NCBI RefSeq assembly: GCF_024362785.1
Contig: NZ_CP093301.1
Coordinates: forward strand, 1,178,001 to 1,242,000
Reading direction: 5' to 3'
Length of the DNA stretch: 64,000 nt
Source: Evansella sp. LMS18
GTDB taxonomy: Bacteria; Bacillota; Bacilli; Bacillales; Salisediminibacteriaceae
The notes beneath the pieces were generated by a model that ran no database searches, was not told the DNA's origin, and saw only the letters and a program-made list of their open reading frames with translations. The position numbers and the translations under genes are program-made. This document shows, piece after piece, positions 1 to 64,000 of the stretch; the stretch's first letter is position 1, and every line of letters begins with the position of its first letter.

Positions 1-1718
1 CTTACCTTTATGAGGAACCTATTACAATTGGGGAGAGAAGCCTGAATGAGCTGTCCCTCTCATACATTCCGTCAAATAATATTGAAGAGGGCAGCCGATC
101 ATGGAATGAGCCAGTTGAGCTAATTGACCAGGTCACTGTAGTCAGAGCAGTTATGATAAATCATAATGAATCTGCAAGCAATGTCGCAACAAGTACTTAT
201 TTTACCGATAACCTCCCCTCATTACCTGTTATTTCTCTGTCCACCAACCCAGGTAACTTTTTCGGTGAGGAAGAAGGAATTTATGTGCCTGGAGTGAATT
301 ACAATTCAGATGGAAATGCACCTGATGCTTCTGGTAATTATTATGAAAGAGGAAGAGAATGGGAACGGCCGGTCCATATTGAATATTTTGAAACGAATGG
401 CCAGCTTGCTTTTGCTCAAGATGCAGGTGTCAGAATACATGGGAACTTTACAAGAAGATTCCCACAAAAATCCCTTCGTTTATATTCAAGAAGCGATTAT
501 GGGGAAAGCAGGTTCAGCTATCCGTTTTTCGAGTCAAAAGAGATGGACGATTTTAACCGGCTACTGTTAAGGAACTCCGGGAACGACTGGGGAATGACGA
601 TGTTCAGGGATGCTGCCATGCAAAGTCTGGTACATCATCTGGACCTTGATACGCAGCATTATCAGCCAGCAGTTGTTTATTTGAATGGAGAATACTGGGG
701 CATCCACAATATACGTGACCGACATGATAAACACTACTTAGAAACACATTATGGTGCAGACAGAGATGATTTCACCATTTTAAGTGCAAATGCAGAACTG
801 GATGACGGCTCGCCTGATGGCCAGGAAGATTACATCTCGATGCTTGAGTACATTGAAGAAAACGGCTTAGAGGAAGAGGAACACTATGAGCATATAAAAA
901 CGTTGATGGATGTTGATAACTTTATTGAGTATTATGTGGCACAAATATATAATGCTAACACCGACTGGCCGCATAATAATATCAGTTACTGGAGATATGA
1001 AAATTCTTTTAATGAGGAAAGTCTGCCAGATAAACTGGACGGCCGCTGGCGCTGGTTTTTATTTGACGTAGATCGGTCGTTAGGATACGTAGAGTACGAC
1101 CACAATACAATTGAAATGGTGACAGACCGCTTTAACCATGTAAGGGAAGAAGAAGAGTGGCCTAACTTCCTCTTCCGTGAGCTTTTGAAAAATGACCAGT
1201 TTAAGCAGAAGTTTCTTACAGCATTAGCGGACCATATGAATACTACTTTTTCGCCGGAAAGAGTCATTAATGTAATCGATGAGCTTGCTGAAGGAATTGA
1301 ACCGGAGATGGAAAACCATATAAATAGATGGGGCATTCCTGAGAGTATGAATGAATGGGAAGAAAATGTGGAAATAATGCGTGAATTCGCGTTGAACAGA
1401 CCTGAAGCTATCCGCGAGTACACGCAGGAACATTTTAACTTAGGTGGAATGGCCACATTAACAATTTACTCAAATTCTGAACGTGGAACAGTTAAGGTGA
1501 ATTCTATTATAATTGATGAGGACACCCCTGGAATTACAGATCCTAATGAGTGGACGGGGGAATACTTTACAGGTGTTCCGGTAACATTGACTGCTGAACC
1601 CGCAGATGGCTATGAGTTTGCCGGGTGGTCCGGAAAGCTAATTGAAAGCTCTGACACTAGAGAATTGCTTTTAAATGAGGACCTAGCAGTAGAGGTAATT
1701 TTCGATAAATTAGATTAG
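1..1718 (+). CDS. CotH-family kinase-like protein, 5' end outside the window
   Basis: The frame is open from base 3, so the true start lies left of the window; the first Met in view (153) is internal. The first 50 or so codons look like the end of a chitobiase/hexosaminidase C-terminal-like (CHB_HEX_C) module. The CotH domain follows, with RIHGNFTRRFPQKS, LLRNSGNDWG, VYLNGEYWGIHNIRDRHD and WRWFLFDVDRSLG, the last holding the DxDR-like region typical of CotH. The last 90 residues (GTVKVN..., GVPVTLTAEPADGYEFAGWSG) resemble a bacterial InlB-B-type repeat. B. subtilis CotH is an atypical kinase that phosphorylates spore coat proteins. Multidomain CotH proteins like this one are usually predicted to be exported and have no settled role. 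Family call firm, function inferred. Confidence 0.85.
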   Translation, partial: YLYEEPITIGERSLNELSLSYIPSNNIEEGSRSWNEPVELIDQVTVVRAVMINHNESASNVATSTYFTDNLPSLPVISLSTNPGNFFGEEEGIYVPGVNYNSDGNAPDASGNYYERGREWERPVHIEYFETNGQLAFAQDAGVRIHGNFTRRFPQKSLRLYSRSDYGESRFSYPFFESKEMDDFNRLLLRNSGNDWGMTMFRDAAMQSLVHHLDLDTQHYQPAVVYLNGEYWGIHNIRDRHDKHYLETHYGADRDDFTILSANAELDDGSPDGQEDYISMLEYIEENGLEEEEHYEHIKTLMDVDNFIEYYVAQIYNANTDWPHNNISYWRYENSFNEESLPDKLDGRWRWFLFDVDRSLGYVEYDHNTIEMVTDRFNHVREEEEWPNFLFRELLKNDQFKQKFLTALADHMNTTFSPERVINVIDELAEGIEPEMENHINRWGIPESMNEWEENVEIMREFALNRPEAIREYTQEHFNLGGMATLTIYSNSERGTVKVNSIIIDEDTPGITDPNEWTGEYFTGVPVTLTAEPADGYEFAGWSGKLIESSDTRELLLNEDLAVEVIFDKLD

Positions 1719-2057
1719 TCATTTCTCAGAGCTTTGAATTCATCAAATTTTTTCATTTTTTATAAGACGCCTACACAAGCAGGTAAATACTTATCACTTC
1801 TTTTTTTTATAATAGTAGTAGAACGAGAATGAAGTAGCTTGGCAGTGGACAAAAATCAATCCTATCTATTTTATTAAATCATAAATGTATTTAACAAGCA
1901 TGTTTGCACACTTGTGAAAAAATACGATGGAAAAATGTATTAATAATATTACTAAGGGTTAAATGGGATAAAATATAAAGTAAGCTATTGTTTAAAAAAG
2001 GACCGGGAAAATTTTGGCGGCCACTGAAAATCTTACGATTATAAATTTAATATGGTT

Positions 2058-4023
2058 GTAGAGTAGAGAACTGATTTCTAGAGGATAGCCTTACGGCTAT
2101 CTTCTTTACTTTCAGCTCCCCCTCATCAAACCGTACGTGAAGTTTTCCCTCATACGGCTTTCCGACGTTCTTCTTCCTTTGGCTTTACGGCGTTAACTTG
2201 CCAATTTCACTAAAAAGTATTTAACTTCTTCCGCAGTATCTTTGAATTTCGTATGTTTATTTCGTCTATTCCTTTTCTTGTTATTAAACAGATTAAGGCG
2301 AGTTAATACATACCAGTCGATGCGATTTAACCACTTCTTCCCCATTGGTGATATCTGATAATAGTTTTTGAAGCCTTGAAGCTTTCGGTTCAATCCCTTT
2401 ACTATATCCCGAATGTCCTTATGGAGTTTATGCCGTGGTTCTGTGTAGTCCTTGATTTTCGTTCGCATCTTTTGCATGGCTTTCTTAGATGGCACGTGAT
2501 TCAAGATATAGAATGTACGTCCACCTTTCTTACGGATTGGGAATTTCCGATGATGTAGTCCAAGAAAATCAAATCCTTCAGTGTCATCCCATATATTGAC
2601 CAACCTCGACTTGTCCTTGTTAATAGTAAGGTCAAGCTTATTCATAATGGCCTTAATAACTTGTGCACTTTCTAGTGCCTCTTGTTTCGTCCTACAGATG
2701 ACCACAAAGTCATCCGCATAACGAATAAGTTTACCTAAATGACTGAATCTCTTCTCCTATAACTTGTCCATCGTATTCAGATAGATGTTCGCAAGAAGTG
2801 GTGAGATAACCCCACCTTGCGGTGTACCCGTTATGGAGTTTCTGAGCTTCCCTTCTTCCATAATTCCAGCCTTTAGCCATTTTCGAATGAGTTTCAGCAC
2901 TCTTCTATCGCTGATACGCTGTTCCAGAAGTTTCATTAACTTATCTTGATTGATATTGTCAAAGAAACCTTGGATATCGACGTCTAATACCCAATAGGAT
3001 TTCTTGCTCTCTTTACGTATTTTAGCGATAGCTTGATGAGCATTCCGTTTTGGGCGAAAGCCATAGGAACATTCCTGGAAGTCAGCCTCAAATATTGGTT
3101 CAATCACAAGCTTTGTTGCCATTTGAACTACTCGGTCCTTAATTGTTGGGATTCCTAATGGTCTTTGTTTCTTACCATCACCTTTAGGAATGTAGGTTCG
3201 AAGAACTGGTTGCGGATGATATCTCTTCTCTTTTAATTCCAAGTACAGCTCATTGAGAAAGTTCTTCTCGCCATGAGTCATGATATCTTCCAAGGTTTGT
3301 TCATCTACACCTCCACTTCCTTTTCTCCGTTTCACACGTTGCCATGCATCCCATAAGATATCTGGGCGATAAATCTTATCATATAGTGCATGAAACCGAC
3401 GAGTATCACTTTCCTTGGCACAAAGGTATAATGTTTTCCAGAGTTCTTGAGCTTTTGCATTATTGGCGTAGTTAGCCGTTTTCCTGGCATTCACTGACTC
3501 TTACCTCCTTTGAACATATGAACGAAGTAGGGTATTGGCTTGTGCCGTCCTTCCCTAGACAATGTTGTGTTGTCATTGCCATCATTGGTACTATGACCCC
3601 CTCCGACTCCCTCTCAGTCCGTCAACCATTTCACCGGTGGCTTATAGGTGTCTGTTTTACTTCTTTTGAAGTGACCGAGGAGGGTATCCCCAGTTCCATT
3701 AACTACTGTCTTAACATGTCGCTCTCCATACCCCGAGGGATACTTCGGTGCTGCCCTCCAAGTTCTACACACCTTCCGTGGTCTTCGCCCATTTAAGAGA
3801 GGCTCGACTTCCCTTGTTCCTCCGAAGAGGGTTTTAATTGACGAGGCTGCAAGATTCACTTTATGTTACAACCTGTTAAGTTGCTCGCACTCCAAGTGGA
3901 GTTACTTTGTCACAGGGCTTCAACCTTAGGATTTCTCCACCAGTTGCCTGTCAGCTACTGAGCGTCTTGGCACTTACTCAGACTGGACTTTCACCAGTAA
4001 GCAATTAATAGCGTGCTGGGCAC
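2058..4023 (-). mobile_element. Group II (class C-like) self-splicing intron
   Basis: On the minus strand the intron starts near GTGCCCAGCACGC (4023). It has the conserved 5' region with GGTGAAAGTCCAGTCTGAG and GCTGACAGGCAACTGGTGG (about 3935-3995). It encodes a reverse transcriptase without an endonuclease domain. Near the 3' end is a domain V-like hairpin (about 2118-2160, AGCCGTATGAGGG...CGTACGG), then a domain VI hairpin (GATAGCCGTAAGGCTATC, 2083-2100), ending near CTACTCTAC (2058). The 5' end lies directly downstream of a rho-independent terminator hairpin (4034-4080), the insertion preference known for bacterial class C introns. The RNA parts look intact but the protein is interrupted, so mobility would need a maturase supplied in trans. 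End positions are accurate to a few bases. Confidence 0.85.
2193..3494 (-). pseudogene. ltrA: Group II intron reverse transcriptase/maturase, interrupted by one in-frame amber codon
   Basis: The upstream part (3494-2757) carries the RT blocks PKGDGKKQRPLGIPTIKDR, ECSYGFRPKRNAHQA, WVLDVDIQGFFDNI and TGTPQGGVISPLLANI. It stops at TAG (2757-2759) right after NTMDKL. The same frame continues without a shift as EKRFSHLGKLIRYADDFVV (catalytic YADD), then the maturase X/GIIM region (IRDIVKGLNRKLQGFKNYYQ) to 2193. The normal residue at the stop is Trp, so a single TGG to TAG change explains the break. Restored length is 433 residues with no HNH endonuclease, as in class C introns. The loss is recent, since everything else is conserved. 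A separate downstream start at 2705 would drop part of the YADD block and cannot make a working enzyme. Confidence 0.92.
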
Positions 4024-4033
4024 GCCTTGAAAG

Positions 4034-4080
4034 AAAAAACCGATTACCTTACCAATACTTTGGAAGGTAATCGGTTTTTT
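4034..4080 (-). terminator. Terminator of the IS transposase, target-site hairpin of the intron
   Basis: A 17-bp perfect inverted repeat (AAAAAACCGATTACCTT and its complement) around a 13-base centre gives a hairpin with a T-run on either strand. Read leftward it follows the transposase stop (4111) and directly precedes the intron 5' end. This is the hairpin type that class C introns use as an insertion landmark. Confidence 0.85.
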
Positions 4081-4110
4081 CTTCTCTCAGTCCTGTTTCT
4101 TTTTCTATTT

Positions 4111-4590
4111 TTACTTCGATAGCTTCATTATTCTTTTGAGATTGACGATAAATATTTCCATAAATCCTTGTATTTCCCTACCAACTAGACCCGAGGAAGT
4201 GGTTACTTCATACCCGTGTCTGTGTTTTAACTCGCTATTTTTCGCTTCAATCTTATATCGCTCTTTGGCCTTTTCCTTGAAGTACTCACTTTTTTGGAAG
4301 TCGGCCTGTTCTGTGTGTTCCGAGGATTTTATGGAAACCGGATAGGTTTTGCTTTTCAATCCTTCTTTATAACCCCCCTCTTTCAATGGGCACCTCTTAC
4401 ATTTTTCAATATCAAAGAAGTCATGTCCAAAAAGTACTTAAAGGACATATCATATTTTGAACGCTCTACAATATCTACACCAGAAAGGTCGTGTATGGTT
4501 TTCAATAATAAATATTTAAACATCATTGATCTTGCGCAGCATATTATCTTCAGGAACGATGAGATTATAAAAATCCATATATGGACTTAA
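4111..4590 (-). pseudogene. IS1182-family transposase remnant with central deletion and frameshift
   Basis: The C-terminal part (4111-about 4425) reads FDIEKCKRCPLKEG and then RYKIEAKNSELKHRHGY and GREIQGFMEIFIVNLKRIMKL, the conserved end of IS1182/DDE transposases. Upstream, in a different frame (about 4430-4590), is the family's N-terminal part, with IVPEDNMLRKIND, LLKTIHDLSGVDIVERSKYD and MSFKYFLDM. The two parts join near 4425-4430, so the whole catalytic centre is missing and the frames no longer agree. The gene cannot make an active transposase. The TTG at 4386 is only the first start codon in the remaining frame, not a real start. Confidence 0.85.
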
Positions 4591-4696
4591 TTTTAATACC
4601 TGTTGTTTTGAAATCAACCAAACCACCCACTTTGAAATAGTTACTTTTATTATAATTTAAGGCTCTAAGGAAGGGGGATTTAATTTATAACAATAG

Positions 4697-4858
4697 TTGA
4701 TTGTAGCGAAAGGTGCGAGACTCCTGCGGGAAAAGCAGATTCAGGGAAAACCCCGCAGGTGCGAAGCAACGAGGAGGCTTCCGAACCGCCCACAGAAAAC
4801 GAGCAAATCTTTTTGCGACGAGTAACCGTAGGAGCAGCCTGGAGCGAAAATCAACAGA
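4697..4858. repeat. Bacillaceae-type interspersed intergenic repeat
   Basis: A GC-richer block in AT-rich surroundings. It starts GCGAAAGGTGCGAGACTCCTGC, contains the pairing arms CTGCGGG and CCCGCAG and the segment GACGAGGAGGCTTCCGAACC-like (GCAACGAGGAGGCTTCCG), and ends GAGCGAAAATCAACAGACC. I recognise this as a widely scattered Bacillaceae intergenic element of unknown function. Here it lies between the transposase remnant and the right IS terminal repeat, so it was either carried by the IS or inserted into it. Confidence 0.6.
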
Positions 4859-5160
4859 CCTTCATAAAAAATAGAAAACCTCTTCCTTTGAGAGTTTCTG
4901 TTTTTGTGTTTAAGGGACTTTTTCAGTGGCCTCAAAAAATTTTGCCGGTTTTTTTTTAGCGAATGTAAAACAATTATTACAGTTGTAAGACTTTTACCTT
5001 ATGTTAGTTTTGAGACAAAATACAAAGGGAATTAGTATAGTCAAAAGATAAACGAGCTAGCTAGTGGGAGTTTGTAAGTTTCTTCCAGGGACACACTGCT
5101 CTATCATATTTCGAATAAATTCTTTAAGTTACTTACAATCAGATGGAAGGGTGTACGGCT

Positions 5161-6234
5161 ATGTATATAGGTTACATGCGAAAAAGAAGCAAACCAAAAA
5201 AGTTTGCGAAGCTTGTTGCAAAGGCTGCTAAATATCATGGGATTGATCTTTTTCATTTCGGTCCGGAAGATGTGGATATAGAAAATAGAATCATAAACGG
5301 GAAGGTTTTAATTGATGATGAATGGGAATCAAGACAGCTGCCGCCTCCCGCTTTTATAGACTACTCAACCTTCTGCAATAAATACAAGGAAGTAGTTGAA
5401 TTTTTAAAGGAGAACAGTATTTTATCTAATAAACGATTAGGATCAAAGTATAATATATATAAAAAAATTCAGGAAGACGGGGAATTCGCTCACTTAATTA
5501 TTCCTACCATAGTGACCGAAGACCCTTCAGAGGTTTATGACTTTCTGCATAAACATAAGGAAATTATCCTTAAACCTAAAAATGGCCAGCGAGGTGAAGG
5601 CATATATAAACTTTCTTTAAAAGACGGCCATTATTTTTTAGCTGTAAATAAGGAGGAAAAAACTCTTTCAAAACAAGAGGCAGATGATTTTTTAAACAAT
5701 GAGATCAAGGTAAAGCATTATTTATATCAAAAGTGTATACATTCGAAATCGAAGTCAGCAGAACCCTTTGATGTACGGATTAGGCTGGAGAAGAACGGAA
5801 AAGGGGAATGGGAAGTTGCTATTTATCTTGTAAGAATCGGTACTGGAAATAAGGTAGTATCTAACATTACCCAGGGTGGCAGCGCCAGCCAGTTAGATCC
5901 ATTTTTACAGGCTAATTATGGAGATGACTGGAAGAAAATAAAACGTCATATTAAGGAAATTGCCCGTACTTTTCCTTACAAATTAGAAAAGATATTTAAT
6001 ACGAAATTGCAAGCTTTGGGAGTTGATGTTGGAATTGACAGTGACCACAGAGTTTATTTCTTTGAAGCAAATACGGCCCCTGGCCTGGACTTCGGCATGG
6101 GAGAAGTCGCTGTTTTAAAAGCGGAGTATTATAACTATGTAGCCAAAGAAGTCCTTGGACACAAGCAGGGGGATAAATCCGGGAAACCTGTAATAACACA
6201 GGTAAAGCAGGTTTTAAAGGACGTTTCTCCATAA
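5161..6234 (+). CDS. YheC/YheD-like ATP-grasp protein (spore coat associated family)
   Basis: The start at 5161 (MYIGYMRKR) is chosen because GGAAGGGTG lies about 9 bases upstream; the ATG at 5143 has no ribosome binding site. The protein has 357 residues. The middle and C-terminal parts form an ATP-grasp fold: EIILKPKNGQRGEGIYKL (nucleotide-binding Lys and Gly-rich loop), FDVRIRLEKN, and FFEANTAPGLDFGMG, which supplies the Glu/Asn metal ligands. B. subtilis YheC and YheD belong to this family and are linked to the spore coat; the substrate is unknown. The gene is monocistronic with its own terminator at 6319. It lies 10 kb from five further ATP-grasp genes and could act in the same wall pathway, but nothing in the sequence ties it to them. 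Confidence 0.85.
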   Translation: MYIGYMRKRSKPKKFAKLVAKAAKYHGIDLFHFGPEDVDIENRIINGKVLIDDEWESRQLPPPAFIDYSTFCNKYKEVVEFLKENSILSNKRLGSKYNIYKKIQEDGEFAHLIIPTIVTEDPSEVYDFLHKHKEIILKPKNGQRGEGIYKLSLKDGHYFLAVNKEEKTLSKQEADDFLNNEIKVKHYLYQKCIHSKSKSAEPFDVRIRLEKNGKGEWEVAIYLVRIGTGNKVVSNITQGGSASQLDPFLQANYGDDWKKIKRHIKEIARTFPYKLEKIFNTKLQALGVDVGIDSDHRVYFFEANTAPGLDFGMGEVAVLKAEYYNYVAKEVLGHKQGDKSGKPVITQVKQVLKDVSP

Positions 6235-6318
6235 AAAAGAATCGAATTTATTCCCAAATTTCTCTTGGACAGGGTTACTGTTAAAAAAACGTGAGTATTT
6301 AATTAATCAGTTCAGTGA

Positions 6319-6355
6319 AGGCATGTAGACATTTTATGTTTACATGCCTTTTTTA
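6319..6355 (+). terminator. Rho-independent terminator of the YheC-like gene
   Basis: AGGCATGTA pairs with TACATGCCT, followed by TTTTT; 85 bases after the stop at 6234. Confidence 0.85.
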
Positions 6356-6767
6356 TTGTTAGGTGCAGAGGAAAATGTGGACGTTCTTGTCGGTAGGATT
6401 CATGGTCCTGGAAGAAATGAAAAATAATTATTCAAGATTTCTTTGAGGAGAAATTCCCTTGTCTGATATATATAATTATTTAAAGGATCTGTATCAAACT
6501 TTGTAAGAAGCTGATTAGTCTGAAATAACATTATGAAAAGTAAGTTTACTGTTCCATCGTTTGCTATGACAAGCGCGCCATTACCTTCTGAAGAAGCTGC
6601 GAATTTTGAAATTAGTCTCTTATTTTATAAAAAGAGTAGTTATTAATTGAAAGTGTAGCAGGAAATACATGTATATTTGTTGTAGAGGCTCCCAGATCCC
6701 TACATTCTACTACTTGCTCTTGCTGCTTCATCTAAATAAAAACTAGTACAATACATCGTAATAATTT
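6356..6767. other. Intergenic region with no recognisable gene
   Basis: AT-rich sequence between two convergent genes. All frames are closed by frequent stops. I see no promoter, repeat or RNA structure that I would defend. It could be decayed coding sequence. Confidence 0.5.
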
Positions 6768-6808
6768 ATAAAAAATAGCCTGTAACTCTCTGAAAGAATT
6801 CCAGGCTA
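6768..6808 (-). terminator. Terminator of the galE / sugar transferase genes
   Basis: TAGCCTG (6776-6782) pairs with CAGGCTA (6802-6808). Read leftward the stem is followed by a T-run (complement of 6768-6775). It lies directly after the galE stop. Confidence 0.8.
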
Positions 6809-6818
6809 AAAGATTAAA

Positions 6819-7760
6819 CTACTTTTTATTAATGTAATAATTAACAGTTTGCTCGAGTCCTTTTTTGAAAGAGGTCCGCGGTTCCCAGTTAAAGTCGGTT
6901 TTCAATTTGCTGTTATCCAGGTAACTGTACTTTATATCACCCGGTCTCTCTTCCTCAAATCGTGGGTTATTACTAATTTCCATTATCTCGCAGAGGTTAC
7001 TAAGCAAGTGGTCAATACTTGTCTCGCTGCAGGTACTTACATTATAAACTGCATTATTACTTGCTTGTTTATCTTTGTTAGTTAAGCAGCTGACAACCGC
7101 CTCGGCAATATCTTTAACATAAATAAAATCCCTTGTCTGCTTTCCATCGCCAAAGATGACCGGTCTTTTTCCCTGAAGAAGCTGCTCGATGAAAATGGAG
7201 ATAACCCCCGCTTCTGTATGCGGGCTTTGACGCGGGCCGAATACATTGGCAAATCTCAACGCAAAGACATCCATGCCATATAATCGGCCATACGCTTTTA
7301 CATACTCTTCCCCTGCAAGTTTTGATACTCCATATGGAGAGAGTGGATTAGTCTCTGCCCTTTCAGTAATAGGAAGCTGCTCTGCATGCCCGTATACTGC
7401 TGCAGAGGAAGCATAAACGAAAGACTTTATATTATTCTTTCTGCAAAGCTCAAGCAAATTTATTGTTCCCTGAATGTTTATATTAGCATCATTTCCAGGG
7501 TCATCTACCGAAGGTCCTACTTTACTTTGCGCAGCCAGGTGAACCACACCGGCAATCCCCAGATGCTTATTATATACTTCATTTAATCCCCGGTTATCAG
7601 TAATATCCGTTTCTTCGAGCTTCACGTCTTTATTTATGTTCTCATAGCTTCCGGTACTCATATTATCAACGACGATAACTTCTTTGCCCTGTTCCACAAG
7701 CAGGTCAACAACATGGGAACCAATAAAACCAGCGCCTCCGGTTACTAATATTTTATCCAT
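6819..7760 (-). CDS. galE: UDP-glucose 4-epimerase / NAD-dependent sugar epimerase
   Basis: An extended short-chain dehydrogenase of 313 residues. It has the N-terminal NAD-binding motif GGAGFIGSHV (residues 8-17), the SSAAVYG segment with the catalytic Ser, the YGVSKLAGE Tyr-Lys pair, and RFANVFGPRQSP and DFIYVKDIAEA in the substrate half. These enzymes interconvert UDP-Glc/UDP-Gal or the N-acetyl forms; the exact substrate cannot be read here. AGAGAGGTATCCTC precedes the ATG. It is the last of a short leftward set with the sugar transferase (49 bases upstream) and, behind that, galU, so it probably provides UDP-sugars for a surface polymer. Confidence 0.9.
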   Translation of the reverse strand: MDKILVTGGAGFIGSHVVDLLVEQGKEVIVVDNMSTGSYENINKDVKLEETDITDNRGLNEVYNKHLGIAGVVHLAAQSKVGPSVDDPGNDANINIQGTINLLELCRKNNIKSFVYASSAAVYGHAEQLPITERAETNPLSPYGVSKLAGEEYVKAYGRLYGMDVFALRFANVFGPRQSPHTEAGVISIFIEQLLQGKRPVIFGDGKQTRDFIYVKDIAEAVVSCLTNKDKQASNNAVYNVSTCSETSIDHLLSNLCEIMEISNNPRFEEERPGDIKYSYLDNSKLKTDFNWEPRTSFKKGLEQTVNYYINKK

Positions 7761-7809
7761 GAGGATACCTCTCTTTGTTAAATAAGATTATGATTGATCG
7801 TATTTTGCA

Positions 7810-9201
7810 TTATTTAGCATTCATGGATACACTTTGTCTTTTCTTTTTCGCCACAGAAGCAGGCTTGTTCTTCTCTGCAGTACCTTCCGCTTTCGTCTTA
7901 TCAAATAAAACGATAAATGTTTTCAGCAAAATAAGAATATCCAGCCAGAAACTATAGTTCCTGATGTAGTATAAGTCAAAACGGAGTTTGTCATCTACTT
8001 CAGTGCTGTATTTCCCCATTATTTGCGCATAACCTGTAATGCCAGGCTGCACAGTATTGCGGTATCCATAATGGTAGTATTGCTTAGACAGCTGCTTGAT
8101 GAAATAGCCACGTTCCGGCCTAGGACCTACAAGTGACATGTCGCCTTTTAAAACATTAAACAACTGAGGAAGTTCATCGAGTCTTGTAGCCCTGATGAAT
8201 CTGCCTATTTTCGTTATCCTCGCGTCATTCTCTGTCGCCAGGACCGGACCAGTTTTGCTTTCAGCACCTTCTATCATGGAACGGAATTTGTAAATAGTGA
8301 ACGGTTTATTGTTCTTTCCGAACCTTTCCTGCTTATAAATGATACTTCCTTTAGGATCCTCAAATTTCACCATCAATGCTGTAAGCAACAGTATAGGAGA
8401 AGCTAAAAGGATAAGAATTCCGGAAGCCACCATATCGAATACTCTCTTAACAAGTGTCTGGTCCCAGGTAAGCCCAAACGGCTTTACAGACATAACAAGC
8501 GTGTCTTCCATCGGACTTACATGTGAACGCTGCATCAAAAGCTCGTATAGAGTAGGGATAACATAAACTACTTTATTCACTTCCATAGAATGATAGATAA
8601 TTTCCGACTTCATTTCTTTACTGATGCTGGTACAAAGAATGACATAATCTACCTGTTTAATCTGGTGCTTAATCTTATCCATAGAAGTATTCGGCTGTAT
8701 ATGCTTAATATGAGTGCCTTTCACCATCGGATGCTTAATTTTAGCGATCATTCGCTGGGAGTTTTCGTCATCTCCGATTAATAAAACTTTGCCTACTATA
8801 TTTCTCCTTGTAAGCTTTAAATATAGCAATTTCGCTCCTGTCATCAATACGATAGTGAACACAGTCGCTATTAAAATAACAGAACGGGGCATAGCAAATT
8901 CTCTGAATAAATAGGAAGCCGACATAGTTAAAAATGACATAAATGTAACAGCTACTACAATTTTTATCACTATGTCCCACAGTGTATTTTTTCTGTCCAG
9001 GGCGTAAAGCTCATAAACGGAAATAAAGAACAGCCCTATAAGAAGAATCCATGGCAGCAATGACACAAAGGAATCCCAGTTTCTCTCCGGAAAACCGCTG
9101 TATCGTATATAGAAAGCCCCTATATAGGCCGCCAGAATACACAGCAGATCCATAAGGATGATTATAACTTTATGGTTTCTTAATTCACTGATGCTGGGCA
9201 T
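7810..9201 (-). CDS. Polyprenyl-phosphate sugar-1-phosphate transferase initiating polymer synthesis
   Basis: 463 residues. Four or more hydrophobic segments occupy roughly residues 10-115 (for example VIIILMDLLCILAAYIGAFY). A CoA-binding-like domain follows (VGKVLLIGDDENSQRM). The C-terminal bacterial sugar transferase domain has KRVFDMVASGILILLASP, KQERFGKNNKPFTIYKFRSM, TRLDELPQLFNVLKGDMSLVGPRPE-type motifs and QPGITGYAQIMGKY. Enzymes of this WbaP/EpsL-like class link the first sugar phosphate to undecaprenyl phosphate in the membrane. The sugar is unknown. The neighbours galE and galU support a role in exopolysaccharide or wall-polymer assembly. The C-terminal tail is Lys-rich. Confidence 0.9.
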   Translation of the reverse strand: MPSISELRNHKVIIILMDLLCILAAYIGAFYIRYSGFPERNWDSFVSLLPWILLIGLFFISVYELYALDRKNTLWDIVIKIVVAVTFMSFLTMSASYLFREFAMPRSVILIATVFTIVLMTGAKLLYLKLTRRNIVGKVLLIGDDENSQRMIAKIKHPMVKGTHIKHIQPNTSMDKIKHQIKQVDYVILCTSISKEMKSEIIYHSMEVNKVVYVIPTLYELLMQRSHVSPMEDTLVMSVKPFGLTWDQTLVKRVFDMVASGILILLASPILLLTALMVKFEDPKGSIIYKQERFGKNNKPFTIYKFRSMIEGAESKTGPVLATENDARITKIGRFIRATRLDELPQLFNVLKGDMSLVGPRPERGYFIKQLSKQYYHYGYRNTVQPGITGYAQIMGKYSTEVDDKLRFDLYYIRNYSFWLDILILLKTFIVLFDKTKAEGTAEKNKPASVAKKKRQSVSMNAK

Positions 9202-9421
9202 GTTTTTTCTCTCCCTTGTTTGATTACGCCTTTAACTATCACTTTGAAACTTACATCTATAGACGTTAATTACCCCCTTATGTTACACCATAAAACAAAA
9301 GGGGGATTTAGGTAATTAAATTTAATTGTCTGGTTCTGCGTTTAAAAATCCACCCCGGCTATTTTAACACATTTGTTCCTGGCGAAGTAGCAAATTTTTA
9401 TGAAAAAATGTGGTTAAATGC

Positions 9422-10303
9422 TTAGTTTAACTGTTTACTGATTACTTCCTTTAGGTAATTGGAAACATCTTCGGAAAGATCTTCGCGCTGCAGTGCAAAA
9501 TCAATTGTTGCTTTAATAAACCCAAATTTATCTCCCACGTCATAACGCACGCCGTCAAAATTATAGGCAAGCACTACTTGCTGCTGATTTAACACTTTAA
9601 TTGCGTCTGTCAGCTGAATTTCGTTACCAGCCCCTGGAGGGAGATTATCTAGGATATCAAAGATTTCTGGCCTTAAAACATACCTGCCCATAATAGCATA
9701 GTTAGATGGCGCTTCTTCTTTAGAAGGCTTTTCAACAAGTGTTTCTGCGTGAATTACTTTCGGTTCTATTTCAGCACCTTTTGGAGCAACAATTCCATAT
9801 TTAGATACGTCCTGGTCTGGTACTGTCTGAACTCCTACCACAGAGGAATGGTACCGGTCGTAGACATCAATTAGTTGCTTTAAACAAGGAGTAGTTGACT
9901 GGACAATATCATCACCAAGTAAAACTGCAAAAGGTTCATTCCCTACAAACTTCCTCGCACACCAGATAGCATGTCCCAGTCCATTTGGCTCTTTCTGGCG
10001 GATGTAATGAATATTTGTCATACTGGAAATTGCCTGAACCTCTTCAAGAAGCTGCATTTTATTTTTCTTCTCGAGAGTTTCTTCTAATTCGAAGGACTTA
10101 TCGAAATGATCCTCAATGGCTCGTTTACCTCTCCCGGTTACAACGATAATATCCTCAATACCTGATTCTATAGCTTCTTCAATAATATATTGGATAGTAG
10201 GCTTATCTACTATTGGCAGCATTTCCTTTGGCTGTGCTTTTGTTGCAGGCAGGAATCTTGTTCCCAGTCCCGCAGCTGGGATGATTGCTTTTTTTACTTG
10301 CAT
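9422..10303 (-). CDS. galU: UTP-glucose-1-phosphate uridylyltransferase
   Basis: 293 residues, the usual length for GalU/GtaB. It has the nucleotidyltransferase signature [20 protein letters not shown] at the N terminus, then [35 protein letters not shown] and [12 protein letters not shown]. The enzyme makes UDP-glucose from UTP and glucose-1-phosphate in the cytoplasm for glycolipid, teichoic and exopolymer synthesis. AAGGAG precedes the ATG and a good promoter lies at 10378-10406. The gap of 220 bases to the sugar transferase gene leaves open whether they are cotranscribed. Confidence 0.95.
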
Positions 10304-10377
10304 CTAAATATCTCCTTCCTCATATTCTTCTACAAAAAAATATAATACTCTACAGAATTCTATTGTAATCCCCTACT

Positions 10378-10406
10378 ATTATAATACGAATCAGAGAGAG
10401 AACCAA
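10378..10406 (-). promoter_or_regulatory. Sigma-A type promoter for galU
   Basis: Read leftward: TTGGTT, 17 bases, TATAAT (perfect -10 at 10378-10383). It lies about 75 bases upstream of the galU start. Confidence 0.7.
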
Positions 10407-10482
10407 ACATGTAATTAAAACATACCCTTAATCAGAATCTTGTTTTCTTATTTTCGTAAATTAAAATACAAATATATTGATG

Positions 10483-10518
10483 AAAAAACAGGGATAATCT
10501 TTCGAAGATTATCCCTGT
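10483..10518 (-). terminator. Terminator of the glucosaminidase gene
   Basis: ACAGGGATAATCTT pairs with AAGATTATCCCTGT around a two-base centre. Leftward it is followed by TTTTTT. Confidence 0.9.
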
Positions 10519-10527
10519 CTGAATTAT

Positions 10528-13500
10528 TTAGCGGTAATTTGGAATGTCAAATGTCTTCCTTAAATGTGGGAGATTCTGATAATGCCTATACAACATACTT
10601 GTTTGCTTATAAGCCCATCCGATATCAGTCGCATATTGATGTGTACCCGGTTGACCTGGATTCCATCTCATTTTATAGAGAGTATCCTGCTGGTAAACCG
10701 GATGGTGGACATAGTCCTGAGCTATAAACCTGGTTCCTCCTACGATAGCTTTATTCGCAGTATCCCAGCCTTCCTCGTATGCTCGTATGGACCCGCACAC
10801 ATATGGGCAGCTGTCTATCGCCCCAATTCCAAACATGTTGTATGTTTGTTTAATATTTTGCGCCTGGCTTTCATCAAAGTTATTTACCCTTTCAATTGTC
10901 CACGTACTTGACCAGGTATTCCCATTTCTCTCTGCAATAAAAGTACCGTCAGGCTGAATTGAAACCCACTTATTAGTGCCTAACCTTCCTACTCTAATAC
11001 TTCCGTTAGATAAAGGTGAAGTACCGTGCCCAGTTTCTAATATAGAGTGTGACAGTAAATAGAATTCATTTACACTATACGTATTGGCAGCTTCCCTGAA
11101 TGCATTGCCTCTTCCACTCAATATGCCTCTTCCGCTAAGTTCCTGGTTCAGATAATCGGCAGATACACCAGACGTTTCCGATAATAAGAGAAACTGATAA
11201 ATATCTCTTTCGGTAATGTTAGTTGAAAATCTGGAAGGATCAATACTATTCAGAATATCTGCGGGTCGTGCAAATTGCCAATGCTCTCCATGGTTAAATT
11301 CTATCGCATACCAAGTTCTGTTCGTATTAGTATTTGTATCTGGTTCAGTACCAATAATTGTTACCTGATCACCGTTTCTTAAAGTTCCAACGGCAGAAAT
11401 TCGTGTGTTTGGTTCAAATCTGACATTTAAGGTACTGGCAGTAACTGTGCCAGTACTACCGTTTCTATTAATATATTCACTAGAAACATATGCAATTCGC
11501 TGAGTATATGTGTCTGTACGCGGTCCCCTGTTTGATTGAATATTTAACATATGACTAATTGAATAATCATAGTTTGTATAAGAAATTACAGGTTTGCCAT
11601 CAAGCACATTAACTAAAAGATTTAAAGTAACATAATCTGCTATTCCACTAACCTTTAAGCCATAATAAGACTGAAAATCCCTGACTGCCTGCTCAGTTGC
11701 CGGACCGTAGCTCTCCGGGGAATTCATGGATACTGGAAAACCAAGTTTATTTAAGTTAGTCTTTAATTCGGCGACATCTTTATGCACCTGGCCTCTTCTT
11801 AAAGGGCTATTTAATATTTCTTCAACTTTTCTTACTGTATTCTCATCAGCTATACCGTTCACTCTTAAGCCATAGTATTCCTGAAACTCTCTTACAGCGC
11901 CCTCAGTTGAAGGACCATAGCTTTGTGGAGAATTCATTGGTATATTAAAGCCCAGAATGTTCAGTTTGTTTTTGAGTTCTTCTACGCCCTCATTTACCTC
12001 GCCCCTTCTTAAAGGACTGGTAAGTATTTCATTAATTTTTGCGAGGGTGATAGTATCACCAATACCATTAACAACTAGTCCGTAGTACTGCTGAAAATCC
12101 CTTACAGCGCGTTCCGTTTCAGGACCATAACTCTGTGGAGAGCTCATACTTACTTCAAAGCCTAGAGAGTTCAAATTATTTTTTAATATTGCCGTCTCTT
12201 CGTTCCTCTGGCCTCTTCTTAAAGCACTGGATAGTAACTCCTCAATTTTTGCAAGTGTCACCGTATCTCCAATACCGTTAACCCTCAACCCAAAATATTG
12301 CTGGAACTCCCTTACTGCCCTCTCTGTCGAAGGACCATAGCTTTCAGGAGAATTCATAGTCACAGTATTACCTATAATATTTAAATTATTTTTAAACTCT
12401 GCTACCAGACTGCTGCTTTCTCCTCTCCTATACGGGCTTGAAAGGATCTCTTCAATTTTAGAAAATGTTTCTTCGCCTGCTTCTCCGGTCACAGAAAGAC
12501 CATAGTATTCCTGGAATTCCCTTACTGTCCGCTCAGTGGCCGGACCGAAGTTATTCGGCGCATTCATGGAGACAGTAAAACCAAGCTCATTGAGATGGGT
12601 TTTCAGTTCCTCCACTTTAGGGTGATTATCTCCTCGTTTAAAGACAGTTGGTTCTTGTATTAGGTTATCTATTTTTGCAAGAGTTACTTCGTCTGCTATT
12701 CCGTTAACTCTTAAACCATAATACTGCTGGAAGTCTCTAACAGCCTGTTCTGTTGATGGTCCGTAGCTTGGCGGCGAATTCATCGTTACACTGAAACCAA
12801 GTTCGTTCAGATTATTTTTTAACGTTATTACTTCATCGTGGCTCTGGCCTCTTCTGAATGGACTGGACAGGATTTCCTCTATTTTCCCTAAAGACTCCTG
12901 GCCTGCTTGTCCTGTAACTGAAAGACCGTAATACTCCTGAAACTCCCTTACTGTTCGCTCAGTCGCCGGGCCGAAATTAGACGGTGCATTCATGGAAACA
13001 GTAAAGCCAAGTTTATTCAGGTTCTCTTTTAGTTCCGTGACGCCTTCATGATTATCTCCTCTTTTGTATGGAAGATTATATGTTTCTTCAACATTTGCCT
13101 TCTCGAGGAGTTCCTCTATTTTCACAAGAGTTACTTCGTCTGCTATTCCGTTAACTCTTAAACCATAATGCTGCTGGAAGTCTCTAACAGCTTGTTCTGT
13201 TGCTGGTCCGTAGCTTGGCGGCGAATTCATCGTTACACTGAAACCGAGTTCGTTCAGATTATTTTTTAACGTTACTACATCATCGTGGCTCTGGCCTCTT
13301 CTGAATGGACTGGACAGGATTTCCTCTATTTTTCCCAGAGTCTCCCCGCCTGCTTCTCCTGTAACCGAAATACCGTAATATTCCTGAAACTCCCTTACTG
13401 TCCGCTCAGTGGCTGGTCCGAAATTAGACGGCGCATTCATGGAAACAGTAAAACCAAGTTTATTCAGGTTCTCTTTTAGTTCCGTGACGCCTTCATGATT

Positions 13501-14769
13501 ATCTCCTCTTTTATACGGAAGATTATATGTTTCTTCAACATTTGCCTTATCGAGGAGTTCCTCTATTTTCACAAGAGTTACTTCGTCTGCTATTCCGTTA
13601 ACTCTTAAACCATAATGCTGCTGAAAGTCTCTAACAGCTTGTTCTGTTGCTGGTCCGTAGCTTGGCGGCGAATTCATCGTTACACTGAAACCAAGTTCAT
13701 TCAGATTATTTTTTAACGTTATTACTTCATCGTGGCTCTGGCCTCTTCTGAATGGGCTGGACAGGATTTCCTCAATTTTTCCTAAAGTCTCCTGGCCTGC
13801 TTGTCCTGTAACCGAAAGACCATAATACTCCTGAAACTCCCTTACTGTCCGTTCAGTGGCCGGACCGAAATTAGAAGGTGCATTCATGGAAACAGTAAAA
13901 CCAAGTTTATTCAGGTTCTCTTTTAGTTCCGTGACGCCTTCATGATTATCTCCTCTTTTGTATGGGAGGGAACCAGTTTCAACAGCCACTTCTGTTTGTT
14001 CCATAGTAAAACTATTAATTATTACTGCATGGCTATCTTTTTCTCCAGATTCCACTTCTGATTCATCATCTTCTTTAATTCCGACCGCTTCTTCTATTTT
14101 CTCTTCTATAGCTTCCTGTTTTGTTTCAGCCTGGTCATTTAAAAGCTCTTCAATAGCATCCAATGTTACTTCATCGGCTATTCCACTAACTCTTAGCTCA
14201 TTATCCTCCTGAAGATGTTTCACAGCCTCCACTGTTGCAGGCCCGTAACTATCCGGAGAATTCGTTGGGACTGTAAAACCCAGCTCATTTAAATTCTCTT
14301 TCAGTTCAATAATATCTTCATTTTTCTGACCTTCGCTAAAATCACTTGTCATTATTTCTTCTATTTTTAGTAAAGTTTCTTCGTCTGCTTCACCTGTTAC
14401 TTCAAGATTAAAATATTCCTGAAATTCTTCGATCTCTTGTCTGGTATCGTCATCAAATATTCCTTCGTAACTAATACCGATCATAAATCCGAGTTTTTCT
14501 AAATCCTGCTGTAATTTAAATACTATTTCTTCTGATAAATTCTGCAGGTTTTCATTCGGCTCTTCTTCATCGGCAGTTTTATCTTGATCCCTTATGTCTG
14601 GATGCAACTCCTCATCATTCTCTTCGGATGCTTCTTCAACACTACTAGATTGCGTATCAATTTGGGCATCCACCTCTGTTTTTTCATCGGCAAAAACAGC
14701 TAAATATGTTAAATTATTTAGCAGCATTGAAAAGATAATGAATAAAATGAAAGTCTTTCTTATTCCCAT
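10528..14769 (-). CDS. Secreted N-acetylglucosaminidase with 13 peptidoglycan-binding repeats
   Basis: 1413 residues. An N-terminal signal peptide ends near ...LAVFA (residue 27). An acidic linker follows, then 13 PG_binding_1-type repeats of about 70 residues (residues 80-210 and 268-1075, each with LG[FY]...YGPAT...AVRDFQ..YGL.V.GIAD..TL.KIEE). Next come an SH3b domain (about 1110-1178, TASTLNVRFEPNTRISAVG) and a C-terminal glucosaminidase domain with the catalytic Glu in SHSILETGHGTSPLSNG. Such enzymes cut the glycan strand during wall turnover; LytD is the B. subtilis counterpart by catalytic domain. GGGGGAG precedes the ATG. The gene stands between the polymer-precursor genes and the ATP-grasp cluster, and its repeats match those of the amidase at 32.6 kb. 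Confidence 0.9.
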   Translation of the reverse strand: MGIRKTFILFIIFSMLLNNLTYLAVFADEKTEVDAQIDTQSSSVEEASEENDEELHPDIRDQDKTADEEEPNENLQNLSEEIVFKLQQDLEKLGFMIGISYEGIFDDDTRQEIEEFQEYFNLEVTGEADEETLLKIEEIMTSDFSEGQKNEDIIELKENLNELGFTVPTNSPDSYGPATVEAVKHLQEDNELRVSGIADEVTLDAIEELLNDQAETKQEAIEEKIEEAVGIKEDDESEVESGEKDSHAVIINSFTMEQTEVAVETGSLPYKRGDNHEGVTELKENLNKLGFTVSMNAPSNFGPATERTVREFQEYYGLSVTGQAGQETLGKIEEILSSPFRRGQSHDEVITLKNNLNELGFSVTMNSPPSYGPATEQAVRDFQQHYGLRVNGIADEVTLVKIEELLDKANVEETYNLPYKRGDNHEGVTELKENLNKLGFTVSMNAPSNFGPATERTVREFQEYYGISVTGEAGGETLGKIEEILSSPFRRGQSHDDVVTLKNNLNELGFSVTMNSPPSYGPATEQAVRDFQQHYGLRVNGIADEVTLVKIEELLEKANVEETYNLPYKRGDNHEGVTELKENLNKLGFTVSMNAPSNFGPATERTVREFQEYYGLSVTGQAGQESLGKIEEILSSPFRRGQSHDEVITLKNNLNELGFSVTMNSPPSYGPSTEQAVRDFQQYYGLRVNGIADEVTLAKIDNLIQEPTVFKRGDNHPKVEELKTHLNELGFTVSMNAPNNFGPATERTVREFQEYYGLSVTGEAGEETFSKIEEILSSPYRRGESSSLVAEFKNNLNIIGNTVTMNSPESYGPSTERAVREFQQYFGLRVNGIGDTVTLAKIEELLSSALRRGQRNEETAILKNNLNSLGFEVSMSSPQSYGPETERAVRDFQQYYGLVVNGIGDTITLAKINEILTSPLRRGEVNEGVEELKNKLNILGFNIPMNSPQSYGPSTEGAVREFQEYYGLRVNGIADENTVRKVEEILNSPLRRGQVHKDVAELKTNLNKLGFPVSMNSPESYGPATEQAVRDFQSYYGLKVSGIADYVTLNLLVNVLDGKPVISYTNYDYSISHMLNIQSNRGPRTDTYTQRIAYVSSEYINRNGSTGTVTASTLNVRFEPNTRISAVGTLRNGDQVTIIGTEPDTNTNTNRTWYAIEFNHGEHWQFARPADILNSIDPSRFSTNITERDIYQFLLLSETSGVSADYLNQELSGRGILSGRGNAFREAANTYSVNEFYLLSHSILETGHGTSPLSNGSIRVGRLGTNKWVSIQPDGTFIAERNGNTWSSTWTIERVNNFDESQAQNIKQTYNMFGIGAIDSCPYVCGSIRAYEEGWDTANKAIVGGTRFIAQDYVHHPVYQQDTLYKMRWNPGQPGTHQYATDIGWAYKQTSMLYRHYQNLPHLRKTFDIPNYR
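12636..13968 (-). repeat. Three near-identical tandem copies of a 447-bp coding repeat
   Basis: Repeats 3-8 of the glucosaminidase form three copies of a two-domain block. Each starts LPYKRGDNHEGVTELKENLN and continues RRGQSHD[ED]V. The DNA copies differ at only a few positions, many of them silent, while the outer repeats have diverged. This indicates recent tandem duplication, and copy number may vary between strains. Confidence 0.9.
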
Positions 14770-15233
14770 TATTGCTATACTCCCCCTGTTATATTTTTCT
14801 ATTAATCTCTTTTTCAGTATCTAGCAAGAGCGCAGGAAATACAAGGGAATTTATATTACAAATTAATTACATTTTTCGATAATATTTTACTATTTTCATC
14901 CAATTTCATTCAGGTTCTGTTGTTTTTACTAGCATCTTTCTGACTATCTTTAACAGGAAAAGACATTAAACTTTTTAATTAAGTATTTGCTATTCAGATT
15001 GTTTCCCAATTAATTTTGACAGATAGTGATAAAGTTTAGTTCTTTATTACTGTATAGTGTTTTAAAATTAACTTAAGGCTAAAAAGAAAAAAAAGATAAA
15101 ACGGGTCAATTTCGGTGGGAAAGTAAACAATCATACTCTAAAGATTTATAAAGTATAATTTAAAAAAGCAACTCCTTAACTAGGGAAGTATTAAATTCTG
15201 ATATCTCTACTGCTTTCTGGGTTGTATACCTAT
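14770..15233. other. AT-rich intergenic region upstream of the glucosaminidase gene
   Basis: It holds the 5' region of the glucosaminidase gene and the space before the terminator of the leftward polymer cluster. No coding frame is seen and I could not identify a confident promoter. Confidence 0.5.
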
Positions 15234-15290
15234 AAGAAAAAAGAGACCATATTTTAAAGCTATGTTTAGCTTTAAAAAAGGCCTCTCTTT
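15234..15290 (-). terminator. Terminator at the end of the ATP-grasp / polymer cluster
   Basis: Read leftward, AAAGAGAGGCC pairs with GGTCTCTTT and an inner stem AAAGCTAAA/TTTAGCTTT-like lies between them; a T-run follows. It is the only clear terminator seen downstream of the cluster that starts at 32.1 kb. Confidence 0.75.
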
Positions 15291-15297
15291 AGATCTT

Positions 15298-16014
15298 TTA
15301 ATTAACAGTAGTCACAGAATAATTGTTTCCTATTCTGACTGCTTCTTTAGCCAGCAGCATTACAGGGTCTAAGATAGGGAGATTTACTGTATTTTCATCC
15401 AGCACCAAGCTTAACTCGGTACACCCTGCTATTACAGATTGTATCCCTTTTTCCCTTAACCTGTCTATAATCCGAAGAATTTCATTGGTTTTTTCTGGCG
15501 AAACATTGCCAGCTTTTATTCCATTTTCGCCATATATAGTTTCCATTAATCTTTCTTGATCCATGTAATCAGGTACAATAATATTTTTGGAGATAAAACG
15601 AGAGTAAACTTCCGACCTTACTGAACCCGTAGTAGCCAGCAAACCAATTTTCTCGGTTTTAGGAAAGTTACTATCCAAGTGTTGATCTAATAATTTAACC
15701 GCATTTACTATCGGGATAGGGGATTCGTTATTTAATTCATCTATAAAAGAATGGGCAGTCATACAAGGCATAATTACTACTTCGGCTCCTGCATAGTAAA
15801 GTTTTTTTATATTATTGAGCAACCTGGGTATTGGGGATGGCCCGTGCCCTAAAATATATTTAGTCCGGTCAGGAATTTGCGGATCGTTAATTACTACCAT
15901 ATTTACGTGTTCTTGGTCTGTTTTTGCTACAGTATTGTTAACTATTCTATTAAATAGTTCCCCAGTAGCTGCAGGCCCCATTCCGCCTAGTATTCCTATC
16001 ACCTTTTGTGACAT
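15298..16014 (-). CDS. Aspartate/glutamate racemase family protein
   Basis: The start at 16014 (MSQKVIGILGGMGPAAT) fits the family; an in-frame ATG at 16047 would add 11 residues and neither has a strong ribosome binding site. The protein has 238 residues. It keeps both catalytic cysteines, in VIMPCMTAHS and VIAGCTELS, and the N-terminal GILGGMGP loop. The family interconverts L- and D-Asp or Glu without a cofactor. It is the last gene of the leftward cluster, 54 bases after the ATP-grasp gene from this start (21 from the upstream ATG). That position suggests it supplies a D-amino acid, most simply D-Glu or D-Asp, to the ligases. The substrate cannot be fixed from sequence. Confidence 0.85.
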   Translation of the reverse strand: MSQKVIGILGGMGPAATGELFNRIVNNTVAKTDQEHVNMVVINDPQIPDRTKYILGHGPSPIPRLLNNIKKLYYAGAEVVIMPCMTAHSFIDELNNESPIPIVNAVKLLDQHLDSNFPKTEKIGLLATTGSVRSEVYSRFISKNIIVPDYMDQERLMETIYGENGIKAGNVSPEKTNEILRIIDRLREKGIQSVIAGCTELSLVLDENTVNLPILDPVMLLAKEAVRIGNNYSVTTVN

Positions 16015-16068
16015 CCTTTTCACTTCACTTTCTGTTAAAATTAGCATTGTAAGACGTGGCCATATATA

Positions 16069-17760
16069 TTATTTCAATTTGAGATAACTAATCACTCTTC
16101 TTAAAGGCTCTGTGTAACGCCATGTTCGACTATTTTTAATTTGCCTAAATTGTTTTTCTTTTAAATCTTTTTCATTTTGTAATTTCTCGTTGATTTGAGT
16201 AACTTCCCATAGTTGTTGCTTTGTGCTGGCAGTTAATTTATTTACATCCTCTAATTCTAATTTAATTGCTTCAAGTTCTTTTTCCAGCTTATCTATCTTT
16301 TTATTTTTTGTTTCTTCTTTAATTTCTATTATTTCAAATCCAGCCTTTATAGGTTTTGACCAATTTTTTTCAATCACATTATCCACTTGTGTTTTTTCCG
16401 TTCCCTGAAAGCAGATTGTTTTAAAACTCTCAAGACTCTCCAGTCCCTTTCCAGCTGCCACAACTTCTATATTGCCGTTATCAGAATTTTTCACCCATCC
16501 GCTTAACTGAAGTTCAAATGCTTTCTTCCTAAGATATTGACGAAATCCTAGTCCCTGGACATTTCCACTGATAATATATTTCTTTGAGTAAAGCGTGCTT
16601 CTGATAGCTGGTTCTACTTCTATATTATTAGTAACTCCACTCTCAAGCGGTTCTAAAATACTTTTAAAATTAAAATACATAGAACTTTTATTATTTTTAC
16701 TATCTATAGTTTCAGGAAAGTAATAATCAATTATGGCTTCCGGTATATCCCTTGACTTTCCTTCCATAGGGAATAAATGCGACCCGATGATTGCAGTTGG
16801 GTTTATTTCAATAATCACAGTAGCTTTTTTATCTGAGATAATGTCAATACCAGCGTGCAACAGACCTGGTATGGCTTTTACTGATTCAATTGCAATTTTT
16901 TTCATTTCATCAGTCAGCTCATCAGTAGCATCTACTGAATCGCCGCCCGAAGAAAGATTACTTTTACTTTTAAGATATACCACTTCATCCTTAACTGGAA
17001 CAGTATCTAATGTATATTTCAATTCTTTCAGGAATAAATCTATTTCTTTATCCTCTTTAATTAGTCTTGTATACAGATAAGGATTCTTTTTTCTCTTTTG
17101 ATTTTTTATAGAGATAAGTTCTCGGATAGTACTTTTACCGTCTCCAACTACATTAGCAGCTTTTCTTTTTACAGCTCCAGCTACTTGGTCACCAATTACA
17201 TACACCCGATAGTCATCACCAGAGATAAAACGCTCCACAATAACATCTTTAAATTTCAGCTCAGTTCTAACATAATTTATTGCTGATTTTAGTGATTCTA
17301 AATTTTTTATATTAGTTATTACCCCTTGTCCTAAACTTCCGGAGGTAGGTTTGATAACTAAAGGGAAACCAATAGTGTCTGCATAGCTGATTAATTCCTC
17401 ATTCTCCGAAGATGCCTGGAACCTTTTCCCTTCTGGAAATGGGAGGTTATGCTTTTTGAAATAATGCTTTGTTTCCTCTTTATTTCGGGTAATATCTACT
17501 GCTTCGTTTGTAACTAAATCTCCTCTTGACCTAAAAAAATAATGCGTTCTTTCCTGGGAACTAAGGGAGAAAAATTTTCCTGTATAACTATTTCCTAACT
17601 TTTTTATATCACTTGCATTAGAGGCATTTGAATACCAATTTAAAGTTAAACCTCTTCTCCAGCCTTCCAGTGCAACTAAATAAGCACAAAGTTTATATCC
17701 TCGTACTCCTTTTAACACATCTTTTTGAAGATGCGGCAACCAGTTAGATGTTTTTTCCAT
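16069..17760 (-). CDS. ATP-grasp ligase fused to acylphosphatase, paralogue 1 (acylphosphatase site intact)
   Basis: GGAGGTG lies 6 bases before the ATG at 17760; the in-frame GTG at 17769 falls inside that site, so 563 residues are adopted. Domains in order: a family-specific N-terminal region (GYKLCAYLVALEGWRRGL), a CphA-like ATP-grasp domain (about 85-350, with FPLVIKPTSGSLGQGV and the metal ligands in IIEINPTAIIG), an acylphosphatase domain (about 393-480), a coiled coil, and a terminal SRTWRYTEPLRRV motif. The acylphosphatase keeps the catalytic Arg of VQGLGFR (407) and Asn of WVKN (425). ATP-grasp ligases join a carboxylate to an amine through an acyl phosphate. It resembles the ATP-grasp half of cyanophycin synthetase but lacks the Mur-ligase half. 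Role in polymer peptide synthesis is inferred. Confidence 0.85.
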   Translation of the reverse strand: MEKTSNWLPHLQKDVLKGVRGYKLCAYLVALEGWRRGLTLNWYSNASNASDIKKLGNSYTGKFFSLSSQERTHYFFRSRGDLVTNEAVDITRNKEETKHYFKKHNLPFPEGKRFQASSENEELISYADTIGFPLVIKPTSGSLGQGVITNIKNLESLKSAINYVRTELKFKDVIVERFISGDDYRVYVIGDQVAGAVKRKAANVVGDGKSTIRELISIKNQKRKKNPYLYTRLIKEDKEIDLFLKELKYTLDTVPVKDEVVYLKSKSNLSSGGDSVDATDELTDEMKKIAIESVKAIPGLLHAGIDIISDKKATVIIEINPTAIIGSHLFPMEGKSRDIPEAIIDYYFPETIDSKNNKSSMYFNFKSILEPLESGVTNNIEVEPAIRSTLYSKKYIISGNVQGLGFRQYLRKKAFELQLSGWVKNSDNGNIEVVAAGKGLESLESFKTICFQGTEKTQVDNVIEKNWSKPIKAGFEIIEIKEETKNKKIDKLEKELEAIKLELEDVNKLTASTKQQLWEVTQINEKLQNEKDLKEKQFRQIKNSRTWRYTEPLRRVISYLKLK

Positions 17761-17834
17761 CCTCTTCACCTCCGGCCCAATGCTCTTATTCTACTTAAAC
17801 CTAAATAATATGCACGGAGGCATACCAAATCACA

Positions 17835-19415
17835 CTATTTATTTTTATTTATCAGTTTTCCAATTCTTCTTATTGGATAAGAGAAGCGCCATGTTTTACT
17901 CTGAGTGATTTTTTGATATTGATTTTGCAGCCGTTTATTTTCTTTAGTTAAGTTCTCATTTTCATCCTTTAATGATAATTCTTCCTGGTTTTCATTTAAT
18001 TTAATTTCAAACCCCATTTTTACTGGTTTATTCCATACTTTTTCGTTGACTTCTTTCACTTTTGCTCTATTAGGGCTTTTGTTATTAATTATATCTGTAA
18101 AGTTAGCCATATTCTCTTTTCTTCCGGAAAAAACAACTACTACTTTACCATTATTAAGATTTTTAACATACCCATTAAGCTTTAAACTAAGCGCATTTTT
18201 TTGTATCCATTTTCTATAACCTACTCCCTGCACCTTTCCGGAAATTACATACTTTTTAACAGGGTGATTATATTTAGGAGCAGGCGGTACCCTTACTTCT
18301 TTTAATATACCGGTAGCAAGTGGTGTCAAAATACTTTTAAAGTCAAAAAAGTAGTTAGATATTTTGCTTCCATTGTTTCCCGCTGTCTCTGGAAAATAAT
18401 AATCTATAATTGCAGCTGGGACATCTTGTGCTACTCCCTTTTCTGGAAACAGATGTGCAGCAATCTGGGCTTTCGAGTTAATTTCCAGGACTACTCCAGT
18501 GTTATTTTCAACGTCAACAACCATATCTACAGCACCTTGTACAAGCCCAGGTACTGCATTAATGGCTTTCACGGCCATCTCTTTAATTTCATCTGTTAAT
18601 TTAGTAGTTATTTCTACAGGATCTCCACCAGCGGAGACATTACTTTTCTCCCTCAAAAACACAACTTCACCTTGCTTTGGTATGCTATTGAGAGAGTAAC
18701 CAGAGGCTTTAATAAAATCGAGTAATTCCTTGTCTTTTTTAATAAGACGACTATATAAATAAGGATTTTTTTTCCGCTCACTATTTTTAATTTTTATTAG
18801 TTCATTAATCGATTTTCTTCCATCACCGGTAACATTTGCAGGAATTCTAGTTACCGCCCCAGCAACACGGTCCCCCACTACATAAATGCGGAAATCTTCT
18901 CCCTTCACGTATTGCTCTACTATAACTTCTTTGTAATTTAAATCTCGCCGTACATATTGCAGGGCCTCTTTCATTTCCTGCTCATTTTTCACATTAGGAA
19001 TAACCCCTTTACCCATTCCGCCATCTGATGGCTTTAGAACAAGAGGAAAACCTAGAGATTGAGAGTAATTTAGGATAGTTTCATCAGAAGTCTCTTCTGT
19101 AAAATTCTTACCTTGAGGCACAGAAACTCCAGCTTTAAAAAGGTACTCTTTAGTAATTGTTTTATCTACACATATCCTTACAGCTTCACTGGTTACAATA
19201 CTACCTCTTGAAACCGCAAATTTAAATTCTTTATCTCCGGAACCTAATGAAAATCTGACTTTCACTTTATTTTCATTATGGATATTGAAAAACTTTAAAT
19301 CTAAGCCTCTTCTCCACCCTTCCAGAGCAATAGTATACATACAAAGTTTATATCCATACGCCTCTTTGGGAACAGCGTTTTCCAAATGCTGTAACCAGCT
19401 TTTTTCCTCTTCCAT
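17835..19415 (-). CDS. ATP-grasp ligase fused to acylphosphatase, paralogue 2 (acylphosphatase site intact)
   Basis: 526 residues; GGAGGTAACCCTAA precedes the ATG. The layout is as in paralogue 1. The ATP-grasp part has FPLVLKPSDGGMGKGV and VVLEINSKAQIAAHLFP. The acylphosphatase domain (about 387-470) keeps Arg401 in VQGVGYR and Asn419 in GYVKN, so it should be catalytically competent. A coiled coil and SKTWRFSYPIRRI close the protein. The N-terminal segment differs from the other three: it reads FKFAVSRGSIVTSEAV where they have THYFFR(S/T)RGD, and SKAQ replaces the NPT.. metal-loop context, so substrate choice may differ. It is separated from its neighbours by 74 and 102 bases. Confidence 0.85.
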   Translation of the reverse strand: MEEEKSWLQHLENAVPKEAYGYKLCMYTIALEGWRRGLDLKFFNIHNENKVKVRFSLGSGDKEFKFAVSRGSIVTSEAVRICVDKTITKEYLFKAGVSVPQGKNFTEETSDETILNYSQSLGFPLVLKPSDGGMGKGVIPNVKNEQEMKEALQYVRRDLNYKEVIVEQYVKGEDFRIYVVGDRVAGAVTRIPANVTGDGRKSINELIKIKNSERKKNPYLYSRLIKKDKELLDFIKASGYSLNSIPKQGEVVFLREKSNVSAGGDPVEITTKLTDEIKEMAVKAINAVPGLVQGAVDMVVDVENNTGVVLEINSKAQIAAHLFPEKGVAQDVPAAIIDYYFPETAGNNGSKISNYFFDFKSILTPLATGILKEVRVPPAPKYNHPVKKYVISGKVQGVGYRKWIQKNALSLKLNGYVKNLNNGKVVVVFSGRKENMANFTDIINNKSPNRAKVKEVNEKVWNKPVKMGFEIKLNENQEELSLKDENENLTKENKRLQNQYQKITQSKTWRFSYPIRRIGKLINKNK

Positions 19416-19517
19416 TTAGGGTTACCTCCATAATTTCGTTAATCCTCAAAAAAGGATATTTCAAGGCTTCCCTGCCAAAATCACTTTTTTGGAGAGAAGT
19501 TAAATTATCTTTTAAGA

Positions 19518-21176
19518 TTATAACTTGTTAATTTTATTTACACTATTATTATTTTTAAACATCTCTCCGATCTTTCGTAGTGGTTGAGTAATCCTCCATG
19601 ACCGGCTCCGCTCAATATTTTTCACATTTTTTTTCATTCTTCTTGTGTCTTTTTCCAGCTTTTTCAATTCTTTTTCCGCTTTTCTCAGCTTTGAAGAAAC
19701 TGACCTGAGGCTTGAAGTATTAATACCTTCATTTATCTCAAACCCCACCTTTACAGGAGATTGCCAGCCAGCCTCCTGGACCTTGGTAACTTCTGCAAAT
19801 TCACTATTCTTCAATGTTTGTTTGAAATCATTTACTGCTTCTTTATTAACTCCTGAAACTACTACTTCGATTTCCCCATTAATTGAGTTTTTCACAAAAC
19901 CATTTAGCTTCTTATTGAATGCTTCTTTTTTTATCCACTCATGATATTTTAAGCGTCTTACAGATCCAGAAACTGTATATTTCTTTGAATATAGTTTACC
20001 TAATGGAGCATTGTTAACTTCTACTTCCATACCTGACCTGTTTTGTAAGGGTTCTAAAACAGTACTGAAATCAAAATAAATCTTTGACTTGTCTGTTTTA
20101 ATTCCTTTAGTTTCCGGAAAATAATAATCAATTATCGCTCCGGGAATATCTCTTGACCGGCCTTTCATCGGGAATAAAATTCCCCCTATTTGTGCGGTAG
20201 GGTTTAATTCAATAACAACCGCGGATTCAGGCTCATTAAAGTCACCAATAATATCAACTCCGCCATGATGTAATCCTGGAACTGCCTTTATGGCATTAAC
20301 AGCAATTTGTTTTATTGCTTCGGGAAGTTTATCAGTTACATCAATCGGGTCGCCCCCAGCAGAAACATTCGTTTTTACCCTTAGAAAGATTTTTTCTCCT
20401 TTTTTAGGAATACTGTCAAGCGTATATCCTGATGCTTCAATAAATTCAAGTACTTCTTTATCTATCTCTATGAGGCAGCTAGTTAACCTTGCATTATCTC
20501 GTCTTTGTTCATTCTTTAATTCTATTAGTTCTTCAATAGTATGAATCCCGTCACCTGCAATATTGGCAGGCATCCTATTATATGCGGCAATTACCTTGTC
20601 TTCTATGACATAAACTCTGTATTCTTCCCCATAAATATACCGCTCAACAATTACTTCAGGATATTCCAGCTCTACACGAACATATTTCAATGCTTTTTTT
20701 AGTTCTTGTAAATCTTTTATATTTGTTACAACCCCGTTACCTAAACTTCCATTAGTAGGTTTTAGTACAACAGGGAACCTCAGTGAAGTACATTCTTTCA
20801 GAATCTCTTCATCCGTAACCTCTTCCGTAAACTTTTTTCCTTCAGGTACCGGCACTCCAACTTTAGTCAGCCATACCTTTGTGTCTTCTTTATCCGAACC
20901 TATTTCTACAGCTTGTTTTGTTACTTTATCTCCTCTTGTTCTAAAGAAATAATGAGTACGCTCATCGGAACTTAAAGAGAACAATCGGCCTGGGGGGTTG
21001 ACTCCAAAAGTAATCATATGGTCAAACTTGCCTGAATCTATTGTATACCATTTTAATTTTAATCCTCTTCTCCATCCCTCGATTGCTACAGCATATGCAC
21101 AAAGTTTAGTTTTCCTTGCACTTGTTATAACTTCGTTGGTCAGATGGGGAAGTGTTATTATATGACTTTTTTCCAC
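19518..21176 (-). CDS. ATP-grasp ligase fused to a degenerate acylphosphatase domain, paralogue 3
   Basis: 552 residues from a GTG start with AAAGGGTG 7 bases upstream. The ATP-grasp motifs are complete: FPVVLKPTNGSLGNGV and VVIELNPTAQIGGILFP. In the acylphosphatase domain (about 398-480) the phosphate loop VQGxG[FY]R has become VRRLKYH, with His412 in place of the catalytic Arg, although Asn430 remains. Hydrolytic activity is therefore unlikely; the fold may serve for binding. The end carries a Lys-rich coiled coil and SRSWRITQPLRKI. Only 6 bases separate its start from the stop of paralogue 4, so the two are probably translated together. Confidence 0.85.
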   Translation of the reverse strand: MEKSHIITLPHLTNEVITSARKTKLCAYAVAIEGWRRGLKLKWYTIDSGKFDHMITFGVNPPGRLFSLSSDERTHYFFRTRGDKVTKQAVEIGSDKEDTKVWLTKVGVPVPEGKKFTEEVTDEEILKECTSLRFPVVLKPTNGSLGNGVVTNIKDLQELKKALKYVRVELEYPEVIVERYIYGEEYRVYVIEDKVIAAYNRMPANIAGDGIHTIEELIELKNEQRRDNARLTSCLIEIDKEVLEFIEASGYTLDSIPKKGEKIFLRVKTNVSAGGDPIDVTDKLPEAIKQIAVNAIKAVPGLHHGGVDIIGDFNEPESAVVIELNPTAQIGGILFPMKGRSRDIPGAIIDYYFPETKGIKTDKSKIYFDFSTVLEPLQNRSGMEVEVNNAPLGKLYSKKYTVSGSVRRLKYHEWIKKEAFNKKLNGFVKNSINGEIEVVVSGVNKEAVNDFKQTLKNSEFAEVTKVQEAGWQSPVKVGFEINEGINTSSLRSVSSKLRKAEKELKKLEKDTRRMKKNVKNIERSRSWRITQPLRKIGEMFKNNNSVNKINKL

Positions 21177-21182
21177 CCTGTA

Positions 21183-22835
21183 TCACCCTTTTATTAATCT
21201 AACTAAAGACTTTGTTATATCTGCAACTTTCCTTACAGGCCAGGTAGCTTGCCAAAAAATATTTCTCTCGTAACTTCGGTATTGAGTAGTAGCTACCTTG
21301 AGCTCTCTTTTTAAAACTTCCATTCTCTGGTTTATTCTTCTAAGTTCTTCTAAGGAGGTTTTAAGATCACCCTTGACTTCAAATCCTACTTTTATAGGTG
21401 CGTTATATACTTCTTCATGAATATTGTTAACAGTTGACCTTTCTGGGTCATCAGTCAATGCTGTTTTAAAGTCATCAACACTGTCCTGATCCGTTCCTGC
21501 TACCACAACTTCTATATCTCCAGTATCAAGATTTGTTACAAAGCCACTTAACTTTCGTTCAAACGCTTGCTTTCTCAACCCTCTATGATAGTCAATCCCT
21601 TGTACATCCCCAGATACTGTATACTTTTTAGCATATATTTTACCTACAGGTGTATGGGAAACAGTAGAAGTTGTGGCTGACCGTGTTAACAGAGGTTCCA
21701 GCATATCAGGAAAGTCAAAGTAAATTCTTTCTTTATCTGTTTCTATCCCAATTGTTTCAGGGAAATAATAATCTATTATAGCTGAAGGTATATCACGGGC
21801 TTTTCCTTTCAGCGGGAACAAAATAGCACCAATCTGAGAGGTAGGATTAACCTCGAGTACAACAGCTCCATCTTTTTCAGATTTTCTGCTATCTGTGATA
21901 ATATCAACTGAACCATGGGATAAACCTGGTATTGCCTTCATAGCCTTAATGGCAATGTCTTTTATATCTTCAGAAAGTTCATCAAGAACATCTATCGGGT
22001 CTCCTCCAATGGAAATATTACTTTTTTCCGTAAGATATATTCTTTCCCCTTCGGGAGGAATACTATCGACAGTATAACCGGACTTTGAAAGGAAGTCTTC
22101 TAGCTCTTTATCAATACTGATTAGACAACTGACTAATCTTGGGTTTTGGGCTCGGTCTTCATTTTTATTCCTTATTAAATTCTCGATAGAGCTTGTCCCG
22201 TCTCCTGTAACATGTGCTGGTATTCGGTTTATTGCCCCTGCTACCTGGTCATTAACCACATAAATTCGATAATCTTTTCCTGGAATATATTGTTCTGCAA
22301 TTATTTCTTCCTGTTTAAACTCTTCATTATTTCTGTAATAAATTAATGCTCTGACTAAACCTTCTTCATCCTTTATATTAGTAAACACACCTCTGCCGAA
22401 GCTGCCATTTCCTGGTTTTAATACAACAGGGTAGCCAATAGATGAAGCATATTTTACTATATCATCAACTCTTTGGGCCCCTTCGGAAAAAGATTTACCT
22501 TCCGGAACAGAGATTCCCGCCTTAGTTAGCCTTACCTTGGTCTTTACTTTGTCCCCGCCTATTTCCACCGCTTCATTCGTAACCTTGTCACCTCTGGTTC
22601 TGAAGAAATAGTGAGTTTTACTTCCTGAACTTAGCGAAAACAATTTACCAGGCTTGTCATCAAACCATGTTTTCATCTCACTGAACTTTTCTGAATCCTT
22701 CACATGCCATTTTAAAATCAGGCCTCTTCTCCATCCTTCAAGTGCTACAGCATATGCATCCAGTTCCGGACCCCGGGCATCTGCCACTACCTCGCTTGTT
22801 AAATGGGGAAGCCACTCGGCGTTATTCTGTTCCAT
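21183..22835 (-). CDS. ATP-grasp ligase fused to a degenerate acylphosphatase domain, paralogue 4
   Basis: 550 residues; TAGGAGG precedes the ATG. ATP-grasp motifs are YPVVLKPGNGSFGRGV and VVLEVNPTSQIGAILFP. The acylphosphatase loop reads VQGIDYHRG, so the catalytic Arg position is His417 (an Arg follows at 418) and the second Gly is Asp. The Asn motif is FVTN (435). Like paralogue 3 this domain is probably not a hydrolase. The terminal motif is weakened to FWQATWPVRKV. It shares with paralogue 3 the phrase SLISIDKE/SCLIEIDKE and other positions, so 3 and 4 look like the more recent duplication. Confidence 0.85.
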   Translation of the reverse strand: MEQNNAEWLPHLTSEVVADARGPELDAYAVALEGWRRGLILKWHVKDSEKFSEMKTWFDDKPGKLFSLSSGSKTHYFFRTRGDKVTNEAVEIGGDKVKTKVRLTKAGISVPEGKSFSEGAQRVDDIVKYASSIGYPVVLKPGNGSFGRGVFTNIKDEEGLVRALIYYRNNEEFKQEEIIAEQYIPGKDYRIYVVNDQVAGAINRIPAHVTGDGTSSIENLIRNKNEDRAQNPRLVSCLISIDKELEDFLSKSGYTVDSIPPEGERIYLTEKSNISIGGDPIDVLDELSEDIKDIAIKAMKAIPGLSHGSVDIITDSRKSEKDGAVVLEVNPTSQIGAILFPLKGKARDIPSAIIDYYFPETIGIETDKERIYFDFPDMLEPLLTRSATTSTVSHTPVGKIYAKKYTVSGDVQGIDYHRGLRKQAFERKLSGFVTNLDTGDIEVVVAGTDQDSVDDFKTALTDDPERSTVNNIHEEVYNAPIKVGFEVKGDLKTSLEELRRINQRMEVLKRELKVATTQYRSYERNIFWQATWPVRKVADITKSLVRLIKG

Positions 22836-22859
22836 TTATTTGCTGCCTCCTAAATCTTC

Positions 22860-24455
22860 TTAATCCAGTCTATTATTTGCCTTATGTTGCGCTTTATTTG
22901 AATTAATCGTTTTATAATTCTGAAACTGCTTGCCACTTAATAAATCATTGACTAAACGGTTTTCTGCTTCGAGAATATAGTCACCTAAAAGCTTATCATA
23001 ATATTGATTGAAGTGGTCATAATTGCCCGGTTTCGGGGTGAATTCACCAAACACCAGTTCATCACCGGTCTTAAGAAAATCTATTCTTACAAATGGAGCT
23101 GGAATTTCCAGACTAATTTTCTCTGCCTGCTTTATATGTTCTGCAGTGACACCATTACCTTCAAATAACTGGTCCTTATACTTCCCTGTATCCGCAAAAT
23201 CTCCTTCAGGGCTCCACCAGCAGTATTTTACTTCCGGATAACGGACCACCTCTAAAATTAAACCAACTTTTCCGTAAAAACAATAGAATTTAATATCCCG
23301 TGCTGGGATTTTTTTGTCTATAGTTTCATATACTAGTTCCTCTGTAATCCATTCATCTTTATCTACCCAGCCTAAGGAAAAGTCCTCTTTAACAAAAGTC
23401 TCAAGCTCTTCCCAGCCGTTTAATGTCTGAGATCTTTTAACATCCTGAATTTCTTCAAAAGTTGATACTAGATAGACGCCTCGCGAACCTGCTCCATCCT
23501 GCGGTTTTATGACTATTCCTTCGCGCTTTGGGATTTCTGTGAACTTATAAACTTCATCACTCACCCAGGGTCTTCTGAGTTTAAGATTATCAATAAAAGA
23601 ATAGGCGACTGATTTATTATCGAGAATCCATTCAGGCAGTGGTTTCCCCAGCTTTAACAGCCTTAATCTTCTTGTTAAATTTGATTTGAAAGAAGATACT
23701 CCATTTAGCGGCAGCCCTGGTTCTTTTTCCGCTTCTCTGGTGATAAACTCCGGAATTTCCTCCAGCCGGAGCCCTTGTAACACTTTCTCATAAATCATAT
23801 ACTTAATATTTTCTTCAGTATTAATATAAGATTTAGCGGCAAATTTCAGGGATTTACTATAATCTTCATTTAAGCTGGCTCTGTTCCTTATTATAAGGTC
23901 CAGAACCTCTATAATCTCGCCCTCGTCCTTTGATTGTTTGATTATATCCGTCAATTCTGCACCATCTAACTCTTGTAATTGCAGCTGAAGGTGGTTATTT
24001 TGTTTTTCCTGCTCCTTATTTTCTTGATAAGAAGCATCCAGTTTTATTTTTAAAGATTTTACTTGCCGCTCCAGTTTTCTGTTTTTCACTGCGAGTTCTT
24101 CGGCCTCTTTAGATAAAGTAATATATTTTGGACCAAGGAGTTTCCTTTGGAGATAATTAAATGTCCGTTTCATCATTTTAAAAGATTTTCTTACAGGCCA
24201 TGATAGTCTCCATAAACTGCTGTTAGTTACTGTATTATAATTTTTTTCAGCTACAGAACGTTCTTTTTCTGCTTGCTTTCTCACCTTTTGTTCTTTTTGC
24301 AGCTGTGCATCACGCTTTATTAGTTTCTGCAGAAGAATTTGCTCTCTGGCTGGACTAATCTTGTCTTCAGAAATTAGTCCTCTCTCACAATTTCCGTCCT
24401 TAGATACGTCTTTATCTGTTCCTGAGGCTGGAGAGAATTCATTTTTGTTCACCAT
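22860..24455 (-). CDS. TupA-like ATP-grasp protein with N-terminal coiled coil
   Basis: 531 residues. The start overlaps the end of the upstream glycosyltransferase by 17 bases, with GGAGGAGATTA in front, so translation is coupled. Residues 35-75 form a coiled coil and 79-90 carry SSLWRLSWPVRK, the motif found at the C termini of the four ATP-grasp paralogues. A second coiled coil follows. The C-terminal half (about 265-520) is a TupA-like ATP-grasp domain: GIVIKPQDGAGSRGVYLV, WITEELVYETIDKKIPARDI, FYCFYGKVGLILEV and FVRIDFLKTGDELVFGEFTP. TupA was defined in alkaliphile teichuronopeptide synthesis, a wall polymer of glucuronate and glutamate. The ligated group here is not known. Confidence 0.85.
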   Translation of the reverse strand: MVNKNEFSPASGTDKDVSKDGNCERGLISEDKISPAREQILLQKLIKRDAQLQKEQKVRKQAEKERSVAEKNYNTVTNSSLWRLSWPVRKSFKMMKRTFNYLQRKLLGPKYITLSKEAEELAVKNRKLERQVKSLKIKLDASYQENKEQEKQNNHLQLQLQELDGAELTDIIKQSKDEGEIIEVLDLIIRNRASLNEDYSKSLKFAAKSYINTEENIKYMIYEKVLQGLRLEEIPEFITREAEKEPGLPLNGVSSFKSNLTRRLRLLKLGKPLPEWILDNKSVAYSFIDNLKLRRPWVSDEVYKFTEIPKREGIVIKPQDGAGSRGVYLVSTFEEIQDVKRSQTLNGWEELETFVKEDFSLGWVDKDEWITEELVYETIDKKIPARDIKFYCFYGKVGLILEVVRYPEVKYCWWSPEGDFADTGKYKDQLFEGNGVTAEHIKQAEKISLEIPAPFVRIDFLKTGDELVFGEFTPKPGNYDHFNQYYDKLLGDYILEAENRLVNDLLSGKQFQNYKTINSNKAQHKANNRLD

Positions 24456-26421
24456 TAATCTCCTCCAGTTGCCATTCCTTTTCTGCTATATTTACTTCCC
24501 TTATTTCTGCAGCACACTTCTTTGTCAGTTCTTTTCTTATTTCCGAAGTTACAGGGAACCATATGCCCGGTTTTCCGAAATACTCCTGTAAGTGTATATG
24601 GCATTGGGCTATATTGTATTGAACCTCATCGCCAGGGAGTTTATTAACTAGAACGTGAATTTCGTCTGCATCTATTTCAGGAATATATTTCTGCCACTCA
24701 TTAAGTGCTGCGGTGTTTAATATCAGCAAATACTCACAACGCACTTTCTCTCCATAAACAATCGTCTGAACTGTACCCTCCAACCGTCCCCTGATTCCAG
24801 AGTCGGTTTTTTTATCCGGGCTGACAGTGTATTCGGATAATTGGATAAGACCTATACGAAACTTTTCCCCTTTAGAAGCCTTTATTTTTTCTATATGGCG
24901 GATTACTTTTTCAGCATCTGTCCGAAAATCTGCTCCCAGAATTACGTCAAAAGTGCGATAGCCCTCTGTTTTTTCTTCCTTATTTGGCCACATTGGCTCA
25001 GGTGCTGAGAACGGCCGTTTTGTTTGAGGAAAATCATAATAAAGATTTTCCGATATAGCGTGGAAGTAATCATGCCCTTCCTCGTACTCTCTTCTGGCGC
25101 CCATTTTATATCCATGATACCCAAAGGCAGAGTTACCGGTCAGAGAAGTTTCTGTCTGCCTTTGGAAAGAGAGGGGACCAGTTGGGACTTCAGTCACCGA
25201 TTTTTCTCCAAATACTTTCTTAATCCGGCGGATAAATTCCGAGTCAGCGGCAAAACGTACACTATCCCAGTATCCAAGTTCTTTCATAACCTCTTTTCTC
25301 CGGAACATAAAAGAAGACATATTGCTGAAGATATAGATTCCTGGTTTACCCCTTCTGTAAAATTTCAGGTCATTTGTTGCTCTGGCTTGCTGTGAGGTGT
25401 TCCCCTTAATATCAGGGTGATCTATCAGGTGACGTACTTGTATTTCCATCTTTTGCGGGTGGGACCAGTCATCAGCATCATGAATTGTTACGAATTCTCC
25501 TGTCGCCTCTTTTAGCGCAAGGTTTCTGGCCATATAAGCGCCGCCATTTTTTTCAGCTTTTAAAAGGCGGACCCTCGGATCCTTGTTTACATAAGTTTCA
25601 ACAACTTCTACTGTGTTATCTTTACTGCAGTCATCTACTACAAGTACTTCAAGGTTCGTCCAGGTCTGAGCAAGTACAGAACTCAGAGAGGTGTCTATCA
25701 CGTCTTCCGCATTATACACCGGCATAATGACAGTGACTTTCGGGTTAATACTAGCCTGTTCCCGATCTGCTGTAACTTGCTCCTTCTTCACAACCAGCCG
25801 GTCATAAGCAGGTTTATCCACTTCTGTTTCTTCAAGAGAGATACCAGCGAGATTATAATAGCTGTACATTTTGTTAACCCACTGTAATCTCTCAGACATG
25901 GTTTTTTCCAGGTTAGAAGCAGCGAGATATAAATCAGGATGATGTTCAGATGCCAGCTTTCGGGAAATGGCTTCTTTAGCACGATCCGCTTCCCCGAGAA
26001 TTTCAAGGCTTTCTGCTTTCATTATTGCGGCCTGACGGAGCTTCACCGGATCTTTTTCCTCAATTAACGCCTCTGACAAGTACTTCAGCGCTTTCTGTGC
26101 ATCTGCTTTGTTATACTGATTCGCATGCCAGAGTGCTAATTCCCAGAATGCAAGCCTGTTAAGGTATGGTTCATCCTTTTTTTCAGCCATCGCCTGCAAG
26201 TCTTTGTATCCCCGCTTTGTAAATCCAAGATTATAAAGGCGGTGTTTGACTTCTTTAATCTCTCGTCTCTGCCATTTCCCTGCGAACATAAACTTTTTGA
26301 TAAAATGCTTTTGCCTGTCTGTTAAGCTGTTCTTTATCATTTCCCTTTGCTTGGGGCCAATTAATTTAAGAGCAGAGCGTTCTAGTACATTTGAAGACTT
26401 TTTCACTAAACCTTTTAGCAT
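24439..26421 (-). CDS. Family 2 glycosyltransferase with helical N-terminal domain
   Basis: 660 residues. The first 210 are helical and rich in repeat-like segments (YLNRLAFWELALWHANQYN, KALKYLSEALIEEKDP), suggesting TPR-like packing. A GT-A domain runs from about 228 to 450: VTVIMPVYNAEDVIDTSLSS, LEVLVVDDCSKDNTVE, GGAYMARNLAL and HDADDW (the DxD metal site). The last 150 residues are unassigned. It probably builds a cytoplasmic polymer on a lipid carrier. It is 13 bases downstream of the exporter ATPase gene and overlaps the TupA-like gene. The sugar donor is unknown. Confidence 0.85.
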   Translation of the reverse strand: MLKGLVKKSSNVLERSALKLIGPKQREMIKNSLTDRQKHFIKKFMFAGKWQRREIKEVKHRLYNLGFTKRGYKDLQAMAEKKDEPYLNRLAFWELALWHANQYNKADAQKALKYLSEALIEEKDPVKLRQAAIMKAESLEILGEADRAKEAISRKLASEHHPDLYLAASNLEKTMSERLQWVNKMYSYYNLAGISLEETEVDKPAYDRLVVKKEQVTADREQASINPKVTVIMPVYNAEDVIDTSLSSVLAQTWTNLEVLVVDDCSKDNTVEVVETYVNKDPRVRLLKAEKNGGAYMARNLALKEATGEFVTIHDADDWSHPQKMEIQVRHLIDHPDIKGNTSQQARATNDLKFYRRGKPGIYIFSNMSSFMFRRKEVMKELGYWDSVRFAADSEFIRRIKKVFGEKSVTEVPTGPLSFQRQTETSLTGNSAFGYHGYKMGARREYEEGHDYFHAISENLYYDFPQTKRPFSAPEPMWPNKEEKTEGYRTFDVILGADFRTDAEKVIRHIEKIKASKGEKFRIGLIQLSEYTVSPDKKTDSGIRGRLEGTVQTIVYGEKVRCEYLLILNTAALNEWQKYIPEIDADEIHVLVNKLPGDEVQYNIAQCHIHLQEYFGKPGIWFPVTSEIRKELTKKCAAEIREVNIAEKEWQLEEINGEQK

Positions 26422-26434
26422 CTTTCTTCAACAC

Positions 26435-28093
26435 CTATTCATTACTTGTTTTATTTAAAGCGTTTTCGCTTGCCTCGTTTTTATCCTCAGAAGTCTTTTT
26501 TTCCTTTGAAGAACTTATCTTACTGCGTCCTTTTGATTTCTGATCAGAGGCTTTACCTTTTTTCGATTTACTTTTTTTATCGTTATCATACTTTTCCTTA
26601 TACCGTGTTACTGCTTCTTCAGGATCCCCATCAAAAAAAATTTCACCTTTATCAACCCAAAGGACTCGTGTGCAAATTTTTTCTACAAAGCTCATACTGT
26701 GAGATACAATAATGACCGCTTTAGCTTGTCCCATCATTTCCTGGATTCTCTCACTGGCTTTTTGTTTAAAAGCCATATCCCCTGTCGATAGGGCTTCATC
26801 AATAATGAAAATATCCGGCTGTAATGTTGCGGCAATGCTGAACCCAAGTCTTGCCTGCATCCCGCTTGAATAATTCTTCACAGGTTTGTCAATTGCTTTT
26901 TTCAAACCGGAGAACTCGATGATTTTCTCATAATCCTCTTCAATTCTTTCTTTAGGAATCCCAAGCAACATTCCATTTAAGAATATATTGTCTCTTCCGG
27001 ACAACTGTGCGTTAAAGCCTGTCCCATAGCCAAGCAGAGAACTGGTCTCTCCATTAAGCTCTATATTTCCTTTATCTGGTGCAAGGATTTTGGTCATTAC
27101 TTTACAGAGAGTACTCTTCCCCGCTCCATTATGGCCGATAATACCAATTACTTCACCTTCTTTAATTTCGAAGCTGATATTTTTAAGGGCCCAGAAAGTT
27201 TCTTTTTTCATATTAAACGAAACTCCCATATTATCTGCCTTGACCACAGTCCTGTCTTTTATATCCTGCTCTGTTTTTGCGATTTCTAACTTTTTCTTTG
27301 CCTTTCGTTCTGTTTTTGGAACTGAGGCTTTATATTTCTCAACTACTTCTTTTGGGTCGCCTACTTCTCGGATAACCCCTTTATCAAGCCAAATCAGCCT
27401 GTCGCAGTTTTTCTTTGCATAACGAAGACTATGGGTTACCAGAATCACCATCTTAGCTTTTGACACCAAGTCTTTCATTTTGCCGGCAGCTTTACGCCCA
27501 AATCCAATATCCCCAGTATTAAGCGCTTCGTCGAGGATAAGGATTTCAGGCTCAAGGTGTGCTGCCACACTAAAGCCAAGCCTTGCTTTCATACCGCTTG
27601 AATAATATTTCATTGGTCTGTCGATAAAATCTCCCAGACCGGAAAACTCCTGTATATCATCTATAAATTCATTAATTTTATTTTTTTCAATTCCAAGCAT
27701 CATACCATTTAAATAGACATTTTCCCGGCCAGTCAGTTCTTTATTGAACCCCATACCTAAGGAAAAAAGAGCGGAAACTCTTCCATCCACTTCAATTGCA
27801 CCCTCATCAGGGCGTAAAATTCCGGAGATCAATTTACATAAGGTTGTTTTTCCAGCCCCATTTGAACCAATGATTCCAAGGATTTCACCTTTATACCCCT
27901 TGAAGTCAAGATTTTTTAAAGGCCATGTTATTTTGCTCTCTTCACGTTCTTTATCTTTCTTGAAGAAGTTAATAACATGAGATTTATAATCGTCTGTCCG
28001 ATAACCGGAATGGAAAGAAACCCCCAGGTTTTTAGCATGAAGCACAACCTCTCTGGAGCTTTTATTTTCAGTTTTATTTTCAGTTAATGACAT
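26435..28093 (-). CDS. Polymer-export ABC ATPase with two fused nucleotide-binding domains (TagH/Wzt-like)
   Basis: 552 residues with two complete ATPase domains. Domain 1 (about 15-260) has GIIGSNGAGKTTLCK, YYSSGMKARLGFSVA and EILILDEALNTGD. Domain 2 (about 280-505) has GIIGHNGAGKSTLCK, NYSSGMQARLGFSIA and DIFIIDEALSTGD. The signature YSSGM.ARLGF places it in the TagH/Wzt class, which exports lipid-linked teichoic acid or O-antigen. TagH and Wzt normally have one such domain and work as dimers; the tandem fusion would give a built-in pair. A Lys/Ser-rich tail replaces the usual C-terminal domain. The permease gene lies 14 bases upstream. Confidence 0.92.
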   Translation of the reverse strand: MSLTENKTENKSSREVVLHAKNLGVSFHSGYRTDDYKSHVINFFKKDKEREESKITWPLKNLDFKGYKGEILGIIGSNGAGKTTLCKLISGILRPDEGAIEVDGRVSALFSLGMGFNKELTGRENVYLNGMMLGIEKNKINEFIDDIQEFSGLGDFIDRPMKYYSSGMKARLGFSVAAHLEPEILILDEALNTGDIGFGRKAAGKMKDLVSKAKMVILVTHSLRYAKKNCDRLIWLDKGVIREVGDPKEVVEKYKASVPKTERKAKKKLEIAKTEQDIKDRTVVKADNMGVSFNMKKETFWALKNISFEIKEGEVIGIIGHNGAGKSTLCKVMTKILAPDKGNIELNGETSSLLGYGTGFNAQLSGRDNIFLNGMLLGIPKERIEEDYEKIIEFSGLKKAIDKPVKNYSSGMQARLGFSIAATLQPDIFIIDEALSTGDMAFKQKASERIQEMMGQAKAVIIVSHSMSFVEKICTRVLWVDKGEIFFDGDPEEAVTRYKEKYDNDKKSKSKKGKASDQKSKGRSKISSSKEKKTSEDKNEASENALNKTSNE

Positions 28094-28107
28094 AATAAAA
28101 ACCTCTT

Positions 28108-28884
28108 TTAAAGTGCTTTAATAATTTTGTGCTCGTTTCGGCTGTAATAATATATAAGAGCAATAATACTTATGAGCGAAGTAACCCCAATAATAATCAA
28201 TCCAGTAAATTGAGGGTTAGTTTGCCACATAAGAACTGCTCTGTAAGAATCAATAATTATTGCTACAGGGTTAATTTCAACGATCCATCTGTATTCTTCA
28301 GGTAACCTGCCACCTTCCCAAATAATCGGAGAGGCATAGAAAAATATACGTAAAATATGACTAAGGATATTATCAATATCCCGTACAAAAACACAAATAT
28401 ATGCAACAAACAAACTTATTGCCAGCAGAAATAGTAATTGTACAAGAATTATAAAAGGCAGGTATACAATTTGCCATCCTGGCATTACACCAGAAATTAT
28501 TAGAAATAGCGCTACAACCACCAGACCAAACACAAAGTTATATGCCTGGGTAAAAGACATGGAAAGTGGAAATATAGATTTCGGCAAATACACCTGATTA
28601 ATAATTGAGGAATATTTCATAATTGCTCTTGCCGAAGTATTAACCGTCGTGTTCATCCAGCGCCAGCCTACTAAACCTATAACAAGGAAGACAGCAAAGT
28701 TTTCGCCGCCTCTTCCTAATACCATACTAATCAGGAAATAATACACTACAACGTTAAGGAGCGGGTCCAGCAGCCACCAAAAGTAACCTAAATAGCTGTT
28801 CCTGTGTTCCGCCTTTAGCCCGGATTTTACCAGATATATTAAAAGGTCTTTCCTTTTTAACATTTCATTAATATAATCACGCAT
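28108..28884 (-). CDS. Polymer-export ABC permease (TagG/Wzm-like)
   Basis: 258 residues with about six membrane segments and the ABC-2 fold. The N terminus has the usual amphipathic part with LVKSGLKAEHRNSYLGYFWW and the end has the reentrant and last helices. This class passes lipid-linked polymers across the membrane together with the ATPase encoded next. GGCGGTG stands before the ATG. A gap of 156 bases separates it from the TuaG-like gene, with a possible promoter (TTGGAT, 17 bases, TTGTAT) leftward in it, so the exporter may have a second start of transcription. Confidence 0.9.
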   Translation of the reverse strand: MRDYINEMLKRKDLLIYLVKSGLKAEHRNSYLGYFWWLLDPLLNVVVYYFLISMVLGRGGENFAVFLVIGLVGWRWMNTTVNTSARAIMKYSSIINQVYLPKSIFPLSMSFTQAYNFVFGLVVVALFLIISGVMPGWQIVYLPFIILVQLLFLLAISLFVAYICVFVRDIDNILSHILRIFFYASPIIWEGGRLPEEYRWIVEINPVAIIIDSYRAVLMWQTNPQFTGLIIIGVTSLISIIALIYYYSRNEHKIIKAL

Positions 28885-29040
28885 AATTTAAAGTCGCACC
28901 GCCTAACTAAAATACAAAACTTCAACTACTTTTTATCCAATTTCCTATCTGCAATCTGAAGAGGCGGGGTGATTACCACTCTTAATCTGTGGTATGCTAA
29001 TCCGCACTCCCCAGTAATCTGCATAGTTTTTCCTTAAATG

Positions 29041-29817
29041 TTACAGGACATATTTTTTGAATTTATTAAATAAATAATAAATAAAGTAATAAATACTTTT
29101 AATAAGGCCGAGATTCTCAATCTCCCTGTAAACTTTCCAGTTCTGTTTTGCCATTTTAAACTTATTGCTTGATAATGAATTCTCTACAACCCGGTACCTG
29201 GCCAGCACTTCCTGCAGTCCATAGGCATGTATTCCTCTTTTCGTCAGGTTCAGCCAGGTAGTATAATCCTGCCGGGAACGAATATTAACCATTTCAATGT
29301 TCCCAGTTTTCTCAGTATCAAGCATTACTGTTAAGCAGCCAATCATATTTTGCTTTAATAGATCTTTATAATTTACAAGTTCAGGAACTGGCTCTGTTTT
29401 ACCAGAAGGGTTCCCTTTTTCATCCATGTACTCGTAACTTGAAAACGAAAAAGCGATTTTATTTTCTTCCATATATTTAAGCTGCTTTTCCAGTTTCTCA
29501 GGGTACCATTGATCATCACTGTCCAGAAATGCAAGATAACGTCCTCGTGCATTTTTTATAGCTGTATTTCTTGTTACTGCCGGACCACTGTTTTTCTTAA
29601 GCTGGATAAGTTTTATTCTCTCATCCTGCTGCATATATTCTCTTACAATTTTCACCGTTGAATCTGTTGAACAATCATCCACAACAATCATTTCCCATTT
29701 ACTGTACGTCTGGGCAAGTACTGATTTAATTGTATTGTGAATGAATTTCTCCGCATTGTAAGCCGGAGTAATGACTGATACTAATTCGTTAAAATTTTTC
29801 TCTTGCTCATTATTCAT
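29041..29817 (-). CDS. Family 2 glycosyltransferase, TuaG-like
   Basis: 258 residues with a GT-A domain: VSVITPAYNAEKFIHNTIKS, WEMIVVDDCSTDSTV, GPAVTRNTAIKNARG and FLDSDDQWYPEKL (DxD). The second half (RSRQDYTTWLNLTKRG, GLQEVLARYRVVENSLSSNK) resembles TuaG, a glycosyltransferase of teichuronic acid synthesis in B. subtilis. That supports a uronic-acid-type polymer, but no UDP-glucose dehydrogenase is present in the window. The gene is 29 bases downstream of the next glycosyltransferase. Confidence 0.85.
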   Translation of the reverse strand: MNNEQEKNFNELVSVITPAYNAEKFIHNTIKSVLAQTYSKWEMIVVDDCSTDSTVKIVREYMQQDERIKLIQLKKNSGPAVTRNTAIKNARGRYLAFLDSDDQWYPEKLEKQLKYMEENKIAFSFSSYEYMDEKGNPSGKTEPVPELVNYKDLLKQNMIGCLTVMLDTEKTGNIEMVNIRSRQDYTTWLNLTKRGIHAYGLQEVLARYRVVENSLSSNKFKMAKQNWKVYREIENLGLIKSIYYFIYYLFNKFKKYVL

Positions 29818-29846
29818 TCTGAATCACCATAATTATCCGGACAGTT

Positions 29847-30983
29847 TTAGATTAAAGGGGTTCCAGGCTGCAACTCCTGATAAAGGCGAATCAGTTTCTC
29901 TTCTTCCTTTCCCCAGTTGAGTTCTTCCTGAACAGCTTTTCGTCCGTTTTCTCCCATTTTTTTTGCTTCTGCAGGATTAGATTTCAAATAATTAATTGCT
30001 GCCCTTATTTCTTCTTCATTATAAGGGTCAACAGCTATTCCGCAATGATATTTTTCGATAAAATTCTTCCATACTCTGAAATCTGAGCATATAATGGGAA
30101 TTCCTGCTGTCATATACTCGAAGAATTTTGTCAGCTCTTTCTTTTTATAATGCTCTGAGGGAGGAAACAGCGCCAGCCCAGCTAACCATTTCTCACTAAT
30201 ATAGCTGTCATCAATTTCCTCTTTAGGTACATAGCGGTTTATACCTTCAATATAAAGCTGCTTTCTCTTCTCACCGGCCTTTTCCAGCATTTGTTCCGCA
30301 AGCCATTCAGGGCATCTGCCGTAAAAATATACGGAAATATTCTCATCGATTGCAGGCAGCGCGGCATGAGTAAGAGCACCTCTGTCCGTTGTTACATTAC
30401 CTGTATACAAAAGCTTGTTTTCTGTATCGCCAGGAACCCACTCTCTATTTATAAGTTTTTCGTTTAGTAAAGGATAATTTAATATACAAGTGCCTGTTGG
30501 ATATTTTTCTTTGTAGTATTTTTCCGCAAGTACCAATTTCATATTCTTTGAAAAGAGCTTTTCAGTGAGCTTATATATTTTACTGATGACCACCCTTAAG
30601 GGCTTTGTTAAATAATCCCTTGTTACTATTCCTGTTTCATAGTCTTCATGAATGTCGTAAACTACTGTATTGTATCTTTTCTTCAGAAGCCAGGCAGCAG
30701 GTAATAGCTCTGGATCATGAAAATGGTAATAATCTGCGTTTAACTGTTTTGCCTTTTTGTATGCTTCAAGCGGAGATAGTACCATACTTATAAATCTGTT
30801 TTTGTATTTTTTTAAGGTAATAACAGGGACAGTATTCTCCCCTTTTAAATCAGACGACGAAGGGGCTATTAATGTTACATTGTACCCTGCTTTTTGCAGT
30901 GATTGACATTGTTTATAATATATCCTTGGGTCTAATGGATGGTGAACAGTCGTAATATGCACTACTTTTCTGGTGTTATTCAC
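29847..30983 (-). CDS. Family 4-type glycosyltransferase
   Basis: 378 residues from a GTG start with AGGAGGTG upstream. A GT-B fold is indicated by the N-terminal VVHITTVHHPLDPRIYYKQ (typical of one surface-polysaccharide GT4 group), by VYDIHEDYE, by the linker LLYTGNVTTDRGAL and by the C-terminal donor site FPPSEHYKKKELTKFFEYMT and GIAVDPYNEEEI. It is predicted to be cytoplasmic and to add a sugar to a lipid-linked chain. Donor and acceptor are unknown. Genes on either side are 29-30 bases away in the same direction. Confidence 0.85.
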   Translation of the reverse strand: MNNTRKVVHITTVHHPLDPRIYYKQCQSLQKAGYNVTLIAPSSSDLKGENTVPVITLKKYKNRFISMVLSPLEAYKKAKQLNADYYHFHDPELLPAAWLLKKRYNTVVYDIHEDYETGIVTRDYLTKPLRVVISKIYKLTEKLFSKNMKLVLAEKYYKEKYPTGTCILNYPLLNEKLINREWVPGDTENKLLYTGNVTTDRGALTHAALPAIDENISVYFYGRCPEWLAEQMLEKAGEKRKQLYIEGINRYVPKEEIDDSYISEKWLAGLALFPPSEHYKKKELTKFFEYMTAGIPIICSDFRVWKNFIEKYHCGIAVDPYNEEEIRAAINYLKSNPAEAKKMGENGRKAVQEELNWGKEEEKLIRLYQELQPGTPLI

Positions 30984-31013
30984 TTTTTATAACACCTCCT
31001 GTTGCAATTTTTA

Positions 31014-32135
31014 TCACTTTTCTTTCAATGTGGCTGCAAATACTCTTTCGTATTGCCTTACAATCTTTTTCGCATCGAAATGGCTGGCTCTGTCATAACC
31101 CTTGTTAATAATTTCACTTGTTTTCCCTCTATCCGCCGTCAAAACCTGAAGCATTTTATCCCCCATCTCCTCCGCATTCCCAACTTCACAGAGCAGACCA
31201 TACTCACCTTTATCTAATACTTCCTCAGGACCTGACTTGCAGTTAGTGGAAACAACGGGAGTACCGGAGGCCAGTGCTTCTGCAATCACATGGCTGAATC
31301 CTTCATGAACAGAAGAAAGAACAAACAAGTCTGCATGCTTAAAATAGATGTATGGGTTACTTTGGAATCCGATAAAATGCACTCGGTCACGAATATTCAA
31401 TTCTTCTGCTTCTTGTTTCAATTTGTTTTCCAGGGGGCCTTCCCCCAGAATCACCAGCCGGCTGCTGATTTTTTCAGTTACTCTTGAGAATGCTTCTAAA
31501 AGTGTTTTCTGGTCTTTTTGTTCTACTAATCTGCCAGCTGTAATCACTACTTTTTCCGAAGAACTAAATAATTCCTTATGGTTGTCCGGGATTCCCCCTT
31601 CAGTCATATTCTGGTTGATTCGCTCAAGATCAACCGGATTATAAATCACTTCAATATCTTTCGGCTTAATTTTATACCTTTTAACCAGGTTTTCTTTAAC
31701 GCCTTCTGATAAGGAGACAATTTGATCCGATAATTTGTAAATAAGCCCAAATCCAAATAGCTGTATATTAGTTTTGAAGGTTCCCCCTAAGTTATCCGCT
31801 TCTCTGATTACTGTTTTTACCCTTGTAAATGATAATTTTGATGCAAGGATGGCTATCGTATTTACCCTCGGTATTGTACTAAAAACTAAGTCCACTTTCC
31901 TGGTTCTGATAATCTTTGCAAGACTCCATACAGAACGGCTGAGTCTTCTTGAATCCAATTTAATAAATTCCACATCTTCTTTTAACTCTTTTTCGTAAGA
32001 ACCGTCAAAATTTAGTGTAACCAGAACTGGTGAGAACTTATTTCGGTCCAGATTATTAATGATGTTCAGTAAAGTTCTCGCAGCCCCTCCGGCTCCCATT
32101 TGGTAGATGAAAAACATAACTTTTATTTTTTTCAT
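31014..32135 (-). CDS. Family 4 glycosyltransferase, first gene of the polymer cluster
   Basis: 373 residues. The N terminus VMFFIYQMGAGGAARTLLNI is the GT4 acceptor-side loop. The C-terminal domain has VVITAGRLVEQKDQKTLLEA, VHFIGFQSNPYIYFKHADLF and SSVHEGFSHVIAEALASG, with the E-x7-E pair that binds the nucleotide sugar. AAAGG lies about 10 bases before the ATG. A leftward CTATACT about 75 bases upstream is a possible -10 element without a convincing -35. From here to 15.3 kb all genes read leftward with small gaps, so this is the probable head of the transcript. Confidence 0.88.
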   Translation of the reverse strand: MKKIKVMFFIYQMGAGGAARTLLNIINNLDRNKFSPVLVTLNFDGSYEKELKEDVEFIKLDSRRLSRSVWSLAKIIRTRKVDLVFSTIPRVNTIAILASKLSFTRVKTVIREADNLGGTFKTNIQLFGFGLIYKLSDQIVSLSEGVKENLVKRYKIKPKDIEVIYNPVDLERINQNMTEGGIPDNHKELFSSSEKVVITAGRLVEQKDQKTLLEAFSRVTEKISSRLVILGEGPLENKLKQEAEELNIRDRVHFIGFQSNPYIYFKHADLFVLSSVHEGFSHVIAEALASGTPVVSTNCKSGPEEVLDKGEYGLLCEVGNAEEMGDKMLQVLTADRGKTSEIINKGYDRASHFDAKKIVRQYERVFAATLKEK

Positions 32136-32581
32136 ATATTACAGCCTTTCTGTACATTAGGAATTATTTTACTACTATTAAAAGATAAGCATTTTATACT
32201 GCACAATATTTAAGTATAGCACAGAATTATTTTCTTTTTTCTTAAAAAAACAGCGATTATTGTCATTAGATTTTCAGCCCTCAACAGAACAGTACTGCAA
32301 GCTATAATGACAGATGCAACCATTCTATCCTTTTGATTCATTCGTAGGACCAGACATAATACGTAAAAGAAAATAAGCTATTTTTGTGATTCATTAGTGA
32401 CATTAAACATAGTTCTTTTTGCCGTTTTTTTATGAGGCACCCCCATTTTTAAAGAAACTTTGCCCTAATCTATTATTTTATGACAAAATTCAACCTTAAC
32501 CTCCAAAAGTCCCTTGCTTTACTCTGCCAAAAGCCGATATCATTGATAATACGAGATAAAAAGGAGGTGCTTTACAGAGTT
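32136..32581. other. Divergent control region between the polymer cluster and the amidase gene
   Basis: AT-rich, with no coding frame. It must hold start sites for both directions. A leftward CTATACT (about 32213-32219) is the only recognisable piece. AAGGAGGTG (32561-32569) is the ribosome binding site of the amidase gene. Confidence 0.5.
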
Positions 32582-34687
32582 GTGATTAAAAATTTAATAA
32601 TTATATTTTCAGCTATATTTTTATTTATTACACTTCCAAGTACTGCTGAAGCTGATAACATTGTTCTGGAGCGCGGGGTACAACATGAAAATGTTATTAC
32701 CCTCAAAAATAATTTAAACGAACTAGGTTTTCCGGTTACAATGAATGCTCCGGAAAATTATGGTCCGGCTACTGAACAGGCTGTCAGAGATCTTCAAAAG
32801 TATTATGGGGTAAGTGTAAATGGAAAGGCCGACGAAAACACGTTAGCTAAGATGGACGAAATTTTATCCAGTCCTCTTCGCCGGGGAGAGTTTAATAGTC
32901 AGACAGAAGAGCTAAAAAACAACCTTAATACACTAGGATTCTCTGTAACTATGAACTCGCCTAAAAGCTTCGGACCAGCTACTGAACAAGCTCTCAGAGA
33001 TTTTCAGGAGCATTATGGGCTTAGGGTTAATGGGATTGGGGACGAAGTAACACTGGCAAAGATAAACGAATTGTTATTACCTCAAACCTTTAAACGAGGG
33101 GATAATCATGAACAAATTGCCAATTTGAAGAACAACCTCAACACTCTTGGTTTTCCTGTTACGATGAATGCCCCTAGTAATTTTGGTCCAGCTACAGAAA
33201 GTGCTGTTAGAGACTTCCAGAATTATTACGGTTTGAATGTAACTGGGGAAGCCGGAGCAGATACTCTCAGTAAAATTGAGGAAATCCTCTCCAGTCCCCT
33301 GAGCAGAGGACAAAATAACAGCCAGACTGAGCAGCTCAAGAATAACCTTAATACATTAGGGTTCTCTGTAACTATGAACTCTCCTGGAAGCTTTGGTCCT
33401 GCTACAGAGCAGGCTGTGAGAGATTTCCAGGGACATTATGAGCTAAGAGTTAACGGCATTGGTGACGAAGTAACACTGGCAAAAATTGAGCAGCTTCTAT
33501 CGGAACAGCCTCAAATCTTCAGGCAAGGAGACAACCATGAAGAGGTTATTGATCTTAAAAATAACCTTAATACTCTAGGTTTTCCTGTTTCTATGAACTA
33601 TCCCGATAGTTTTGGTCCAGCGACGGCAAGCGCCGTAAGAGATTTCCAAAGCTATTACGGACTAAACGTAACTGGGGAAGCTGGACCGGAAACCTTTAAT
33701 AAAATCGAAGAGATTTTATCCAGCCCACTTCGCAGAGGACAGAGTAACAGCCAGACGGAAGTGCTGAAAAATAACCTGAACACTCTGGGCTTTTCAGTAA
33801 CCATGTATACTCCGCAAAGCTACGGGCCTTCTACAGAGCAGGCTGTACGTGACTTTCAGGATCATTACGGGCTTAGAGTAAGCGGTATTGGCGATGTAGT
33901 AACACTGGCAAAGATTGAGGAACTACTAAGTCTTACTTTCACGCAAGGAGTCGTGACGGCAAATTCTAGTTTGAATGTCCGCAGCGGACCAGGGACAAGT
34001 CATAGTGCAATTGGTTCTCTGTCTCGCGGGGCGACTGTCGAGATTAGGGGAACAGAAAGAAACGGCTGGCTGAGCATCGACTATAATGGTCGTACCGGCT
34101 ACGTTTCAGGACAGTATATCAGTCTGAATGTCCCTTCTTCCGGAGCTCTCAGAGGCAAAGTAATTATGCTTGATCCAGGACATGGAGATCAGGATTCAGG
34201 TGCTGTTGCCGGCGGAATGCGGGAAAAGGAACTAGTTCTGGATATTTCCTTAAGAGCGCAGCGTCTTTTGGAAAACCAGGGTGCTACTGTTATTATGACA
34301 AGATCTACAGATGTATTCTTAACACTTAGCCAGCGTGCTTCGCTAGCCAACAACTCGAATGCAGATGTATTTGTCAGTGTCCATGCTAATGCCTTTAATG
34401 GTAGTGCAAATGGAACTGAAACATTCTGGAACAGCCGTTACCAGGCCGCAAACAGTGAGAAGCTTGCACATACTCTGCAAAATGCAACTGTACAGAAAAT
34501 GGGTACTAATTACCGCAGAGTTGACCAGGCAAATTACACTGTAATTTCCTCAACAAGAATCCCGAGCGCATTATTAGAAGTCGGTTTTATGGACCACTCT
34601 GGTGATGCAGCTAAGCTTAGACAAAGCTCTTACCGAGACAGATCTGCGGAAGCTATTGTAGAAGGTTTGATTAATTATTTCAGATAA
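32582..34687 (+). CDS. Secreted N-acetylmuramoyl-L-alanine amidase with six peptidoglycan-binding repeats
   Basis: A GTG at 32582 is chosen: it follows AAGGAGGTG and starts directly at a normal signal peptide (VIKNLIIIFSAIFLFITLP, cleavage near STAEA). An ATG at 32480 in the same frame would add 34 residues before it with no ribosome binding site. The protein has 701 residues: six PG_binding_1-type repeats, an SH3 domain (about 455-515, NSSLNVRSGPGTSHSAIG) and an Amidase_3 domain (MLDPGHGDQDSGAV, VFVSVHANAF, ALLEVGFMDHS) with the zinc His and Glu ligands and catalytic Glu. It cleaves the bond between muramic acid and L-Ala of the stem peptide. Repeats match those of the glucosaminidase at 10.5 kb. 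Confidence 0.92.
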   Translation: MIKNLIIIFSAIFLFITLPSTAEADNIVLERGVQHENVITLKNNLNELGFPVTMNAPENYGPATEQAVRDLQKYYGVSVNGKADENTLAKMDEILSSPLRRGEFNSQTEELKNNLNTLGFSVTMNSPKSFGPATEQALRDFQEHYGLRVNGIGDEVTLAKINELLLPQTFKRGDNHEQIANLKNNLNTLGFPVTMNAPSNFGPATESAVRDFQNYYGLNVTGEAGADTLSKIEEILSSPLSRGQNNSQTEQLKNNLNTLGFSVTMNSPGSFGPATEQAVRDFQGHYELRVNGIGDEVTLAKIEQLLSEQPQIFRQGDNHEEVIDLKNNLNTLGFPVSMNYPDSFGPATASAVRDFQSYYGLNVTGEAGPETFNKIEEILSSPLRRGQSNSQTEVLKNNLNTLGFSVTMYTPQSYGPSTEQAVRDFQDHYGLRVSGIGDVVTLAKIEELLSLTFTQGVVTANSSLNVRSGPGTSHSAIGSLSRGATVEIRGTERNGWLSIDYNGRTGYVSGQYISLNVPSSGALRGKVIMLDPGHGDQDSGAVAGGMREKELVLDISLRAQRLLENQGATVIMTRSTDVFLTLSQRASLANNSNADVFVSVHANAFNGSANGTETFWNSRYQAANSEKLAHTLQNATVQKMGTNYRRVDQANYTVISSTRIPSALLEVGFMDHSGDAAKLRQSSYRDRSAEAIVEGLINYFR

Positions 34688-34717
34688 AATTTAGTAGTTT
34701 AATATGTTTACAATCTG

Positions 34718-34760
34718 AAGAGGGTGTCCCAAAAGTCTTTTGGTGACACCCTCTTTCTTT
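34718..34760. terminator. Bidirectional terminator between amidase and protease genes
   Basis: AAGAGGGTGTC pairs with GACACCCTCTT, with an inner CCAAAAG/CTTTTGG stem; the rightward side is followed by TCTTT. The two genes converge on it. Confidence 0.85.
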
Positions 34761-34802
34761 ATAACTAACTTATCGAAAAAATTAATACTCTATGAATAAA
34801 AA

Positions 34803-37202
34803 TTATTTAATTAGACTTTCAAGTTTGCGTAGAGAGACTTCATCCAGAATTCCGTTTACTGCCAACCCATGCTTTTCCTGAAAAGATTTTACTTCGTTAA
34901 CTGTTTCCAAACCATAAAAAGTAGTTGGGGGTGACCAGTGAGTTCCAAATCCTGCTTTTTGCAGATCCAGTTTACGCAATTGGATTTCTCTGCTTCGATT
35001 TCCCTGCTGATATGGAGAGGACAAAATTTCATCCAACTTTGCCAATGTTACCTCATCCATAATTCCATTCACTCGTAAGCTATAGTATCGCTGGAAAGAT
35101 TGGACTTCATTCGTGGTCTCCGAACCGTATAGTGTCGTCGGTGGTGACCAGTGAGTTCCGAATCCTGTCTTTTGCAATTCCAGTTTCAGCTGCTGAATTT
35201 TTCCGCTTCGGTTTCCCTGCTGATATGGAGAGGACAAAATTTCATTCAACCTTGCCAATGTTACCTCATCCATAATTCCATTCACTCGTAAGCTATAATA
35301 TTGCTGGAAGGATCGGACTTCATTAGCAGTCTCTGAACCGTATAATGTGGTCGGTGGTGACCAGTGAGTTCCAAATCCTGTCTTTTGCAATTCTATTTTC
35401 AGTTGCTGGATTTCTCTGCTTCGTTTCCCTTGCTGATATGGGGAGGACAAAATTTCATTCAACTTTGCCAGTGTTATTTCATCCATAATTCCATTAACTC
35501 GTAAGCCATAGTATTGCTGGAAGGATCGGACTTCATTAGCAGTCTCTGAACCGTATAGTGTCGTCGGCGGTGACCAGTGAGTTCCAAATCCTGTTTTTTG
35601 CAATTCTGTTTTCAATCGCTGAATTTCTCCGCTACGGTTCCCCTGCTGATATGGTGAAGATAGGATTTCTTCGAGTTTAGCTCTGGTGATGTGATCCATG
35701 ATTCCGTTTACTTTTAAACCATAATATTTCTGAAAGGATCTCACCTCATTCACTGTTTCAGTACCGTATAAAGTTGAGGGATTTGTCCAGTGGGTGCCAA
35801 AACCTGTTCTAACTAAATCTAATTTTAGTGATTGAATTTCCGTGCTCTTGTCCCCACGCTGAGGTGAATTAACTGCATTATCTTTAAGCCTCTTTAAAGT
35901 ATTTTCATCCACCAGACCTGAAACTTTGATATTATAGTACTTTTGAAACTCCCTTACCGAATTCTCGGTTTTCCTGCTAAAAGAATCTGACACATCCGAA
36001 CTGCTTAGAAAGCCAAGCTTTTGTAAGTAGTTGTTGACTTGAAGTACCGCTTCACCTTGATCCCCCAATTTCAAAATTTGAGCATTTTTATTCCCATTTC
36101 CATCCGAGGTTGGGGCCTGCACAAGACCATATCCAAAGAAGTTATCCTTACCTGCAGTACCTATGTCGATAGCTGACTGCTGCATTAATTTTCTAAGCTC
36201 AACATGGTTCTGCTCGGGGGCAGACTCTTTCATTAGCGCGAGAACCCCTGATACATAAGGAGCAGCCATCGACGTCCCGCTTCTTCTCGAATAACGATTA
36301 CTTAGGTCAGTACTAAGAATGTTTACTCCAGGGGCAGCTATTTCTATTGCAGGCCCCGTGGCCGAAAAACTTCCCCGGTTATTATTAATGTCTGTGGCAC
36401 TAACAGCAATAACGGAATTAAAACGGGCCGGATACAAAACAGTATCACCACTGCCATCACTGTTACCTTTGTTGCCTGCAGAAGCAACTACCAGAATTCC
36501 TTTATCATAAGCATTGTCGACTGCCTGATTAAGAGAAATTGAATCGTTAACCACTCCAAGGCTAATATTTATAATATCCATCTGGTTATTGACTGCCCAT
36601 TCTATCCCTTTAAGAATATCTGAGAGATAACCAGTTCCGCTTCCATTTAGAACCTTTACAGCGTATAAACTTGCTTCCGGAGCTATTCCCCTAACCGTGG
36701 AGTTACCTTTAGCACCTATAATTCCGGCAACATGCGTTCCATGGCCATGATCATCAAAATAAGTGTCTGTATATGAAGTAACTGATACTCCACCTGCAAG
36801 AGGGAGATCAGGATGCTCTGCTATACCCGTATCCAGGACTGCTATTTTAATTCCCTTTCCTGACAGCCCTGATTCCCAGGACCTCGGGGCTTCGATCCTG
36901 TTTATTCCCCATTCCATATCCCAATTTGTTATCTCAACTAACTGGTCAACCTCCACAGCTAAAACATTCGGATTGTTCTCCAGTGCTTTCATTGCTTGTG
37001 CTGGCATTTCCCCCGAAACTATTGGTATATGCTTAAACGCTTGATCAACTTTTCCATTAAGGTTGGTGAGTGTATTTTCATCTATCTCTTCTTCAAAAAC
37101 TACAATAACATTCTCCATGTGGTTTCCTGCGAGAGTACTAGAGTTTGTGAATAAAAAACTGGCTAGTACTGCAAAAAGTAATATATTTAAAGTCTTTTTC
37201 AT
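34803..37202 (-). CDS. Secreted subtilisin-family protease with six peptidoglycan-binding-like repeats
   Basis: 799 residues; GGAGTG precedes the ATG. A signal peptide (residues 1-25) and an I9-type propeptide (to about 85) come first. The S8 catalytic domain (about 90-375) has the triad in IAVLDTGIAEHPDL, HGHGTHVAGI and SGTSMAAPYVSG, with SAGNKGNSDGSGD as the oxyanion-Asn region. Six repeats of about 70 residues follow. The last five share the phrase TGFGTHW(S/T).P(T/S)TLYG..T.NEV.SFQ..Y.L.VNGIMD and are close copies at DNA level. The repeats probably hold the protease in the wall, where it could process surface proteins or autolysins. Domain order (protease first, repeats last) is opposite to that of the two hydrolases nearby. 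Confidence 0.92.
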   Translation of the reverse strand: MKKTLNILLFAVLASFLFTNSSTLAGNHMENVIVVFEEEIDENTLTNLNGKVDQAFKHIPIVSGEMPAQAMKALENNPNVLAVEVDQLVEITNWDMEWGINRIEAPRSWESGLSGKGIKIAVLDTGIAEHPDLPLAGGVSVTSYTDTYFDDHGHGTHVAGIIGAKGNSTVRGIAPEASLYAVKVLNGSGTGYLSDILKGIEWAVNNQMDIINISLGVVNDSISLNQAVDNAYDKGILVVASAGNKGNSDGSGDTVLYPARFNSVIAVSATDINNNRGSFSATGPAIEIAAPGVNILSTDLSNRYSRRSGTSMAAPYVSGVLALMKESAPEQNHVELRKLMQQSAIDIGTAGKDNFFGYGLVQAPTSDGNGNKNAQILKLGDQGEAVLQVNNYLQKLGFLSSSDVSDSFSRKTENSVREFQKYYNIKVSGLVDENTLKRLKDNAVNSPQRGDKSTEIQSLKLDLVRTGFGTHWTNPSTLYGTETVNEVRSFQKYYGLKVNGIMDHITRAKLEEILSSPYQQGNRSGEIQRLKTELQKTGFGTHWSPPTTLYGSETANEVRSFQQYYGLRVNGIMDEITLAKLNEILSSPYQQGKRSREIQQLKIELQKTGFGTHWSPPTTLYGSETANEVRSFQQYYSLRVNGIMDEVTLARLNEILSSPYQQGNRSGKIQQLKLELQKTGFGTHWSPPTTLYGSETTNEVQSFQRYYSLRVNGIMDEVTLAKLDEILSSPYQQGNRSREIQLRKLDLQKAGFGTHWSPPTTFYGLETVNEVKSFQEKHGLAVNGILDEVSLRKLESLIK
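34940..35790 (-). repeat. Tandem 210-bp coding repeats at the protease C terminus
   Basis: Four to five copies of a roughly 210-bp unit, each containing the segment encoding EILSSPYQQGNRSGEIQ-like and GFGTHWSPPTTLYG. They are close enough in DNA for unequal crossing-over. Confidence 0.85.
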
Positions 37203-37320
37203 AAGACACTCCTTCTAAAAATATTTACAAGAAAATTATACCGCTAAAAGCATTTTCTGGGGAGTGTCTATTTTATTATTAATTAGTAGTTTTAATATGA
37301 AGTAGCCTTTCCATTTAACG

Positions 37321-37347
37321 GAAAAGGTCCGCCTAATTAGGCGAACC
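37321..37347 (-). terminator. Terminator of the penicillin-binding protein gene
   Basis: Read leftward, GGTTCGCC TAATTA GGCGGACC-type hairpin followed by TTTTC, directly after the stop at 37359. Confidence 0.8.
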
Positions 37348-37358
37348 TTTTAACACTA

Positions 37359-39410
37359 TTATTCTATCTCCCCCAAAAACCCATTCACTAAATCCACCAC
37401 ATACCCGCTGCCGCCGTGCTCTTCTGCACCTTCAATCATTACGGTGACCAGGAGATCCTGTTCTTCGTAATCAAAGGCGGTATACCAGCCGAGCTGTTCT
37501 CCTTCTACATCATCGCGGGATTCTTTCAGTTCCGCTGTACCTGTTTTTCCTGCCATTGAACGGCTATGGCCCGGGTTTTCCCGATTCGCTGTGCCGTTTT
37601 CATCTTCTGTAACTGCGATTAAACTCTCCAGTACTCTTTCTGCTGTATCAGGCGATACAATATCCTCCAGCCAGACACCTGACTCTTCATCACGAAGCAA
37701 AACAGGCTGGACTACACTTCCTTCATTAGTAAACATCGTATAAAGCGTTGTTAAATGCAGCGGATTGATGAGTACCTCTCCCTGCCCGTAACCTGTATCT
37801 GCCAGAAGCATCTCCGTTTCCAGCCCGTCATTTGACAGCGTAGAAGTGTGCATTGGATAGACAAAATCTAAAGACTCACCAAACCCAAGCTGTTCCGCCC
37901 AGTCTTCAAACGTGCCGCTGCCGATTTCCAGCGCCTGCTGAGCAAAGTAAATATTATCAGAATGCTTCATAGGGGTGTTCAGGTCCACTTCTGAAACATT
38001 TTCGTTTACCCTCGTGACCTCATAGCTTCCCCAGTCACTGTCCTCCGGCTGCCACTGTTTCCCATCAATCTCAATTACTTCTTCCGGATCGAGCGTCCCT
38101 TCTTCCAGGCCAATGGCCGCTGTGAATGGTTTAAAGACAGAACCTGGAGAATATGTGTCCCTGAAGCGCAGCTGATAAAGAATATTTGTGTCTTCCAGTT
38201 CTTCGGCCCGAGGGTCACGAAGATTCAAATAACGGAGGTTAGAATCATATGCCGGCATGCTTGCAAGGGCGAGCACCTCTCCCGTGGTTGGGTTCATTAC
38301 AACCCCAGTTCCCGCTTCTTCTCCCATGGCTTCAGCCAGTTCAACCTGCATTTCCGCATCTATTGTTAAAGTTATATCCTCACCATGGACAACTTCCCTG
38401 CTTTTGATCACGTCTCTCGTCTCACGCTCTGCGTTTGCAACAACTATAGAAACTCCTGATTCTCCCCGAAGCTGGTCTTCCAGCACCGCTTCAAGACCTC
38501 TTCTTCCAATATAGGATGAGGACGTATAGCCTTTTCCTTCCCGTTCCTCCAGATCCTCTGCAGTGACAGAGTCAATATGGCCAATAAGATGGGCTAATGC
38601 CTCCCCATGTGGATAAACTCTTCCCTCAACTCTGTTAAACATTACACCACTCACTTCACCCAGCTCTTCCCTGCGTGGGTCTTCCGGGGAAATTCGTACA
38701 ACGTCAGTAAACCAATCCGGGTTGTCAGGGTAAAGGTTCGCCCTTTCACGGACATAATCAACATCAAGAGCCAGGATCTCAGCAAACTCTTCCGTAGCAG
38801 CTTCGAAATCATCAATATCTTCCGGCTTAAATCCTGCTTCGTAAATTTCATCGTTCACAGCAAGCTCTAGCCCGTTACGGTCGTAAATCCCCCCTCGTTC
38901 AGGCTCTTCTCTATTAACCAGGATCAAGTCATCAGGTTCCTGAAGCCCGGCGAAAAAATGAGTAGGATGCCAGTCCACTTTCCAGGACCATTCATCTCCA
39001 TCCTCTTCTTCTGTTTCCTTTCTAAGCGTTACATCGGTATAATAATTTAGCTCTCCCAGCATAGTATCCATCTGTACATCAATCTCATAAGTGATTTCCT
39101 CAATTTCATCGAGATCAATTTCTTCTTCTGAAAAATCAATTGGTTCATAGGTCACCTGGATATTATCCACACCTATATCGCTGTATACATTATTCATTCT
39201 TTCTTCCAGTTCCACTTCCATCGTTCCTATTAATTCCTGGGTTTCCTCTGTAGCTGTATTCTCCATTCCTCCATATTGCCCAGTCTCCCAATAGCCAATA
39301 TACTCATCTAATGTTTCCTCAGGATTTGCAGGGTCCTCTCCAAAACAGCCTGCAAGGAGCAGAACTGCCGCCCCCGTGGAAAAAATCAGCTTGCTTTTAT
39401 GTAATTCCAT
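37359..39410 (-). CDS. Class B penicillin-binding protein (PbpC/MecA-like transpeptidase lipoprotein)
   Basis: The ATG at 39410 follows GGGGGAAG at a normal distance; a GTG one codon earlier is too close. The protein has 683 residues. The N terminus has a lipobox (LLLAGC). An NTF2-like MecA_N domain (about 30-150) and a PBP dimer domain come next. The transpeptidase domain has the nucleophile Ser in SPGSVFKPFTAA, the second motif SDN (KHSDNIYFAQQ) and the third motif KTGTAEL. It cross-links peptidoglycan at the outer membrane face. B. subtilis PbpC (PBP3) has the same architecture. Very acidic N-terminal region, common in salt-adapted or alkaliphilic bacteria. It is a single gene with its own terminator. 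Confidence 0.9.
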   Translation of the reverse strand: MELHKSKLIFSTGAAVLLLAGCFGEDPANPEETLDEYIGYWETGQYGGMENTATEETQELIGTMEVELEERMNNVYSDIGVDNIQVTYEPIDFSEEEIDLDEIEEITYEIDVQMDTMLGELNYYTDVTLRKETEEEDGDEWSWKVDWHPTHFFAGLQEPDDLILVNREEPERGGIYDRNGLELAVNDEIYEAGFKPEDIDDFEAATEEFAEILALDVDYVRERANLYPDNPDWFTDVVRISPEDPRREELGEVSGVMFNRVEGRVYPHGEALAHLIGHIDSVTAEDLEEREGKGYTSSSYIGRRGLEAVLEDQLRGESGVSIVVANAERETRDVIKSREVVHGEDITLTIDAEMQVELAEAMGEEAGTGVVMNPTTGEVLALASMPAYDSNLRYLNLRDPRAEELEDTNILYQLRFRDTYSPGSVFKPFTAAIGLEEGTLDPEEVIEIDGKQWQPEDSDWGSYEVTRVNENVSEVDLNTPMKHSDNIYFAQQALEIGSGTFEDWAEQLGFGESLDFVYPMHTSTLSNDGLETEMLLADTGYGQGEVLINPLHLTTLYTMFTNEGSVVQPVLLRDEESGVWLEDIVSPDTAERVLESLIAVTEDENGTANRENPGHSRSMAGKTGTAELKESRDDVEGEQLGWYTAFDYEEQDLLVTVMIEGAEEHGGSGYVVDLVNGFLGEIE

Positions 39411-39697
39411 CACTCTTCCCCCTGAAATATCTTTTATTTTTATAGTGTATATTCCTAATTCTATCGCAGTTACTAATAATTGTTAACTCTAACCCAATAA
39501 AATGGAAAAATTGTATAGATGCCCTAAATAAAGTTCAAATGCATTTTTTAGCGGTTATAAAGAAAGAAAAATGGGCATTTTCTATAATTTTTGATAAAAA
39601 AACTTAAATTTTCACATTCTTTGCGTTAAAATATAACTAAGGATGAAAAAATAGGAATAGTATGTTTTTGTTTTCCAATTTTCGAGGTGAATATATA

Positions 39698-39925
39698 ATG
39701 CTGAAGCTCTTTCAGAAGAAGAAAATTCAGGAAAGTACCCAGGTTATCTGCCCCAGCTGTAATAGCAGCACTGAGGTAGAGAAATGGAATGAAATCGCCA
39801 AACATGTTTACGGTGAAGACAGCCCGGAAATACGGAATGCTGCTCTTAACAAAAAGATCTCATTCCCTTTTCAATGCCCCGAATGCCATAAAGGCTTTTC
39901 GGCCTATTTGCTAGATTTCGAATAA
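39698..39925 (+). CDS. Small zinc-ribbon protein
   Basis: 75 residues from the ATG at 39698, which has GAGGTG 8 bases upstream; a longer frame from 39662 lacks one. Two pairs of cysteines, ICPSCNSS and CPECHKG, can bind one zinc ion. No further domain is recognisable. Function unknown. Confidence 0.7.
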   Translation: MLKLFQKKKIQESTQVICPSCNSSTEVEKWNEIAKHVYGEDSPEIRNAALNKKISFPFQCPECHKGFSAYLLDFE

Positions 39926-39966
39926 AAAGAACTGGAAGACTTAATAAGAGTCTTCCAGTTCTTTTT
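39924..39966. terminator. Bidirectional terminator between the zinc-ribbon and SGNH genes
   Basis: AAAAAGAACTGGAAGAC pairs perfectly with GTCTTCCAGTTCTTTTT around a short loop; it overlaps the stop codons on both sides. Confidence 0.9.
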
Positions 39967-40807
39967 ATTCGTTAACAAAATATTTTTTTAAAGCTTCTGC
40001 CCACAATTCATGCCCTGCCTCTGTGGGTATGCCCTGCCTGTCAACCGAATAGTTTAATAATTCGTCTTCCTGAATACCCGGCCATTCTTCCCAGTGATCG
40101 ATGTAAGTCAGCCCGGTTTCCTCAGCAAAGTTCTTCAACTCCTCAACCTCCTGAGGGTAAAAGACAGAATTATATAAAGGGGGAGCCGGCTGGACTAAAA
40201 CGATAATATCCTCGTTTTCCCTCTCAAACTCCTCGATTAATCTCTCAGTAATATCCAGAGAATCTTCTATCCTTACATTCCCATTGTTCGACAGCATAAA
40301 TGGTTCAAGTATTAACAAGTCAGGCTGTGAAACAGCCGCCTCTTCATAAAGGGAATCCTGGTAGACTTCCAGGCTGGTAAGGCGGTCAAAAGAATAGATA
40401 GTAATTTCGAAGAGTTCTGTACCGTAACTTTCATTGAGATTTTCTTCTAAAAGTTCAGGCCACGGTATAAGTCCCTCATTTTCAGAGTCTGTCAGTGCCC
40501 TTGAGCCAAAGGCAGCGACCTCTATTTTTTCATCCTCAGCATATCGGCCCTCAATTAAATCCCTTATAGAAGAATCAAGATCCCCAGTTAATTCAGCTAT
40601 ATTAATCTCTGATGATTCATTGTTATCAGTACCATTATTTTCTTCTGGTTCTGATGCTGCGTTATCCTCAGCTTGTAAAATTGGTGTGCTGCTGTGCTCT
40701 TTTGCTGCTTCTGCAATATCGGACAGTTTCGCCTGATAGGAAAATCTGCCAAATATTACAGCTCCTATTGAAATAAAAATTATTAAAAATACCAGCCATC
40801 TTTTCAT
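39965..40807 (-). CDS. Membrane-anchored SGNH/GDSL hydrolase-like protein with altered catalytic motifs
   Basis: 280 residues with one N-terminal membrane helix (VFLIIFISIGAVIFG), an acidic linker and an SGNH-like domain from about 95. Expected GDSL is replaced by AAFGSRALTDSENEG. The end reads DRQGIPTEAGHELWAEAL, where the usual D-x-x-H-P block has lost its His. The overall pattern (WPELLEENLN, DLLILEPFML) still fits SGNH hydrolases. Activity is uncertain. Members act on esters and O-acetyl groups of surface polymers, which would fit the wall-related setting, but that is inference. Confidence 0.7.
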   Translation of the reverse strand: MKRWLVFLIIFISIGAVIFGRFSYQAKLSDIAEAAKEHSSTPILQAEDNAASEPEENNGTDNNESSEINIAELTGDLDSSIRDLIEGRYAEDEKIEVAAFGSRALTDSENEGLIPWPELLEENLNESYGTELFEITIYSFDRLTSLEVYQDSLYEEAAVSQPDLLILEPFMLSNNGNVRIEDSLDITERLIEEFERENEDIIVLVQPAPPLYNSVFYPQEVEELKNFAEETGLTYIDHWEEWPGIQEDELLNYSVDRQGIPTEAGHELWAEALKKYFVNE

Positions 40808-40928
40808 ATTATACCTCCAGCGATCCGCAAAAACTTATATACTTTTTTCATTATACAATTTTGTTCCACATTATTCATGTTTTTATATAAATATTTCTTC
40901 CTATTTCTCCAAAATTTCTCACATTTAG

Positions 40929-41420
40929 TCAACTTCTTTTTTTCAGCCAGCCTATATAAATTACCAGACCAATAATCCCGCCGGCTGAGTCCAGTATAAC
41001 GTCCTCTATCATGCCCGATCGGTTCGGGTGAAAATGCTGCCTTAATTCATCTATGCCTGCGTATATGGTTACAAAAAGCCAGGCAGCCGCCGTTGAAGGG
41101 TACAATTTAGGAAATACCTTATACATGAGCCTGAATGCAAGGACTGCTAACACTGCATAGACGAATACATGAGCACCTTTCCTGATGAAAAATTCCACGA
41201 AAGCTTCCGGGGAACGTGTTTCCAGGCTGACTATAGAATCACCGTACCGAAAAGAAACCCAGGAAAATATGGTGTGAACCCAGTCCAGTGGAAAACCTTC
41301 CAGTAGAGGCTGGACATTCTGGTCTTCATAAGACTGAGACGAGGAAAAGTGAATCAGCCCCAGCCAGGCCGCAAACGGCAAAACATATTTTAAATAAAAA
41401 TCAAATCTCGCAAACTTCAA
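40929..41420 (-). CDS. VanZ-like membrane protein
   Basis: 163 residues with four or five hydrophobic segments. Typical family features are the first helix followed by HFSSSQSYEDQ, the segment RKGAHVFVYAVLAVLAF, and DELRQHFHPNRSGMIEDVILDSAGG near the end. VanZ of Enterococcus gives low-level teicoplanin resistance; the biochemical role of the wider family is not known. Single gene. Confidence 0.85.
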   Translation of the reverse strand: MKFARFDFYLKYVLPFAAWLGLIHFSSSQSYEDQNVQPLLEGFPLDWVHTIFSWVSFRYGDSIVSLETRSPEAFVEFFIRKGAHVFVYAVLAVLAFRLMYKVFPKLYPSTAAAWLFVTIYAGIDELRQHFHPNRSGMIEDVILDSAGGIIGLVIYIGWLKKRS

Positions 41421-41637
41421 AAAGACACCCCACGTTGTTTTTTACTTATTTTATCATGCCAAGGGATTTTTGGGGCTGGCTTTTACGCATGCAGTTTATG
41501 CAGAAAGTCACTCCCCTTTTTTCAATTAACCAACTTCTGTATAAGGGAGGAATATAAATCCGCTGAAAAGTTTTGCTTGTCTTTTCAGCCTGGCTGGATT
41601 ACTTTTAATATAATACGAGAAAGGGGCTGATTCATGA

Positions 41638-42555
41638 ATGAAGCCTGATTTCATAAAACTCCGCACCGAACCGCTTGAACTGACTCTTCTCAAACTTCTC
41701 CGTTCCCGTTTTGTCCTTTCCGAAGAAACCAACAACTACTATTTAAGCAAATTAAAAGGTTATGAAGGCGAGTGCTACCTGGACTCCCTGCTGGCAACTT
41801 TAACGAGCAACTCTCTCATCCTCGGCGATCTCCTTTTTGAGCAAAACAACACCACTTTCCAGATTGATACCTTGCTGCTCTCTCAAAAGACCATCTATCT
41901 TTTTGAAGTGAAGAATTTCGAAGGCGATTATTACATCAAAAATGGTGACTGGTACAGAAAATCGACAGGCAAGGCAATAACAAACCCAGTCCACCAGCTA
42001 AAACGCTGCGAAACCCTCCTTCGCTCGCTCCTTCATTCACGGAATATCAGGATGGAAATTGAACCTTACCTTGTTTTCACAAACCCTCTTTTCACCTTAT
42101 ATCAAGCCCCGCTTGATCTGTCTGCTTATTTCCCGGCACAGTTAAATTCTTTGTTAAAGAAACTGAATCAAGCCCCTTCTGAATTGAATGGAAGCCATCA
42201 ACAGCTGGCACAATTTCTTTTAAGCAAACATGTAATTGATTCACCATACAAGCGCCTTCCAGGATACCGGTATGAAGATCTCCAAAAAGGAGTAACTTGC
42301 AGGAAGTGTATGTCCCTTAAGGTAACAAAAACCAAGTACACCACAATCTGTACTAATTGCAGGCATGAGGAAAAAAATACATCATGCATCTTACAGGCCA
42401 CAAAAGACCTGAAACTACTGTTTCCAGATAGACTGCTAACCTTAAATGCAGTAGATCATTGGTGCGATCACTTGTATTCCAGGAAAGCAATCAAGAGTGT
42501 CTTGAGGTTAAACTATAAATTAATTAATAAGGGGAAGAACTCTTACTATGTATAA
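41638..42555 (+). CDS. NERD (nuclease-related) domain protein with zinc ribbon
   Basis: 305 residues; AAGGGG lies 11 bases before the ATG. The N-terminal half has the NERD pattern: GYEGECYLDSLL, then QIDTLLLSQKTIYLFEVKNF with the D...EVK residues of the nuclease-like core. Two CxxC pairs (CRKCMSL and CTNCRHEE) form a C-terminal zinc ribbon. NERD proteins are related to PD-(D/E)XK nucleases; few have been tested. Isolated gene followed by a repeat array. Confidence 0.8.
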   Translation: MKPDFIKLRTEPLELTLLKLLRSRFVLSEETNNYYLSKLKGYEGECYLDSLLATLTSNSLILGDLLFEQNNTTFQIDTLLLSQKTIYLFEVKNFEGDYYIKNGDWYRKSTGKAITNPVHQLKRCETLLRSLLHSRNIRMEIEPYLVFTNPLFTLYQAPLDLSAYFPAQLNSLLKKLNQAPSELNGSHQQLAQFLLSKHVIDSPYKRLPGYRYEDLQKGVTCRKCMSLKVTKTKYTTICTNCRHEEKNTSCILQATKDLKLLFPDRLLTLNAVDHWCDHLYSRKAIKSVLRLNYKLINKGKNSYYV

Positions 42556-42629
42556 GTTGTGGAGATTTCTTATGCCAGGGAGGATTGCTTCGGTGAGCAA
42601 AAAATGAGTTTAGGCAGCAAAACACCTCG

Positions 42630-42860
42630 AATTCAGGGACAAAAGATCTTCTTGCGGTAACTCAGTTTGGTCCTCCTATAAACTCAGGGACCGCATGATA
42701 TACTTGCGGTACCTCAACTCGATCCTTCCCTGAACTCAGGGACCGTATGATATACTTGCGGTACCTCAACTCGATCCTTCCCTGAACTCAGGGACCGTAT
42801 GATATACTTGCGGTACCTCAACTCGATCCTTCCCTGAACTCAGGGACCGTATGAACCTCT
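42630..42860. repeat. 52-bp tandem array A (about 4.3 copies)
   Basis: Units start at 42681, 42733, 42785 and 42837, each exactly 52 bp apart, after a diverged copy at 42630 (51 bp). The unit begins AACTCAGGGACCGTATGATA and contains ACTTGCGGTACCTC; in the first full copy ACCGCA pairs with TGCGGT. The rest of this 673-base gap (42556-43228) shows no gene. Confidence 0.9.
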
Positions 42861-43228
42861 GGTATTGCTTCAAACGTAGCAAGCGCTTCTTTTGAGAGCC
42901 ATTTACGTTAAAAAAGAATGCAAATCACATTTGCATTCATGCTGCTCAGTAGTTTCTCATTAAACCGGCAGTTATATTAACCTTTTCCACACTTCGAAGC
43001 AATGCTCCCTATCCAGCACGGCTTTTCATTACATTTTTCTTGCCCGCTGCGGTAAAAATCGAATTAATTACCGAGTAGCAACCCTTCGAAGACAACTATC
43101 CAGCGACTAGACATTAACTAGAACAGCCTTTCCGGGACAAAAAACAGCCTCTATTTTTCCAGACCGCCTTCCCACCTTCACAGCTCCCTGTCCTCTCGAG
43201 CCTCAGCAACGACCCACAAACTAACCTG

Positions 43229-43426
43229 CTACTTCACCCAATCAGAAAAAGTCCCGCTTCCGTTACATCCTGGACAGTCATATGGTGTGGTCATAAAATA
43301 CTCATTGGAAAACATATAAAATCCCTTTCCTCCACAATCCGGACATTTATTCTTTGCCTGCATTTCACTGATTCTTCTCTGCTTTCTTCCAGACTGCCAC
43401 TTGGAGAAAGACTGAAACAGACCCAT
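43229..43426 (-). CDS. Small protein with two CxxCxGxG-like zinc motifs
   Basis: 65 residues with GGGGTGATGAAGA before the ATG. CPDCGGKGF and CPGCNGSGTF resemble half of the DnaJ cysteine-rich zinc domain and would bind one zinc. Nothing else in the protein is recognisable. Comparable small proteins are common in Bacillaceae; function unknown. Confidence 0.7.
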   Translation of the reverse strand: MGLFQSFSKWQSGRKQRRISEMQAKNKCPDCGGKGFYMFSNEYFMTTPYDCPGCNGSGTFSDWVK

Positions 43427-43670
43427 TCTTCATCACCCCGCCTTTTTTATATTATTTTTGTGGAAAAAAGAGGAATTTATACACCACCAACGGTATTCCT
43501 GCTATTATTTTATGATTCATCCATAAAAATGTGACAAGCTCTCTCACCAACAACAGAATTAAGTCCTGCAAAATTAGTAACTTGTTCAGCAACTCAAAAT
43601 TGTCACCGTCCATTTTTACCGGCCCATGTCATATCTTATACTCCCGCACCTATATCCGTTCATCCCGCAA

Positions 43671-43704
43671 TAAAAAAATCCCCCTCCTTCATCAAGGAGA
43701 GGGT
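43671..43704 (-). terminator. Terminator of the peroxiredoxin gene
   Basis: Leftward, CCCTCTCCTT pairs with AAGGAGGGGG and is followed by ATTTTTTT; it starts 9 bases after the TAG stop. Confidence 0.9.
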
Positions 43705-43712
43705 ACAATTCA

Positions 43713-44177
43713 CTATATCAATTCCTCAAGCTGCCGGATACATGCTTCGTAATCCTCCCGGGCATCCGCTTTAAATGCAGTGTTCTTATAGACTAATTCA
43801 CCGTTCTTGTTAATGATGAATACTGATCTTTTAGCAGTGAGATCCTCTTCATTCAGCACTCCATAAGCCCTCGCCGTTTCCTTAAACCAGTCGGAGAGCA
43901 GAGGATAAGGAAGCGTCCCCAGGCTTGCTTCAAAAACATTATGGGAGTATATATGATCGACGCTTACCGCTAAAACTTCTGTATCAAGCCCTTCCAGTTT
44001 TTCGTAGTCCTCTTTCCAAGAGGTTAGTTCTCTAATTCAACCAGGGGTAAAATCAAGCGGGAAGAAAGCAAGAAGAATATTTTTCTCTCCTCTGTAGTCT
44101 TCCAGGGAAATCTTTTCCTTCCTGGTCGAAGATAAATAAAAGTCCGGCGCTGCCGAACCAACTTCAGGTTCCGCCAT
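43713..44177 (-). CDS. Peroxiredoxin (AhpC/TSA family) with in-frame UGA at the catalytic Cys codon, candidate selenoprotein
   Basis: AGGAGGTGGGCTTA precedes the ATG at 44177. The frame runs 155 codons to TAG (43713-43715) with a single internal stop, TGA at codon 47 (44037-44039). The flanks read LLAFFPLDFTPG-(UGA)-IRELTSWKEDYEKLEG, exactly where peroxiredoxins have the peroxidatic Cys (FTPxC). The rest is a complete thioredoxin-fold peroxidase: VLAVSVDHIYSH, LGTLPYPLLSDW, TAKRSVFIINKNGELVY, and a Cys at 146 that could resolve the oxidised site. If UGA is read as selenocysteine the product has 154 residues and reduces peroxides. A hairpin like a bacterial SECIS lies 13 bases after the UGA (44009-44023). 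The alternative is a one-base nonsense mutation of TGC/TGT. Confidence 0.8.
44009..44023 (-). promoter_or_regulatory. SECIS-like hairpin downstream of the in-frame UGA
   Basis: Read leftward: CCTCTT GGA AAGAGG, a perfect 6-bp stem with a GGA loop. The loop begins 19 bases after the UGA and has G in its first two positions. This fits the general bacterial SECIS pattern (short stem-loop, loop about 16-37 bases after UGA, early loop G). Chance occurrence of a small stem cannot be excluded. Confidence 0.6.
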
Positions 44178-44280
44178 TAAGCCCACCTCCTACACAAGCA
44201 GCTCCGCCATTCAGACTGGATCACTCTGTTTCGCTGAACAGTTTATGCTTGTTTTATAACTAAGCTATTCCCTCATTTCT

Positions 44281-44310
44281 AAAAAAGATTCGGGGTGACT
44301 CCCGAATCTT
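44281..44310 (-). terminator. Second leftward terminator below the coat genes
   Basis: AAGATTCGGG pairs with CCCGAATCTT; leftward it ends in TTTTTT. It follows the terminator at 44389-44419 with no gene between them, so it acts as a backup before the peroxiredoxin gene. Confidence 0.75.
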
Positions 44311-44388
44311 CCTCCCTATTACTATTATCTTTCCGTGTTAAAATCAAACCAAAATTTTACTCACGTTTATTGCGTTATCTTTCTAAAC

Positions 44389-44419
44389 AAAAAGAACCTG
44401 GAAGCATCCCAGGTTCTTT
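44389..44419 (-). terminator. Terminator of the CotF-like gene
   Basis: AAAGAACCTGG pairs with CCAGGTTCTTT and leftward is followed by TTTTGTTTAG; 12 bases after the stop at 44431. Confidence 0.85.
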
Positions 44420-44430
44420 CCAGTCCATAT

Positions 44431-44736
44431 TTATCGGTTGTCTTCCGGCATGTCGAGTGCCATATCGGCTTTTTGCTGGTCATGCTTAATTTGCTCATCA
44501 ATGTCGTATGCATGATACATTTCGTTCTCAATCATGTACGTTGCGATTTTATGATGTGTTTCTATCGCTTCGTCAAGTTGCTTCTTCAGCGTTTTATGGA
44601 CTTCGGGACTGGCTGTTTCTGTAATTGCCACTGCGTAGCTTCTTACAGTTGCTTTAGCTGTAACGAGCATATCTGTCGCAATTACTTCATCAGTGATCGC
44701 ATCTTTATTAGCAATTTTATCTAAAATGCTTGCCAT
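44431..44736 (-). CDS. CotF-family spore coat protein
   Basis: 101 residues, GGAAGGTGATTTGAA before the ATG. It has the coat F domain pattern: ITDEVIATDMLVTAKATVRS, then AITETASPEVHKTLKKQLDEA and a Tyr/His-rich end (YMIENEMYHAYDIDEQ). CotF-type proteins belong to the spore coat and probably form helical, ferritin-like bundles. It lies 65 bases downstream of a second small coat-like gene and is followed by two terminators. Confidence 0.85.
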   Translation of the reverse strand: MASILDKIANKDAITDEVIATDMLVTAKATVRSYAVAITETASPEVHKTLKKQLDEAIETHHKIATYMIENEMYHAYDIDEQIKHDQQKADMALDMPEDNR

Positions 44737-44801
44737 TTCAAATCACCTTCCTGCCTTGGGATTATTTTATAAATAAACTCTTCCGTTCGCTTTATTTTTC
44801 T

Positions 44802-44993
44802 TTAAGATAATATATCTTTAAGTTCCTCAACGACTTTTTTCGATATTTTAACATCCTCTTCCAGCAGTTCCTTCAGCTTTTTGTCAGATGCAAGCCCCTG
44901 CATCATTGCTGACTTTGCCACACATGCAGATTTAATCTGCAGTATTTCATGTACTTCGAGCTTTTCATGCATTGCCAATTCTTTATTAGCCAT
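44802..44993 (-). CDS. Small coat-like protein (CotF-related)
   Basis: 63 residues with AGGAGGTG before the ATG. The helix pattern HEKLEVHEILQIKSACVAKS and LLEEDVKISKKVVEELKDIL is that of short spore coat proteins found upstream of CotF-type genes. Probably cotranscribed with the CotF-like gene. Confidence 0.75.
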   Translation of the reverse strand: MANKELAMHEKLEVHEILQIKSACVAKSAMMQGLASDKKLKELLEEDVKISKKVVEELKDILS

Positions 44994-45090
44994 CCCGGCA
45001 CCTCCTGGTTTGTTAAATTAATCGGACATGCTTCAAATACCCGCCCAGTCCCTCCTGTAAACAACCGGGTATATTTAAGTTATAATGATA

Positions 45091-45167
45091 AAAACGAACA
45101 ATATAAAAATAATAATTGACAAAAACGAACATAAACCCCATAATAAAAATCATATTATGTTTGTTTT
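45091..45167 (+). promoter_or_regulatory. Promoter and predicted DeoR-type operators
   Basis: TTGACA (45116-45121), 17 bases, CATAAT (45139-45144). AAAACGAACA occurs twice as a direct repeat (45091-45100 and 45122-45131, the second inside the promoter spacer), and a near-inverted copy TGTTTGTTTT lies at 45158-45167. This arrangement suggests autoregulation by the DeoR protein encoded directly downstream. Confidence 0.7.
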
Positions 45168-45186
45168 GAACAGAAAGGTGAAAAAA

Positions 45187-45984
45187 ATGAACATAAACGA
45201 GAGAAGAAAGTTAATTGAAACAGAAGTGCTTGATAAAGGAAAAATCGATATTGAGGATCTGGAAAAAATGCTTGGTGTTTCAACCATGACAATCCGCCGG
45301 GACTTAATGCACCTGGAAAAGGAAAATAAACTGATCCGGACCCACGGGGGAGCAGTTCCTGTAAAAAGGATAATTGACGAGACCTCATACGAAAATAAAG
45401 AAAAACAGTATCTGCAAGAGAAAAAAGCAATTGCTGCCCATGCGGCAACCATTGTAAGGCCAGGGGATACAATCATACTGGATTCGGGCACTACCACTCA
45501 TGAAATAGCCCGGGTGCTAAAAAACCGGGAAAATTTAACTGTAATAACAAATGATATTTTAATCGCAGCTGAATTTCTGAACACTCAAGTACATGTCATT
45601 GTTACAGGCGGAGAGCTGCAAAACCAGGTTGGAGCTATGTTTGGCCCTCATACAGAGAGTCTGCTGGAAGACATTCATGTAGATCTGCTCTTCCTTGGTA
45701 CTCACGCTGTTCATCCGGCTGCCGGTATAACCGCGCCAACGCTGGAAAAGGCAAAGGTGAAGCGGCTTATGGTACAGGCTGCTGAAAAAACATGGCTCGT
45801 TGCGGATCACAGCAAATTCGGCAAAAGTTCTTTTGCTTCCGTATGCAGGCTGGAGGCATTGCAGGGAATTATCACAAATGACAACGTTTCCAGTAAGGAA
45901 TCGGAGGCCTACCATGACACAATAATAAGGGTACCATCACAGAAGGAAGGTAATGTCAATGAGAATAGGAGTTATCGCGGATGA
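45187..45984 (+). CDS. DeoR-family transcriptional regulator of the four-carbon acid sugar operon
   Basis: The ATG at 45187 follows AAGGTG; a longer frame from 45085 would run through the promoter and is rejected. 265 residues. The N-terminal helix-turn-helix has IDIEDLEKMLGVSTMTIRRDL and the family signature LIRTHGGAV. The C-terminal DeoR sensor domain has ILDSGTTTHEIARVL, VITNDILIAAEF and TGGELQNQVGAMFGP. Such regulators are usually repressors released by a phosphorylated sugar. It overlaps the kinase gene by 26 bases and heads a four-gene operon, so the likely effector is a phosphorylated intermediate of that pathway. Confidence 0.92.
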   Translation: MNINERRKLIETEVLDKGKIDIEDLEKMLGVSTMTIRRDLMHLEKENKLIRTHGGAVPVKRIIDETSYENKEKQYLQEKKAIAAHAATIVRPGDTIILDSGTTTHEIARVLKNRENLTVITNDILIAAEFLNTQVHVIVTGGELQNQVGAMFGPHTESLLEDIHVDLLFLGTHAVHPAAGITAPTLEKAKVKRLMVQAAEKTWLVADHSKFGKSSFASVCRLEALQGIITNDNVSSKESEAYHDTIIRVPSQKEGNVNENRSYRG

Positions 45985-47239
45985 CCTGACTGGTGCGAAC
46001 GCCACTGGAGTCAGGATGAGTAAACAAGGTTTTAAGTCTGCAACAATGGTGCAGGGGGCCCCCTTCCCTGAAGAAATTAACTATGACGCCGTTATTGTCG
46101 ATACAGACAGCCGTTATCAGTCTACAGAGGTTGCCAAATCACGTACGATCCAGGCAATCGACCAGTTTAAGAGCTGGGGGGCAAAGCTTTTTTCAAAACG
46201 CATTGACAGCACCTACCGGGGAAATATCGGTGTTGAAATAGATACTATGCTTGAGCAGCTTGGAGAAGAGGCGGTCGCTGTCATCGTTCCGTCTTTCCCT
46301 GATTCCGGCAGAATCGTTATCGGCGGCTATCTGCTTGTTGACGGGGTTCCGCTTCAGCAGACGGATGTAGCTAACGACCCGGTCCGGCCATTAACAGAAT
46401 CTTTCATACCGGCATTAACAGAAATGCAGTCTGACAACAAAGTTGGATTTCTCGGGCTTCAGGAAGTATTGAAAGGAGCTGACAAGCTCAGTGAAGCACT
46501 TGATGCTGCGTTTTCCGAAGGCTGCAGAATAGTAGTCTGCGACGCTACGACTAATGACCAGATTGAAGTGATTGCCGAAGCAATGTGCCAGCTCGACAGA
46601 TTCATTATTTCAGCAGACCCGGGTCCGCTTACAGCTGCCTATTCAAAAGCGGTAATGCGCCAGCAGGCAAAACAGGAAAGAATTCTGGTAGCTGTAGGAA
46701 GTGCTACAAAGCTTACAGGGCAGCAGCTTAATTATCTAATAGGAAAACTGAATGCAGACCCTGTATATGTAGATCCTGATAAGCTTGCAAGTTACACAAG
46801 CAGCTGGGACGAAGAAATCCAGAGGGCTACAGAAGCTGTGCTGGCTGATAAAAAACAGGAAGTGCTCATTTTAACCACTCATCTTCCAGGGCACTCGCTT
46901 CTCAATCTGGAAGAAAAGGCAAAGCAGGAAAAAGCCAGCGAACAGGCACTTGCAAAGAGAATTACTGACGGACTTGCTAAAATCAGCCGCCAGGTGCTTG
47001 AAGACAAAAGCGCTATGTTTAAAGGGTGCTTCTCAAGTGGCGGAGATGTCACAGCTTCCCTCTGCTCTGTCAGCCGTGCAAGCGGCATTGAGCTTCTCGA
47101 CGAAGTCCTTCCCCTTGCCGCCTATGGGAAAATGATCGGAGGATACTTCGACGGTCTCCCGATTATTACAAAAGGCGGTATGGTTGGAGATAAAAAAGCA
47201 ATTTACGACAGTGTAAAGTTCCTTCAGGCTAAGTTTTAG
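45959..47239 (+). CDS. Four-carbon acid sugar kinase (DUF1537 family)
   Basis: The ATG at 45959 has AAGGAAGG 8 bases upstream; the ATG at 45953 is too close. 426 residues. The N-terminal domain starts MRIGVIADDLTGANATGVRM and has FSKRIDSTYRGNIGVE, the substrate-binding part of the family; the C-terminal nucleotide domain has FSSGGDVTASLC and PIITKGGMVGD. Members phosphorylate threonate or erythronate at O4. With PdxA2 next door, the expected route is acid sugar to 4-phosphate, then oxidation and decarboxylation to dihydroxyacetone phosphate. Which stereoisomer is used cannot be read from sequence. Confidence 0.9.
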   Translation: MRIGVIADDLTGANATGVRMSKQGFKSATMVQGAPFPEEINYDAVIVDTDSRYQSTEVAKSRTIQAIDQFKSWGAKLFSKRIDSTYRGNIGVEIDTMLEQLGEEAVAVIVPSFPDSGRIVIGGYLLVDGVPLQQTDVANDPVRPLTESFIPALTEMQSDNKVGFLGLQEVLKGADKLSEALDAAFSEGCRIVVCDATTNDQIEVIAEAMCQLDRFIISADPGPLTAAYSKAVMRQQAKQERILVAVGSATKLTGQQLNYLIGKLNADPVYVDPDKLASYTSSWDEEIQRATEAVLADKKQEVLILTTHLPGHSLLNLEEKAKQEKASEQALAKRITDGLAKISRQVLEDKSAMFKGCFSSGGDVTASLCSVSRASGIELLDEVLPLAAYGKMIGGYFDGLPIITKGGMVGDKKAIYDSVKFLQAKF

Positions 47240-47311
47240 CCGCAGCTTTACACGGGGAAAACAGTTTCAAACAGAATATTAAAAACACCAATTATAAAGG
47301 AGAAATGTCAT

Positions 47312-48316
47312 ATGTCTAAAACACCAGTAATCGCAATTCCAATGGGAGATCCAGCAGGAATAGGACCGGAAATCACAGTAGCAGCACTTGCTAAAAAAGA
47401 AGTATTTGAGTCAGGTAACCCTATTGTTATCGGGAACACTGCTATCCTAGAAAAAGCTGCAGAACTCATGAAACTCGACCTGACAATCAATGAAGTAAGC
47501 TCAGTGGACGAAGCTAAATTCGAGTTTGGCACTATTGATGTTTTATCCATGGACAATGTCAACCTGGACGAATTCCAGTATGGAGAGGTTCAGGCACAGT
47601 GCGGACAAGCTGCTTTCGAATATATCCAAAAAGCGGTTGAGCTTGCAAACGACGGTACTGCAGACGTTATCGCTACAACACCAATCAACAAAGAATCATT
47701 AAAAGCAGCAGAAGTACCGCATATCGGCCATACTGAAATGCTTGCATCTATGACCGACACTGATGACCCATTAACAATGTTTGAAGTTAAAAATATGAGA
47801 ATCTTCTTCTTGACTCGTCACCTGTCCCTTAAAGATGCAATTGACCAGATGACAGCTGAGCGTGTCCACGATTATTTAAAGCGTTGTGACGAAGCTCTTC
47901 AGCGTTTAGGTGTAGAAACACGTAAATTTGCCGTAGCTGGACTAAACCCTCACAGCGGTGAAAATGGGTTGTTCGGCCACGAAGAAGTAGACGAAATCCG
48001 CCCGGGAATTGAAAGAGCAGTCGAAGACGGTATTGATGCAGTTGGTCCAGTACCGGCAGACTCTGTCTTCCACCAGGCACTACAAGGTAAATATGATGCA
48101 GTTCTTTCTCTTTACCACGATCAGGGGCATATCGCTGCGAAGATGACAGACTTTGAAAAAACTATTTCTATTACAAACGGCCTTCCGTTCCTGCGTACTT
48201 CCGTAGACCACGGTACAGCTTTTGATATCGCAGGTAAAGGCATTGCAAGTTCCGTAAGTATGGAAGAATGCATTAAACTATCTGCAAAATACGCACCACA
48301 TTTCACAAGTAAGTAA
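47312..48316 (+). CDS. pdxA2: PdxA2-type 4-phospho-threonate/erythronate dehydrogenase
   Basis: 334 residues; AAAGGAG precedes the ATG. PdxA-family features are the start [18 protein letters not shown], metal ligands in [10 protein letters not shown] and [13 protein letters not shown], and [21 protein letters not shown]. True PdxA acts in vitamin B6 synthesis. PdxA2 paralogues sit beside DUF1537 kinases and oxidise the 4-phosphorylated acid sugar, which then loses CO2. The operon context makes PdxA2 the better call here. Confidence 0.9.
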
Positions 48317-48345
48317 GACGCACTTACAGCTAAGGGGGATCAATA

Positions 48346-49716
48346 ATGGAAGTTTCAGGAGCACAAATGATATTAGGATTAGTAATCGGGGTTTTCCTTC
48401 TAATCGTATTAGTATTAAAAACTAAAATTCACGCTTTTCTAGCACTATTGATCTCTGCGTCTGTCACAGGAATCATCGGGGGCATGCCAGCCCCTGATGT
48501 AGTGACGGCGATTACACAGGGATTCGGAAGTACATTAAGCACAATTGGTATTGTTATTGGTTTAGGAGTTATGATGGGCCGGATTCTCGAAGTCTCGGGA
48601 GCCGCAGAACGAATGGCTTATTCCTTTATTAAATGGCTTGGAAAGAAAAAAGAGGAATGGGCAATGGCTATGGCAGGTTATATCGTTTCAATCCCTATTT
48701 TTGTTGACTCTGCATTTGTAATCTTAATGCCTCTTATTAAAGCGCTTTCAACAAAAACTGGAAAATCCGTCGTAGGCCTCGGTGTGGCACTCGGTATTGG
48801 ACTTGCCGCTACCCACCATGCTGTACCGCCTACTCCAGGCCCGTTAGGCGTCGCTGGTATTTTTAACGTTGATGTTGGTCTTATGCTCTTATGGGGACTT
48901 GTTTTTGCAGGTCCAATCATTGTAGTCGGTGTTTATTATGCAAAATGGATCGGTAAGAAAATCTACCAGCTGCCAACGGAAGACGGCCTTGATTTTCACC
49001 GTCCTGATATGCCTTCCACTCTTGAAGAATACTATGAGCTTCAGGAAAGCAAGAACCTGCCTTCCTTAGCACGTTCTGTTTCACCAATTCTTGTACCGAT
49101 CATCTTAATTTTCGCAAACACAACGGTTGGTGCTCTCGGCATGGAAGGTACCGTTGTTGAGTACATTCAGTTCTTCGGTTCACCGGTAATTGCAGTTGCA
49201 CTTGGTCTAATTGTTGCTATTTACGGGTTATTCGGCAAAGTGAAGCAAGCTGAAGCAATTGAGCGTATGGAAGAAGGAATCAAAACAGCCGGTATTATCC
49301 TGTTAGTTACTGGTGCCGGTGGAGCGCTTGGAGAGGTGCTTCGTCAGAGTGGAAGCGGGGACTATATCGCCGAGCAGATTGCTGCTACAGCACTGCCGCC
49401 AGTACTCCTTCCATTCTTTATCGCGACACTTGTCCGCCTGATCCAGGGTTCTGGAACAGTATCTATGATCACTGCTGCATCTATTTCCGCGCCAATCCTC
49501 GTTGGTATGGATGTGAACATGGTGTTAGCCGCACAAGCTGCTACGCTCGGTGCGATGATTTTCTCTTACTTTAATGACAGCCTGTTCTGGGTTGTTAACC
49601 GCATGATGGGAATTAAGAACGTAAAAGAACAGATTCTTGTCTGGTCAGTCCCAACCACTCTTGCATGGCTCACCGCCTTAGTCATGCTGATTGTGGCAAA
49701 TATGTTCTTCGGATAA
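48346..49716 (+). CDS. GntP-family acid sugar permease
   Basis: 456 residues with about 12 hydrophobic segments; AAGGGGG precedes the ATG. Family features include GFGSTLSTIGIVIGLGVMMG, PIFVDSAFVILMPLIKAL and HHAVPPTPGPLGVAGIFN. GntP proteins import gluconate-like sugar acids with protons (or sodium in some alkaliphiles). As the last gene of the operon it most probably takes up threonate or a related four-carbon acid. A terminator follows at once. Confidence 0.9.
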   Translation: MEVSGAQMILGLVIGVFLLIVLVLKTKIHAFLALLISASVTGIIGGMPAPDVVTAITQGFGSTLSTIGIVIGLGVMMGRILEVSGAAERMAYSFIKWLGKKKEEWAMAMAGYIVSIPIFVDSAFVILMPLIKALSTKTGKSVVGLGVALGIGLAATHHAVPPTPGPLGVAGIFNVDVGLMLLWGLVFAGPIIVVGVYYAKWIGKKIYQLPTEDGLDFHRPDMPSTLEEYYELQESKNLPSLARSVSPILVPIILIFANTTVGALGMEGTVVEYIQFFGSPVIAVALGLIVAIYGLFGKVKQAEAIERMEEGIKTAGIILLVTGAGGALGEVLRQSGSGDYIAEQIAATALPPVLLPFFIATLVRLIQGSGTVSMITAASISAPILVGMDVNMVLAAQAATLGAMIFSYFNDSLFWVVNRMMGIKNVKEQILVWSVPTTLAWLTALVMLIVANMFFG

Positions 49717-49738
49717 ATAATAATGGTTTGCAAATTAA

Positions 49739-49777
49739 AACCTCCGCCTTTGATAGAGAAGGTGGAGGTTTTTTTAT
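49739..49777 (+). terminator. Terminator of the acid sugar operon
   Basis: AACCTCC-CCTT pairs with AAGG-GGAGGTT, followed by TTTTTAT. Confidence 0.9.
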
Positions 49778-49836
49778 AGTTTAATTGATGCTCACTGCTG
49801 ATTTCATCAAATTATCTGTTCATAGGATGAATTCTG

Positions 49837-50015
49837 TTTCGCAGATAGAACCCGCCGTTTCGCAGGTGGGACCTCATTTTTCGCAGGTTGGATGTTTTTT
49901 CGCAGATAGACACCGCAATTTCGCAGGTAGAACACTTCGTTTCGCAAATGAAACCTCAATTTTCGCAGGTTGGCACCTGCTTCGTAAACAAAACCTCAAT
50001 GTCGTAAATTAAATT
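49837..50015. repeat. 21-bp tandem array (9 degenerate copies)
   Basis: TTTCGCAG-type units start at 49837, 49858, 49879, 49898, 49919, 49940, 49961, 49980 and 50001, so the step is 21 bp with occasional 19-bp steps. The unit is roughly TTTCGCAGGTNGNACCTCAAT. It lies between two convergent genes. A 75-codon frame across it is only repeat sequence. Confidence 0.85.
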
Positions 50016-50035
50016 ATAAATTAAATAGTCTCCAC

Positions 50036-50062
50036 TAAAAAAGATGCGGAAAACCGCATCTC
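50036..50062 (-). terminator. Terminator of the two-component system genes
   Basis: AGATGCGG AAAA CCGCATCT; leftward followed by TTTTTT; 27 bases beyond the regulator stop. Confidence 0.9.
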
Positions 50063-50088
50063 TTCAGATGGAACCAAAGCAGCCTAAC

Positions 50089-51495
50089 CTATACCTCGAT
50101 CCCGTATTTCCTGACTTTATACAATAGGCTCTGCCTTGAAATCCCAAGAAGTTCAGCAGCTTTCGACTGGCTCCCTCCGGCCTTGGCGAGAGCGTCCTCG
50201 ATTGCCTGCTGTTCATAACTCTGCAGCTGGTCAGGCAGTGAAATGTTTTCTCCCCCTGGTTCTATTCCTGGCTGCACAGGTGCTGTTGCAGACGGGGCTT
50301 TATCATCCTTTTCCTGCTTGTATTCTCTAACTTCCTTAGGAAAATCCTCGAGGCGGAGTATTTCATCGGAACTTAGTACTGCAGCCCTTGCAAGAGCATT
50401 GTGAAGCTCTCTGATATTGCCTGGCCATGGGTAAGCAGCCAGCTTTTTCAGAAGCCCTTTTTCCAGTTCGTAATTTTTCCCGTGCTCCTTCTTCAAAGTT
50501 TCAAGCGCCTGACTCACCAGGAGGGGAATATCTTCCTCCCTTTCCCTTAAAGCAGGAAGATGGATGCCGATGATATTTAACCGGTAATACAAATCTTCAC
50601 GGAACTCGCCATTTTGCACCATATGCCACAAATCTCTGTTTGTTGCGGCAATCAGCCGGATATCCACCTTACGTTCCTCCGTACTTCCCAGAGGGATAAA
50701 TGTTTTTTCCTGGGTTACCTGCAGCAGCTTCGCCTGGAGCTCAAGTGAAATTTCACCGATTTCATCTAAAAATAACGTGCCCCCGTCCGCAGCTTCAAAT
50801 TTCCCTTTTTGCGGCTGTGTCGCGCCTGTAAAAGCACCTTTCTGGTAACCAAATAGTTCACTCTCAAGCAGCTGGGACGGGATGGCTGCACAGTTCACTT
50901 TTATAAACGGCCCGTCTTTCCTGTCGCTCTCAAGGTGTATCGCATGAGCACACCGGCTCTTCCCTGTTCCGCTCTCTCCCTGCAGCAATACAGTAATATT
51001 CTGCTTTGACACCCTCTCAATCAGTTCAAACACCCGCTGCATCTTTTCACTCTTGCCCACCATGTCATGGAGCTGGCTCTTTTCTTCAAATGCCTGCTTC
51101 AAATAGCGGTTTTCCAGATTCAGTTCCAGCCATTCAACTGCACGGCGGATAACCACTTTCAGCTCTTCAGCCTTAATTGGCTTCGCGAGGTAGTCGAACG
51201 CGCCCATCTTCATTGCCTGCACTGCGTCCTCCACTTCCCCGTAAGCAGTGCAAAGAATAAAACAGACGCTTTTTCCGTTATTGTCTGTATTCCACTCTTC
51301 AAGCAGCTTAATTCCGGTCGTATCCGGAAGCAAAATATCCATCAGAACAATATCTATAAATTCATTTTCATAAAGCTTCCTGGCCGTTTCCCCGTCAGGA
51401 GCTTCAAAGAGACGGTAGCCTTCCTTTTGCAGCGTCTGTTTCATGAGCCTTCTTAATTTGTCATTATCCTCTACGAGCAAAATTGCTTTCTCCAT
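50089..51495 (-). CDS. Sigma-54-dependent response regulator (NtrC/DctD type)
   Basis: 468 residues. The receiver domain (1-120) has the phosphorylated Asp in DIVLMDILLPDTTG. The AAA+ domain (about 140-370) has GESGTGKSRCAHAIH, the sigma-54 contact loop GAFTGATQPQKGKFE and GGTLFLDEIGEISLELQ. The C terminus is a Fis-type helix-turn-helix (GGSQSKAAELLGISRQSLLYKV). It activates promoters read by sigma-54 RNA polymerase. The ATG overlaps the kinase stop by one base (TAATG), so the two are coupled. No -24/-12 promoter was found beside it, and the target is unknown; C4-dicarboxylate or other transport genes are usual for this class. Confidence 0.93.
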   Translation of the reverse strand: MEKAILLVEDNDKLRRLMKQTLQKEGYRLFEAPDGETARKLYENEFIDIVLMDILLPDTTGIKLLEEWNTDNNGKSVCFILCTAYGEVEDAVQAMKMGAFDYLAKPIKAEELKVVIRRAVEWLELNLENRYLKQAFEEKSQLHDMVGKSEKMQRVFELIERVSKQNITVLLQGESGTGKSRCAHAIHLESDRKDGPFIKVNCAAIPSQLLESELFGYQKGAFTGATQPQKGKFEAADGGTLFLDEIGEISLELQAKLLQVTQEKTFIPLGSTEERKVDIRLIAATNRDLWHMVQNGEFREDLYYRLNIIGIHLPALREREEDIPLLVSQALETLKKEHGKNYELEKGLLKKLAAYPWPGNIRELHNALARAAVLSSDEILRLEDFPKEVREYKQEKDDKAPSATAPVQPGIEPGGENISLPDQLQSYEQQAIEDALAKAGGSQSKAAELLGISRQSLLYKVRKYGIEV

Positions 51496-53648
51496 TACAT
51501 CACCTTCTCCGTCTCTATGCTCTCAGGCAGATAAACGAAACACGTCGTTCCTTCTCCAGCCTGACTCGCCACTTCGATACTGCCATTATGATCCTGAATG
51601 ATATCATGGGTAATGGAAAGCCCCAATCCGCTTCCCTCATGCTTTGTTGAAAAAAACGGGTTGAAAATCCTGTTAATTTTAGCATCAGGTATACCAATAC
51701 CATTATCATCCACAATGACTTGAATGTTTCTGCCGCTTTCCCTCACACTGACACTCAGAAGCCCGTCCTCTTTGTTTTTCATTGCTTCCAGGCTGTTTAA
51801 AAATATGTTCAGGAACGCCTGGACAAGCTGGTTCCGGTCTCCAAGCACATAAAGGGGCTTTTCCGGCAGATCCAGTTCCAGATTGATATTTTCCCGCTTC
51901 ATTTGGTGGGAAAGCAGCCTGCTTACTTCATGGACAAGCTTTCCTATATCCACATTTTGTTCTTCTGCTTTATGGTGGCGGCTCATTTTCAGGAATCTTG
52001 TTACAAGCTCATTCAGCCGCTGTGCCTCTGTCTGGATATCTGTTATCGCTTCTTTAATCATTGAGGGGCCTGGCCCTTTAATATCTCTTTTCTTTGCCAA
52101 ATCGTTGAACTCTGCTTCTACTACGTCAGAAGCCATCTGTATCGTACCGAGGGGGTTTTTCACTTCATGGGCAAGCCCTGCTGTCATCTGGCCGATTGCA
52201 GCGAGATGTTCGGACCTGTGCAAATGCTGATGGAGCTTTTTCAATTCTGTATAATCCCAGAACGTTGTCAATACACCTATCATTTTTCCGTTTTCGTCCA
52301 GTAACGGCGAGCTGGCTGCTTTTAAGGTCAGGCTTTTTCCATCCTTATTAACATAATGGATCTCCTCTTCCGTATCACTGAATTTCCCGTTTCCTTTCCG
52401 GTATCTCAGCAGATGCTCCCTCAGTCCTTTCGATGGAAGAACGGTGATGGATTTATCAACAAAATCCTCCCGTCTTCCTGCAAAAAGCCTGGCTCCTGCT
52501 TTGTTCATGGATGTTACATTACCATCCGTCCCGGTTGTAATAACCCCGTACGGGAAGGATTCCAGGATCAACTGCAGGAACCTTTCTTTTTCCTGCAAAG
52601 ATTCAGCCATATGTTTCATTGCTGTACCAAGGGTAAAAATTTCATCTTTCTCTTTTAATATATTCAAATGCCAGCCTTCTCCCTTAGCATAGTCCGCCGC
52701 CTGGTCAGTCAGCTCCTTCACTGGTTTTACAATCCAGCGAATGCTTACAGTCAGGAGAATCAGCCCGGTTGCCAGGATAACCAGCCAGCCAAATGTCAGC
52801 ACAGCACTTAATGTGCCTATTGGTGCGTTCGCCTCTTCCATTGGCTGTATTGCCACCGAGTACAGAGGAAGCCTGTCCACGGGATAATATCCGGCAAGGA
52901 CCTCTTCTCCAAAGGCTTCCCCTCTGTATACGCCGATCCTGCCTCGCTGCATGTCGTTTAAAAATCCCGCTCCTGTCAGGGACTGAAGCGGCGCGTCACC
53001 GGATGCTTCGGCAGTATCCACAAAGATATCCCCTTCGTTAGTCACCAATAATGTCCTGCCTTCCTCACCTATCCGGCTGTTTTGCAATAGTCTGTTTAAG
53101 TAAAACATATTCGTCCTCGCTATGACTGCCCCTTCCAGTTCAGGCGCAGCAGGTTCAGGGACAGGAACAGCTATATAAACACCAAGGCTGCTTTCATCCT
53201 CAGCCTTTCTCGTTGTCACAAACGAAGAATTGCGCCAGAGCATTTCTTCGTAGACACTTTGTTCCATCGATGCGGAGCTGTTGCCTAAAGTACTCCTTCG
53301 TTCCTTGTTTTCCCGCTCCCCATCCTGATTAATGAATGCAATATCTATAAAAAACGGATCTTTCAGGTAAGCCGTCTCAATTCTTTCAATAAAATTATCG
53401 AAGTCTTCTTCTCCCGTGTAATTTCCCACGATAGTTTCCAGCATATTTATCTGTGACAAAAACAGCTGCTGTGTCTGGTTCGCCGTCGTTCTCGCACCCT
53501 GAAGGGTATTCTCGTCGGCCTGATTTTGCAGGACATTCTGTGACAAGTAAATCGCCAGCACGAAAATTATCGTAATCGGAATAACCACGAGAAACAGACC
53601 CAATGTAAAAAAACGATGTGTTAATCCTTTTGGAAAGATAAATTTCAT
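51495..53648 (-). CDS. Membrane sensor histidine kinase, partner of the sigma-54 regulator
   Basis: The ATG at 53648 (MKFIFPKGLTHRF) has GAGG 9 bases upstream and starts just before the first membrane helix; frames further left run into repeat array B. 717 residues: helix (FLVVIPITIIFVLAIYL), extracellular dCache-like sensor (about 45-275), second helix (VILATGLILLTVSI), HAMP, PAS (about 365-480), HisKA with the phosphorylated His in GLAHEVKNPLGTIQ, and HATPase (FLNIFLNSLEAM, VDDNGIGIPD, GSGLGLSITHDII). The layout resembles DctB-type sensors. The extracellular ligand is unknown. Confidence 0.92.
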   Translation of the reverse strand: MKFIFPKGLTHRFFTLGLFLVVIPITIIFVLAIYLSQNVLQNQADENTLQGARTTANQTQQLFLSQINMLETIVGNYTGEEDFDNFIERIETAYLKDPFFIDIAFINQDGERENKERRSTLGNSSASMEQSVYEEMLWRNSSFVTTRKAEDESSLGVYIAVPVPEPAAPELEGAVIARTNMFYLNRLLQNSRIGEEGRTLLVTNEGDIFVDTAEASGDAPLQSLTGAGFLNDMQRGRIGVYRGEAFGEEVLAGYYPVDRLPLYSVAIQPMEEANAPIGTLSAVLTFGWLVILATGLILLTVSIRWIVKPVKELTDQAADYAKGEGWHLNILKEKDEIFTLGTAMKHMAESLQEKERFLQLILESFPYGVITTGTDGNVTSMNKAGARLFAGRREDFVDKSITVLPSKGLREHLLRYRKGNGKFSDTEEEIHYVNKDGKSLTLKAASSPLLDENGKMIGVLTTFWDYTELKKLHQHLHRSEHLAAIGQMTAGLAHEVKNPLGTIQMASDVVEAEFNDLAKKRDIKGPGPSMIKEAITDIQTEAQRLNELVTRFLKMSRHHKAEEQNVDIGKLVHEVSRLLSHQMKRENINLELDLPEKPLYVLGDRNQLVQAFLNIFLNSLEAMKNKEDGLLSVSVRESGRNIQVIVDDNGIGIPDAKINRIFNPFFSTKHEGSGLGLSITHDIIQDHNGSIEVASQAGEGTTCFVYLPESIETEKVM

Positions 53649-53767
53649 CCTTTGGTGCCTCACTTTTCTTCGATGCTTTATTACTATTTTACCACAAAGG
53701 TGAAGTGGGTTATTTATCAGGAAAGTGGTGAAGTACTGAATGGTTGTAAAACGGTGCAGACATATTA

Positions 53768-54580
53768 ATGGGATGCAAGGCCTTCTTACGTCCCTTGAAA
53801 AGTGTAACCGGCCATACTCATGGGGTGTAAGGCCTTCTTGCATCCCTTGAGTTGTCGACTTGCCCCTGTTCAAGGGATGCAAGGCCTTCTTGCGTCCCTT
53901 GAGATGTAGAATTACTCCTGTTCAAGGGATGCAAGGCCTTCTTGCGTCCCTAGAGTTGTAGACTTGCCCCTGCTCAAGGGATGCAAGGCCTTCTTGCGTC
54001 CCTTGAGATGTAGACTTGCCCTGCTCAAGGGATGCAAGGCCTTCTTGCGCCCCTTGAGATATAGACTTGCCCCTGCTCAAGGGATGCAAGGCCTTCTTAC
54101 GTCCCTTGAGTTGTAGACTTGCCCCTGCTCAAGGGATGCAAGGCCTTCTTGCGTCCCTTGAGTTGTAGAATTACTCCTGTTCAAGGGATGCAAGGCCTTC
54201 TTGCGTCCCTTGAGATGTTGACTTGCCCCTGCTCATGGGATGCAAGGCCTTCTTACGTCCCTTGAGTTGTAGAATTACTCCTGTTCAAGGGATGCAAGGC
54301 CTTCTTGCATCCCTTGAGTTGTAGAATTACTCCTGTTCAAGGGATGCAAGGCCTTCTTGCGTCCCTTGAGTTGTAGACTTGCCCCTGCTCAAGGGATGCA
54401 AGCCCTTCTTGCGTCCCTTGAGATATAGACTTGCCCCTGCTTAAGGGATGCAAGGCCTTCTTGCGTCCCTTGAGATGTAGACTTGCCCCTGCTCAAGGGA
54501 TGCAAGGCCTTCTTGCGTCCCTTGAGTTGTAGAATTACTCCTGTTCAAGGGATGCAAGGCCTTCTTGCGTCCCTTGAGCA
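53768..54580. repeat. 52-bp tandem hairpin array B (16 copies)
   Basis: Sixteen copies of a 51-53 bp unit. The core AAGGGATGCAAGGCCTTCTT continues GCGTCCCTT, and GGGA-GCAAG pairs with CTTGCGTCCC to form a hairpin. A spacer of about 18 bases, in two versions (GAGATGTAGACTTGCCCCTG and GAGTTGTAGAATTACTCCTG), separates the hairpins. The copies are nearly identical, apart from the first two. They fill the gap upstream of the histidine kinase gene and downstream of asparagine synthetase. No gene is seen in the array. Confidence 0.95.
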
Positions 54581-54689
54581 GTGACGATGGACATACTCAG
54601 GGGGTCTTTTTAAAAAACGTAGCTAATAAAACTTTCACCCGCGCCAAATCAACTTCGCATCAGCTCATTTTTCCGTACTCTCCAAGAAA

Positions 54690-54720
54690 GAAAAAAGACT
54701 GCTCCGAAGAACAGTCTTTG
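54690..54720 (-). terminator. Terminator of the asparagine synthetase gene
   Basis: AAAGACTG pairs with CAGTCTTT; leftward followed by TTTTCTTTC. Confidence 0.85.
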
Positions 54721-54735
54721 TTTCACATTTATAAA

Positions 54736-56244
54736 TCAGCTCGTTGCCCAGTGTCCTACTGTTTCCAGAGCAGAGTCATGTGGAAAATATTCCTTGAAAA
54801 TCCGGTAGTAAAGAAGCTCCTGCTTCGAACGAATCTCTACTGGGTGCTCTTTCTTTTCTTTCTGGTACTCCACATCTGAAATTTCTGCTTCCGCATATTC
54901 TTCAAGAATATCTACAGCTCCGCTTCCTTCAGAGAATTCTGCTTTTTTACGCCATAAGATATGCTCCGGCAGCTCCCCTTCAAACGCGCGGCGAAGAACT
55001 GCTTTTTCCATAATATCATCGGATGACAGCTTCATCTCTGTGGGAATCCTTAAGGCATAATTGATGAGATCCAGATCAAGAAACGGTACACGCCCTTCAA
55101 GTGAATGAGCCATACTCATCCGGTCAAGCCGCTGCAGATTGATATTGTGCAGGGAATTAATAATGCGCACAAGCTCTTTATTCAGCTTATCGGAATCTTT
55201 CAGTTCCTGCAGATAAGCATACCCTGAGAAGAGTTCGTCAGCACCTTCTCCAGACAAAACAACTTTTACTTTTTCAGCAGCGATTTTTGAAACAAAGAAG
55301 CATGGTATGGCACTTCTCACAAGAGAAGGGTCATACGATTCCAGATGATATATCACTTCCGGGAGCGCCTCGATGAGTTCTTCCTTAGTATACACATATT
55401 CAAAATGCTTCGTCCCGATTGCTTTAGCTACATCTCTTGCCGCTGCGATATCCGGGCTCCCCTTGATACCCACACAGAAAGAATTGAGCGGATCTTTACC
55501 TTGGTGCTTCTTCGCTGTGATTGCGGCTATCAGGCTGCTGTCCAGGCCTCCGCTAAGGAGTACACCAAGAGGAACATCGGCCATGAGCCGTTTTTCTACT
55601 GCTTGTTCCAGCTTTTCTTTCAATCCTGTTAGTATCGTTTTTTCAGCTGAATCTGCCGGGAAAGTTTCCTTTGCCGCTTCAATCCTCCTGTACTGCACAA
55701 ATCCTGTTTCAGGAGTATAGTAGTGGCCTGGAGGAAACTCTTTCGCCTCATCAGCAACGAAGTAAACAGATTTTAGTTCTGAAGCAAAAACAAGGTTCCC
55801 CTCCTTGTCCTCTCCGTAATAAAGAGGCTTAATTCCAAGAGTGTCCCTGGCTGCGAAAAATGAACCTTTATTCACGTCAGCAATGACAAAAGCAAACATC
55901 CCGTCAAGAAGCTTTACCCCTTCCACATCCATGCGTTCATACAGTTTAAGGGCGATTTCACTGTCTGACTCGGTTAAAAATTCCGTGTCATGCTCCATTT
56001 CCCTTTTCAGAACCGGGAAGTTATAAATTTCTCCGTTGCAGACAAGGTACTTGTCCGCTGCCTTATTGGCTATCGGCTGCTTGCCTTCATCCACACCGAC
56101 AATGGAAAGTCTCCTGTGGCCGAAATGGAAGGAATCCAGTTTGATATGGTCTCCCTCGTCTGGTCCCCGGTGCTTCATGCTTGTTAAAATTTCGTTCATT
56201 TTTTCATCCTGCAATTGTCCTGTTACGGCTATAAAGCCACACAT
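54736..56244 (-). CDS. asnB: Asparagine synthetase (glutamine-hydrolysing)
   Basis: The ATG at 56244 is chosen because the next residue is the catalytic Cys (MCGFIAV) and GAGGTG lies at a normal distance; the ATG at 56250 would bury that Cys. 502 residues. The glutaminase domain has Cys2, MKHRGPDEGD, VCNGEIYN and ESDSEIAL. The synthetase domain has the ATP loop VLLSGGLDSSLIAAI and VVLSGEGADELFSGY. It makes Asn from Asp, Gln and ATP. It is shorter than the 600-residue AsnB/AsnO forms of B. subtilis, and more like E. coli AsnB in length. Single gene with its own terminator. Confidence 0.92.
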   Translation of the reverse strand: MCGFIAVTGQLQDEKMNEILTSMKHRGPDEGDHIKLDSFHFGHRRLSIVGVDEGKQPIANKAADKYLVCNGEIYNFPVLKREMEHDTEFLTESDSEIALKLYERMDVEGVKLLDGMFAFVIADVNKGSFFAARDTLGIKPLYYGEDKEGNLVFASELKSVYFVADEAKEFPPGHYYTPETGFVQYRRIEAAKETFPADSAEKTILTGLKEKLEQAVEKRLMADVPLGVLLSGGLDSSLIAAITAKKHQGKDPLNSFCVGIKGSPDIAAARDVAKAIGTKHFEYVYTKEELIEALPEVIYHLESYDPSLVRSAIPCFFVSKIAAEKVKVVLSGEGADELFSGYAYLQELKDSDKLNKELVRIINSLHNINLQRLDRMSMAHSLEGRVPFLDLDLINYALRIPTEMKLSSDDIMEKAVLRRAFEGELPEHILWRKKAEFSEGSGAVDILEEYAEAEISDVEYQKEKKEHPVEIRSKQELLYYRIFKEYFPHDSALETVGHWATS

Positions 56245-56401
56245 TACCATTCACCTCAGATTAGTTTTGGGAAAAAGCTGCCTTGTGAAACTGGTTGAAG
56301 ATTCCGGATTTTCAGTACAGACCTTCCTGGTTTCGGAAAATCGTAAGTTTTTATGTACCGGATTTGTCAGCTTCAAAGTGCAAGCGTTTCCCGTATTTTT
56401 A

Positions 56402-56443
56402 TAAAAACAAGCTGTACCGCGTAATCATACAGTACAGCTTGTT
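56402..56443 (-). terminator. Terminator of the osmoprotectant transporter operon
   Basis: AACAAGCTGTAC pairs with GTACAGCTTGTT; leftward followed by TTTTAT; just beyond the binding-protein stop. Confidence 0.9.
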
Positions 56444-56456
56444 AATAACCTTTAGA

Positions 56457-57374
56457 TTATTCTTCCATAAGGCCGTTCTCAACAAGCCATTCTTTTGCAA
56501 CTTCTGATTCATTTTGCTGCTCAATATCAACCAGATAGTTGAGTTCTGACATTGTTTCTGTATCCAGTAATTCAGCTAGTGGTGCTAAAAGCTCCTCAAG
56601 CTCTCCATGCTCTTCAAGTACTTCGCTGCGAACCGTTACGGCAGCATTATATGCCGGGAAGAAGCCTAAGTCATCTTCCAGAGCCAGCAGGTCAAAACCT
56701 ATAATACGGCTGTCAGTGGAGAAGCCCATGGCTACTTCAACCTGTGCGTCGTTAAGCGCCTGGTATGTGAGACCGGAGTCCATACGAACGATATTAGCAT
56801 CTCCAAATTCAAAACCATAAGTTTCTTCTACGCCGGCAAGTCCATCTGCACGGCTGGCAAACTCAGCATTAGATGCGAAAGTAAGCTCTCCAGGATTGCT
56901 GTTAACATATTCAGCAAGGTCGGAAACAGAAGAAATACCCATCTCATCTGCCACTTCCTGCTGCATCATTAACGTATATGTGTTGTTAAGGTTCGCCATA
57001 TCAAGCCATTCAATAGCGTTTTCTTCAGCGTCTGTTTCTTTCACTATATTATAAGCTTCCTCGGAAGATGCTACCGGCTCCTGACCGAGGTAGTTTACAA
57101 GTCCTGTACCTGTGTATTCCCAGTACAAATCCACCTGGGAGCTTTCAAGTGCCTGGCGGAGCACCTCGCTTCCCATATTGGTTGCTTCATCGACTGTATA
57201 CCCGTTTTCTTCAAGGTACAAAGATGTTATTTTTGCAAGTACGAACTGCTCAGTGAAGTTCTTGCCTCCAACTGTTAATTCACCCTTCGTTTCGCCGCTT
57301 GCGCCGTCTCCTCCACAAGCTGCCAATGTTAATGCTGCTGCACCTAAAACTGAAGCTGTTAAAAACTTTTTCAT
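56457..57374 (-). CDS. Osmoprotectant-binding lipoprotein of an OpuC-like ABC transporter
   Basis: 305 residues; AGGAGGAATAAAT precedes the ATG. The signal ends in a lipobox (TLAACGGDG). The mature part is an OpuAC-type binding domain with LTVGGKNFTEQFVLAKI, YWEYTGTGLVNYLG, the ...RMDSGLTYQALNDAQVEVAMGF region and STDSRIIGFDLLALEDD. Such proteins catch glycine betaine, choline or carnitine outside the membrane and hand them to the permeases. Last gene of the four-gene set. The mature protein is acidic. Confidence 0.92.
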   Translation of the reverse strand: MKKFLTASVLGAAALTLAACGGDGASGETKGELTVGGKNFTEQFVLAKITSLYLEENGYTVDEATNMGSEVLRQALESSQVDLYWEYTGTGLVNYLGQEPVASSEEAYNIVKETDAEENAIEWLDMANLNNTYTLMMQQEVADEMGISSVSDLAEYVNSNPGELTFASNAEFASRADGLAGVEETYGFEFGDANIVRMDSGLTYQALNDAQVEVAMGFSTDSRIIGFDLLALEDDLGFFPAYNAAVTVRSEVLEEHGELEELLAPLAELLDTETMSELNYLVDIEQQNESEVAKEWLVENGLMEE

Positions 57375-57440
57375 ATTTATTCCTCCTGGTATTTTAATTA
57401 TAGTCTTCCATTGAGTTTTACCTGTTCAATTTTTTGCTCA

Positions 57441-58196
57441 TTAAGCCGCTTCCCCGTTGTCTGATGGAGCGGAACGCTGAAGTCCTTTCGGGATCAGCAC
57501 CCTTTCCGACTGACGGAGCATATAATCTACAAGAACTGCCATAAGCGTTACAGGCACTGCGCCGGAAAGGAGATATTCATTGCTGCGCATGACAATTCCG
57601 GTAAAAATGTAGTCTCCGAAACCGCCACCTCCAACAAGATAAGCAAGTGCGGCTGTACCAATGTTCATTACTACTGCCGTCCTGACCCCTGCCATGATCG
57701 GATACATAGCATTAGGCAATTCCACTTTCCTTAAAACTTGAGCCGGAGTTAACCCCATCCCTTTTGCTGCGTCTCTTAAGGAAGGATTCACAGAGTTAAT
57801 CCCTGCAACTGTATTTCTTAAAATAGGAAGTACGGAAAATGCGAATAAAGCGAAGACCGCTGAGTTAAAACCAATTCCTAAATAAGTCATGACAATAGCG
57901 AGAATTGCGATACTTGGTATTGTCTGTCCCAGATTAGCTGTGTTAAGCACAATCCACTCCAGTTTTTTAAACTTCGGTCTCGTTACAAAAATACCTAATG
58001 GAATCGCCACAGCAATGGCAAGGGCTGAAGATACCGCCACCATCAGAACATGCTGGCGCAGCAGATGGAAAAACTGTTGCGGGCGGTCAAAAATAATCTG
58101 GAAATATCCGCCTGTAAAAGCCCATATGAAGAAAATTACAATCAAAAGCGTAAAAGTCCATTTAAATATTTTTGTAAAAAGAAGCTGTCTGCTCAT
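57441..58196 (-). CDS. Osmoprotectant ABC permease (OpuCD-like)
   Basis: 251 residues with about six membrane helices and the inner-membrane component motif (SVNPSLRDAAKGMGLTPAQV...VELPNAMYPIMAG). AAGGAGTG precedes the ATG. It pairs with the other permease at 59593-60240 and the ATPase between them. It is cut off from the ATPase gene by 335 bases that hold the 52-bp array C, unusual inside an operon. Confidence 0.9.
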   Translation of the reverse strand: MSRQLLFTKIFKWTFTLLIVIFFIWAFTGGYFQIIFDRPQQFFHLLRQHVLMVAVSSALAIAVAIPLGIFVTRPKFKKLEWIVLNTANLGQTIPSIAILAIVMTYLGIGFNSAVFALFAFSVLPILRNTVAGINSVNPSLRDAAKGMGLTPAQVLRKVELPNAMYPIMAGVRTAVVMNIGTAALAYLVGGGGFGDYIFTGIVMRSNEYLLSGAVPVTLMAVLVDYMLRQSERVLIPKGLQRSAPSDNGEAA

Positions 58197-58236
58197 TCTC
58201 TCACTCCTTTCTTAAAAATTTCCTAATTTTATGTTT

Positions 58237-58515
58237 TGTTTGGGCACACGAGGTGTTTTTGCGTTACCTCTTACTGGTTTTGTTATCTCGAGCGGGCATG
58301 CAAGACCTCCTTGCGTTACCGCTCTTCTGCTTTTTTCGCTCAAGCGGGCATGCAAGACACTCTTGCGTTACCGCTCTTCTGACTTTTTCGCTCTAGCGGG
58401 TACGCGAGACACTCTTACGTTACCGCTCTTCTGCTTTTTTCGTTCAAGCGGGTACGCAAGACCTTCTTGCGTTACCGCTCTTCTGCTTTTTTCGTTCGAG
58501 CGGGTATGCGAGACC
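58237..58515. repeat. 52-bp tandem hairpin array C (5 clear copies plus one diverged), inside the opu operon
   Basis: The AGCGGG motif recurs at 58291, 58343, 58395, 58447 and 58499, exactly 52 bp each time, with a diverged copy before it. The unit reads AAGCGGGTACGCAAGACCTT then CTTGCGTTACCGCTC; the two halves pair. The spacer is TTCTGCTTTTTTCG-like. The array lies between the ATPase and permease genes of one leftward operon. Confidence 0.95.
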
Positions 58516-58531
58516 ACTCAAGTTATAACCC

Positions 58532-59500
58532 TCACGCTGTCTGGGAGTTGGACTGAAGGTAGTTTTGCACATCTGCGATAGTCAGGGAGCCGATGATCTG
58601 CTTGTTATGGTCTTCGACAAGAAGCTCGCTCTCTGAACCGTTGAATAGAGTGGATAGTACTTCTCTTAAATTTGTATCCACAGAAACACGGGGAGTCGTT
58701 AATTTATTTTTCACCGGCTTCAGTTTCGTCTGGTCCAGCAAATCAGCAACGGTGTAGAGGCTCAGGCTCTTAATAGCGCGGTCTGATCCCACAAACTGGC
58801 GGACGAAATCATTTTTCGGGTTGGCGAGCAGCTCAGCCGGGCTGTCATACTGCATTAGCTTTCCGTCTTTGAAAATAGCAACACGGTCACCCATTTTGAT
58901 AGCTTCGTCAATATCATGGGAGACAAACAGAATCGTCTTCTGGACTTCCTTCTGAATCTGAAGGAACTCGTTTTGAATATGTGTCCGGATAATCGGATCG
59001 AGAGCGCCAAACGGCTCATCCATCAGCATTACCGGCGGATCAGCTGCCATGGCGCGGACAATTCCTACACGCTGCTGCTGTCCCCCTGAAAGCTCATGGG
59101 GGTATCTGTTTCTGTACTCATCAGGTGCCAGGCCTACGAGATCCATTAAGTAGTTGAAACGGTCCCGCTGCTTTTTTCTGTCCCAGCCGAGAAGTTTAGG
59201 AACGATACACACATTTTCCTCAATATTCATATTAGGAAAAAGCCCGTTGCTCTGAATGACATAACCGATTTTTCTTCTCAGTTCAATTTCATTTAATGAG
59301 GAAGTATCTGTTCCATTAATGGAAATCGTCCCGTCCGTTATAGGAACCAGCCTGTTTACCATCCGCAGCAGCGTTGTTTTACCACAGCCGGACGGACCGA
59401 GAAATACGGCGATATTACCTTTTTGCACTGTAAAATTCACATCATCGACAGCTTTAACATTGCCGTTATATATTTTCGTAACGTTTGAGAATTGAATCAT
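58532..59500 (-). CDS. Osmoprotectant ABC ATPase (OpuCA-like) with shortened CBS region
   Basis: 322 residues with AAGGAGG before the ATG. The ATPase part has [33 protein letters not shown] and [13 protein letters not shown]. After about residue 250 only one recognisable CBS motif remains ([28 protein letters not shown]), where B. subtilis OpuCA has about 380 residues and two full CBS domains that sense ionic strength or nucleotides. The short tail suggests altered activity control. It energises uptake by the two permeases. Confidence 0.92.
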
Positions 59501-59592
59501 CCGTTATTCCTCCTTACTTGAGATTTCATTTGTTTGCTTTTATAAGCCATCCGGTATAAAAGTGCTTTCCGGCTGTTATGTTTCTTTTTTGC

Positions 59593-60240
59593 TTATGCGC
59601 CTTTTGGCGACAGTTTTTTCTGCACGAGACCAAGGAGCGAGTCAGCGATAATAGACAGAAGGGATACTCCAATGGCACCGGCAATTACCATGTCACGGTT
59701 CGACCTTGAAATTCCCTGGTCGATCAGTACTCCTAATCCCCCGGCACCGATAAATGCGGCAATCGCCCCAATTCCAATGCTCAGCACGACAGCTGTTCTT
59801 ACACCTGCCATAATGACTGGAAGCGCAATGGGAATTTCCACCTGGCGCAGGCGCTGCCACGTTGTCATGCCAATGCCTATTGCAGCGTCACGCATGTCCG
59901 GGTTAACGTTGTTAATCGCCACATATGTGTTCCGGATGATCGGCAGCTGTGAATAAAGGATTAATGCGATAAGAGCCGGCAAAAAGCCAATTCCCTGGTT
60001 AATTACCGAGAGCAGCGGAATCATCAGGCCAAACAAAGCGATACTCGGGATCGTCATGATAATTGCACAAATCTGCAATACCGCCTCCGCCAGCGCTTTA
60101 TTAGTAGTAAGGTAAATTCCAAGCGGCACGCCGATCAGAATAGCTATTACAACTGCTGTTGCAACAAGCTGAAAATGCTGGAATGTAAGCTCTAAAATAT
60201 AAGACCAGTTATTTGTGAAATATTGAAAAACACTCTGCAA
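59593..60240 (-). CDS. Osmoprotectant ABC permease (OpuCB-like), first gene of the operon
   Basis: AGGAGGTGGAGAGT lies before a TTG at 60240, the best-spaced start; the in-frame GTG at 60249 is part of the ribosome binding site itself. 215 residues, about six helices, with the EAA-like segment NVNPDMRDAAIGIGMTTWQR...EIPIALPVIMAG and GAIAAFIGAGGLGVLIDQG. It is a paralogue of the permease at 57441 and forms a heterodimer with it in this transporter type. Confidence 0.9.
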   Translation of the reverse strand: MQSVFQYFTNNWSYILELTFQHFQLVATAVVIAILIGVPLGIYLTTNKALAEAVLQICAIIMTIPSIALFGLMIPLLSVINQGIGFLPALIALILYSQLPIIRNTYVAINNVNPDMRDAAIGIGMTTWQRLRQVEIPIALPVIMAGVRTAVVLSIGIGAIAAFIGAGGLGVLIDQGISRSNRDMVIAGAIGVSLLSIIADSLLGLVQKKLSPKGA

Positions 60241-60913
60241 ACTCTCCACCTCCTATGAAATATTCAGCCAAGGGGCCCCGACAAGGGCCAGACCCCCGAC
60301 ATTTTTGTGTGAAATTGTGTATGGGTATTTTATTTTGATTATCAGGTGCTGCAGACTCTGTTTATATAATTAGTTGCAAAATCCATGCCAACTTTTTAAA
60401 ACCTCACAAAAAAATCGACAAAATTCGTTACGACCTGCACTCTCACCTTGTCTGCCACAGGTTTGTGATTTTCTTCTAATCATTTTTCAACGGCAATTTC
60501 ACATGTTTTCCCTTCCTGCTTCAGGGGAAAGAGATAAAAATAAAATAATTTTAACGTAAAAATATTTTTACACTGAAAAATTTTTTTACATTTTTCAACA
60601 AAGTACGTTAATCGATTGAAATATAGTGCTTTCAGTGGTGAAACAGGCCATTAATGGAACCAGAATCCTTTTCCTGCTTAAAAACTACCATTATAACGGA
60701 ATAGCGGAATCAAGATCCGATAAATCAAAGGCAGCGGTTCTATTCCGCTAAATCGAAAAACGCCCCCGCGCAGGTCTAATAAATCCTCGTTCCCTTAGGT
60801 TACAGAATACGCAACCCCGTGGTGCGCTAACCAATCCTCGTTCCCCAAATAAGCATATGATCCGCTATCAAACTTGCCGCTAACGCGAGCATACACAACA
60901 AAAACAACAAACA
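60241..60913. other. Control region of the opu operon and unassigned intergenic sequence
   Basis: No coding frame I would defend. A GC-rich stretch (about 60270-60300) contains CAAGGGCCAGACCCCCGAC. AT-rich blocks follow, one with the near-palindrome GTTAATCGATTGAA (60608-60621), similar to LacI-type operators. A hairpin-like pair AGCGGAAT/ATTCCGCT lies at about 60702-60751. Between 60780 and 60860 the words AATCCTCGTTCCC recur twice. None has an assigned function. The opu promoter should be here but could not be fixed. Confidence 0.45.
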
Positions 60914-60946
60914 AAAAACGCCTGGATAATAAAATCCAGGCGTTTT
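60914..60946. terminator. Terminator after the LacI-type regulator gene
   Basis: AAAAACGCCTGGA pairs with TCCAGGCGTTTTT; symmetric, so it can act both ways. Confidence 0.9.
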
Positions 60947-60975
60947 TACTCGTTAATAGCAAAACCTCAAACCTC

Positions 60976-61983
<1,008 letters not shown>

Positions 61984-63969
61984 TTATCCGGGCATTACCT
62001 CGTCTGCCGCTTGTATTTCCCCATCTTTTTCAACAAACACCTTGTATTCAAAAGCTTGCAGTTGGTGCCCGCTGAAGTTCCTCTCCTCGTCCTCGTGGTT
62101 CATCACAAGAAGGTAAGTAGTGCCGCCATGCTGCTTTTCCACACACTCTACTCCCTGCTCTGTTTCCCGAAGAGTCAGCCCGGCTTCAGTCGCTGTATGT
62201 GCCACGATTTCATCTGCTACCGCTGGCTCAACACCGGCGCCAACATAGTAAGCTTTCCCTTTTCCAAACTGATTCACAGTAATGCTGGCATATTCACTGT
62301 AAAATTTGTCAGCATATTTATAAAGAGGTTCTGCCGTTACTGGAGTGATCAGATCCCGCCAGACAGTACACTCGCCCTGCTTCCCGCCTGACACTGCTTC
62401 CACCGGCACACTCTGATTTTTATTCAAGGATTCCGCTTCAAAAATCTCTATTCCAAGCAACCTTGACAGTTTTCCGGGAATAACCTCGCCTACTTCAAGA
62501 TTATTCTCACGGTCTTTTACGCCAGCCCTGAAGGACACAATCAAAGTTCCGCCGTCTGCAACGTATTCTTCAAGACGCTTCGCCAGCTTTTCATCAATTA
62601 ATTTAGGGACTGGCACTACGACTGTTTTGTATTTGCTAAAATCACGATCATACCTGATAACATCAATTTTAGCATTTTTTGCATGAAATGGCTCATATAA
62701 CCTTAACAGTTCATTCGTATAATCAAATTCACTGCTTTCCTGCTGCACACGCCATGACCAGATGTTATCGAAGTCGTAAAGGAATGCCACTTCCGCCTCA
62801 ACTGGTGCTGTCAGAATATCTTTCTGCGCGGAAACTGTTTCAAATAGCTCTTTCACTTCATAGTATTTCCGGCCTTTTCTGTTATTCGCATCAATGATAC
62901 CGAGGCAGTTCTGCTCTGCTCCCCGGTTCATCCCCCGCCACCTGAAGAAAAGCATGTTGGAACAGCCGTGGGTGAAGGCGTGGTAAGCCCAGAGCTGGGC
63001 TTGCTTCGGGCGCGGCAGATAGCCGATTACATCATGCCCTTGAGCCCCCATCAACTGCTCAACGATCCAGAAATCCTGGCCCTTGGTCCCTCTTACAAAA
63101 TCAAGTGTCATTGACAAATGCCCTGGGGTAATTGGCTTCACCAGTCCGCCCCAGACCGGGTAGTTATCATAGGATACGAAATCCAGTTCATCGGTAAATT
63201 CGTTATGGTCAAACCACTTCCCAAAGAATCCGCCAGGGAGGTTGGTAGTAACTTCCTGGTGATTTCCTTTCAGCTGTTTAACAAGGTTAGTGTGCTTGTT
63301 AGCGAACCTGCTGAGTGAGTAGGACCGGAACCTGCTCCAGTCCAGCCTCATTGCCGGGTTATGGATAGTAATTGTTTTTGTCGGAACAGGAATTTCTTCA
63401 AATGTGTTGTACGTCTGGCCCCAGAATATCGTTCCCCAGGCTTCATTCAGCTCATTGATATCCTCATACTTGTTTTCCAGGTATGCGATGAATTCTTTAT
63501 GGCAGCTCCCGCAGTAACACATATCGCTGTCTTCATGGCCGAATTCATTGTCAATCTGCCAGGAGATGATCGCTTCCTCACCACTGTAATGCTGCACAAG
63601 TTTTTCCACAATACGCTTAGAATAAAACTGATATGTTTTCGAATTATAGCAGTACTGCCTTCTGCCCCCGAAGGCCATTTTCACTCCTGCTTCATCCTCT
63701 ATGAAAATATCCGGATGTGCTCTTGCAAGCCAGGCAGGAAACGTAGCTGTCGGCGTACCGAACATTACTTTCATGCCATACTCTTTCGCCTTTGCAATAA
63801 CCATATCGAAAAAGGAAAAATCAAAGTTCCCTTCTTTCTCCTCCATCATATGCCAGGCGAATTCTCCAATACGGATTATGTTTACGCCCATCTCTTTCAT
63901 TCTCGTAAGATCATCGTCTATAAAGTTAACATCCCAGTGTTCAGGATAGTAATCCACACCTAAATACAT
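61984..63969 (-). CDS. Glycoside hydrolase family 42 beta-galactosidase
   Basis: The ATG at 63969 (MYLGVDYYPEHWD) has GGGGTG 6 bases upstream; an in-frame GTG at 63978 is possible. 661 residues. The (beta/alpha)8 domain has the start YYPEHW, the acid/base Glu in SWQIDNEFGHE and the nucleophile Glu in FWIVEQLMG. Cysteines in MCYCGSCHKEF and earlier match the zinc cluster of GH42 enzymes. The trimerisation and C-terminal beta domains follow. No signal peptide, so it acts in the cytoplasm on imported galactosides, possibly from galactan. Upstream operon genes would lie beyond the window. Confidence 0.93.
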   Translation of the reverse strand: MYLGVDYYPEHWDVNFIDDDLTRMKEMGVNIIRIGEFAWHMMEEKEGNFDFSFFDMVIAKAKEYGMKVMFGTPTATFPAWLARAHPDIFIEDEAGVKMAFGGRRQYCYNSKTYQFYSKRIVEKLVQHYSGEEAIISWQIDNEFGHEDSDMCYCGSCHKEFIAYLENKYEDINELNEAWGTIFWGQTYNTFEEIPVPTKTITIHNPAMRLDWSRFRSYSLSRFANKHTNLVKQLKGNHQEVTTNLPGGFFGKWFDHNEFTDELDFVSYDNYPVWGGLVKPITPGHLSMTLDFVRGTKGQDFWIVEQLMGAQGHDVIGYLPRPKQAQLWAYHAFTHGCSNMLFFRWRGMNRGAEQNCLGIIDANNRKGRKYYEVKELFETVSAQKDILTAPVEAEVAFLYDFDNIWSWRVQQESSEFDYTNELLRLYEPFHAKNAKIDVIRYDRDFSKYKTVVVPVPKLIDEKLAKRLEEYVADGGTLIVSFRAGVKDRENNLEVGEVIPGKLSRLLGIEIFEAESLNKNQSVPVEAVSGGKQGECTVWRDLITPVTAEPLYKYADKFYSEYASITVNQFGKGKAYYVGAGVEPAVADEIVAHTATEAGLTLRETEQGVECVEKQHGGTTYLLVMNHEDEERNFSGHQLQAFEYKVFVEKDGEIQAADEVMPG

Positions 63970-64000
63970 CGTCTTCACCCCGCCCTTTGTTGTCTCTGAA

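What the first reader, a model, noticed from the sequence alone, without database searches (positions are those of the whole stretch)
43713..44177. Candidate selenoprotein: peroxiredoxin with UGA in place of the catalytic Cys codon and a SECIS-like hairpin
Seen: a 155-codon frame with a good ribosome binding site and terminator is open except for one TGA at codon 47. That codon sits exactly at the peroxidatic Cys position (FTPG-U-IREL), and nothing else is decayed. A perfect 6-bp stem with a GGA loop begins 13 bases after the UGA. Known: Sec-containing peroxiredoxins exist in some bacteria, and bacterial SECIS elements sit just downstream of the UGA. Inferred: the UGA is read as selenocysteine. 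An ordinary gene caller would miss or split this gene.
Basis: partly seen in the sequence, partly recalled or inferred. Interest (0 to 1): 0.9.

Follow-up and report, generated by a model that had tools for sequence, protein, structure and literature searches.

The report
Selenocysteine peroxiredoxin gene in Evansella-like Bacillaceae
The stop codon in the middle of this antioxidant-enzyme gene is almost certainly read as selenocysteine, because dozens of related bacteria keep the same stop codon and a matching small RNA hairpin just after it, so the gene is a real selenoprotein of an already known type.

Summary
It encodes a 154-aa AhpC/TSA peroxiredoxin with one in-frame UGA (44039-44037, codon 47) at the peroxidatic position. 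Sequence evidence strongly supports selenocysteine. The genome has selA, selB, selD and tRNA-Sec within about 6 kb. Of 299 genomes (own included), 31 carry an orthologue; all 31 have UGA there and tRNA-Sec (146 of 299 have it overall). A scan of GTDB genomes found 109 relatives and kept 80: all 80 have UGA, none Cys. The hairpin (6 bp, GGA loop, 13 nt after UGA) pairs in all 168 cells of 28 distinct sequences; two pairs change on both sides, in one lineage; its codons are among the most synonymously conserved. In the single sequence the hairpin is unremarkable (z 0.04), and its energy misses a published SECIS bound: conservation is the evidence. No Cys orthologue was seen. RefSeq's annotation of a Planococcus orthologue already runs through the UGA. 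Verdict: a real Sec peroxiredoxin, a new member of a known kind. No protein-level evidence exists here; the reductant is unknown.

The parts
43713..44177 (-). Sec-peroxiredoxin gene, 154 codons plus TAG stop
   Evidence: Open except one TGA; Pfam AhpC-TSA 112.1 bits, cut-off 26; AlphaFold mean pLDDT 94.0; Foldseek E 2e-16 to solved peroxiredoxins
44037..44039 (-). Sec UGA codon (codon 47, peroxidatic position)
   Evidence: UGA in 31/31 orthologues of 299 genomes and in 80/80 kept scan loci of 109 found
44009..44023 (-). SECIS-type hairpin: 6-bp stem, GGA loop, 19 nt between UGA and loop
   Evidence: 168/168 cells paired in 28 distinct sequences, 2 pairs with change on both sides; 449 of 450 cells paired in 75 loci; synonymous conservation
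44186..44191 (-). ribosome binding site AGGAGG, 8 nt before the ATG
   Evidence: sequence printed
43670..43703 (-). intrinsic terminator (10-bp stem, 4-nt loop, then ATTTTTTTAT)

Best explanation
The gene makes a small, single-chalcogen peroxiredoxin (AhpE-like in fold and length) whose peroxidatic residue is selenocysteine. Shown from sequence: the UGA lies at the peroxidatic position, the full Sec machinery is in the genome, and the downstream hairpin is under RNA-level selection. Inferred from known biology: SelB-GTP carrying Sec-tRNA(Sec) binds the hairpin just 3' of the UGA and delivers Sec at codon 47, so the ribosome reads on to TAG. The selenolate, polarised by Thr44 and Arg117, reduces peroxides. 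The selenenic acid is then resolved by an outside thiol or thioredoxin-type reductant, since no second Cys is conserved throughout the family.
For: Frame and position; PF00578 112.1 bits; T44, residue 47 and R117 invariant in 31 sequences. Machinery in own genome: tRNA-Sec 62.2 bits, cut-off 47, ARAGORN anticodon tca; SelB 363 bits, SelA 542.6 bits, SelD 415.2 bits, all over cut-off; SelD itself has a UGA; a second UGA peroxiredoxin; two partial FdhA-type matches, below cut-off, with one TGA each. Conservation: 31/31 orthologues UGA; 80/80 kept loci; in a 398-genome class sample, own included, all 7 matches at E 1e-28 or better have one TGA, 4 of them orthologues; a plasmid copy. Co-occurrence with tRNA-Sec: 31/31 against 115 of the other 268 genomes (Fisher p 3.6e-11, not corrected for relatedness). 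Hairpin: 168/168 paired; no shuffle of 500 as high for percent paired, cells changed on both sides or covariation score; codons +5, +6, +8, +9 rank 1, 2, 5 and 7 of 82 sites for synonymous conservation. UGA is an ordinary stop in 7 of 39 window ORFs of at least 150 aa.
Against: No protein evidence. The hairpin's energy in the single sequence is no lower than in shuffles (z 0.04), and 42-nt folds reach the -7.5 kcal/mol of the published model in only 20 of 75 Bacillota loci. In one search the weaker measures do not stand out (pairs changed on both sides: 11 of 500 shuffles as high; further pair types: 500 of 500); the both-sided changes come from one lineage (L026/L049), and shuffles ignore relatedness. 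Hairpin codons +5 to +10 against all other sites give p 0.014 only. In the WTPVU sister family one genome (G065, 100% complete by markers, 200 contigs) and one incomplete genome (G005, 76%) have the UGA gene without a tRNA-Sec over cut-off.
Confidence: 0.96

Rival explanations
1. The UGA is a mutation or sequencing error in a decaying or ordinary Cys gene.
For: A single in-frame stop is the usual look of a young pseudogene (general knowledge); the hairpin in this sequence alone is not exceptional.
Against: Same UGA in 31/31 orthologues of 299 genomes and 80/80 kept loci from many genera; the 31 frames hold no further stop and align along their length.
Confidence: 0.01
2. UGA is read through by a near-cognate tRNA or by programmed read-through without selenium (for example as Trp or Cys), the hairpin acting as a read-through stimulator.
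For: A downstream stem can stimulate read-through (general knowledge, recalled); no direct proof of Sec.
Against: Orthologues were found only in genomes with tRNA-Sec (31/31, against 0 of the 153 without); the codon sits exactly at the catalytic Cys; the machinery is complete.
Confidence: 0.02
3. The organism reassigns UGA genome-wide.
For: None found.
Against: UGA terminates 7 of 39 non-overlapping window ORFs of at least 150 aa, and a dedicated tRNA-Sec gene is present.
Confidence: 0.003

Closest known systems
Sec-containing bacterial peroxiredoxins (TxxU; PMC13188914, passages and section 5 read; it cites one from Eubacterium acidaminophilum)
   Same: AhpC/TSA family, PxxxTxxU motif, UGA at the peroxidatic position, hairpin just downstream
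   Different: Scores 69.6 bits against NCBIfam PrxU (NF040737, cut-off 270), so not that equivalog; found here in Bacillaceae, allied families and Chloroflexi MAGs, with no Cys orthologue seen
Mycobacterium tuberculosis AhpE (PDB 4x0x, 5c04, 5id2; 1-Cys type recalled)
   Same: Same length class and fold: TM-score 0.89-0.90 by query and 0.88-0.90 by target, 32-34% identity
   Different: Cys enzyme; reductant and substrate preference of the window protein are untested
Typical 2-Cys peroxiredoxins (plant BAS1/PrxA 5zte; Chlamydomonas 6j13)
   Same: Best Foldseek and best sequence scores among solved structures
   Different: The window protein is shorter (154 aa) and no resolving Cys is conserved throughout the family
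WTPVU peroxiredoxin family of the same order (found here; 12 members read)
   Same: UGA at the same place in all 12 read and a stable downstream fold
   Different: TGA hits in this score range are 37-46% identical to P0001; a separate clade; a different hairpin; in two loci next to a GrdB/PrdB-like UGA ORF

Membership tests
Bacterial selenoprotein gene | in-frame UGA at a redox-active position, conserved in orthologues | tested here: met
   31/31 and 80/80 kept of 109 UGA
Bacterial selenoprotein gene | selA, selB, selC and selD in the genome | tested here: met
Bacterial selenoprotein gene | Cys in place of Sec in homologues | tested here: met
   Cys in distant PrxQ- and AhpC-type homologues only; no Cys orthologue seen
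Bacterial selenoprotein gene | selenium in the protein / full-length product | not testable with these tools
   needs mass spectrometry or 75Se labelling
bSECIS consensus model (as given in PMC13188914) | 3-9 nt loop, 4-16 bp stem, G in the first two loop bases, 16-37 nt between UGA and loop | tested here: met
   6 bp, loop GGA, 19 nt
bSECIS consensus model (as given in PMC13188914) | MFE at or below -7.5 kcal/mol | tested here: inconclusive
   -6.5 for 53 nt of the window gene; 20 of 75 loci reach -7.5 in 42-nt folds; the authors' folding window is not known to me
Peroxiredoxin (AhpC/TSA, PF00578) | profile over cut-off, PxxxT(S)xxC/U motif and conserved Arg | tested here: met
   112.1 bits, cut-off 26; T44 and R117 invariant in 31, P40 in at least 90%; R117 also in 37 with the Chloroflexi copies, which have Ser at 44
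PrxU (NCBIfam NF040737) | score over 270 bits | tested here: not met
   69.6 bits
AhpE-type 1-Cys peroxiredoxin | no resolving Cys | tested here: inconclusive
   Cys146 is shared with the nearest orthologues only, not invariant in 31
AhpE-type 1-Cys peroxiredoxin | reduction by an outside thiol or redoxin | not testable with these tools
   no conserved neighbour gene that would hint at one

The most novel reading that the evidence does not exclude
This is a Sec-obligate peroxiredoxin family: it exists only as a selenoprotein and is lost, not converted to Cys, when Sec decoding is lost. It carries a compact, nearly sequence-frozen SECIS (CCUCUU-GGA-AAGAGG) that is read partly by base identity by the SelB of Bacillaceae and allied families, and that an energy cut-off of current SECIS finders may pass over.
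Probability: 0.5. Interest if true: 0.5.

Novelty: new member of a known kind. Interest (0 to 1): 0.42.

Why it matters
It adds a widespread Sec peroxiredoxin group to Bacillaceae and allied families, of which many are aerobic soil and salt-lake bacteria (lifestyle recalled, not tested). It gives a natural set of near-identical short hairpins for testing how little RNA a SelB needs. By inference, copies not recognised as selenoproteins are split or missed at the UGA by plain table-11 gene calling (as in the ORF list).

Tried and rejected
Rejected: pseudogene or sequencing error, genome-wide UGA reassignment, Sec-free read-through (see rivals). Rejected as support: the hairpin's energy in the single sequence. 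Gene neighbourhood for a partner or reductant: no ORF cluster recurs in more than 13 of 81 loci within 4 kb (some loci are cut short), so no conserved partner was seen. Plasmid scan: 294 records match, 15 listed; among these one orthologue, on a Planococcus plasmid, again UGA; the Acetoanaerobium hit is an ordinary Cys enzyme. GrdB (PF07355) was not found in the own genome, but nothing rang in the controls either, so absence is not shown. Rfam RF00010 (RNase P) was searched by mistake in place of tRNA-Sec. The first tree lacked, by a script slip, the 11 further rows (10 Cys, 1 UGA) I meant to add and so held 2 Cys rows only; the second holds them but has weak inner support (8 of 30 inner branches starred), so the order of the Sec and Cys groups is left open. 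Papers: the searches listed none whose title or abstract start names this subfamily; the library holds only openly licensed papers.

Full report
What is there. The minus strand 44177..43713 holds a 154-codon frame with a TAG stop, one internal TGA at codon 47, a ribosome binding site 8 nt before ATG and a strong terminator after the stop. The product is an AhpC/TSA peroxiredoxin (PF00578 112.1 bits). Its model has mean pLDDT 94.0 and matches solved peroxiredoxins, among them M. tuberculosis AhpE at TM-score 0.89-0.90 by query and near-equal length. The UGA takes the place of the peroxidatic Cys in PLDFTPGU; Thr44, residue 47 and Arg117 are invariant in 31 sequences.

Machinery. The own genome (one contig, 4.90 Mb) has tRNA-Sec at C1:4870198-4870290 (62.2 bits, cut-off 47; ARAGORN anticodon tca). 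Next to it lie SelB (363 bits), SelD (415 bits) and SelA (543 bits), all over curated cut-offs. SelD itself needs a UGA read (AGUGCKI). A second UGA peroxiredoxin (FTFVUPTE, C1:351249-351626) and two partial formate-dehydrogenase-type matches, below cut-off, with one TGA each point to further use of the Sec trait. UGA is an ordinary stop elsewhere: 7 of 39 window ORFs of at least 150 aa end in it.

Relatives. Of 299 genomes (own included), 31 have a match at E 1.4e-50 or better, then a gap to 1.7e-29. All 31 have exactly one TGA, and all 31 have tRNA-Sec over cut-off (read by eye off the tables). Overall 146 of 299 have tRNA-Sec; in the same search 5 of 14 control genomes ring, Bacillus subtilis not among them. 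Fisher p = 3.6e-11, not corrected for relatedness. At E 1e-24 or better, 2 of the 55 listed matches have no stop; both are PrxQ-type. A scan of GTDB genomes found 109 relatives and kept 80 (29 not seen). Although one of its two search patterns was for Cys, all 80 have TGA: 75 Bacillota loci from Evansella, Salipaludibacillus, Litchfieldia, Neobacillus, Mesobacillus, Rossellomorea, Fictibacillus, Alteribacillus, Alkalicoccus and others, and 5 Chloroflexi MAGs. These sets overlap: L066 is the E. clarkii genome that is G003. In a class-wide sample of 398 genomes, own included, 7 match at E 1e-28 or better, 4 of them orthologues, all with TGA. A Planococcus plasmid copy also has TGA, and its RefSeq CDS (WP_332309485.1) runs through it.

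Hairpin. CCUCUU-GGA-AAGAGG starts 13 nt after the UGA. In the single sequence it is not unusual: z 0.04, and 4.7% of synonymous recodings give a Watson-Crick hairpin of the same class. Across 28 distinct sequences all 168 cells pair, and percent paired, cells changed on both sides and covariation score exceed all 500 shuffles. Two pairs change on both sides (11 of 500 shuffles as high); the count of further pair types does not stand out (500 of 500). Slid versions fall to 64-69% paired. The both-sided changes belong to one lineage (L026/L049), so the number of events is small, and the shuffles ignore relatedness. In 75 Bacillota loci 449 of 450 cells pair; the one exception is L096. Thr, Ser, Lys and Glu codons of the hairpin (+5, +6, +8, +9) rank 1, 2, 5 and 7 of 82 sites for synonymous conservation; codons +5 to +10 against the rest give p = 0.014. 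The Planococcus copy changes the residue at +5 to Leu but keeps the stem with a G-U pair (read by eye; the 42-nt fold shows a shifted stem with a larger loop instead). The 5 Chloroflexi copies have other sequences that fold at the same place, though without G in the first two loop bases in those folds. Against a published bacterial SECIS model (PMC13188914, section 5 read), geometry and loop G are met. The -7.5 kcal/mol energy bound is missed by the window gene (-6.5) and by 55 of 75 loci in 42-nt folds.

Mechanism. Shown: UGA at the catalytic site, complete machinery, RNA-level conservation of the hairpin. Inferred from established knowledge: SelB-dependent Sec insertion, selenolate peroxidase chemistry, an outside reductant. 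No resolving Cys is invariant and no neighbour gene is conserved, so the reductant is open.

Exceptions told. Two genomes with the WTPVU sister gene lack a tRNA-Sec over cut-off: G005 (76% complete) and G065 (100% complete by markers, 200 contigs), also with laxer filters. This does not touch the orthologue set but is unexplained.

Known or new. Sec peroxiredoxins are known: PMC5029168 (passages and section 14 read) counts 91 in 78 organisms; PMC1794560 (passages) counts 3 selenoproteins in Bacillales in 2006; PMC1088965 (passages) counts 43 Prx genes in the Sargasso Sea data. PMC9312934 (passages) and PMC13188914 (passages and one section) list the TxxU peroxiredoxin family. None of the paper searches listed a description of this subfamily, and no NCBIfam equivalog fits it. 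I file it as a new member of a known kind.

Noticed in passing
own genome C1:351249-351626 (-), locus L062: Second UGA peroxiredoxin, AhpC-like with FTFVUPTE and a stem-loop after the UGA.
   Followed up: partly
L063 and L064 (genomes G065, G005): A WTPVU peroxiredoxin with UGA lies directly beside a GrdB/PrdB-like ORF with UGA (AGUPLCHRTV; name recalled from motif) in Bacilli; no tRNA-Sec over cut-off was found in these two genomes.
   Followed up: partly
own genome C1:787122-787874 (-) and C1:4357913-4358677 (+): Two partial formate-dehydrogenase-alpha-type matches, below cut-off, each with one in-frame TGA.
   Followed up: no
window 44159-44141 (-): A terminator-like hairpin with a T-rich tail inside the first codons of the gene; conservation not tested.
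   Followed up: no
window 41638-42555 (+): 305-aa ORF downstream, convergent; its only NCBIfam match is far below cut-off (MADS6, 32.5 of 460 bits).
   Followed up: no
L159 (Planococcus lenghuensis plasmid NZ_CP019641.1): The orthologue sits on a plasmid typed as mobilizable, which hints at horizontal spread.
   Followed up: no
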